A stretch of DNA of 37,779 bases, taken from positions 1 to 37,779 of the IMG/VR virus record IMGVR_UViG_3300025652_000203; one strand, 5' to 3'. Shown piece by piece: positions 1-37,779 of the stretch (position 1 is its first letter; each line of letters starts with the position of its first letter). The notes below the pieces were generated by a model. That model was given only the letters and a program-made list of their open reading frames with translations, searched no databases and had not been told where the DNA came from. The stretch is from a virus. A program made the position numbers and the translations under genes.

Positions 1-293
1 CTGGCTCAAACTCTCACAACGTTTCCGCTACAGTTTCTTTAAAGCCAAACGAATGGGCTGCTGCTGGATTATGGATGTGGGAAAACCGAGATCATTATAA
101 TGGGTTGTCTGTCCTACCTTATGATGGCGGTACTTATGTACAAGCTCCTTTCGAGGATATAACAAAACAGGAATATGACAAAATGTCAGAAACACTACAC
201 GAAGTTGATTTATCAAAGATAATAGAGTTAGATGATAACACAGATCTATCTGGTGAATTAGCTTGTGCTGGTGGTAATTGTGAAGTAAAATAA
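1..293 (+). CDS. nrdJ: Class II (B12-dependent) ribonucleotide reductase, 3' end
   Basis: C-terminal fragment of an adenosylcobalamin-dependent ribonucleotide reductase, which makes deoxynucleotides for phage DNA synthesis. The frame is open from the left edge (codons start at base 3), so the start and active-site barrel lie outside the window. Visible are the stretch N-S-H-N-V-S-A-T-V, then GLSVLPYDGGTYVQAPFED, both typical of the end of monomeric class II reductases, and a tail ACAGGNCEVK. The tail has the paired cysteines that re-reduce the active-site disulfide in this family. The internal ATG at 75 is not the start. The stop is 22 bases before the histone-like gene, suggesting co-transcription. 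Class I enzymes also have a C-terminal Cys pair, but the upstream motifs favour class II. Confidence 0.85.
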   Translation, partial: GSNSHNVSATVSLKPNEWAAAGLWMWENRDHYNGLSVLPYDGGTYVQAPFEDITKQEYDKMSETLHEVDLSKIIELDDNTDLSGELACAGGNCEVK

Positions 294-315
294 ATATTAA
301 CTTAAATTAAATAAA

Positions 316-516
316 ATGTACGGAGAAAACGAAGTAGTAAAATTGTATCAAAAAATGGGTGAAGAGTTTGAAAGATGTATGCCAGACGCAGAGAAGTTTG
401 CGGAAGGTAATAACTCAGCAGGAACAAGAGTTAGAAAGTCTATGCAGACGATTAAAAACTTAGCTCAAGAAATTAGAGTAGAAGTTCAGAATCAAAAAAA
501 TTCTGTAACAGCTTAA
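316..516 (+). CDS. Histone H1-like (Hc1-type) DNA-binding protein
   Basis: A 66-residue protein resembling the Hc1/H1-like family found in chlamydiae and Bacteroidota, which binds and compacts DNA. The diagnostic part is the middle, with AEKFAEGNNSAGTRVRKSMQ followed by TIKNLAQEIR. The conserved family pattern is an acidic, helical N-terminus, then N-x-A-G-T-R-x-R-K and a second helix. The very basic Lys/Ala tail of chlamydial Hc1 is absent, as in Bacteroidota short forms. The start ATG follows an A/T-only leader without Shine-Dalgarno. It sits directly after the reductase and before a bidirectional terminator. It may organise phage or host DNA during infection; that role is inferred. Confidence 0.75.
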   Translation: MYGENEVVKLYQKMGEEFERCMPDAEKFAEGNNSAGTRVRKSMQTIKNLAQEIRVEVQNQKNSVTA

Positions 517-533
517 AATTAGCTACAAATAAT

Positions 534-566
534 AAAAAGGGATTATCTTTCGATAGTCCCTTTTTT
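534..566. terminator. Bidirectional Rho-independent terminator
   Basis: GGGATTATC (539-547) pairs with GATAGTCCC (552-560), with one G-U wobble and loop TTTC. An A run precedes the stem and a T run follows it, so it reads as an intrinsic terminator on both strands. It lies exactly between the converging histone-like gene (stop 516) and the minus-strand late operon (last stop at 574). Confidence 0.9.
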
Positions 567-573
567 ATTTTAT

Positions 574-969
574 CTAATAAAATGAATAATTACCACTCTT
601 TTCCATTTCTTCTATTGTTCTTTTGGGCGTAGGGTTAATGTTAGGATTAAAATTTTTTGCTATTTCTTTTGATTTTTTTTGCCTAGCTATATCCTCTTTA
701 CTTCCTGGCCAATTACCATATTTGTCTCTAACGTCATTAGTTCCCATTTCAACAGGGTCAAACATTAAAGACGCTACGCCTAGTGATTTACTTGCAAGGT
801 TTTTTATAATTGGGTTGCTAGCTATAGTAGAGCCTTGAGCGCCGTACTTTACAGCTTTAGCAATTTTAGAAGCTGTTCCAGTTTTGTCAATAACAACATC
901 AGTTATATCTTGTGGTAACGGACTTTTTTCTCCTTTAGGATTCGGTTTCCTCATTTTAAATTTTCCCAT
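574..969 (-). CDS. Small phage protein of unknown function, SPL motif
   Basis: 131 residues, the last gene of the minus-strand late block. I do not recognise a named family. The N-terminus is basic (MGKFKMRKPNPKGEKSPLP) and carries the F-K-M-[KR] and S-P-L elements also seen in other small proteins of this window. A central Ala/Gly/Ser-rich stretch, roughly residues 35-70, ends in G-V-A-S-L-M-F-D-P and could be an amphipathic or membrane-seeking helix. The C-terminal half is charged. The position, after fibre and small beta-rich genes, suggests a minor virion or accessory late protein. Its start is 5 bases downstream of the previous stop on the minus strand. Confidence 0.7.
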   Translation of the reverse strand: MGKFKMRKPNPKGEKSPLPQDITDVVIDKTGTASKIAKAVKYGAQGSTIASNPIIKNLASKSLGVASLMFDPVEMGTNDVRDKYGNWPGSKEDIARQKKSKEIAKNFNPNINPTPKRTIEEMEKSGNYSFY

Positions 970-974
970 ATTTT

Positions 975-1268
975 TTAATTTATTATTACGTCTACTGGAG
1001 TTGATCCTGCTAGTTTGATAAATAAGTTATACGTTCTATTATCAAAGCTAACCTCATCACTCTCCATTTTTAAGGTCTGTCCAGTTGGTAAAACTAAGTC
1101 TTTAAATATATAGTAGTTATCAGTTGAATTTGCTAAAAACAAACTAACAGTAGCGTCACCAGAATGTATATTAGCTATTGTCATAGATTTTATTACACTA
1201 ACTCCGTCTCCAATGCTAATCATTTTTACTTGTGTAGCGTCTGTTATTTTAAATACTTGTTGTGCCAT
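975..1268 (-). CDS. Small beta-rich virion-like protein
   Basis: 97 residues, with alternating hydrophobic/polar strands and no Cys, predicted by eye as an all-beta sandwich. It has no signal peptide or membrane segment. The C-terminal part (Y-N-L-F-I-K-L-A-G-S) looks like the edge strand of a small jelly-roll or Ig-like decoration domain. Its place next to the tail fibre and the 130-aa beta protein suggests an attached tail or capsid decoration protein. No specific family is recognised. Confidence 0.7.
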   Translation of the reverse strand: MAQQVFKITDATQVKMISIGDGVSVIKSMTIANIHSGDATVSLFLANSTDNYYIFKDLVLPTGQTLKMESDEVSFDNRTYNLFIKLAGSTPVDVIIN

Positions 1269-1283
1269 ATTGTTTATTTTATT

Positions 1284-2279
1284 TTAACTAAGATCCCACT
1301 CCCACATACAAGTAATAAAATAATTACCGTTAGCCGTAGCGCCATCTCCAGCTTCTATAGATATTTGTACCTTGTCACCCGCGGCAATTGCATTAGTTTC
1401 ACTTCCAACACCACTATCTAATCCAGTAGTAAAATCATATGTTACCATAGTCTTGTTCGTAGGACCAGCCCCACTTTGCGCGCCGATTACAGAAGGGGCT
1501 CCACCCGTAGCTTGAGATATAGTTCTAGTATATAATTTCCATGTAAATGTTTCGCTAGAATAATCCACTGACGTTCTAAGAAATATCTTTAATAACTTTC
1601 CGGCAGTAGGAGCTATAAGAGGTAAATGTTTAGCGGTTCCACTAGAACTTTCTGCATCAAAATCCCCTAAACTTATATATATTACGTCAGAGTCAATATC
1701 ATCTGTTATCATATGGTGCGTAACCTGTCTTGTTGCAGAATAATGCGCTGTATCAGCGTCTAAATAAGCTGATGCAATAGCTGTTCCTTGCCAAACACCA
1801 CTACTAATAGTACCTACCTCTGTTATATCTAAAGCGTTTATGCTTGCTAAAGTTTCATCACCACTGTTTGTTCCACTTTGACCAAGTAAATAAGTTTGGT
1901 TAATAGCTGTTCCTCGCCATACTCCAGTTGTTATGCTTCCTACAGTAATAACGTTTGTACTTCCTTGAAAACCATCTTTTAATCCATCTGGTGTTACCGC
2001 TCTATTTGCGTCTGTGCCAGTTGTTGTTTCTGCGGTAGTAGCTAATTCCACTGCTCCTCGCGCACTACCTGTTGCTGCAGTCATATATTCAGAATCTATA
2101 GCTGTTCCTTGCCATACTCCAGTTGCAATTGTTCCTACTGCGGTTATTTGTGTTTGTGATGCATCTACGTTTAACGTTACCGCACCAGTCGTCCCTCCAC
2201 CAGATAATCCAGTTCCAGCTACAACAGATGTTATATCTGCCAAGGTAGTGTCACTATTTAAACCACCTATAAGTTTCAT
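1284..2279 (-). CDS. Tail fibre / receptor-binding protein with repeats
   Basis: 331 residues, low in charge and rich in Gly, Thr and Ser. The N-terminal 190 residues contain three copies of a fibre repeat with core V-G-T-I-x-[TS]-G-V-W-Q-G-T-A-I, each followed by a Y-[ML] or Y-L-D segment. They also hold the phrase G-A-V-E-L-A-T-T-A-E-T-T-T-G-T-D-A-N-R-A-V-T-P typical of trimeric fibre shafts. From about residue 190 the composition changes to a compact beta-rich domain ending M-W-E-W-D-L-S, a plausible receptor-binding tip. Comparable repeats are common in phage fibres and drive trimerisation of the shaft. It follows the 130-aa beta protein, with 2 bases between stop and start. The receptor is unknown. 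Confidence 0.8.
   Translation of the reverse strand: MKLIGGLNSDTTLADITSVVAGTGLSGGGTTGAVTLNVDASQTQITAVGTIATGVWQGTAIDSEYMTAATGSARGAVELATTAETTTGTDANRAVTPDGLKDGFQGSTNVITVGSITTGVWRGTAINQTYLLGQSGTNSGDETLASINALDITEVGTISSGVWQGTAIASAYLDADTAHYSATRQVTHHMITDDIDSDVIYISLGDFDAESSSGTAKHLPLIAPTAGKLLKIFLRTSVDYSSETFTWKLYTRTISQATGGAPSVIGAQSGAGPTNKTMVTYDFTTGLDSGVGSETNAIAAGDKVQISIEAGDGATANGNYFITCMWEWDLS
1780..2147. repeat. Three imperfect DNA repeats encoding the fibre shaft
   Basis: Copies begin near 1780, 1906 and 2101. Each starts with GCTGTTCCT[TC]GCCA on the plus strand and runs about 45 bases. They encode the G-V-W-x-G-T-A-I repeat of the fibre. The spacing (126 and 195 bases) differs, so insert length between repeats varies by whole codons. 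Confidence 0.8.
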
Positions 2280-2281
2280 TT

Positions 2282-2674
2282 TTATCCTCTAGTAAAGAAA
2301 GCGTATTCAACCTGCACTGTATTAGCTGAGGTTTGAAGTTGTAGTTTACCAGCTCCACCCGCGTAGAAAGGAAAGAAAGCAAATTCAGTTATTTTTAATT
2401 CCATTATTTGAGTACCATCTGCTGTTTCAACTACCACTTTATCAGTACCAGATGTTGATCCAGCGGAGTTTAACCCAGTGTGTTTTAGATAAACATATCT
2501 AGGTGAATCTACGTTAGGAACTATAATGTTATCACCACCGGTAGTTGTAGCTGTTATTTTTGATATATTAACTATTGGTGACACTACAGTTAAGCTATCG
2601 GTTACAGTCATACTAAGGGTATCACTAGATAAGTCTGTACTTGCTAATGTTAATGTTGCGTTTAATGTTGCCAT
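2282..2674 (-). CDS. Small beta-rich virion-like protein
   Basis: 130 residues beginning MATLNATLTLASTDLSSDTL, Thr/Ser/Val-rich with regular beta alternation, no Cys, no signal peptide and no membrane segment. The C-terminal part (E-F-A-F-F-P-F-Y-A-G-G-A-G-K-L-Q-L) resembles small structural proteins encoded beside tail fibres in marine phages. I infer a tail or fibre-attachment component. Its start is 6 bases after the stop of the 75-aa gene and is preceded by a copy of the 18-bp leader motif. Confidence 0.7.
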   Translation of the reverse strand: MATLNATLTLASTDLSSDTLSMTVTDSLTVVSPIVNISKITATTTGGDNIIVPNVDSPRYVYLKHTGLNSAGSTSGTDKVVVETADGTQIMELKITEFAFFPFYAGGAGKLQLQTSANTVQVEYAFFTRG

Positions 2675-2680
2675 ATTTTT

Positions 2681-2698
2681 TTATTTTATATTTTTACT
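2681..2698 (-). repeat. 18-bp leader repeat, copy 1
   Basis: Minus-strand AGTAAAAATATAAAATAA, identical to copy 2 at 2908-2925. It encodes the final S-K-N-I-K-stop of the 75-aa gene and forms the A/T leader of the 130-aa gene, so it probably doubles as a ribosome-loading sequence. Confidence 0.75.
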
Positions 2699-2908
2699 CT
2701 TAAGATTTTTCACTCCTTTGATCATCTTTTTAGCTGTATTAGATACACCTGAATTATTTTTACTACTAAATTGCCCTACATTAATCCCTTTTCTATTCAA
2801 CGCTAATTGAGTTTTAGGATCGTAAAAAGTGTGATCATAGAGAGGGTTTATTTCTAATGGTGATTTATCTTTTTTTGATAATAATCCTTTTAATGGTGAA
2901 TTTCTCAT
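2681..2908 (-). CDS. 75-aa basic peptide with two SPL motifs
   Basis: Short basic protein of no recognised family. It contains S-P-L twice, near residues 4-6 and 16-18, followed by N-P-L-Y-D-H-T-F-Y-D-P, and a Lys-rich tail ending K-S-K-N-I-K. The motif recurs in neighbouring small genes, which argues that it is a real gene and not chance. Its ATG overlaps the TAA of the putative lysis gene in a TAATG junction, implying coupled translation. A virion-associated peptide or lysis accessory is possible. Confidence 0.65.
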   Translation of the reverse strand: MRNSPLKGLLSKKDKSPLEINPLYDHTFYDPKTQLALNRKGINVGQFSSKNNSGVSNTAKKMIKGVKNLKSKNIK

Positions 2909-2925
2909 TATTTTATATTTTTACT
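2908..2925 (-). repeat. 18-bp leader repeat, copy 2
   Basis: Minus-strand AGTAAAAATATAAAATAA, identical to the copy at 2681-2698. It encodes S-K-N-I-K-stop of the lysis gene and leads straight into the ATG of the 75-aa gene. Shorter relatives lie before the 85-aa gene (about 3963-3978) and the 233-aa gene (about 29805-29820). Confidence 0.75.
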
Positions 2926-3525
2926 TTCTATTAATGTATATGAAAATGAATTACCCCAGTGCTCTCTAGCTTCTTGGCATATGCCCAAAAACTCCATCCA
3001 GTCGTCATTAGAAGCTATTACTTGACAACCAGCGCTCCACTTGTTTACGTAAGTAGAAGTCTTACCTTCTAACGCCGTTGCCCTATGTATGTTAATTCCG
3101 AATACACCTGTGTCTACAGATGATTCGTCAAATTCATATTTATCGTTTCTATTATTGTCTCTATAAACTGTTACATCTTTCTTTTGTCCTAAGGCTAGGT
3201 ATTTCCCAGAATGTAATCTAAGTTTATGAGAACCTCTATATTGCCCAGGTTTTAATACCGCACATCCTTTTTTCTCTATCCAAGGATTTTCCATCCAATC
3301 ATCTCCCGGATCGGTAGTACAAGCGTACTCTAAGTATTGCCACTCACTGTTTTCGTCTTTGTAAGAAATAGTAATTAAGTCGTCAAACTTATTAGTAATC
3401 TTACCTTCAGTTTTAGAGTTACGAATACCAATTATATTTACGTCGTAATTGTCTCCTGTAAAATACTTATATCCTAATCCTTCTACAGTATCTTTTATTT
3501 GTTCTCTAGTATACTTATAAGTCAT
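2908..3525 (-). CDS. Putative lysis enzyme, L,D-transpeptidase-like fold
   Basis: 205 residues without a signal peptide. The C-terminal half has G-I-N-I-H147-R-A and then W-S-A-G-C167-Q-V. This His plus [ST]-x-G-C arrangement matches the catalytic pattern of YkuD-type L,D-transpeptidase and related Cys peptidoglycan enzymes, so a murein-cutting role in lysis is likely. Before it lies a 12-residue acidic loop D-N-N-R-N-D-K-Y-E-F-D-E (residues 123-134) resembling a calcium loop. The N-terminal domain (about 1-100) may bind substrate. The family occurs in phages and prophages of Bacteroidota, usually unnamed. Neighbours include a single-TM protein and exported envelope proteins, consistent with a lysis cassette. 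No other lysozyme is visible in the window. Start overlaps the 58-aa gene's stop (TAATG). Confidence 0.65.
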   Translation of the reverse strand: MTYKYTREQIKDTVEGLGYKYFTGDNYDVNIIGIRNSKTEGKITNKFDDLITISYKDENSEWQYLEYACTTDPGDDWMENPWIEKKGCAVLKPGQYRGSHKLRLHSGKYLALGQKKDVTVYRDNNRNDKYEFDESSVDTGVFGINIHRATALEGKTSTYVNKWSAGCQVIASNDDWMEFLGICQEAREHWGNSFSYTLIESKNIK

Positions 3526-3701
3526 TATATCTCAAATCCTAGATTAAGTATCATTAACCTAAATCTTTTAGACGAGCATCCTGCCTCGCAGAATAAACAA
3601 GCTTTAATTTCTAAAACTGTAAATGTACCTAGTCTAAAGTTAAATTCATATTTTTGCTTTTTGTTTCCGGCAGCGTAACCGTTTATCCAGTTTATTTTCA
3701 T
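3525..3701 (-). CDS. 58-aa Cys-containing small protein
   Basis: Open frame from ATG at 3701 to TAA at 3525, read directly from the sequence. It begins MKINWINGYAAGNKK, continues F-N-F-R-L-G-T-F-T-V-L-E-I, has C-L-F-C-E-A-G-C, and ends F-R-L-M-I-L-N-L-G-F-E-I. The C-x2-C-x3-C cluster could bind a metal. The flanking strands suggest a tiny beta-rich protein. Its TAA overlaps the ATG of the lysis gene, so it is likely translated with it. The otherwise gene-free 179-base gap in a tightly packed operon supports it. Function unknown; similar F-R-L-x-I-L-N-x-x-F-[ED]-I endings occur in small phage proteins, from memory. Confidence 0.7.
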   Translation of the reverse strand: MKINWINGYAAGNKKQKYEFNFRLGTFTVLEIKACLFCEAGCSSKRFRLMILNLGFEI

Positions 3702-3704
3702 AAT

Positions 3705-3962
3705 TTATTTTTTATTTATTTTTTTAGCTGCTTTTACAGCTTTGTTATAAGCTTTTGAACCTTTTTTAGACATACCTTTTTTACCCACTCTTTTTCTTTT
3801 AGCTCTTATATTATGCCACAATCCTTTCTTTTTTTCTAAAGGAGACTTCATCTCGTCGATGTGTTCTTCAATCACTTTAGCTTGTTCGCCGTGTGCTTTA
3901 ACTGCACCTTTTAATTGTTTAACAACCTCTTCGAGGTTTTTGTATTTCATCTTAAACGCCAT
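3705..3962 (-). CDS. Small basic phage protein, KKGLWHNIRAKRKR motif
   Basis: 85 residues. The first half is a helical, mixed-charge segment (residues 5-40). It is followed by M-K-S-P-L-E-K-K-K-G-L-W-H-N-I-R-A-K-R-K-R and a Lys-rich tail ending K-K-I-N-K-K. The [KR]-G-L-W-x-N-I-x-x-[KR]-R-x-R block is widespread in small proteins of marine phages, but I know no function for it. The strong positive charge suggests binding to DNA or acidic virion proteins. It carries one of the SPL motifs shared with neighbours. Start chosen at 3962, preceded by an A/T leader related to the 18-bp motif. Confidence 0.7.
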   Translation of the reverse strand: MAFKMKYKNLEEVVKQLKGAVKAHGEQAKVIEEHIDEMKSPLEKKKGLWHNIRAKRKRVGKKGMSKKGSKAYNKAVKAAKKINKK

Positions 3963-3979
3963 AATTTTATATTTTTATT

Positions 3980-4459
3980 TTAACATTTCCACCTACGTCT
4001 AGCTGCTCTACCTCTTTCACCAGTCCAACCTTTAGATCTAGCGCAAAATGATTTTCTACGTTTAGCAGCCTTACTACCTCGTTTAACTTTTCCTGTTACC
4101 GCTGTTTTTAATTTACTACCTGGGTTTTTAGCCTTGTATTTTCTAACACCAGCAGCCGTCATACCAGCACCTTCTTTTGTAGTTCTAAAATTACGGTTTT
4201 TTCCTTTGGTAGTTTTTCTTACGTCAGGTTTTCTTTTTCTTTTCTTTTTTCTTTTATCGAACGGCGATCCGTTTTCCATCATTTTAGGACCATTGTCAGG
4301 AACACAGCTACCTGACTCTTTAGCTGGACGCCCATCTGGATTAGGTTTGAAACCATCCCAACACCTTTTAAAAGGAGCTGGATTATCTGTGGTTTGAAAC
4401 GATCTTCTTCTACCACAGCTTGTTATTGGAAAAGGATTATTTTTTTGTACGTACGCCAT
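3980..4459 (-). CDS. DUF5872-like basic protein
   Basis: 159 residues, strongly basic. The C-terminal half from about residue 95 shows G-A-G-M-T-A-A-G-V-R-K-Y, then N-P-G-S-K-L-K-T-A-V-T-G, then G-S-K-A-A-K-R-R-K-S-F-C-A-R-S-x-G and a final A-A-R-R-R-W-K-C. This matches the pattern I associate with DUF5872, seen in marine phages and large DNA viruses of algae; its function is unknown. The N-terminal half has several Cys, a segment M-E-N-G-S-P-F related to the SPL motif, and a K/R run near residue 70. Nucleic-acid or virion binding is plausible. Its ATG overlaps the stop of the beta-barrel gene (TAATG). Confidence 0.75.
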   Translation of the reverse strand: MAYVQKNNPFPITSCGRRRSFQTTDNPAPFKRCWDGFKPNPDGRPAKESGSCVPDNGPKMMENGSPFDKRKKKRKRKPDVRKTTKGKNRNFRTTKEGAGMTAAGVRKYKAKNPGSKLKTAVTGKVKRGSKAAKRRKSFCARSKGWTGERGRAARRRWKC

Positions 4460-5517
4460 TATTTTATTATATAATTAACACCAGTTTTTAACTCGTAATT
4501 ATCTATGTCCCAATAGCGTCTCCATTTTCCCTCTATAAATATTCCTATTCTTTTAGTTATCTTTGTTCCTATAACTCCTCCTAAGTCAAAATCGATGTTA
4601 TCTTCAGCATAGGAATAATCTGTTAACCCTTTATGCTTAGGCATTACATCTCCCCAGAAATGAATCCAAAACCTAGGTCTATAATAATAATACGATGTAC
4701 CTATTACTAATGACACTTCTTGTTGCATTCCTAAACTATTTAATTGTTGTTTATTGTATTGATCAACAGCTTTACCAAATTCGTACTTCATAAACTCTTG
4801 ATCGGTGATAGCGACTAAAGTTCCATCTGGAGCATACCAATTCCAATTGTAATAATCGTACCAGTCGTCAACACCATTACCTTCGCCGTCCACGTAGTAG
4901 TATTCGTCTTCATATCCTATGTCATAAGCTATATTCCACCAAGGATCGTTTTCTAAATCGTAATTTTCCAAAAACGGATTAAACCCGTAAACCGGATGTG
5001 ATCTATGTTTTATACCTGCTGTGAAATTAAAGTCACCCACGTCTACCTTACCTCTAACTTCACCGCCAAATGTCTTTAATTTTATTTCTTGGTTATCCAC
5101 ATACTCACCTTTAACTAAAAAATATTTACCTACGTGTCTGTACCAGTATTCTTGGTTAGTAAATTCTCTACCCCTATCACGAACAAAACTACAGGATAAT
5201 AAATACTCGCCGCCAGTAACAGCGCCAATACTAGCATTAGTACTGATAGTATTTTCAGAACCATCATAAAACCTTTTAGCTTTATTTTCATATCCAAATC
5301 TTGCTATTTTTCTAACTCCTAAATTAATTTCGTAATTATAAGGACTAACTACTGTTAAATCAGTAAGCTGTCCGGTTACTCTATCCATCATGTAACGAGG
5401 TTGTTCTACTAACGGGGAACTTATATCTCCGGATACAAAAAAAGTAGCGTTCTTAAGTATCTGCGCGTTTGAAGCAAATGCTATACACCACACGAGTAAC
5501 AATAATATATTTTTCAT
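4459..5517 (-). CDS. Exported beta-barrel-like outer-membrane protein
   Basis: 352 residues. A clear signal peptide spans residues 1-18 or 19 (MKNILLLLVWCIAFASNAQ), of the Bacteroidota type ending N-A-Q. The mature part has no further membrane helix and consists of alternating aromatic/polar strands with Tyr- and Trp-rich turns, consistent with an outer-membrane beta barrel. An acidic loop D-G-E-G-N-G-V-D-D starts near residue 210. The last strand ends N-Y-I-I-K rather than the classic terminal Phe. It is coupled to the upstream thioredoxin-like gene and the downstream DUF5872-like gene by one-base TAATG overlaps. A role in superinfection exclusion, surface change or lysis is inferred only. 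A secreted non-barrel beta protein is the alternative. Confidence 0.65.
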   Translation of the reverse strand: MKNILLLLVWCIAFASNAQILKNATFFVSGDISSPLVEQPRYMMDRVTGQLTDLTVVSPYNYEINLGVRKIARFGYENKAKRFYDGSENTISTNASIGAVTGGEYLLSCSFVRDRGREFTNQEYWYRHVGKYFLVKGEYVDNQEIKLKTFGGEVRGKVDVGDFNFTAGIKHRSHPVYGFNPFLENYDLENDPWWNIAYDIGYEDEYYYVDGEGNGVDDWYDYYNWNWYAPDGTLVAITDQEFMKYEFGKAVDQYNKQQLNSLGMQQEVSLVIGTSYYYYRPRFWIHFWGDVMPKHKGLTDYSYAEDNIDFDLGGVIGTKITKRIGIFIEGKWRRYWDIDNYELKTGVNYIIK

Positions 5518-5858
5518 TAGTATACGTCTTCTATTAGTTCGTTAATATGTTTTTGTAATTCTTCTTTTGTAGCTACCATCTTAAAACTTAAGTCAGCTTC
5601 AAACCTATACATTTCTACTCCATCTTTAAATACAATAATTGTAGGCAAAACAGTTACCTTGTTTCTTTTGATTTTAACAGGACATTTTGTGTGAGTAATT
5701 TCGCAATCCGTTAATGAGTCTACCCACTCAGCTTTGTTAGTTTCGTTCCACTCAGCATTAAAATGCGTAGCAACAACTTGGCTAAAAGAAGTGTTCGCTA
5801 ATAATATAAATAGTAATACTAATAAGTATATGCCGAATGTTTTAGAGGTTGGTTTCAT
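5517..5858 (-). CDS. Exported thioredoxin-like protein lacking CxxC
   Basis: 113 residues with a signal peptide at 1-26 (hydrophobic core I-Y-L-L-V-L-L-F-I-L-L, ending F-S-Q). The mature part follows a thioredoxin fold: strand V-V-A-T-H-F-N-A-E-W37, then N-E-T-N where the WCxxC active site should be, then T-V-L-P72-T-I-I-V-F-K-D-G with the family's cis-Pro. Both catalytic cysteines are therefore Asn (38 and 41). The only other Cys are C52 and C59, which could pair. It should sit in the periplasm and not catalyse ordinary dithiol exchange; binding or chaperone roles are possible. ATGA overlap with the single-TM gene and TAATG overlap with the barrel gene indicate one translational unit. Confidence 0.75.
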   Translation of the reverse strand: MKPTSKTFGIYLLVLLFILLANTSFSQVVATHFNAEWNETNKAEWVDSLTDCEITHTKCPVKIKRNKVTVLPTIIVFKDGVEMYRFEADLSFKMVATKEELQKHINELIEDVY

Positions 5859-6178
5859 CTGTTATAGAGTTTATCTTCAATTTTTTCTAGAGTCTTTTTC
5901 ATTTCCTCTACATCTTCTTGAGTTGTTAGTATTGTCTGTCTAATCATTTGATCTTTCATGTCAAATTCCATTCTAGTTATCTCAGCCTCTGGTATTGCTT
6001 CTAAAATTTCTTCTTTAAGAATGTTAACATCAATTTGCACTGGTTGCTCTTTAGCTTCCTGTATTTCTTGCATAAGAGAGTACCATCCGCCAACAACTAC
6101 AAATATACCTGCAGCTACCATACCCATAGTTTTAATACTCATTTTGAACGTTGTGTCTTCGTTTAATTCTTTAGCCAT
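5855..6178 (-). CDS. Single-TM coiled-coil protein, holin or spanin candidate
   Basis: 107 residues. A short charged N-terminus is followed by one hydrophobic segment at about 15-36 (S-I-K-T-M-G-M-V-A-A-G-I-F-V-V-V-G-G-W-Y). The rest is an acidic, heptad-like helix ending E-E-M-K-K-T-L-E-K-I-E-D-K. An N-in inner-membrane anchor with a periplasmic coiled coil resembles an inner-membrane spanin, or a one-helix membrane protein common near lysis genes of marine phages. Neither holin nor spanin can be assigned by sequence alone. It begins the envelope/lysis cassette, after the giant ejection gene, with a 47-base A/T-rich gap upstream. Confidence 0.65.
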   Translation of the reverse strand: MAKELNEDTTFKMSIKTMGMVAAGIFVVVGGWYSLMQEIQEAKEQPVQIDVNILKEEILEAIPEAEITRMEFDMKDQMIRQTILTTQEDVEEMKKTLEKIEDKLYNR

Positions 6179-6225
6179 TTTTATAGTTTACTTTTTATTA
6201 TAAGATTACGTATTTTTTACTTTAT

Positions 6226-9200
6226 TTAATCATGGTAGTAACACAAACCGCTTTTTGCTTTTGTCTTCATCTTACACCTCTTCTTATCAGACTTGATCTT
6301 TTTACACTGAACTTCTTTTGTTCCTTGATCTACCTTAACATGAATAGTACAATATGTATTATTACCATCTACTTTAGTTTTACATCTTTTTCCAGATTTA
6401 TTTACAGCAACGCAAGTAATATCTTTTTTACCCTCTTCTCTTTCTTTCTTTTGATCTTCAATAAAACTTTTTTCTATTACTTCTTCCTCTGCTTCTTTTT
6501 CTTTTTTCTTTTCTTCCTTTTTTATTTTCTTTTTCTTTTTCTTTTCAACTTCCTTTTTTTCTTTTATTTCATCTTCTACGGCTACCACATCAGAATCATC
6601 TATTTTTAAATCCCAAGTATTCCAACCCATTAACAAGGCAAATCTTTGTAAAGCAGTTATATCTTCTGTTAAAGCTGCATCTATGTTATCTACTTTTTTA
6701 ACAAGTCTATCTAGTGGTAAGTTTGTAGTAGCAGATACAATGTTAGCTATAATAGACCACGTAGGGTTATCAATGTCTAACAGGTCCATTTCTTTCATTA
6801 CTTCTTTGTTAAACTTTCTTGTTTGTATAGCTGAATAAAGTTTTCTACCTTTAGAACTTATAGTTGGAGATAAACCAAAAAACTTTAATATTGTATAAGT
6901 GTGATCTGCGTTCCAACCCTTACCTTCTTGTTTATTGTATTCTAATATAGTGTTTTTTAGTGTCAACGCAACGTTTCCACCAAATCCAAGACCACCAAGA
7001 ATAGAATCAATCATAGAGTTCGCAGTTCTTTCAAAAGCCTTTTCTTTTTCTTCATCTTCATCTCCACCTATCAAAGCACCTAACGCTGTTTGAAGAGCTG
7101 AAAATATTAAATTTTGAACACCCATGTAGTATATGATTTTACCTACATTTGTTTTTGCGTCACCTCTACCGTTTGCTAAATCTAAAAATGCTTTTTTAGT
7201 TAATCTAGCATATTGCATTGGAGTGTTTTTAAATGCCAGTATATACCTTCCTAATGGACTTGCTTGTTGCTGTGATATCATATCAGGTCTAGAAGACTGC
7301 TGAGACTCTTCTGTGTTTTCTGCAAAATCTTGAAAGGCTTTAGTTTCTGCTTGTTCTTGAGTCATACCTTGTTTTAAGTAAGTGTTTACTCTGTTTCTGT
7401 AAAACGTAGCACCACCAGAAGATATTGCAAAGCTATCCGCGATTTGCGTAGGTAAAAATCCTTTTGTCAATAAGTAATGTAACATAGCCTTAACTCTATT
7501 AGCAACGCCAACACCTTCAACTGCTTGCGCTAACTCTGCTTCGTTAATACCTCTTTGATTACCAGCACGCCTCTGTTTTAACATGTCAGAATTGAATATC
7601 ATTGTGAAGTCTTTTAAAAACTGTGGAAAATTTAATAATGCTCCACCAGCTTTTAAAGGGTTGTTGTCTGACCAATTTAAGTAGTTAATACTAGATATAG
7701 TTTGTAGTAATGCTGATCTCATGTTAAAAAACATGATCGCGCCAACAGATTGGTTTGCCCAGTTGTTAAAAGCATTTACTAGTCTGTTGCTACCAGCTTC
7801 TCTTTTTCTTCCAAACTCCATTCTGTAAAGAATATCTTCCAAAGCTTCTCTAAACCTAGTACCGTATATTGCTTCTATTTTATTTATATTATCTCCAACT
7901 AACCTACCGTCACTTCCCCAAACACCAAACATTATTTCTTTGTTTTGCCTCCATTCGGCTAGATGATCCTCTCTGTTTATTTCGTTGTTTATTGTATTTA
8001 TATCGCTATCTATATTTTCTACCGTCCAGTATTCTGTAGGTTCTAAATAACCTAACTCTTGATTTGTTATTAGTGCTAAGTTTTCAGCAAACGATTTCAA
8101 TTCCGTGTCACTCTGTACGAAGTTAACTAAAGCTTTTAAATCTCTTTGTGATAACCCAGGTACTTCCATACCGTTTTTATTCCAAAGATAAACTCTGATA
8201 GCCTGCTCAACAGTAAACTGATTACCTTCAAATCCTGTGTAGTCATCTAGTTTATCACTTAACTCTTTTTTTACATTAGGAAATTGTTTTAACAATTCTT
8301 TATATTGATTATTTAATTGCTGCTTAGACATGTTCATAGCTTCGTGTGCTCTTCCAAACGGATCAAACAAAGCTTTTTTGAAAAATGCCATCTGAGCCTC
8401 ACCTTGTCTACCCTTACCAATAAATCTATACACTAACCCTTTAAAATCTTCTGCTGAGTAAGGAACCCAAAACTTCCATTTACCCTTAGCAGAACCACGT
8501 ATTTTAGCTTGAGCATCAGAAAATACAGCTTCAGCTTTAACACCTTTAGTTTGCTCTAGTATTCTATTAAGGTCTAATTCCGCTTGGAAGTTACCATCTA
8601 ATACTTTATTGAATGTAGGGTTCATACTTCTACTAAACTGTATTTTGGCTTGAACAGAAGAACCTTTAATATCTAACTGTTCTAACATATCAGCAACAGC
8701 TTTTACATTAGGTAAAGCGTCGTCAACAAAGTACATATCGTTATACCCCTCTGCAAACTTTTCAGCCATCCACATAGCTTTAGCTTCACCAGTACTATTA
8801 CCTAACCCAGTAATATTTTCAATAGGCATATCTATACCTTGTTGTTTTAACCAAGCTTGTATTGCGGGCGCTGCTTCGGCTGGTCTAGCCGTTAGTATGT
8901 AATTGTTTTCAATACCATACTTAGCTATTCTGTTTCTAAACTTTTGCATTAAAGGACCTTCAACCCCACCTTTTACATTTACAAAATCACTGAAGTCAAA
9001 ATCGTAACCATCAGCTGCTAGTTGAGGTCCTTGTAATGGCCAGTTGCTAGAACTGATTTCTACAACGTCTTCTCCTTTAGTGGCGATAATAGTATTATCA
9101 CCTTTGTCAATAAGTGTTTCGTCAAAATCAAAAGCACTCATACCTCTTGACGGTGTTAAGTGATTTGTTTTGTTAGCGTTGTTTACAGCTTTACTAAAAG

Positions 9201-12200
9201 TATTCCTTTGTTCTACCTCTTGAATATTTTCAAAATTATGATAAGATTTATTTACAAAATCTTCTCCGACTCTTAATCCTTTTAACTCTGGGTCTAAAGC
9301 TGTTATAGCTCTAACTTCTTTATTATATTTGTTTAATTTATGAAACAACCTGCCTAAAGCGTTTTGTTCTAGTTTTGTTAAATCTGTTAAATTAGATCCT
9401 TCAACATATTCTAACTGCATGTGAGACTGCATTTTATTCATCTTAACAACACCGTCCATTTTCTTTTGAATAATGTTAACAACATAATCACTAAAGAAAA
9501 CGTCTAATTCTGCTCTTATTTCTGATTCTGTTAAGTTACGTTTTAACATATCAGCTAACTTTAACATTAAAACATTATTAGGTTTTAAATGGTCATATTC
9601 TAATTTTGTTCCTCTATCTTTAACAGGAACGTCTTTAGCACCATCTGATATTCCCCAAGGATAAGCAGCTTTTCTAGTTGGACTAGTCATACCGCTACTT
9701 AATGTCATTATGTAAGCAGCTGCGTCTCTATCATCTGTTAAACTATTTGGGTCGTTATAAGAATTATTAAATGCAATGAATTGATCCGTTAACATCGACC
9801 TATAACTTAACGCCTGGTTCTTATGTTTGTTAAAGTTTTTATAACTTAAAGCTGTGTTTAAATTTTTTATTACTTCATTGGAGTTTTCCGAAATTTCAAC
9901 CTTATTAAAATTAGGGTACATCTCTTTTAATTTTTTATCGTTAGTCACGTTAGGTTGTCTAGTTATATGAGAGTTAGTTCTCATTCTAGGTTTACCTTTT
10001 TCCATAGCTGGTTTAACAGGTATTATTTCTATACCTGGCAAGGCTTTGTTTATAAGCGCAGCCCAATCTCCAATACCTTCTGTTATCTGCATACCCATTC
10101 TACCTTTGTTAGGTATGTGTTTTTTATTTCTAATAACAGGACCACCCTCATATTCTACAGTCCAAAAACCATCTACAATCTTACCAGACGCAGCGAACTG
10201 TCCTTTTGTTTTCCATATATAACTTAGTGCTTTTGCTTTTTGTTCTGGTGTTGATTTTTTCCAAACATCCTGCAATAACACATCTCCTCTACCGTCAACA
10301 TCCATACCAGCGTGTCGCATTGCTACCACAACAGAATCGGTAATAGATTGTCTTGCTCTAGTTATAACATCTTCTTGGTTAGCTATAGATTTATATGTTC
10401 CGTCTATACCTAAGGCATTAAATACACTTCTTTCCTCTATAGCTTCTTGCTCCCAATATTGTCTAGCTTGATCAACTATAGAAGGAAAAACTTCTTTACT
10501 TCCCTTGTATGAGTTTCTTAAATTTATCTGAGAAATAACTACGCCTGTTTCTGTGGTCATTTCTTTTATAATATCACCATGAAGACTTTTATCAACACCA
10601 GCATCTACCAAGGCTGTTTTTATATAATTTCTAAGTAGCTTCACGTTTTCGCTAGGTATTTCCTTTATTTTTAAATTTGAAGAACCTACACTCATGGACA
10701 TAAATTCTCCCCAAGGTATCGTTCTATCTAATATAGAAACAGCTTGTAAATAATTTGTCGTTTGTTGTGGCGAGTTAACCAAAGCTTTGCTAAACACAGG
10801 CATCGACTTACCGTCTTGTAAAGAGTTTCTTACAGCGTCAGTTGTATTTTCATTTTGTCTAACCGTTTGGTTAGATATAATTTTACCATGTTGAGTTATT
10901 AAAGCTTTTACTCTTTGACTGACATTACTTTCCTTACCAACTATATTAACTTCTCGTCTAGGCGTTATACCAAAAACCTCTAAAAAGTCGTTAGTAGGCA
11001 TACTAGGTTTTTTATACTGAGGAAAGAAGTTTCCGTATGGTTTAGCGGCTTTATTATAAAAAGGTTCTAACAAAACGTTTTGTACACCCGTAGCTTTATC
11101 AGGTCTGTCTATAAAAGAACCATCTCTTTGTTTTACTCTTCTCGTGGTAAATCCTTGAGGTAAACCTATCCACAATAATTGATTGTGCTTGCTTATATAT
11201 TGTTGTAGGGCTTTTATATCTTGTTGGTTTAAATTAGCATTATTAGCTAACTTTTCAACTATAGAATCTAATATAGAAGTTCCTATAAGTTTTTTCATTG
11301 CTGGCCTTTGCCACACTGGAGTTCCGTCGTCTTTGTAAACAGCTGTTGGATCAGACATCATCATAGATATTGTTCCTCTAGGATCTAAGTCAGGAAGTGA
11401 TTTATAATTTTTACCTTCTGCAATTTCTGGATTATTATTTATAATATCATTTAAATTAACAAGATGTTGTTTTATTCTTGGTTCTCTATCTGTTCCTTTT
11501 TCTGCTTCGATCAATCTTTCACTAACAACTATACCACCTGACTGTATTCCTTTTGCTTCGTCCAATTGTTCGATTGAATCTTCCATTTGAGAAACCTCAT
11601 TCATTGCGTCATCCATAGATCTTGCAAAGCCTTTGTCTTTAGTGTACTTAGATAAAACTTCAAAAGCCCTAACTTTAAAATAAGTGTTTATATACGCAGC
11701 GGTATTTTTATATTTTTGTTTTTCGGTTTTAAAATCTCTAACTAATCCAACTACTGTTCTAGCTTTTCTAGTCTCAGTACCTAAATCAAAAAGCATGTCA
11801 GATATAATATCCTCTTTAAAATCTTCTAATATTTTTTGACTATCTGTTCCTACAGATTGTCTATAAGCCTCTTTCCATCTAGCTTCAGCCATCCCTCTAT
11901 ATTTAGCCGCAATCATAAACTCTTTCTGACCATCAGTAAGCCTATCATCATTATATATATCGTTAACTTCCGCGGCTAATTCAGCGGCTGTTTTTGGAGT
12001 CATTAAATTTTCAACTTCTTGCTGAACGTTTTGTTGGGCTTTAGAAAAACTAACTATAGCTGGATCCACCTCTGGATCAGTGATTTCAGAAAAATAAACT
12101 CTACTACCAATAGACATGTTTATTATATCTTCACTAAACTTCCCGTCTATAGCTTGTGAATTATAAGTTCTAAGAAATTCTAAAAGTTTTTCAGGAGTGT

Positions 12201-15200
12201 CTAAATTAGTATCTATAAGTTTGTGAAAATCTTCTTCAACTTCACCTTTTAAGAAATTAATTATTCTATCTTTAATTTTTTGAAGTATACCTCTGTTGTC
12301 TGGTCTGTTGTCCATTTTAACAACTCTATCTATAGACCCATCTTCATTATAAAGTGTTACACCATCCCCTGCTACGATGTCATGAAAGTTGTTTAAATAT
12401 TCTTCAGCGTAAACTTCAAAAGGCAATTCGTCACCGGTTTTTTCATCGTTTTTGTACCCACGCGCTTCCATCACGGCGTCTAAATCTTTTCTTTGACTTG
12501 GTGGTAGTAAATCTAATAATCCTTGTATAAGATCCTTTCCTTTTGGGGTCAATTTAGTGTTGTATTTCTTTCCGTCTTTACCTACAACTTGTCTTATTGG
12601 ACCATTGATTACAGAAAATAATACTTGATGTAATAATTCGTGAGATGCACCCGTGTTGTTTCCAGTTTCTAAAGATTTATCTTTATTTATAATAAGTATA
12701 GGCTCCATCTGTCCAGTTTTGGAATTGAGCCCTACGCCCATGAATGCTATTGCATTTAACGAACCAGGTACAGACTTATGAAAACCAGCGGCTATCATTT
12801 GTTCTCTAGTCATAGCTTCAGTACGAACGCCAGATCCGTCTTTATTATTTGTTACGTTTTTAACAGCGTTTACAGCTTTATCAAATTCAGCTTCGTTAAA
12901 AGTTTTAAAGTCAAAACCCCCGTCCATTTCTATCATCGCTTGAGAGACAGCTTCTGGACTAGTTACTATAACTCCCTGTTGGTCAAATTCAAAACCTTTT
13001 TCTTGAAGTTTTAGATAATTAATAGTATTTCGAAGATCGTTTATTATGTTAGCGTCTTTTTTACCAGGTGTTTTTAAAATTTCATTTAGTTCTAACTCGT
13101 AATCAGCTAATGTTTTTCCTCTATTCTCTGGGTTAGCTTGAAACTCTTGAGATTCAATCGCATCTGTTTGACTCATTAAAACTTCTGATCCAGTAAAGTT
13201 ATCTATACCCGTTATTGAGTTTATAACGCCTTGTATTCTTTGAGCTTTATCAACTCCTACTTTGTTGTTTATCTTTATATTACCTCTACTTTGTTTGTCA
13301 AAAAATCCATTTTCTTTAGCTCTTCTAATATCAGCGATAAACTCAGATAAACTATCATAACTTTTTCCTTCAAACTCATAAGGAGAAGCTTCTAATCTAA
13401 TCTCGTTACGTTCCTTAATTTTCTTAAGAATTTCCTTTCTTATCTTTTGGTGTTTTTCTGATCCAAGTTCATGGTCTTTAAGTTGTTGTCTTTTGTTCCA
13501 AATTTCAAAATCAAGTTGCGTTTCTTTTTTGCTTTTAAAATTTAAATTAACTTGCTTAGCTAATTTTTGTATATATTTTTCTGTATTATTTAACTCTCTT
13601 CTTAGTCTTTCTTCTTCCGCTGGGTTTTTAGTATCTTTTATTTGTTTCCTTAACTGTTCTTTTTTTACTAATGCATTTAAAGTTTCTTGTCGTTGATTAT
13701 GAGACATACTGTTGTATTCATCAAAATCAATTTGAGACTTAGCTAATACATAGTTTTGAACTTTTTGAATTATTTCATTAGCTTGACCAGGTTTTATTTG
13801 TCCAAGTTTTTCTTTGTTACGCATTACTTCTTGAAACACATCCATGTTTTCTATAGCAGCTTGGTACATACCTTGATCTATCTGTCCTTTTCTAAAACCT
13901 ACAGTTCTTGCGGCTCCACCAAAAAATACAGTGGCTGGGGTTAGTACGTTTAATGCTTTAAAATCTTCTGCCGTTGGAATATGAAAGTCTGTATCGAATT
14001 TATTATTGTATTGCATACTCACCATTCCACTAGCTAACTCTTGTAGGTTTTCTTCAATCATTTCCTTAGGAATCTCCTTAAGCATGTTACCAAATAGCTT
14101 GCTAAACGTAGCCATATTAGGTATAATACCATCTTTTGGTAACCATAGTTTTGGATTTAAGAAATCACCTTTTAACTTTTTAATTTGAGACTTACTCATG
14201 TTTTGCCACACCTTCGGATCTAGATAATCTTTTGCCCCACTTCTTATTCTACCAAAATTCTTAAACATATTAACATCAGGAAACAGAGCTTCAATACCAG
14301 ACTCAAACATTGTTTTAGTTACAGCGGAGTTAAAAGCATCTTCATAACTAAAATTTTCATCTACCTGAGACATAGCTTCTTCAACGTTCATAGGGTAATA
14401 CGCCATAGCGCCACCGACAACCTGTTGTGCTCTATCTTTTAGTTTTAATGTTTTTCCTACTGTTCCTAGACTTGGTATTATTTTAGTTCTTTGTATCATC
14501 TTCATACCGCTATAAAGCCTAGGAAGAGTTAAAGCCACTTGGTTTTTAATTATTTGTCCAGGTAAACTAGAGGAAAATTTTCTAGCTCTACTACCAACCT
14601 TACTAAAACCACCTCTTACAACACCACCACCTCTAACCATCATATGCATAAGCGTTAGTGTCTGTGCTGATTGCTCTATGAACGAAGTAATATTCATCTC
14701 TCCAGTTTTAGGATCAAACAGAGGTCCCATTTGTACCATGTCTGGTTTAAGCATGTTAGACATAGTTGAAAACAACTCATACGCTTGGGCCTTCTTTTTT
14801 TTAGAAAGTTTCTTTTTCCCTACAACCCCTCTAGCAAAATCAGCTCCTTCTATACTTAAGAAACCAACACCACCAAGAGCATAGTCTATTACGGTACCAA
14901 AAACTTCCTCTAACGGAGCTATTATTGGGGCGTACCAATGTTCAGAAGCTTTTTCTATTTTTGTTTGGTTGTCAACCATATCTTTATAAGCCTTGTTGTT
15001 TTTATAAAGATTGTTATATTTCAGCTTCATTACATTTGCTTCATTAGCAAAGTTTTCATAACCCTCAAACATTAATTTCATTCTTGGGTCAATGATTATA
15101 CCATTATATCTGTTACTTTTTCTTTGCGCATTTTCTGAAATGACATTAATTTCTGTTACCATCTCGTTGATCTTAGCAATGTTTTCTTCCGAACTTTCTA

Positions 15201-17811
15201 TCTCACCAGAATCAATTTGCTCCTTGAACTTTAAATATTTAGAATACTTAGAGTTTTCATCACTTTCATTTAATTCTTGTAAGTCTTTCTCTAAAGAAAA
15301 ATTCAAATCATCAAGCTCATCAACTTTTTCATAAAAACCATTAACCTCGTATTCATCTTGTAGATTATTTACTTTTTGAGATTTTTGATTATAATAAGCG
15401 TTTAATAAATTTGCTTTATTAACATCTGTTTTGTTGCTACCCCACATACCAGACCAAACGTTTCCAGTGGATATAGGATTATCAATAACCCACTTACCTT
15501 TATTTACATCAAAAATAGTTTTTTCAAACGAACCGCTTTGACTATAATTTTCTTCTAAGAACTTGTTAAAATCATCCATATCTTCTATGTCACTTAACTC
15601 CGCGTCGCTATAGTCAAGCTTAGAAGACATTGATTGTGATAGTGATTTTTGATTTCTTCCAAACACAGCGGCCCCTTCAGATTCAAACATATTCTTCCAA
15701 TCACTATTCTGATCCATCTTGTATTGTAAGTATTTTAATTTTTTATCGTTTAAATCCAATGTATAGCCGGCTTCATCTAAATACGAGATTCTATTATCGT
15801 ACTCTTTTTTAGTCTTCTCGTATATTGTATAGCTAGTAAGATATTTCGAGAGGAGTTTTTGATACACTTCTCCCTCTTCATCAAGTTGGTCTATTAGAAA
15901 TCTAGCTCTTCTTCTATCATCATCGCTATCTCCTAGTTCAGACACCTCTCCACTAATCCCCCGCTCTTTGATTTCCTTTTTTGATTTTTGTTCTTCTGTG
16001 CGTATTCTATCTAACTCAACCTCTCTATCATAACCACCTCCCTCACTATATTTATTATTGTAAGATTTCCAATCTTTCCAAAACTCTACATCATCGCTAC
16101 TTATGTTATAAGTTTGCCCATTCAATCTATAAGTACCTTCTTTGAAGTCTTCTACTCCAAATTTATTATTAATACCTATCTCAACCACTTCACTGACAGA
16201 GTTATCGCCGTTGTAATTCAAATCCCAATATTCCTCTATTTTCTCTATGTCTGTAGAAGATTTATTTCTGTTTCTATTTAAAACTAAACTATTGTACTCT
16301 TCTTCACTTATAACGCCATTAGATATATTTAGTTTTTTATCTTCAGCTTTCTTAACCTCTGCTCCTGATAAATAATACTCACCAGGTTTTACTACGCCGT
16401 TTACAGTAGCAAAAGGTTCGTCAGTGGTGTTTTGTATGTATGCATCTGGGTTTACTACGTTTGTAGTTATATTACTTGGTAGTTTCTTTTTATATTCGTT
16501 TTTCCAATTTTCATATAAATCTCTTTTAAAAGACTGTAACTCGTTTCCTTTATAGTCATAGGTTGGGTCTAATATATCTCCTGCTTTAGAAACGCCAAAC
16601 GAAAGAGACTCTGCAACTGTTCCCCAAAAACCTGGTTTATCTCTACCATCATAATAGTACTCATCGGTTGCTAACCATTCTTCGTAACTAACGTTTTGTC
16701 TTTTTTCGTTTTCTTCTTCGTATCCTTTTATCTCCTTACCCTTGTTAACGTCTATTAAGTTATAAGTATAATCTTTTGCGCTTTGACCGTCCTTTCTTTT
16801 TGAAGCAGCAGTTTTAGCCTTAGGGTATAACATGTCTAAGTTAGTGTTAACTTCTTCGTTACTTATGGATTCGTACTCTTCAGTTTCTTCATTTTTCTTT
16901 CTCCACTCTCCATCAATAACTCTAAAGTCATCATACTTTAATTCGTTCAAAGCATTAGGATGCGCTAAGTTTAAAGTCTCTAAAGTTTTCTCTCCACTTA
17001 TAACATCTCCAACTTCACCGTCTTTTACGTAACGCCACTCATATTCTTTTGTGTCTTCATTAAGAACAGGTCTATAATCAGTAACTCCTACTTCTACGTG
17101 AGTTTCATCTCCACCGTACTTTTGGTTCTTCATCCACTTGATCAATCCTTTACCAGATTCTATTTCTTCCGTTCCACCTATCCCAACAAAATTAGTTTCA
17201 AACTCATATGTCTCTCCTGTCTTTTTGTGAGTAGCCGTTATCATATCACTTCCAGAATCCTCAAACTCAAAATCCTCACCATATTCTCTAGTTAGAGTAT
17301 TAGCAACAAAATCATCATCTCTATAATCAAGTATGTTATCTGATAGCTTTTTGTCCCCACCTTCAGAGTCAGTCCAAGTAGCGCTTGGAGAAATTATTTT
17401 ATCATAGTCTGTAATATCAGTTTCAACGTAGTTGTCTTTTTTTGTGTTCAACCTATCAATAAAGTCGGGGTTTATATCTTTTACAGGTACTTTCCCCTCT
17501 TTTCCTCTTTGAGACATGTCAAACATCCACTCGCCGTTTTCGTAAGTGTACTCATATTCCTCACCTGTTCCATCATCTTTTTGGTGACTAAATTTTGGAA
17601 GAGTAAAAACCTTTTTAACCGTAGATTGTTCTTCTCTAAAGTCTTGTTTTGATTTTTCTTCTTGACGCTTTCTTTCTTCTTCTATTTTTCGTCTTTGTGC
17701 TGCAACTTTAATGTTGTGTCTATGCTGCCTTACCGCGCCAATTATTTGGCTAGACGTATAACCTTGATTTCTTAAACTATTAACAATTTCTACTTCTTTA
17801 GCGTTTGCCAT
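6226..17811 (-). CDS. Giant polyvalent ejection/virion protein
   Basis: 3861 residues, about 31% of the window. It starts MANAKEVEIVNSLRNQGYT and has long charged helical regions to about 950. A D-L-N-Y-N-G-D-N-S-V-S-E loop lies at 530-541. A Gly/hydrophobic region around 1000-1250 could meet membranes. H-E-L-L-H at 1724-1728, with E-V-Y-A-E-E-Y near 1799, fits a gluzincin metallopeptidase. E-Y-D-H lies at 2738-2741. A HAD-type domain shows F-D-F-D-E-T-L (from 2894), I-L-T-A-R-P (2972) and Y-F-V-D-D (3027). From about 3360 to 3610 it resembles LPD38 of large polyvalent phage proteins. A Lys/Glu linker (about 3747-3777) leads to two C/H modules (about 3799-3861). Such proteins are packaged and injected with DNA; that role is inferred. 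One base separates it from the 406-aa gene. Confidence 0.8.
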   Translation of the reverse strand: MANAKEVEIVNSLRNQGYTSSQIIGAVRQHRHNIKVAAQRRKIEEERKRQEEKSKQDFREEQSTVKKVFTLPKFSHQKDDGTGEEYEYTYENGEWMFDMSQRGKEGKVPVKDINPDFIDRLNTKKDNYVETDITDYDKIISPSATWTDSEGGDKKLSDNILDYRDDDFVANTLTREYGEDFEFEDSGSDMITATHKKTGETYEFETNFVGIGGTEEIESGKGLIKWMKNQKYGGDETHVEVGVTDYRPVLNEDTKEYEWRYVKDGEVGDVISGEKTLETLNLAHPNALNELKYDDFRVIDGEWRKKNEETEEYESISNEEVNTNLDMLYPKAKTAASKRKDGQSAKDYTYNLIDVNKGKEIKGYEEENEKRQNVSYEEWLATDEYYYDGRDKPGFWGTVAESLSFGVSKAGDILDPTYDYKGNELQSFKRDLYENWKNEYKKKLPSNITTNVVNPDAYIQNTTDEPFATVNGVVKPGEYYLSGAEVKKAEDKKLNISNGVISEEEYNSLVLNRNRNKSSTDIEKIEEYWDLNYNGDNSVSEVVEIGINNKFGVEDFKEGTYRLNGQTYNISSDDVEFWKDWKSYNNKYSEGGGYDREVELDRIRTEEQKSKKEIKERGISGEVSELGDSDDDRRRARFLIDQLDEEGEVYQKLLSKYLTSYTIYEKTKKEYDNRISYLDEAGYTLDLNDKKLKYLQYKMDQNSDWKNMFESEGAAVFGRNQKSLSQSMSSKLDYSDAELSDIEDMDDFNKFLEENYSQSGSFEKTIFDVNKGKWVIDNPISTGNVWSGMWGSNKTDVNKANLLNAYYNQKSQKVNNLQDEYEVNGFYEKVDELDDLNFSLEKDLQELNESDENSKYSKYLKFKEQIDSGEIESSEENIAKINEMVTEINVISENAQRKSNRYNGIIIDPRMKLMFEGYENFANEANVMKLKYNNLYKNNKAYKDMVDNQTKIEKASEHWYAPIIAPLEEVFGTVIDYALGGVGFLSIEGADFARGVVGKKKLSKKKKAQAYELFSTMSNMLKPDMVQMGPLFDPKTGEMNITSFIEQSAQTLTLMHMMVRGGGVVRGGFSKVGSRARKFSSSLPGQIIKNQVALTLPRLYSGMKMIQRTKIIPSLGTVGKTLKLKDRAQQVVGGAMAYYPMNVEEAMSQVDENFSYEDAFNSAVTKTMFESGIEALFPDVNMFKNFGRIRSGAKDYLDPKVWQNMSKSQIKKLKGDFLNPKLWLPKDGIIPNMATFSKLFGNMLKEIPKEMIEENLQELASGMVSMQYNNKFDTDFHIPTAEDFKALNVLTPATVFFGGAARTVGFRKGQIDQGMYQAAIENMDVFQEVMRNKEKLGQIKPGQANEIIQKVQNYVLAKSQIDFDEYNSMSHNQRQETLNALVKKEQLRKQIKDTKNPAEEERLRRELNNTEKYIQKLAKQVNLNFKSKKETQLDFEIWNKRQQLKDHELGSEKHQKIRKEILKKIKERNEIRLEASPYEFEGKSYDSLSEFIADIRRAKENGFFDKQSRGNIKINNKVGVDKAQRIQGVINSITGIDNFTGSEVLMSQTDAIESQEFQANPENRGKTLADYELELNEILKTPGKKDANIINDLRNTINYLKLQEKGFEFDQQGVIVTSPEAVSQAMIEMDGGFDFKTFNEAEFDKAVNAVKNVTNNKDGSGVRTEAMTREQMIAAGFHKSVPGSLNAIAFMGVGLNSKTGQMEPILIINKDKSLETGNNTGASHELLHQVLFSVINGPIRQVVGKDGKKYNTKLTPKGKDLIQGLLDLLPPSQRKDLDAVMEARGYKNDEKTGDELPFEVYAEEYLNNFHDIVAGDGVTLYNEDGSIDRVVKMDNRPDNRGILQKIKDRIINFLKGEVEEDFHKLIDTNLDTPEKLLEFLRTYNSQAIDGKFSEDIINMSIGSRVYFSEITDPEVDPAIVSFSKAQQNVQQEVENLMTPKTAAELAAEVNDIYNDDRLTDGQKEFMIAAKYRGMAEARWKEAYRQSVGTDSQKILEDFKEDIISDMLFDLGTETRKARTVVGLVRDFKTEKQKYKNTAAYINTYFKVRAFEVLSKYTKDKGFARSMDDAMNEVSQMEDSIEQLDEAKGIQSGGIVVSERLIEAEKGTDREPRIKQHLVNLNDIINNNPEIAEGKNYKSLPDLDPRGTISMMMSDPTAVYKDDGTPVWQRPAMKKLIGTSILDSIVEKLANNANLNQQDIKALQQYISKHNQLLWIGLPQGFTTRRVKQRDGSFIDRPDKATGVQNVLLEPFYNKAAKPYGNFFPQYKKPSMPTNDFLEVFGITPRREVNIVGKESNVSQRVKALITQHGKIISNQTVRQNENTTDAVRNSLQDGKSMPVFSKALVNSPQQTTNYLQAVSILDRTIPWGEFMSMSVGSSNLKIKEIPSENVKLLRNYIKTALVDAGVDKSLHGDIIKEMTTETGVVISQINLRNSYKGSKEVFPSIVDQARQYWEQEAIEERSVFNALGIDGTYKSIANQEDVITRARQSITDSVVVAMRHAGMDVDGRGDVLLQDVWKKSTPEQKAKALSYIWKTKGQFAASGKIVDGFWTVEYEGGPVIRNKKHIPNKGRMGMQITEGIGDWAALINKALPGIEIIPVKPAMEKGKPRMRTNSHITRQPNVTNDKKLKEMYPNFNKVEISENSNEVIKNLNTALSYKNFNKHKNQALSYRSMLTDQFIAFNNSYNDPNSLTDDRDAAAYIMTLSSGMTSPTRKAAYPWGISDGAKDVPVKDRGTKLEYDHLKPNNVLMLKLADMLKRNLTESEIRAELDVFFSDYVVNIIQKKMDGVVKMNKMQSHMQLEYVEGSNLTDLTKLEQNALGRLFHKLNKYNKEVRAITALDPELKGLRVGEDFVNKSYHNFENIQEVEQRNTFSKAVNNANKTNHLTPSRGMSAFDFDETLIDKGDNTIIATKGEDVVEISSSNWPLQGPQLAADGYDFDFSDFVNVKGGVEGPLMQKFRNRIAKYGIENNYILTARPAEAAPAIQAWLKQQGIDMPIENITGLGNSTGEAKAMWMAEKFAEGYNDMYFVDDALPNVKAVADMLEQLDIKGSSVQAKIQFSRSMNPTFNKVLDGNFQAELDLNRILEQTKGVKAEAVFSDAQAKIRGSAKGKWKFWVPYSAEDFKGLVYRFIGKGRQGEAQMAFFKKALFDPFGRAHEAMNMSKQQLNNQYKELLKQFPNVKKELSDKLDDYTGFEGNQFTVEQAIRVYLWNKNGMEVPGLSQRDLKALVNFVQSDTELKSFAENLALITNQELGYLEPTEYWTVENIDSDINTINNEINREDHLAEWRQNKEIMFGVWGSDGRLVGDNINKIEAIYGTRFREALEDILYRMEFGRKREAGSNRLVNAFNNWANQSVGAIMFFNMRSALLQTISSINYLNWSDNNPLKAGGALLNFPQFLKDFTMIFNSDMLKQRRAGNQRGINEAELAQAVEGVGVANRVKAMLHYLLTKGFLPTQIADSFAISSGGATFYRNRVNTYLKQGMTQEQAETKAFQDFAENTEESQQSSRPDMISQQQASPLGRYILAFKNTPMQYARLTKKAFLDLANGRGDAKTNVGKIIYYMGVQNLIFSALQTALGALIGGDEDEEKEKAFERTANSMIDSILGGLGFGGNVALTLKNTILEYNKQEGKGWNADHTYTILKFFGLSPTISSKGRKLYSAIQTRKFNKEVMKEMDLLDIDNPTWSIIANIVSATTNLPLDRLVKKVDNIDAALTEDITALQRFALLMGWNTWDLKIDDSDVVAVEDEIKEKKEVEKKKKKKIKKEEKKKEKEAEEEVIEKSFIEDQKKEREEGKKDITCVAVNKSGKRCKTKVDGNNTYCTIHVKVDQGTKEVQCKKIKSDKKRCKMKTKAKSGLCYYHD

Positions 17812-17812
17812 A

Positions 17813-19033
17813 TTATGCTTTATCTAATATTTCTTGAGTTGTCATATCACTACCTTTTTTTACGAACATCCCTAGATCTTCATTCCATACAGTACCTTCC
17901 TTAGCTAATTCTCCCATTATACCTCCTCTAGCAATAAACACCTTTGGATTCTCACCTGGTTCTGGACGTAAGGCTTTTCTTTGTGTAGAGTTTAGTCCTG
18001 ACGGATGTGATCCGTAGAATTTTTCTTGAGACTGTCTAGTTAAATAATCAGCTACAATATTTTTAGACATTTTAAAGTCATAGTTAACGTCTGTTTTATC
18101 TGTTATAGCTTTAACAAGAGCTGCTTTATCTTGTTCACTATTTCCTGGGATACCATCACCATCTACGTCAATATTAAACGTTTTATAATAATCTGGCATT
18201 TGTTCTAAATAACTACTCAAGTCGGCTGCAAAAGTATTACTTTCTCCAGATTTTCTAAAGTCATCGTGCATTATAGACATTATGTTATCCTCTTTAATGA
18301 AGTTATCACCAATACTAGTTTTTATTCTATTAAAATTAAAATCCGCACCAGTACCATTAACGTAGTTCATGCCAGCTTCATTTTGTCCCATTTCGTATTC
18401 TAAATAAGCTTTAGATACTACTTCGTCTACCTGGCCTAACGATTTATCTAAATCTTCTGTAGTATACATCTGCCCAGTGTCAGGATCTTTAAAGAACCAT
18501 TCTCCGTCTTGATAAACAGCGTTAGCTGGGTTTGTACATATATTTGCTATTTTTATTTCTTCTGCTGTTCTACCATTAGATAAAACTCCATCATTTTTTA
18601 ATTCAGCCGCAATACTTAAACTTTCTTTTAAAGATCCAACTCCAGTAGACAAACCTTGTAACCTCATTTTTATTTTTGTTTGTGCTTCCTTGTCACCAGC
18701 TCTCACAGCGTCCATATACTCTTGTTGTAATAGTTTAGCTTGTTCTGTAGCTATACCATAATATTCCTCTCCAAGACTTCCAGAATTTTCTGTTATCTTA
18801 AGAACATTGTTAGAAAATTGTTCTTCGTGAGATTCTAGTTCTTTACGTTTGTTTTCTTCATCAACTCGTATTGCTTCCTGACGATCTTGAACAGCACCTA
18901 AAACTTGTCCACTTAAATCGCTAGCCGTATCCCAATTAGTACGTATGTTACGTTGTGCTGTTTTAGCATCTAAGTAAGACTGTATAGCGTTGCTGCTTAA
19001 TTCGTATCCTGTAGTTGTGTTTTTTTTTGCCAT
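17813..19033 (-). CDS. Internal virion (ejection) protein with calcium-loop motif
   Basis: 406 residues, mostly helical, with no signal peptide or membrane segment. Residues 45-150 are rich in Glu, Gln and Lys and look like coiled coil. A canonical 12-residue acidic loop D-V-D-G-D-G-I-P-G-N-S-E occupies 289-300, as in EF-hand or dockerin-type calcium sites. The C-terminal part holds short Gly/Pro turns. Position between the 205-aa Ala/Gln-rich protein and the giant ejection protein matches the T7 gp14-gp15-gp16 arrangement, so I infer an internal core protein. There is no sequence-level match to gp15 that I can point to. Confidence 0.65.
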   Translation of the reverse strand: MAKKNTTTGYELSSNAIQSYLDAKTAQRNIRTNWDTASDLSGQVLGAVQDRQEAIRVDEENKRKELESHEEQFSNNVLKITENSGSLGEEYYGIATEQAKLLQQEYMDAVRAGDKEAQTKIKMRLQGLSTGVGSLKESLSIAAELKNDGVLSNGRTAEEIKIANICTNPANAVYQDGEWFFKDPDTGQMYTTEDLDKSLGQVDEVVSKAYLEYEMGQNEAGMNYVNGTGADFNFNRIKTSIGDNFIKEDNIMSIMHDDFRKSGESNTFAADLSSYLEQMPDYYKTFNIDVDGDGIPGNSEQDKAALVKAITDKTDVNYDFKMSKNIVADYLTRQSQEKFYGSHPSGLNSTQRKALRPEPGENPKVFIARGGIMGELAKEGTVWNEDLGMFVKKGSDMTTQEILDKA

Positions 19034-19039
19034 AATTTA

Positions 19040-19657
19040 TTAGTTTGCTATTCCCGCGGCGTAAGTACCAACAGAGCTACCCACTTGATTAATACCTGCG
19101 TCTATATCACTTTGAGCTGCATTTATAGCATCAGCTGTACCAGCTACATTTCCAGACGCTAATTGAAGTTCTGCGTTTGCTATGCTACCTTTTAATCTTC
19201 TTGAATATTTTTCGCCTTCTATTTCCAAACCTTGTATTCTACTAGCTTCTGTTCTCTCAGCTTTTTGATTGCTTTTTTCTTGTTGAGCTATATTAGCTGA
19301 AGCTTTTTGATTTGCTATTTGACTCTGATTAGCCATAGCTTGTGCTAATGCCGCTATACCAGATCCTCCAGCTGCTTGATTCATTTTCCCTAAAGTATCA
19401 GCCATACCAATTTGAGATTGTTCGTTAGCCATATCTGCCGCTTGGGTATTAACAGTTAAATCCTCCATAGTGTTTTCCATGTTTAAATAAGGATTACTAG
19501 TATCCATGTTACGATACTTATCCATAGCTTTTTCCATTTCCACTTTAGCTGCTTTGTTTTCAATTTTAGCTTTTCTTTTGTCGGCACTACCTTTTATAGC
19601 GTTAGCTACACCTAGTCCAGCTGAAACAGCTAGTGCTCCTACGGCAATAAAACTCAT
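19040..19657 (-). CDS. Internal virion protein, T7 gp14-like by type
   Basis: 205 residues. The N-terminus (S-F-I-A-V-G-A-L-A-V-S-A-G-L-G-V-A-N-A-I) is a short hydrophobic helix without a signal cleavage site. It is followed by a Lys-rich helix and then long Ala/Gln/Asn/Met-rich stretches, including G-S-G-I-A-A-L-A-Q-A-M-A-N-Q. This hydrophobic N-terminus plus Ala/Gln-rich body is typical of podovirus ejection proteins such as T7 gp14 that form the first membrane pore. It precedes the 406-aa and giant genes in transcription order, as gp14 precedes gp15 and gp16. Assignment is by composition and gene order. Confidence 0.7.
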   Translation of the reverse strand: MSFIAVGALAVSAGLGVANAIKGSADKRKAKIENKAAKVEMEKAMDKYRNMDTSNPYLNMENTMEDLTVNTQAADMANEQSQIGMADTLGKMNQAAGGSGIAALAQAMANQSQIANQKASANIAQQEKSNQKAERTEASRIQGLEIEGEKYSRRLKGSIANAELQLASGNVAGTADAINAAQSDIDAGINQVGSSVGTYAAGIAN

Positions 19658-19660
19658 AAT

Positions 19661-20125
19661 CTATTTATTTTTATTAATATATTCTTCATAATCTTCAAAT
19701 GTTAAAGAGACAATCTCGTCTTCTAGTTCTTTAATATCTTTTATATTGTTGGGATTTTTATGTATGTTTACAAATATAGAATCCTCCATTGCGTATATAA
19801 CTCTTTTACTACCTGGCGTTGCTAAAACATAACATGGTGCTATAAACTCTTCTGTAGTATCCTCTGTTACGACCATCAAATGCCCAGTTAATAAAAACCA
19901 AGCGTGTAAGTGGTTATGGATAGCTCCTATAACCATAGAATCAGATTTCATATCCATTTGTCTTATGTATATACCATCTGCAAAGGTGTGTTTTAAAGGA
20001 AAGTTATTGCTATGTACTATCTTGTTACCATCTCCCTCTATATTTTCTCCATCAGCATTACTTATTAACAATTCTTGTAAAGCTTGTATTTCCTCTCTTT
20101 TACTAAGAGTTATTTCTTTTTTCAT
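19661..20125 (-). CDS. Cupin-fold protein
   Basis: 154 residues. The core from about 45 to 125 follows the cupin pattern. Motif 1 is I-H-N-H-L-H-A-W-F-L-L-T-G, giving three His as metal-ligand candidates. Motif 2 is P-C-Y-V-L-A-T-P-G-S-K-R-V-I-Y-A. The end is acidic and helical. Small single-domain cupins are found inside structural operons of many marine phages; the substrate is unknown and a structural role is possible. It lies 44 bases after the 125-aa gene and 3 bases before the ejection gene. The ATG at 20125 gives the full fold. Confidence 0.7.
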   Translation of the reverse strand: MKKEITLSKREEIQALQELLISNADGENIEGDGNKIVHSNNFPLKHTFADGIYIRQMDMKSDSMVIGAIHNHLHAWFLLTGHLMVVTEDTTEEFIAPCYVLATPGSKRVIYAMEDSIFVNIHKNPNNIKDIKELEDEIVSLTFEDYEEYINKNK

Positions 20126-20169
20126 TAAATTTAATTTACTATAGTGTATATAGTTACAGTTTTTTGCGT

Positions 20170-20547
20170 TTATTTACTACTTTCAAATACATCGCACCCT
20201 ACACTGAATAACTCTGCTTCTGTGGTAGAATTACTTTTTAACTTAACCTCTGCGTAGTAACCCAATGCACTAGACATATTAGCTACGTTATCTTTACTGA
20301 AAAATATAAAGTGATTAGTAGTAGGTATTTGAGAAGCTGTTAAGCTAGTGTTTACCACCATAGATAATCTACCTGACGCTATAGATCTTATAGTCCCAAT
20401 ATTTACATATGTATTTTCTGTAACTTCATCTGCTTTTAATGAAGTTTTAAATCCACCTACATCAGTAGTTGAAGAGTAATAAGCTGTATCACCTACTTGA
20501 GCTGATTCATTTATTTTATTTGCAAATGTTAAAGTTACTGTAGGCAT
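20170..20547 (-). CDS. Small beta-rich virion-associated protein
   Basis: 125 residues starting MPTVTLTFANKINESAQVGD. It is beta-rich with no membrane segment. The C-terminal part (L-G-Y-Y-A-E-V-K-L, A-E-L-F-S-V-G-C-D-V-F-E-S-S-K) resembles a conserved ending seen next to tail genes of marine Bacteroidota phages, from memory. It starts one base after the stop of the 688-aa tail gene, which implies coupled expression. It is probably a tail or fibre accessory; function not known. Confidence 0.7.
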   Translation of the reverse strand: MPTVTLTFANKINESAQVGDTAYYSSTTDVGGFKTSLKADEVTENTYVNIGTIRSIASGRLSMVVNTSLTASQIPTTNHFIFFSKDNVANMSSALGYYAEVKLKSNSTTEAELFSVGCDVFESSK

Positions 20548-20548
20548 A

Positions 20549-22615
20549 TTATGATATTGTTATTAATTCGTTAAGATCTAATTTAACTGTCACGTCGGCA
20601 ACAGGAAAGGATTGTACGTTGAAACTTCCAGCTATAACTATATTATCACCAACTTTTGTTACTGTTGCGCTAGAAACAGTAGCGTTAACATCTGCTTCTC
20701 CACCACCAAAAGTTAATTCAAAATTATCTTTAACTCCCTCCATAGTTTGTGATGCTACTAAAGTGTTAGCGTCTGTAACGCTACTAACTGTTACTCCACG
20801 TGCTGTAAATGTTAAGGGCTCTCCTTCTATAGTTCTTATACGTGAACTTAACACAACTACGCCACCAGCTAAGGATTCTATTATAACATTGTCTCTTTCT
20901 GATACCGAACTACTTGTAACCTGCATACCTACTACTAAATTATCTAAGTTAGCAGCAATTGTTGGTGGTCCTCCAGCTGTATAGCTTGTTGGAGTAATTT
21001 CATCGTTCGTACCTGAGAATAAACTTAATTTTTGTATGCTCCAATTTATTTGAGCTCCAGCAATTATACCAACCGTACTATCAATATCAAAACTTGTTCC
21101 ACCGGCATCTCCATCTAGTTTAACCACGGTATTGATAGTTGAATCTAAACTAAAATCTAACGACGACTTAACATTTAGAGTTCCACTACCCGCTGTTATC
21201 ATAGCTGGTATTATAGTGTAAGAGAACTCTCTTGTCATGTCGACATTAGTTCCCGCTCTTCCTTGAATACTAATACCTCCACTTGCATTAGGATCACCAT
21301 CAAATAGCTCTCCGTCGTCGTAAACGTTAGCGCCATCAAGAAGACCTAAACTAACTTTAATTACAGGATATTGGTATATACGTAATTCGTTAGCCGCTGT
21401 AGGGACGTTACTAGTAGCCGTAGTAGGAGTAGTAGGTGTTACAATAATGTCATAATACGTATTAGAAGTAACAACTGGGAAATGGATTGTCCATGAAAGG
21501 TTACTAACCGATCGTTTACCAACCGATCCCCAAGTTGTAGAACCTGAGTCTGTAGCGGACGCGGTAAAAGTCCCATTAATCCCACTGCCTGTTGTTCCAA
21601 AATCATACGTTTTGCTAGAGTCAGAGCTAACAACCTTAAAAGTAGCTTGAGCTAAATAATCCCCTATTATTTCTATGTTTCTAACTTCTCCACCTGCGTC
21701 TATAATTGATTCATTTATAATAACATCTGTTATTTGAGTAGTTGAACCAGGCTCACCTTGTTCCGACTGCCTTAACACGTGTGATATTAAAATTGATTGA
21801 CCTAACTCACACATAGCACTAGCTGAACTAGCGGGGTCAGGATCTAAACCAGTAACATTTACTGGTGGATTATAATACCCTTTTATAGTAACAAATATAA
21901 GTTTTGAATTAGCATCATATACGTGCCCACTATTTACAAACGTATAATAACTAGAATAAGTACCACTAAGAGTCCCTATTGTTGGTTCGTTGTCATAATA
22001 ATATCCATACGTTTCGTTAGCATCAAAATCTATAGAAAATATAAGCGTTCCTGGCGCTGCCACCCCTTGGGGTACTGTACCTTGGTGTAAGTGTTCTACT
22101 AATCCATCTCCAATATTGTGAACTAACGGAGTGTTGTTTGTAGTCGTTATATTTGTTGGGGCCGTAGCGTAAGTTACTGTATGTTTATTAACACCCTTAC
22201 CATCTGTTTCAGCTACATGTTGAGTTCTTATACAGAAAAACCTATCTACATTTCTAACAGTTTCTTTTTCGTCTATATCTATATATAAAGTATTATCATT
22301 ACCAGGCATGCTCCAAGGCGTTCCACCTAAAGCAGTTGAATCAAAGTGCACTCTAGCTCTAACGGTGTTACTAACCGTACCAGCTGTACCTATGTCTGAA
22401 AATACAACTTTATAAATTTCACTATCTACATTACCTCCAGTCCAAGTATTTGTAGGACTTTCTGTTGCTCCACCGATTTTAAAGTCAGTTGCACTGATAG
22501 CATAACCAACGTTCGGTGTTATTACTAAATCCGCGAAAGCAGCCATACTACCAGCGTTAACGTTGTCACCCTGTGTTTCTGCGTTTGAGTAAGAAGATAC
22601 TGTCCAATTTGCCAT
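20549..22615 (-). CDS. Large beta-rich tail protein / adhesin-like
   Basis: 688 residues, rich in Thr, Ser, Gly and Val, with many short strands and almost no helix. The N-terminus (MANWTVSSYSNAETQGDN) may be the tail-attachment part. A short collagen-like phrase G-E-P-G-S occurs near residue 285. The rest looks like several Ig-like or jelly-roll repeats, ending with strands V-D-A/N-x-T-V-S-S-A-T-V. No enzymatic motif is visible. It follows the nozzle-like protein and precedes a small beta protein, so I infer a tail-side fibre or spike. Chance ORFs on the other frames (for example 21439-21633) are shadows. Confidence 0.7.
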   Translation of the reverse strand: MANWTVSSYSNAETQGDNVNAGSMAAFADLVITPNVGYAISATDFKIGGATESPTNTWTGGNVDSEIYKVVFSDIGTAGTVSNTVRARVHFDSTALGGTPWSMPGNDNTLYIDIDEKETVRNVDRFFCIRTQHVAETDGKGVNKHTVTYATAPTNITTTNNTPLVHNIGDGLVEHLHQGTVPQGVAAPGTLIFSIDFDANETYGYYYDNEPTIGTLSGTYSSYYTFVNSGHVYDANSKLIFVTIKGYYNPPVNVTGLDPDPASSASAMCELGQSILISHVLRQSEQGEPGSTTQITDVIINESIIDAGGEVRNIEIIGDYLAQATFKVVSSDSSKTYDFGTTGSGINGTFTASATDSGSTTWGSVGKRSVSNLSWTIHFPVVTSNTYYDIIVTPTTPTTATSNVPTAANELRIYQYPVIKVSLGLLDGANVYDDGELFDGDPNASGGISIQGRAGTNVDMTREFSYTIIPAMITAGSGTLNVKSSLDFSLDSTINTVVKLDGDAGGTSFDIDSTVGIIAGAQINWSIQKLSLFSGTNDEITPTSYTAGGPPTIAANLDNLVVGMQVTSSSVSERDNVIIESLAGGVVVLSSRIRTIEGEPLTFTARGVTVSSVTDANTLVASQTMEGVKDNFELTFGGGEADVNATVSSATVTKVGDNIVIAGSFNVQSFPVADVTVKLDLNELITIS

Positions 22616-22625
22616 ATTCTATTTT

Positions 22626-25600
22626 TTAATCTGCCGTTGTGTCCCAATCTGTACCACCGCTTCCGCCATCTGTTTCGTATGTGGTTGATGTATTATTTGC
22701 AACTGTTAATTTATATATATTACCTGGTACATCTCCTGAATCTGCTACTCCAGAAGGAATACCAATTCCTTGTACTGAAAACTCTTGTTGATCTAAATTG
22801 CTAGATGTTACTGATAAATCCGAAGAATCATTTACATGAGTAGTTGCTACTCCTCTAATATTGTTAAACCATTTTCCTTCTTTTTCTACAAACTCATGAA
22901 CCGTAGCTGATTGCTCGTTTGTTTCAAATGATTCTACATACCATCCGGTTTTTGCGTTTAGATTGTAATACTTACCATCTTGTTGACTAACGTTATTACC
23001 AGCTGCGTCAGTGGTATTTGTTGTAAGTTTATGCTGTGTTATTTTAGCTTGACTACCTTCGTAGTTTATAGTATTAAAACTTTTTATAGATTCTGGTTGA
23101 TCATTAAGCATTACTGTTATGTCAGAGTAATACTGACTTCCATAAAAATTATTTCTAGTTTCGTTAGTATGATGTTTCCACATCTCTCCATCTTTAAAAG
23201 TGTAGTAGTCGTTATTGATGCTTAATCCAGTTTCAGGATAAAACGATTTAAAACTAACCCAACCTTTTGCTGTCTCGCTATAACTAAGAGTGTAGTATGT
23301 GTCAACAGGTGATTCGTAAGCTCCCTCTACGGTTGTCCCTAATTGTTTTATTGATACGTTGTATAATCCCTTTTTAGCATCGAAACTTCCAAAAACTGTT
23401 TCAATAGAATTTTTAGTACCAAGAGAACTACTAACTTTTAAATTATCAGCAAACCAATCATGCATTCCAGATGACGATATAGGCGTTATACCATCCATAG
23501 ATAATCTACATACCTTTCCTCTAGTTCTGTCCACGAAATAAGCTCTAAAGTTATCCTGAGCAAACGATTCTGGATTTATAGTCCCATAGTCTCCAGCAAA
23601 AGCGCTTGCTTGTCCTAACACTTTATTAGATGCTACAACCTGCGAGTTACCATCCGCAGTAAACAACATATCTTTATTTGCCATGATTTTAAAACATTTG
23701 TCTTCTGTTATGGCTACTAAGTCTGTGTTTCTATTAATAAGTTTTTGAATAGACCCGTGTCTAGGATTTAGATCTTTAGTTATAGATTCTGCTTGACGAA
23801 ATTGATTTAATTCATTTGTTCCACTTTTGGAATTGTATATTCCAGAATATATCATACCAGCTCCTCTTCTTTCTTGTTCGTAGTGTTTAGCTAATACAGT
23901 AGATGCCTTAACTCCATTTTTAAGATACACCTCGTTGTAATCATCCTTTATTCTGTTTGACTCTACTCCATTTTGAAACGAATAACAATTAAAATAAGGT
24001 AGCGTTACTTTTTGAGAATGCGTTTCGTTAACAAAAGTTATTTTTGTTGTTGTTGCTGCTGCTGTAGCTATTTTAACTTTTAACCTAGTCACACCACCAT
24101 CAGGAGATGTAAAAGCTATAATATCATCAACTGCCACCGCTGTAGGTATCGTACCACTTAAAGTGACAGTTTGATCACTCCAAGATGTTACTGTTAAAGC
24201 TGTACCAAAATTAGTTGTTTCGTTTTCAACAGTAGAACCATACTTAGCGAACTGTTCATTTGTTTTAGCATTTAAATTTAAAGGAATAGCTGATGTTGCT
24301 TCGTAATATATATCTAAACCAACGTCTTCTTTTGGTTCTGTTTCCCATACTGCTGGATTTTCGGTTACTATTTGATTATCTTCTTCGCTGTAAGGTACTA
24401 CAAACTCTATTGTAAAAGGAGTTGAACTACTAGCTTTTGTCCAGTTTCCATTAAGGTCAGTTACAGTTGGATTGTAACTATTACCAGCGCCGTCTTTGTT
24501 ACCAATACCATTACCGTCTTTATCTTCAACAACTAACTTCCATGTCTTACGTTTATTACCACCATCTTTAAAGGAATCAGCACCAAACAGATTCACGCTT
24601 TGGAGCTTGGCATCATAGTTATATCTATTTTCTAGTATACTAGTATGCCTAATCGTATAAACTATATCATCTGGATCACTAGTAAATCTAAATTGTGTTC
24701 CAGGTGTTTCTAACATCTGAACAACAGAACCCTGGTTAGCGTGCACAGTTCCACCAACATTAAAATCTTCAGGATTATGCGCGGCACTATCAAAAGTATT
24801 AACCGTACCTCCAATTCCAGAGAAACTTAAAGCTAACCCTGTACCAGGTCCAGAGACAGATGTTGGATTGTCCATTCCAACCCCTCCGCTTGGCGTTTGC
24901 ATACCAGCATCAAACACTCCGTGTGTGCCCTCCGCTATGTCTTTATATCCAAAAGCCCCGTTGGTATTAGAGATCTCTTGTACACCGTCAGCGTCTTCAT
25001 TTGCAGTTATAGCGCTATCAATGAACCATCCGTTACCCCAAGCGCACCACCACGTTGCTACACCTTGTTTTATATTATTACTCCATGGACCACCTCCAGC
25101 AAAAGCATTAACAGCAGCATCGTCCGCCGAACCTCTAGGAAATTGACGGTAATCTGCATTGTTTCCTGAGTTTGCCGCTGACATTAACCCAGTAGTCACA
25201 GTTCCAACTTGCTCAACGTCATGTGTTTGACCAGCTACAGGAGCTGCACCAATAGCTTCTTCGTAATGAATATAATAACTACTCATAGCGTTTACAACTG
25301 CCCAATTATCACTATCACTAGAAAATGATAATATATTTTCTTTTATATTTATGTCGTTTAATATCTTAACAAAAAACTTACCGTCAAATTCAGGTTTGTT
25401 TTCAGGAATTTTAGTTAACAACTCTAAAAACACACCTCCAACAATAGTAGCTGTTGTTCCATCTGGAGCAAACTGTACTACATCTCCTCCAAACTTTCCA
25501 TCTATATTTATTTTTAAATCACCACCAATTATTGGCGTTATACTAGCCACTTTATAATAAGCACTGTAGTTGGCACCACTACCAAATCTTAAGTATAAAA

Positions 25601-28184
25601 AACCATTATGCATAGCCTCTCTAATACCAACGTCTTGTACTCCACCTACCGTATTTTCCGTGTTTAGAAACTCATTGTTAAAATCCTCAGTGTTACATTG
25701 AAAACTATTACTATCTTCAAAAGGAAACCCAGCGGTTGTTTCGTTAATTTTTTTACTGGAAGGCGTGTTGGTTAGTGTACCCAACTCTTTGGTATTTCTT
25801 TTTATATATTCAGGGGCTTCATCTTTAATATCTATAACCTTATACTTCATTTCAGTTTCCATAGCTACATTTGTAGTATGTTGTTTTTTAAGTATTAAAA
25901 CAGTGTTATCAGTCTCCCTATCTGTTTTGTGTATATTTATTTTATTTCTTTCAGAAGAAGGAAAAGATATCCAGACGTTATCATCTTCTGCTTCGTACCA
26001 ACGATCCATAGCTAAACTATAGTATTCGTTAGAAGTTTGCTTTATAAAAAACTTATATGAGTCAGCCCATTCTGGAGCTGATGATTTCAACCTAGCTGTT
26101 ATCTTGTTAAATCTTTGCGCTTCAAGTGGGGTTACTTTTATAGTACTGTCAACAGCGTTACCAGTTATTACCGGTGTCTCTCTACCATATTTATCTCTAT
26201 ACACAACTCCTAATTGATATGTTCTTAGCGATTTTACAGATTTACTAGGTGTGAGTTTAGCATCTTGAACGTTGTTAATAAAATCTCCCAACGTAGATTC
26301 AATACCAACATCAATAAGAGCCGTATTATTTACGTCGTAATTTTGCACATAGTTACCATATACTAATCTATTAGCAGTTATATCTTGTGCTTTAGCTTTT
26401 AACGGAACGTTGTCCCATGGTCTAAGAAGTTGATTTGAAGGTACTGCAGCGTGTATGAGTTCTGATTCTAATTTGTACTCTCCTCTTGCGGAAGAGTAGT
26501 TCGCTTTATCTGGCCATTCAGGGTGGTCATTAGTAGGCTTTATAGTCGCAACAGTATATATGTTTGGTGAGTCTTCGTGTTTAAGTAGTATGTCTACTTC
26601 TACAACGTCATGTCCTTTAGCAGCGTCCTCTACGATGTAGTCAGTTATTTTTAAAGATCTTAACTGATTTACCATCCCTAAGTTATGACCTTTTTTAGGT
26701 GCGTAATCATAATCACCAGGAAGAAACGCTGGTTCAGAGAAAGGTGAAAAAGTAGAATATTCTCCGTCTTTATATTTATATCTATAAGCAAATCTAGGAA
26801 ACTTAAATTCAAACAAAGGTTTTGTTTTACCTAATTTCGCCAAAAACAACTGCGCGCCTGTTTGAGTCAACCCATTTGCTAAAACTTTATATCCGAAAGG
26901 GCCTGTAAAAGGTAACAATCCGTCAGGTACACTAGTTATAACTATTCTAACCTCAGCTAAATCATCAGTGAAAGTTGAGACAGATAAACTTGTATCAGTA
27001 GTAAGCAATATAATATCCCCAACTCTAAAATCTACATCAGTATTGAATGTTATAGAAAAAGGTCCGTCTCCAGGTTGTAACAATACTCCACTGTCGGAAA
27101 AAGCAAAAGTTATAAAGGCATCTGTGTTATTAACGTTTCCAGCAGTATCAGTTCTTTGTACGCTCGTACTAGACATTTCTAAATGAGGAGGCGTATAAGG
27201 TCCTTTTCTTATAGTTGTAATATTCTCTTCTTCTAGCCAAACAGCTTTTTGACCTAACCTATCAGTCATCACTTCTAAACTAAAACCATCTTTTGATGAG
27301 ACTAATCTAGTGTGAAAGATATCGTTATCTCCACCAAAAGTTAAGTGAGTATTTAAAGTCACAGCGCTAGCAAAACCACCGGTTACCGCGGCGCTGCTAA
27401 CTCCTTTTAAATAATTACTCCCACCAGTTCCAGCGATACTTCTTTCTATGTTTATTTTCTTTGGTTCAGAGTGGTTATCTGTCCAAAACAACATTCCATC
27501 TAAAATATTTATTCCTGTGATTAACCTAGTAGAATTAAAATTAAGAACTCTTTCAGAAGTAAAAGTTACAGTTTGATCGTTATTAGTTATAAATCCATTT
27601 GTAAATTGAGGTGAGTCAAATAATATTTTCCAACGATTATTACCTGTATCAAACTGTATGTCTGTAACGTTCCAATCTTGAGATAGATCAATCGACGTAG
27701 GTCCTCCTGAACTTTGAATACTCATACCTATCCTAATACCAGTGTTGTTATATGTTTCAATACTAGAAACTTCTGGTGCGTATAAAAACTGGTTAGACGA
27801 AGAACTTTGTAATGCAGCTGTTTGTATTTCAACCTTATATATATCTACGACAACATACTTAGTTGTATCATTCTGTACATCGTACTCTAAAATATAATCT
27901 TTATACGTAGTGACATTATTAGTTGTTGATTTTTCCCCGGCCACTAACCAATATACTTTATCTGTTTTAGTGTTAGAAATAGATCCAACACAGAAACTAC
28001 CACTAGGAACATGACTAGTCACGACTGTGTTACCAAGTACAGGTTGAACGGTACCAACGTTAGCTCCCTCAGAAGTGTTTATCTGTATGTTTAACGCATC
28101 TCTATATTCTCCAGGTGGAACAAGTCTCTCATCGATATCCTTGTTCATCTTGGATGCAGAGAAGTTTCTCTTTATTTCCGCCAT
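22626..28184 (-). CDS. Very large tail nozzle/muzzle-like protein
   Basis: 1852 residues. The N-terminus carries N-F-S-A-S-K-M-N-K-D-I-D-E-R-L-V-P-P-G-E and then Y-R-D-A-L-N-I-Q-I, a signature I associate with tail tube or stabilisation proteins of crAss-like and marine podoviruses. The body is beta-rich. Near residues 1475-1590 there is L-I-N-R-N-T-D-L-V-A-I-T-E-D-K, then A-N-K-D-M-L-F-T-A-D-G-N and R-A-Y-F-V-D-R-T-R-G-K-V, a propeller-like block resembling podovirus nozzle proteins (T7 gp12 type). An acidic loop D-K-D-G-N-G-I-G-N-K-D-G lies near 1221-1232. It directly follows the 302-aa ring protein, the order ring-then-nozzle. At more than twice the length of T7 gp12 (794), it probably has extra domains. 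Confidence 0.7.
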   Translation of the reverse strand: MAEIKRNFSASKMNKDIDERLVPPGEYRDALNIQINTSEGANVGTVQPVLGNTVVTSHVPSGSFCVGSISNTKTDKVYWLVAGEKSTTNNVTTYKDYILEYDVQNDTTKYVVVDIYKVEIQTAALQSSSSNQFLYAPEVSSIETYNNTGIRIGMSIQSSGGPTSIDLSQDWNVTDIQFDTGNNRWKILFDSPQFTNGFITNNDQTVTFTSERVLNFNSTRLITGINILDGMLFWTDNHSEPKKINIERSIAGTGGSNYLKGVSSAAVTGGFASAVTLNTHLTFGGDNDIFHTRLVSSKDGFSLEVMTDRLGQKAVWLEEENITTIRKGPYTPPHLEMSSTSVQRTDTAGNVNNTDAFITFAFSDSGVLLQPGDGPFSITFNTDVDFRVGDIILLTTDTSLSVSTFTDDLAEVRIVITSVPDGLLPFTGPFGYKVLANGLTQTGAQLFLAKLGKTKPLFEFKFPRFAYRYKYKDGEYSTFSPFSEPAFLPGDYDYAPKKGHNLGMVNQLRSLKITDYIVEDAAKGHDVVEVDILLKHEDSPNIYTVATIKPTNDHPEWPDKANYSSARGEYKLESELIHAAVPSNQLLRPWDNVPLKAKAQDITANRLVYGNYVQNYDVNNTALIDVGIESTLGDFINNVQDAKLTPSKSVKSLRTYQLGVVYRDKYGRETPVITGNAVDSTIKVTPLEAQRFNKITARLKSSAPEWADSYKFFIKQTSNEYYSLAMDRWYEAEDDNVWISFPSSERNKINIHKTDRETDNTVLILKKQHTTNVAMETEMKYKVIDIKDEAPEYIKRNTKELGTLTNTPSSKKINETTAGFPFEDSNSFQCNTEDFNNEFLNTENTVGGVQDVGIREAMHNGFLYLRFGSGANYSAYYKVASITPIIGGDLKINIDGKFGGDVVQFAPDGTTATIVGGVFLELLTKIPENKPEFDGKFFVKILNDINIKENILSFSSDSDNWAVVNAMSSYYIHYEEAIGAAPVAGQTHDVEQVGTVTTGLMSAANSGNNADYRQFPRGSADDAAVNAFAGGGPWSNNIKQGVATWWCAWGNGWFIDSAITANEDADGVQEISNTNGAFGYKDIAEGTHGVFDAGMQTPSGGVGMDNPTSVSGPGTGLALSFSGIGGTVNTFDSAAHNPEDFNVGGTVHANQGSVVQMLETPGTQFRFTSDPDDIVYTIRHTSILENRYNYDAKLQSVNLFGADSFKDGGNKRKTWKLVVEDKDGNGIGNKDGAGNSYNPTVTDLNGNWTKASSSTPFTIEFVVPYSEEDNQIVTENPAVWETEPKEDVGLDIYYEATSAIPLNLNAKTNEQFAKYGSTVENETTNFGTALTVTSWSDQTVTLSGTIPTAVAVDDIIAFTSPDGGVTRLKVKIATAAATTTKITFVNETHSQKVTLPYFNCYSFQNGVESNRIKDDYNEVYLKNGVKASTVLAKHYEQERRGAGMIYSGIYNSKSGTNELNQFRQAESITKDLNPRHGSIQKLINRNTDLVAITEDKCFKIMANKDMLFTADGNSQVVASNKVLGQASAFAGDYGTINPESFAQDNFRAYFVDRTRGKVCRLSMDGITPISSSGMHDWFADNLKVSSSLGTKNSIETVFGSFDAKKGLYNVSIKQLGTTVEGAYESPVDTYYTLSYSETAKGWVSFKSFYPETGLSINNDYYTFKDGEMWKHHTNETRNNFYGSQYYSDITVMLNDQPESIKSFNTINYEGSQAKITQHKLTTNTTDAAGNNVSQQDGKYYNLNAKTGWYVESFETNEQSATVHEFVEKEGKWFNNIRGVATTHVNDSSDLSVTSSNLDQQEFSVQGIGIPSGVADSGDVPGNIYKLTVANNTSTTYETDGGSGGTDWDTTAD

Positions 28185-28188
28185 TTAA

Positions 28189-29097
28189 TTAGTGTTTGAT
28201 CCATTTAGATTTACCTCTCATGATTTGAGCAAGTTCCTCTATTTTGATATTTGATAATCTTAATTTAGCTTTTCTTTGTTCTGCGAATCTTTCTTTCTTC
28301 AGCAGTTGTATCATGTTTGGATTGCTATCATTTCTAGCACTTAATAATCCGTATGCCATATATTTATATATTGCTTCTTCAGCAAATTTGTGTATTTTTG
28401 TAGCACCTAAATCCAAAGCAGTATTAGCTCCGTTGGTAACTAGTCCATCACTAATATATTTAAGTATTAAAGTTTTACCACTTAAGTTAGAGCTAAAGTG
28501 GAATTTACCAACAGTTTCATCTATAAAAAACGATCCATTAGTTTGAGCGTGTTGAGGGTCTATACCGTATCTTTGGCCTATGTTTACGTTATATAGTTCA
28601 CTATCATAATCATAATCAGTATTCTGATTTTCAGAAGGTGTCTCGTAATTTTCCCAAGTTGTTGAGCTTTCATCTGAGGTTAAATCTGTAGTTGTACCTC
28701 CAGTTGTGAAACCTCCAGCATCTCTAACTGTTTCCGTTATATCTCTTGGATTAGATGTTTTAGAAGTAGGATATATAATATGTTCTATACCAGCGTTGTC
28801 ACTCCAAGATAATTTAACATAGTTAACGTAATCTACTGGCATAACCATAACTAAAGTGGCTGGCACTTCTATTTCCCAGTCCTTAACAGATTTCAAAGTA
28901 TCGTAACTTAATTCTTGCATTCCTCTTATAGCAAAAAATGTTATATCTTGGTCCATTACTTTTTCACATATTTTACCAGGTCCAACATAAGCAGCTCTAA
29001 AAGAATCTATAATTTCTTCCAAACTTATAAACTGATATGATCCATGATCACCACCATCCCCATAATATGCTTGTTCCGCATCTATTAATATACCCAT
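28189..29097 (-). CDS. Ring/connector protein (tail stabilisation type)
   Basis: 302 residues. Conserved-looking parts are S-L-E-E-I-I-D-S-F-R, the phrase P-V-D-Y-V-N-Y-V-K-L-S-W near residue 90, and a helical C-terminus rich in Lys/Arg (K-E-R-F-A-E-Q-R-K-A-K-L-R-L-S-N). This pattern matches the collar or ring proteins that sit between portal and nozzle in crAss-like and related podoviruses. A variable Thr/Ser/Asp-rich insert at about 125-165 separates the two halves. It follows the 233-aa connector by 4 bases and precedes the nozzle by 4. Confidence 0.75.
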   Translation of the reverse strand: MGILIDAEQAYYGDGGDHGSYQFISLEEIIDSFRAAYVGPGKICEKVMDQDITFFAIRGMQELSYDTLKSVKDWEIEVPATLVMVMPVDYVNYVKLSWSDNAGIEHIIYPTSKTSNPRDITETVRDAGGFTTGGTTTDLTSDESSTTWENYETPSENQNTDYDYDSELYNVNIGQRYGIDPQHAQTNGSFFIDETVGKFHFSSNLSGKTLILKYISDGLVTNGANTALDLGATKIHKFAEEAIYKYMAYGLLSARNDSNPNMIQLLKKERFAEQRKAKLRLSNIKIEELAQIMRGKSKWIKH

Positions 29098-29101
29098 TTA
29101 T

Positions 29102-29803
29102 TTATTGTTTTTGTTTTTGTGATTCAGTAGTTTCTTTTTGCGCCGCTATTTGAACTAACCCAGGCTTGTTAATTATAATCCCAGCTAATTCTAATATTTT
29201 AAACACTAAACTATCTTCTTCTGAATCATGTAGTGTAAAGTCCGTAGATGTGTTACTATTGTATAACGCTTGCTCGTTTACAACAACATATCCCCAATCT
29301 ACAGCTGCTGGTTTTGATATTACTTCACATAGAACACTACTACCTGCTACTACAGATGACGGTGAGTAAACAATTATATCTCTGCCATTATTAACATTTT
29401 CAGCGTACACAGGATCAGTTCCACCCATATGTCTAACTGAACTTGCCATTCGTAAAATTTCATTCATTTCTACTTTTCGGCAAACTCTATCGTTATAAAA
29501 TATTTTTCCTGTTTGATAATTTGAAGGGAAGGTGTGTCCATCTGTTACCACCGCCACAGTGGTGAACGGTTTTAATTTTTTTGTTATTAGCTCAGATATA
29601 TCAGACTCTGTAGTGTGTGGATCTTTAACAGCTCTTGGCTCTAATCTTTCTCTCATGTTTTTATCATAGAAGTAAGATTCGAATATAGACATCTGAGCTT
29701 GATTAGCCATCAGATTAAATTCTTGTGGAGTTATATATCCTCTTTGTTCTTTATTAGCTATCGCTAAAACTCTTTGATATACTGTATCTATACTTATCGC
29801 CAT
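29102..29803 (-). CDS. Head-tail connector / ring protein
   Basis: 233 residues. The N-terminus has V-Y-Q-R-V-L-A-I-A-N-K-E-Q-R-G-Y and I-T-P-Q-E-F-N-L-M-A-N-Q-A-Q, a helical signature widespread in connector proteins of Bacteroidota and marine podoviruses. The middle is beta-rich (V-I-S-K-P-A-A-V-D-W-G-Y). The C-terminal helix is followed by a Gln/Lys-rich tail. It most likely forms a ring under the portal, together with the 302-aa protein. Its start is preceded by an A/T leader related to the 18-bp motif, and a hairpin lies just upstream. Confidence 0.75.
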   Translation of the reverse strand: MAISIDTVYQRVLAIANKEQRGYITPQEFNLMANQAQMSIFESYFYDKNMRERLEPRAVKDPHTTESDISELITKKLKPFTTVAVVTDGHTFPSNYQTGKIFYNDRVCRKVEMNEILRMASSVRHMGGTDPVYAENVNNGRDIIVYSPSSVVAGSSVLCEVISKPAAVDWGYVVVNEQALYNSNTSTDFTLHDSEEDSLVFKILELAGIIINKPGLVQIAAQKETTESQKQKQ

Positions 29804-29824
29804 ATATATTTTTATTTTGTATTT

Positions 29825-29848
29825 GCAATCGCCCCGTAGAGCGACTGC
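29825..29848 (-). other. Intergenic GC-rich hairpin
   Basis: On the minus strand, GCAGTCGC pairs with GCGATTGC (one G-U wobble) around loop TCTACGGG. It is a GC-rich island in A/T-rich spacer, between the 259-aa and 233-aa genes. The minus-strand sequence after it is A-rich, not T-rich, so it is not a normal intrinsic terminator. It could be an RNA processing or stability element. Confidence 0.6.
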
Positions 29849-29863
29849 ATCTACAAGTGATTA

Positions 29864-30643
29864 TTATTTTAATCGTTTTTCTATTTGAGAATAAATCTCA
29901 ACACCTTCGTCAGTCTTAAACCAAGCGGCTAAAGCTGAATAAGGATTTTCTTCAAATGGAACTGTCATTAGTTTTCTACCTGTTGATTTCCAACTAAAAG
30001 TTCTTTGGTCTTGTGATAACTCTACAATGTAAGCTTCACAAGCTTTTACTGCCATGTTTCTTAAACCTATGTTTTCATCTGTTACTAATTCTAAGAATAG
30101 TTTTGGACTCTTCTTAGCAAATAATAGTAAATCTCTTTTAAGTTCCTTAGAACTCATCTTAGACACTTCAGATCCAATCTCAACACGCATAATAGCTTCC
30201 ATCATATCAATATCTAGATTGTTTGCTGCGTTCATAGCTGCTATTTCAAACTCTAACCAGTCTAAATGATTTTCTGCTCTTGCTACAGGTTTGTCTTCGT
30301 AAAACATAACGTCTCTATCTGGATGATACAAAGATAAAAACTTTTGTAAAATTGTTTTTTCTTTTGGAACCATTAACATTCCAGATCTAAAAACTATATG
30401 TGACAATCTTTGATCACCTTTCATTTCATCTACAAATGGTGTTCTTTGGTTTTCACAATATTTTATTTCTCTTTCAAATCCTTTTTCTTTATCAAACCAA
30501 TATAAGTTTGCGGACTTAACGCTTCGGGATAATGGTTTTTTACCACCCTTTAAATAGTACATTCTATCTTTTACTTCCCATGTTTCTTTTGGTTGCTCTA
30601 CAACCGGTGCAACTTCTTTAGTTGCTGTTTCTTTTTTTGCCAT
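29864..30643 (-). CDS. Unknown late protein following the capsid gene
   Basis: 259 residues, soluble, no signal peptide, mostly helical. The N-terminal 25 residues are a charged, Ala/Glu/Lys-rich tail. It then has R-M-Y-Y-L-K-G-G-K-K-P-L and N-L-Y-W-F-D-K-E-K-G, likely a small beta part, then helices to the end. Near residue 190 is L-R-N-M-A-V-K-A-C-E. I know no named family, though similar proteins sit between capsid and connector genes in uncultured marine podoviruses. It is separated from the capsid gene by a strong terminator. A head-completion or assembly role is inferred from position. Confidence 0.65.
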   Translation of the reverse strand: MAKKETATKEVAPVVEQPKETWEVKDRMYYLKGGKKPLSRSVKSANLYWFDKEKGFEREIKYCENQRTPFVDEMKGDQRLSHIVFRSGMLMVPKEKTILQKFLSLYHPDRDVMFYEDKPVARAENHLDWLEFEIAAMNAANNLDIDMMEAIMRVEIGSEVSKMSSKELKRDLLLFAKKSPKLFLELVTDENIGLRNMAVKACEAYIVELSQDQRTFSWKSTGRKLMTVPFEENPYSALAAWFKTDEGVEIYSQIEKRLK

Positions 30644-30673
30644 AATATAATATATAATAAAATTAATAAAATA

Positions 30674-30703
30674 AAAGGCCGAGGCCGAAGCCCCGGTCTT
30701 TTA
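30674..30703 (-). terminator. Intrinsic terminator with UUCG loop after the capsid gene
   Basis: Minus-strand AAAAG, then ACCGGGGC, loop TTCG, GCCTCGGC, then CTTTT. The stem has seven closing pairs including one G-U, one A-C mismatch, then an A/T-rich base, and is followed by TTTTATTTTATT. It begins 13 bases after the capsid stop and lies between the capsid and 259-aa genes. Confidence 0.85.
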
Positions 30704-30716
30704 ATATAATAAATGC

Positions 30717-32225
30717 TTATTTCATTAACATGAAATTGTTAGCACCTTGTGTAACTAAACATCTCTCAGACAAGTAGTGTATTTGCATTGCATCTAAAGC
30801 AGATGTAGTAGCTCCTACAGAACCAGTAACCCAAGTCTTCATTTTTCTATTGTCAGTTTGCGAAGCTCTATATCTAACGTGTAAAAATGGTCTTTTAAGA
30901 TTCTTTCCTAAAGATTGGTCATAAACAGTCGATACTCCAGCTGGAACAATAACCCCTCTGATAGCTGCGCTACCTGCGATTTCATTTATTCCACCTCTTG
31001 TAGCTTTGTCATTTAAGTATCTCATGTCAGACTTATAGAAGTCATAAGAACCTCTTCTAAATCCAGAGAAACCTAAGTTTAACGCCATATCTTCTTCGTT
31101 GTCGAATACTCCGTAAGAAGTCCCTCCAGCTCCGTAAGAATTCATAGAAGCTAACATGTCGTCCATTGCTAACGAAGTAGCTCTGTTTACAAACATCATG
31201 TTTTCTTCAATAGCACCTTGCTTATCAAACTCAGCTAAGATAGCATCAAATTCAGCTAAATCAGTCGCAGCGTTAACACCAGTAACACCAGAAGTAACAT
31301 TACCTCTTGATTCGATAGCAGCGAATAAACCTTCAGTACCAGCACCGTTTAACCCAGCGTCAGCAGCACCTCTAATTTGACCGTCAGCACCAAAACCAAT
31401 AATAGAAGCAGCTAGTGTTTTTTCAGCTTCCAACATACTCATCTCTAAGTAATCAGTAAATCTAGCTCTAGTATCACCTTCAGCTTTTAAGTACCATAAG
31501 TAACCATTTTGACCTTCTTCACCTGAAACTTCAACCCAACCAACTTGAGAAGCATCAGATCCAGAGATCTCGTAGTAATCTTTCATGATAATTGGCTTGT
31601 TGCTGTAAGACTTGAAAGTTGGCGTTAATGCCGTTCTTTTGTCAGCAGCGTTCGCACCAGTAATATCAGAGTAAGATTGTCCCTTACCGTACTCAGAACC
31701 TATAACTAATATTCTTGATCCACTAGCTGTTGTAGCGTGACCAGCTAAAGTAGCTTTATCGTAAGGCTCAACTGATATAACAGCCGAAGCTGGAGTTTCT
31801 ACTACTAAACATTTTGTAACGATACCAGCGGTAGCGATAAGCACGATATCATTAACTCTAACACCGTGAGATGCTACAGCGAAACCATTTTCACCGTCAG
31901 CAGAACCATCGATATCAGTTACAACTGTAAACGTACCGTTAGTATCACCAGCCGTAGCTACTGTACCTACGTATGAAATATGCAATCTTGACTGCTCAGA
32001 CCAAACTACTTGGTCAGCCGTCATAGACTCTTCAGCTCCAACTTGTGATAAGAAACCTGAAATAGTTCTCGGTCCGAAAACTTCAGCTTCTTTCTCCATT
32101 AGATCTGGTAAATATTGTTGCTCCCAACCTGTCGAACCTCCTGCGAAGTCGATATAATTAGTAGCTAGTGTTTGTTGTTGTGGTGAAGGCACCTTGTTCA
32201 ACAAACTTCCGGGTGTAATTGCCAT
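30717..32225 (-). CDS. Major capsid protein, crAss-like/HK97-fold type
   Basis: 502 residues, no signal peptide, rich in Ala, Gly and Ser. It begins MAITPGSLLNKVPSPQQQTL. A beta-rich insert lies at about 85-190. The C-terminal part has H-V-R-Y-R-A-S-Q-T-D-N-R-K-M-K and then H-Y-L-S-E-R-C-L-V-T-Q-G-A-N-N-F, an ending I associate with capsid proteins of crAss-like and marine Bacteroidota podoviruses. It directly follows the scaffold-like gene and is closed by a strong terminator, as expected for the most abundant protein. The HK97 fold is inferred from family knowledge. There is no protease gene nearby. Confidence 0.85.
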   Translation of the reverse strand: MAITPGSLLNKVPSPQQQTLATNYIDFAGGSTGWEQQYLPDLMEKEAEVFGPRTISGFLSQVGAEESMTADQVVWSEQSRLHISYVGTVATAGDTNGTFTVVTDIDGSADGENGFAVASHGVRVNDIVLIATAGIVTKCLVVETPASAVISVEPYDKATLAGHATTASGSRILVIGSEYGKGQSYSDITGANAADKRTALTPTFKSYSNKPIIMKDYYEISGSDASQVGWVEVSGEEGQNGYLWYLKAEGDTRARFTDYLEMSMLEAEKTLAASIIGFGADGQIRGAADAGLNGAGTEGLFAAIESRGNVTSGVTGVNAATDLAEFDAILAEFDKQGAIEENMMFVNRATSLAMDDMLASMNSYGAGGTSYGVFDNEEDMALNLGFSGFRRGSYDFYKSDMRYLNDKATRGGINEIAGSAAIRGVIVPAGVSTVYDQSLGKNLKRPFLHVRYRASQTDNRKMKTWVTGSVGATTSALDAMQIHYLSERCLVTQGANNFMLMK

Positions 32226-32246
32226 AATTTTTAATTTTTAAATTTG

Positions 32247-33419
32247 TTATTTTTTCTTTTTAATTTTAAATTTGAAATCATCAGTATTCTCACCAAGCAC
32301 TTTAAACTTCATTCCACCGCTATCAATAACCTCTCCATGTGACTGTCGAGGATCCATATCAATGTTTTTAGATTTAGCCACACTATCTTTCAATGCGTCA
32401 GCTTTACCTTGTTCGTAAAAGTGATTAGCAATAGCATCAGAATTCATAGCAGTATACAAAGCCTTGTGGTAACCCCTAGCATCTTCCATTTGATTATCTT
32501 TATTCAAGAACTTCTTGACAAAGTTATTAATGTCGCTTTGAGTTTCTTTTACGTTATCAGCATTCTTTACGTTAAACCTATATCTCTTGTCCCCGACTTC
32601 ATATTCAAAACCTTTGAATTTATCGTTAAACACGTTTTCAGTTTTATTTAAAAATGTTGATTTAGCTTGTTTCTGTACTTTCTGATTTACCTCTGATTCC
32701 TTGTTGTATCTGTTGAAGAACTCAATTGCGCTCTGTTGCTCACTCGTGAGCTTTGAACCCATTTTGATATCTTCATAGTATTTGGATTTTACACTTTCCA
32801 AGTGTAGCTTTGCTTCGGCAACTTGCTCCTTCATCGCTAATTTTTTTCTTCTAACATCTTTTTCCTCGTCCATCTCCTCATCAAAAGAGAATTTATCTTC
32901 CATGATAAAATCTACTTCGTCAGATTCTAAATGAGGTTTAGTTGTTTTATAATATTCTTTTAGTAAAGTGTGGTTATCCATTTCAGAGTAATCCTTATTT
33001 AACTTTACGTAATCGTTTAAATCACCACCCGTATCTTCCATGAAGTTCATTAACTTTTGAACGTTCTCAGGAAGTTCAACTCCAGTTTCCATAGACTTAA
33101 CAACTTCTTTTTCTACGATTTCTGCTACTTCTTCAACTTCGTTAGTTACCTCTTCAATTACAGGGGTTTCTTCTGTTGGTTGCTCAGGAACTTTAATCTC
33201 TTCTGGAGCCTCTACTTTTTCAACTGGATTAGTTAGATCTACCTTAATTATTTCTTCAGCTTTTTCTTTAAGTTCGTTAAGATCTACCTTTACTACCTCA
33301 GGTGTTTCTTCAAACTTTTTCTTTTTAGGTTTTTTAACTTTTAACTTTTCTACAGTTTCATCTACTGTTGGTTGCTCAGGAGTCTTTTCGACTACCTCTT
33401 CATTTTTGTTTTCTTCCAT
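32247..33419 (-). CDS. Scaffold-like assembly protein
   Basis: 390 residues. The first 125 are low-complexity Glu/Lys/Val/Pro repeats (P-E-Q-P-T and E-E-V type), probably disordered. The middle and C-terminal parts are helical and charged (for example D-E-E-M-D-E-E-K-D-V-R-R-K-K), ending F-K-F-K-I-K-K-K-K. An acidic body with a short basic C-terminal tail, placed between portal and major capsid genes, is the standard scaffold arrangement. No protease motif is visible, so it is probably a separate scaffold. Assignment rests on composition and gene order. Confidence 0.75.
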   Translation of the reverse strand: MEENKNEEVVEKTPEQPTVDETVEKLKVKKPKKKKFEETPEVVKVDLNELKEKAEEIIKVDLTNPVEKVEAPEEIKVPEQPTEETPVIEEVTNEVEEVAEIVEKEVVKSMETGVELPENVQKLMNFMEDTGGDLNDYVKLNKDYSEMDNHTLLKEYYKTTKPHLESDEVDFIMEDKFSFDEEMDEEKDVRRKKLAMKEQVAEAKLHLESVKSKYYEDIKMGSKLTSEQQSAIEFFNRYNKESEVNQKVQKQAKSTFLNKTENVFNDKFKGFEYEVGDKRYRFNVKNADNVKETQSDINNFVKKFLNKDNQMEDARGYHKALYTAMNSDAIANHFYEQGKADALKDSVAKSKNIDMDPRQSHGEVIDSGGMKFKVLGENTDDFKFKIKKKK

Positions 33420-33453
33420 AATATAATATAATAATAATTAATAATTTGTTTGT

Positions 33454-35859
33454 TTATTTAGGTTCAAACGCACCTAATCTCATTCCTCCACCTATAACGT
33501 CGTTTCCAGCGGATTCAAATGGTTTTTCTTTTACTTGTTCTCTTTCCTTCATTAGATCTTTCTGTTGCTCTCCACCCATTTGTTGTCTACGATCTTGTCT
33601 ATTTTCTCTAGTGTTATCTTTTTCTCTATTAGACTCGATGTCCATGTTTTTAAGTTTCATGTTTATTTCAAACTCGTGATCCATTAAAGATCTTTTAACC
33701 TCAGCTTCAATTTGTAGTGTTTGCTGTTTCATTTTCGCTTTAGCTTGTTCTATCTGTATTTCACTTTGAACTAATGCTTGTTGTTTTTGCATTTCAGCTT
33801 GAGCAGCTGCTTGTTGTTGTTGAGCATTTGCATCTGCTTGAGCCTTCATGTTTTCTTGAGCCATTTGCTGATCTTTCTGCTGTTTCTTTTTTCTTCTAAG
33901 TTTCAACAGTTGATTAGCTAACTTAACATTTTTAATTTCTCTTAAATCTATAGCATCTTCTAAATCTATAGTTTGTTGCGATAAGGCTACTTGTATATTG
34001 TTTTCTAATAATCCTTTTTGCTCTTCATCTGGTTCTAAATCTAAAAATATACCGAAATCATATAAATGTAATTCAGCCATCTCCTCTAATGTAGCGACGT
34101 TGTGTGCTCCTATAGCTTGGATAAAAGCTTCCTTTGTTGGAGAGTACTCTATAATATCAGATATTCTTAAAGACAAAGCTTCACATACTTCTGCTGATAA
34201 AAATAGTCCAGCATTTAATATATGTCTTGTAGCTGTGTTTGAATTAGCGGCCGCCATCTTTTGTACTCCAACTAAAGATCTTTCATCTGGAGTACTACCA
34301 TCTCTAGCTTCGTTTAATCCGGTTGTATCTCTAATCATCTGTAAATAATAATTATATGTCCCAATTAAACTCTGCATTTTTTGTCCGCCACTACTAGGTA
34401 TCTCTTGAATAGGAATTTTACCAGGGTTTTGATCTCCATCAGAAGTAAAACTTCTACCAATAATACTACCCGTCTGGAAGAACATATTTAGTGCTTCTTG
34501 TGGATTGTAATTAGTTCCGTTACCTAAATCAACCTCAGCTAATCCATCAGCATCTAAATAGATTCCATCAGGAACCATTCTAGACATTACTTGTTGTAAT
34601 TTTAAATGTGTAAGTTGTATCATATCAGCAAAACCTGTTATTCTACTTACTAGCGATTCTATTTTACCGTTATACATTCTAGGTGCAACTATAGAGTAGT
34701 TCATTTTAACTTTAGTGAAATCGCTTTTTTCACGCATCATATTCCTAGCTTTCTCCCACTTCAAAAGTTTGTCAGTTCCTAGCAACAATGCTCCTTCGTA
34801 TAAACACTCTATTTTTCTATCTAATTTTCCAAATCCACCCTCTTTGTTTTCCGGTGGATTAAAAGTATCGTTTTTTTCTATTGCCTTCTCTCCTCCAGTT
34901 CCAGTTTCTTTCATTTTATAAACCTCACTCATGAAGCTTTTGTAATTGAAATAAAGAACTGTTACTTTGTTTTTATCTCGATCGTAAGGTTTTTGTCTAC
35001 CAGCTCTAGTTCTTCCCTTATAGTTGTTTTTATCAATATCCTCTAAATCCTCTTCTGTTAAATCCGGAAATTGTTTTATCAATTCGTTAATAGGGATTTC
35101 TTTTACTTCACCCACGTAATACACGTCTTCAAAATAAGGTGATTCAGTGTAAGAGTATATTAAGTTTGCTGGATCAACGTAATCTATAGTTACTCCTTCT
35201 GATTTATTAAAAGAAGTTTTTGTTGCAGCTATACCTAACACTGTTAAATCGTAATATAATCTTTTCTTTGTTAAGTCGTATCTATTACCTCTAAGTAAAA
35301 CATCTATAGCTTGTTCTTCTGCTATTTCAACAGCTTGCTTATAGTTTAGCTGCATGTGTAAGGCTAGTTCGTCTTCGTTTTCAGGGAGGTCTTCTTTTTT
35401 GTTTTCGTAAAGATCCATGTTCATAAGGTTTTGAGCCATATCATTGAACTCAGCTGTGTCCATGTCTTTTTGTATAGACTCCATATACTTAGTTCTCTTT
35501 TCAACTCCAAATGGATCTTGAGAATAAGCATTGACTTTAAATAGTCTTTCGGTCATACCGTTAACAACAATATCAACAAACTTAGGTATAATAGGAACTG
35601 GTTTCCAATCTAAGTTTAAATAACTTAAGTCACCATTTATAGATAACTCATCTTTATATTTTTGTGTACCTTGTTCTCCTCTAGCGTATAAACGTAGTTT
35701 GTGAAAGTTGTTAGTATCTGTTAAATACCTATTGTTATTATATCCAGAATCATTAAACCATTCGTTTTCTATGGCTTGAGCTACTTTTAAACCATATTCT
35801 TCGCTTAGTTTCTCTTGATCACTAACTATTTGACTTGGGAAGTTTGCGTTTCTTCTCAT
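33454..35859 (-). CDS. Portal protein, crAss-like type
   Basis: 801 residues, forming the dodecameric ring for DNA passage and tail attachment. Near residues 85-100 is W-K-P-V-P-I-I-P-K-F-V-D-I-V-V-N-G-M, and a central block D-Y-V-D-P-A-N-L-I-Y-S-Y matches portals of crAss-like phages from memory. A further block is R-D-T-T-G-L-N-E-A-R-D-G. From about 640 to 760 the chain is Gln/Lys-rich coiled coil (A-Q-Q-Q-Q-A-A-A-Q-A-E-M), probably the barrel or tail extension. It ends A-G-N-D-V-I-G-G-G-M-R-L-G. Its ATG comes one base after the terminase TAA, so the two are co-translated. Confidence 0.85.
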   Translation of the reverse strand: MRRNANFPSQIVSDQEKLSEEYGLKVAQAIENEWFNDSGYNNNRYLTDTNNFHKLRLYARGEQGTQKYKDELSINGDLSYLNLDWKPVPIIPKFVDIVVNGMTERLFKVNAYSQDPFGVEKRTKYMESIQKDMDTAEFNDMAQNLMNMDLYENKKEDLPENEDELALHMQLNYKQAVEIAEEQAIDVLLRGNRYDLTKKRLYYDLTVLGIAATKTSFNKSEGVTIDYVDPANLIYSYTESPYFEDVYYVGEVKEIPINELIKQFPDLTEEDLEDIDKNNYKGRTRAGRQKPYDRDKNKVTVLYFNYKSFMSEVYKMKETGTGGEKAIEKNDTFNPPENKEGGFGKLDRKIECLYEGALLLGTDKLLKWEKARNMMREKSDFTKVKMNYSIVAPRMYNGKIESLVSRITGFADMIQLTHLKLQQVMSRMVPDGIYLDADGLAEVDLGNGTNYNPQEALNMFFQTGSIIGRSFTSDGDQNPGKIPIQEIPSSGGQKMQSLIGTYNYYLQMIRDTTGLNEARDGSTPDERSLVGVQKMAAANSNTATRHILNAGLFLSAEVCEALSLRISDIIEYSPTKEAFIQAIGAHNVATLEEMAELHLYDFGIFLDLEPDEEQKGLLENNIQVALSQQTIDLEDAIDLREIKNVKLANQLLKLRRKKKQQKDQQMAQENMKAQADANAQQQQAAAQAEMQKQQALVQSEIQIEQAKAKMKQQTLQIEAEVKRSLMDHEFEINMKLKNMDIESNREKDNTRENRQDRRQQMGGEQQKDLMKEREQVKEKPFESAGNDVIGGGMRLGAFEPK

Positions 35860-35860
35860 A

Positions 35861-37779
35861 TTATTCTTTAATTAATCTTGATGTGTTACCTTTGTTTTGA
35901 TAACGTCCTACATTTAAACTTATAGACTGTTTTTCAATTTTTGCATTTGGAGCATATAAATTTCTATTGCATGCCATTATAGCTAAACCAGAACTTATAG
36001 ATGCATCAAATTTTGTTCTTTTTGTAATATCGAATTTAGCCCAATCATTAAGCGTTCTATTAAAATACATCGTTCCCCAACTTTGATTTCCTAAATCCCC
36101 AACGTATTGTTGTATGTACATCTCTATAGCAGCCGCGTGAGCCTGCTTTATATCTTCACTTGAATTTGGTATACCTCCAATTTCTTTCTCTGTTACAGAT
36201 AATTTATTCCATGTTTTATCTGGTCTATTCATACTAAACCCTCTATAACCACGTCTTCTAAAGTGGTATAATAACCTAGGCTTATTATTCTCACATAGTA
36301 TTGGCATTCCGTAAAACACACAAGCCATTAAAACGTCTTCAAAAAATATCTCTGCTGTTTGTGGTCTAGCTACGTACTCTAAAAAGAAATGATTTGGTGG
36401 AGCGTCCTCCATTGAGAATTTTGTTAATCCGTGTAATGCTCCATTTGATCCTCTTCTATCTACAGTTCCTGATATATCGTAACTATCACAACCAAAAGCT
36501 CCCATGTGTTCGTTAGCGGGATATTTAATACCGTTTTTTAATATTATTTTATTTTGCATATGTTGAGGTGGAACCCAACTTACTTTAAACCTACCTTTTG
36601 GATCTGGATAGAATATAACTTGTGTATCTTTAATTCCGTTAACCCATTGGAAATTACCAGTGTTAATACTAACTCCTCTTCCATCGTTGTAATCTATCTG
36701 GTCATATATTCTAACTAAGTTAAATATACTGTTTCTAGTTTCATCTCTAAAGGCATGCTCTGTGGTTCTTGGGAACTGTCTATAAAACTCATTCAAACCA
36801 TCTTGATCTTGTTTTAACCCATCAGCTTCGTTTTCCCAATGCTCTATTATACCTATATCTATTAGTTCGCCATCTGGTCCGAACACATCATTATCTGGAT
36901 TATCAAAAACTGGATATCCGTGTTCGTCAATAAAGCCTTCGTAGTTCCATTCCATTGGGATAAACAAAGAATATAAACCAGATTTTGTTTGTCCATTACG
37001 GTTTCGTTCTGTAACATCTGAATCATTATATAGTTTTTTAAAATTACCCCCTCCCTTGTCTAAGGAGTTTGAAGTAGAGCCCATCATACATTTCCCTATT
37101 ATTCTACTACCTAACCTTAAACAAGTTTTTGTAACCCTCCAGTTGTTTAATATATTATCTGGTCTTTCCCACTTACCACTTTCATCATGAACTAATAAGT
37201 TTAGTTTTTCCCCATCATAACTATTGTCTCCTGTATTCTTCCAATCAATAGTAGTATCTAATCCCTTAATATCTTCTAGTTGTTCGTTCTCTGTGATTTT
37301 TTTTCTCGTGAACTTACTAGCCGGTACTCTATACGCTAATTCAGACTTGGGTCTATCCATACCATCTTGTATAGGTTTAAAAAAGAACGGATAGTTAATT
37401 GATATAGGAACAACTTTGTCTGTAAACATTTTCTTTGCATCTGCACCTGATTTAGATAGTATACCATATCTACTATCACTTGATATAGTAGCTAAATTAA
37501 CTGTTTCTGCTGATGACATAAAAGAAAATCCTGATCTACGGTTTTTAAGGTAACACATTCCGTAACATCTTTTATCTGCCTTACAAGCTTCCCAAAATAT
37601 AAAGAACAATCTATTTGCTTCTCTAAAGTCTGGAGCCCCAACGTCAATTTTACTCCATTGTAAATACATATAGTGCGTACCAGTTATCCAGGTTGGTTTA
37701 CCATTATTCACAAACCAGAAACCCTCCTCTCGTCGTTTAAATTCTTCGTCTATGTAATCGTACCATTTTTCTTTATTAT
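35861..37779 (-). CDS. terL: Terminase large subunit, N-terminus beyond the window
   Basis: DNA-packaging motor. The frame stays open through the window edge: 22 codons (W-Y-D-Y-I-D-E-E-F-K-R-R-E-E-G-F-W-F) precede the GTG at 37711, so GTG is not the start. Counting from that GTG, the P-loop region is K-N-R-R-S-G-F-S (56-63), with Phe where Lys is usual. Walker B is L-L-V-H-D-E (176-177). The nuclease domain starts at F-G-C-D409-S-Y-D and includes E474. T-E-H-A-F-R-D-E is also typical of the family. The set resembles TerL of crAss-like phages and marine uncultured podoviruses. It directly precedes the portal, one base away. Small terminase is not visible. Confidence 0.92.
   Translation of the reverse strand, partial: NKEKWYDYIDEEFKRREEGFWFVNNGKPTWITGTHYMYLQWSKIDVGAPDFREANRLFFIFWEACKADKRCYGMCYLKNRRSGFSFMSSAETVNLATISSDSRYGILSKSGADAKKMFTDKVVPISINYPFFFKPIQDGMDRPKSELAYRVPASKFTRKKITENEQLEDIKGLDTTIDWKNTGDNSYDGEKLNLLVHDESGKWERPDNILNNWRVTKTCLRLGSRIIGKCMMGSTSNSLDKGGGNFKKLYNDSDVTERNRNGQTKSGLYSLFIPMEWNYEGFIDEHGYPVFDNPDNDVFGPDGELIDIGIIEHWENEADGLKQDQDGLNEFYRQFPRTTEHAFRDETRNSIFNLVRIYDQIDYNDGRGVSINTGNFQWVNGIKDTQVIFYPDPKGRFKVSWVPPQHMQNKIILKNGIKYPANEHMGAFGCDSYDISGTVDRRGSNGALHGLTKFSMEDAPPNHFFLEYVARPQTAEIFFEDVLMACVFYGMPILCENNKPRLLYHFRRRGYRGFSMNRPDKTWNKLSVTEKEIGGIPNSSEDIKQAHAAAIEMYIQQYVGDLGNQSWGTMYFNRTLNDWAKFDITKRTKFDASISSGLAIMACNRNLYAPNAKIEKQSISLNVGRYQNKGNTSRLIKE

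Follow-up and report, generated by a model that had tools for sequence, protein, structure and literature searches.

The closest described systems are the phage polyvalent proteins, very large chains encoded near late structural genes in which a zincin-type peptidase, recognizable by an HExxH motif and a glutamate in a later helix, is combined with unrelated enzymatic modules (Iyer et al. 2017, PMC5512222). In crAss001, a podovirus of Bacteroidota hosts, large cargo proteins (gp45-gp50) are stored in the capsid and tail, and ejection with partial unfolding has been proposed from the virion structure and mass spectrometry (PMC10172136). The record of Cellulophaga phage phi18:3 annotates gp120, gp121, and gp123 with "experimental MS/MS proteomics." Here, we analyzed a giant gene on a linear 37.8-kb fragment of a marine bacterial virus, the whole of which we refer to as the window. 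Sequence comparisons and structure predictions suggest that its product is probably an injected polyvalent cargo protein with an active peptidase and an active phosphatase. The original prediction, an ejection protein of polyvalent type that combines a peptidase with a HAD module, agrees with the predicted HAD topology, the invariant zincin site, the polyvalent-like C terminus, and the homology to proteins annotated from virion MS/MS, but its naming of an LPD38-like region and the share that it gave the gene did not hold up.

The open reading frame (positions 6226-17811, minus strand) is uninterrupted and encodes 3861 amino acids (aa). It is real, as full-length homologues exist: the aligned set (n = 41; 40 complete giants from relatives plus the window protein) spans 2256 to 4311 aa. 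The gene had been said to take about 31% of the window, which overstates its weight in a genome, since the window covers only a fragment; MW202828, a relative with a complete genome of 60,850 bp, devotes 19% to the positional counterpart (3859 aa). On the minus strand, the gene order runs from the terminase large subunit (TerL) through the portal, a scaffold-type protein, the major capsid protein (MCP), two ring-type proteins, a muzzle, fibre-type genes, and the 205-aa and 406-aa genes to the giant, with the portal, scaffold, and fibre labels resting on position and on homology to annotated relatives. The order TerL-portal-MCP-ring-muzzle-205 aa-406 aa-giant is common to the window and its named relatives. 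The giant is thus encoded beside late virion genes, as polyvalent proteins are, and, as originally predicted, lies downstream of two ejection-type proteins (Table 1). The muzzle matches the crassvirus family, as would that of a Crassvirales-like virion, but in the C-terminal domain only. The phage that carries this domain has its named relatives in the Pervago-/Pachyviridae and is not filed under Crassvirales.

Table 1. Modules of the giant protein and features of neighbouring genes, with residue numbers in the protein and positions in the window
Feature	Residues	Positions	Strand	Basis
Lineage-specific N-terminus, exchangeable slot	1-723	15643..17811	-	Comparison with relatives
Delivery-domain region	about 1150-1390	13642..14364	-	Relation to phi18:3 gp123 N-terminal domain
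Zincin-type metallopeptidase module	1659-1879	12175..12837	-	Invariant active site, 41/41
HELLH active-site motif	1724-1728	12628..12642	-	Motif and conservation
Conserved middle region	2034-2353	10753..11712	-	Conservation among giants
Divergent middle region	2480-2832	9316..10374	-	[ED]HxxP motif in 22/41 giants
HAD phosphatase module	2887-3062	8626..9153	-	Invariant motifs; best fold match T4 Pnkp 3'-phosphatase
Helical region, scaffold part one	3084-3324	7840..8562	-	Conservation/profile
Scaffold part two	3324-3742	6586..7842	-	Relation to Gundel_1 gp074 C-terminus; fold of phage polyvalent proteins
C/H module 1	3800-3824	6340..6414	-	DUF5763 E 0.011, below cut-off
C/H module 2	3836-3860	6232..6306	-	Also in some relatives
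406-aa protein, middle gene of trio		17813..19033	-	Position only
First trio gene, 205-aa protein (hydrophobic segment at the N-terminus)		19040..19657	-	Homology to phi18:3 gp120
Muzzle protein, 1852 aa		22626..28184	-	Crassvirus muzzle C-terminal domain PF25729, 2.4e-9, above cut-off

Relatives were collected by scanning with a profile of the C-terminal region, which gave 64 loci and from these the complete giants of the aligned set. All 41 giants share one order: a variable N-terminus, the zincin-type motif, a middle region, the HAD module, and a C-terminal scaffold of ~660 aa. The part from HAD to scaffold is 44 to 73% identical to the window protein, and the middle part is 13 to 35% identical. 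With the giant as tblastn query, 50,697 phage records yielded almost no matches, and the named relatives (MW202828, Maribacter phage Panino, Flavobacterium Elemovirus, and Cellulophaga phages phi38:1 and phi18:3) were reached through the MCP. Matches to Stx phages were left out of the comparison, and other phages were used. Whole-protein scans of the giant against Pfam, NCBIfam, and PHROGs produced subthreshold matches only, and a sequence search of the PDB returned none. Giants with peptidase, HAD, and scaffold also occurred on two contigs binned as a Sphingobacteriales metagenome-assembled genome (MAG) (L076) and a Maricaulis MAG (L077), which are likely misbinned phage contigs or prophages. 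Outside phages, the module was found in none of 295 genomes of the phylum except the MAG with the known contig.

The first gene of the trio ties the locus to proteins annotated from virion proteomics. A profile of the 205-aa protein joins 37 of 38 relatives with phi18:3 gp120, phi38:1 gp99, Elemo gp20, Panino, and Gundel_1 (E of 1e-22 to 1e-29; phi18:3 gp120, 5e-25), and the best reversed control gives 0.27. The place of the 406-aa gene is occupied in nearly all relatives by a gene of 282 to 1149 aa; homology of the 406-aa protein to phi18:3 gp121 was not detected. An iterated profile (E of >5 for the reversed control) places the N-terminal domain of gp123, which we refer to as the delivery domain, ahead of the peptidase in 28 of the 41 giants and also recovers it from Elemo, Panino, Gundel_1, and phi38:1. 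The window protein reaches this domain through profile-profile comparison only, with the profile of its clade (window, L001, and L074) giving hhalign E values of 1e-6 to 5e-6, versus about 0.1 for the reversed sequence. The locus resembles phi18:3 gp120-gp121-gp123 and phi38:1 gp99-gp101 in gene order, in the homologous first gene, and in the delivery domain, whereas the giants of these two phages are shorter (1691 to 1935 aa) and have the delivery domain without the HExxH peptidase, HAD module, or C-terminal scaffold.

Ahead of the peptidase, the giants vary widely, with stretches of 353 to 2107 aa among the relatives. One relative (L037) begins with a domain of the GH108 muramidase type (5e-7), and another (L065) has an LPD14-like stretch upstream (1e-5, just below the cut-off); LPD14 was seen in three relatives, at best with 25.6 bits against a cut-off of 27. 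Elemovirus gp18 and Tenacibaculum phage Gundel_1 gp074 are likewise giant "structural proteins" with the delivery domain and an HExxH, but they carry a DUF3293 (Elemo) or a sub-cut-off GNAT-like domain (Gundel_1) and no HAD of the window type. This pattern reads as a delivery core with exchangeable cargo, in which the peptidase-HAD-scaffold set is fixed in the lineage of the window.

The peptidase motif of the original prediction was confirmed. HExxH occurs once in the window protein, compared with 0.03 occurrences expected from composition, and exactly once in each of the 41 giants, always 845 to 1170 residues ahead of the HAD motif. The putative zincin-type active site (H1724, E1725, H1728, and E1804) is unchanged in all 41. 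As in zincins, the model predicts HExxH within one helix (82-96) and the putative third-ligand glutamate within a following one (159-175). A profile of the module also matches the Elemovirus giant (2e-10) and MW202828 (6e-5). Pfam gave no match of the module to the MPTase-PolyVal family (PF18818), for which hhalign reached an E of 0.011 at best with the HExxH motifs in register. A fold search of the PDB with a 1196-residue model of the peptidase and middle regions found no solved structure; this model is multidomain with a pTM of 0.49, and the missing match is therefore no proof of a new fold. A candidate module swap between the window and L001 at residues 2345-2880 was dropped, as one profile spans both proteins, though L001 is part of that profile.

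The C-terminal region was expected to be LPD38-like. The Pfam LPD38 model (PF18857) matched nothing in the window record or 16 relatives at an E of 10, while it does match L078 (2e-34), which rules out LPD38 as a name at the Pfam level. A weak colinear match to true LPD38 proteins (L078-L080) covers only the segment before LPD38 (E of 0.003 to 0.007, versus 0.3 reversed). The resemblance in predicted fold to polyvalent C-termini is clear: in a Foldseek search of predicted viral structures, an 881-residue model matched four close uncultured relatives first and then the C-termini of many phage giants, including proteins that carry the names PolyVal ADP-ribosyltransferase, MuF C-terminal, and large polyvalent protein-associated, and the Gundel_1 structural protein (E of 1e-12 to 1e-5). 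The scaffold is also related to Gundel_1 by sequence profile (4e-10). What stands of the LPD38 claim is the weak colinear similarity and this resemblance in fold to annotated polyvalent proteins, and because LPD38 itself was undetected, we call the region a polyvalent C-terminal scaffold. No named Pfam polyvalent domain (LPD/PolyVal) is significant in the window protein, a difference from described polyvalent proteins despite the similarity in fold. The predicted C/H modules were confirmed, with two near the C-terminus. Across genomes, most additional PF18857 matches were repetitive proteins of ~200 aa, which corrupted our first LPD38 profile. In genomes of the phylum of L076 (L081-L102), PF18857 scored above the cut-off on many of these (NLIGNVGILIDSTIESVQG...); they seem unrelated to LPD38 and are probably false positives of the model.

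The HAD-like hydrolase of the original prediction is well supported as a HAD phosphohydrolase. All four HAD motifs are present in the window protein (DFDET, 2895-2899; TAR, 2974-2976; K3011; and DD, 3030-3031), and D2895, D2897, T2899, T2974, R2976, K3011, D3030, and D3031 are unchanged in 41 of 41 giants. In the 881-residue model (mean pLDDT of 76.6), residues 2-178 form the HAD domain, and the proposed fold search bore this part out. With VIA-align 2, Pnkp 3'-phosphatases lead (4xru, 5uj0, 1ltq, and 2ia5; Z of 10.1 to 11.1, with 119 to 129 residues aligned at 2.7 to 3.0 Å), and general HAD phosphatases rank just under them. The module is thus likely Pnkp-like, nearly tied with effector phosphatases. 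It shares its catalytic motifs with the 3'-phosphatase domain of T4 polynucleotide kinase/phosphatase, its best fold match, but it is only about 10% identical, lacks a kinase domain, and is fused into a virion-type protein. The predicted zincin-type site and HAD module, both with catalytic residues invariant in all 41 giants, place two unrelated domains in one chain, as in the polyvalent class. The founding polyvalent paper names no HAD phosphatase in its main text (PMC5512222), nor did we find one described as an invariant polyvalent core in the open literature; a HAD phosphatase with an active site unchanged in 41 giants extends the class, whose injection strategy is already known.

Because HAD effector phosphatases are nearly as close as T4 Pnkp, a substrate can be assigned only tentatively. 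It is possible that the giant is injected and that its HAD module, instead of acting on nucleic-acid ends, removes phosphate from tyrosine or serine in proteins or acts on small signalling nucleotides in the host: Foldseek placed the Legionella effector phosphatase Ceg4 first, with Lem4 also high, and Pfam DUF2608 matches 25 of the 41 giants (best, 7e-5). Against this, the structural aligner scores Lem4 at a Z of 8.6, below the T4 and bacterial Pnkp domains, and the PHROG matched most often is polynucleotide kinase (phrog_415; 11 of 41 giants), to members of which, taken from genomes, the module aligns by profile-profile comparison at an E of 3e-5 (0.5 reversed). In jumbo phages, PNK-HAD phosphatases serve RNA repair after RNA cleavage (PMC7824862), and on this precedent we tentatively suggest nucleic-acid ends as the substrate, with RNA-end healing as the leading guess, though RNA repair would require a kinase or ligase, and neither was recognized alongside the HAD module.

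A further question is whether the enzymes act in the host at all. The giant could mainly be a structural component of an ejection channel, like T7 gp16 or P22 gp16, in which the work falls to the scaffold and delivery regions while HAD and peptidase serve only assembly or maturation, such as a cleavage within the head, and neither attack nor defence in the host. In arrangement, the three genes (about 200 aa, 400 to 600 aa, and a giant) resemble T7 gp14-15-16. An ejection role can do without the enzymes, since phi18:3 gp123 and phi38:1 gp101 lack HExxH and the HAD motif, and the GH108 domain of L037 fits wall penetration. We nevertheless consider a mainly structural role somewhat unlikely, as the HAD module is among the best-conserved parts with every catalytic residue invariant, which would be unusual if it were passive, and injected polyvalent proteins are described as typically fusing a zincin with effectors (PMC5512222). 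That both enzymes are decayed relics and the giant serves as mere filler within a structural gene could be argued from the related phages without HAD and peptidase, but this is very improbable, given that every catalytic residue is retained in 41 proteins that have diverged so far from the window's in their middle parts.

We favor the reading of an injected polyvalent protein encoded by the last gene of a three-gene ejection operon, in a podovirus akin to flavobacterial Pervago-/Pachyviridae and Elemovirus phages. The giant would be stored in the particle, thread through portal and tail either before the DNA or together with it, and fold again once inside the host. Such packaging would recall crAss001, which has a related muzzle domain, whereas crAss001 carries RNA polymerase-associated giants (PMC10172136). 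The region before the peptidase would be the delivery part, with an exchangeable N-terminal slot, and the helical scaffold would be a carrier common to phage polyvalent proteins. The zincin would probably cleave the giant itself to free its parts, or else act on a host protein. The HAD phosphohydrolase may, as its leading candidate activity, strip terminal phosphates off cleaved RNA or DNA in the first minutes after entry, countering early host nuclease defence. The most specific version, in which a whole marine flavobacterial podovirus lineage injects a polyvalent protein and the best-conserved portion of this protein is a nucleic-acid 3'-end-healing phosphatase, released by the zincin and countering RNA- or DNA-cleaving defence before phage expression, is speculative and, taken as a whole, unlikely. 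The giant ties a widespread, poorly understood phage group to the polyvalent-protein strategy, and its invariant HAD module offers one defined, testable enzyme for what is injected first. As related phages occur with and without this module (phi18:3 and phi38:1 lack it), its function is testable in culturable relatives.

Several neighbouring genes deserve mention. A 154-aa cupin-like gene (19661-20125, minus strand) is inserted between the 125-aa and 205-aa genes, a place where L001, a close relative, lacks it. The giant is immediately followed by two small genes (5517-6178, minus strand), both kept in L001; one has a signal or transmembrane segment and is weakly similar to thioredoxin (PF00085, 0.031), and the other has a transmembrane segment. 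Three genes past the giant (4459-5517, minus strand), a 352-aa protein with the signal peptide MKNILLLLVWCIAFASNAQ is beta-rich and resembles an outer membrane barrel, which is unusual within a phage structural block; Pfam and NCBIfam searches assigned it to no family. Finally, a 205-aa protein (2908-3525, minus strand) has an H...SAGCQV pattern that recalls L,D-transpeptidase-like peptidoglycan enzymes and is a candidate lysis gene.
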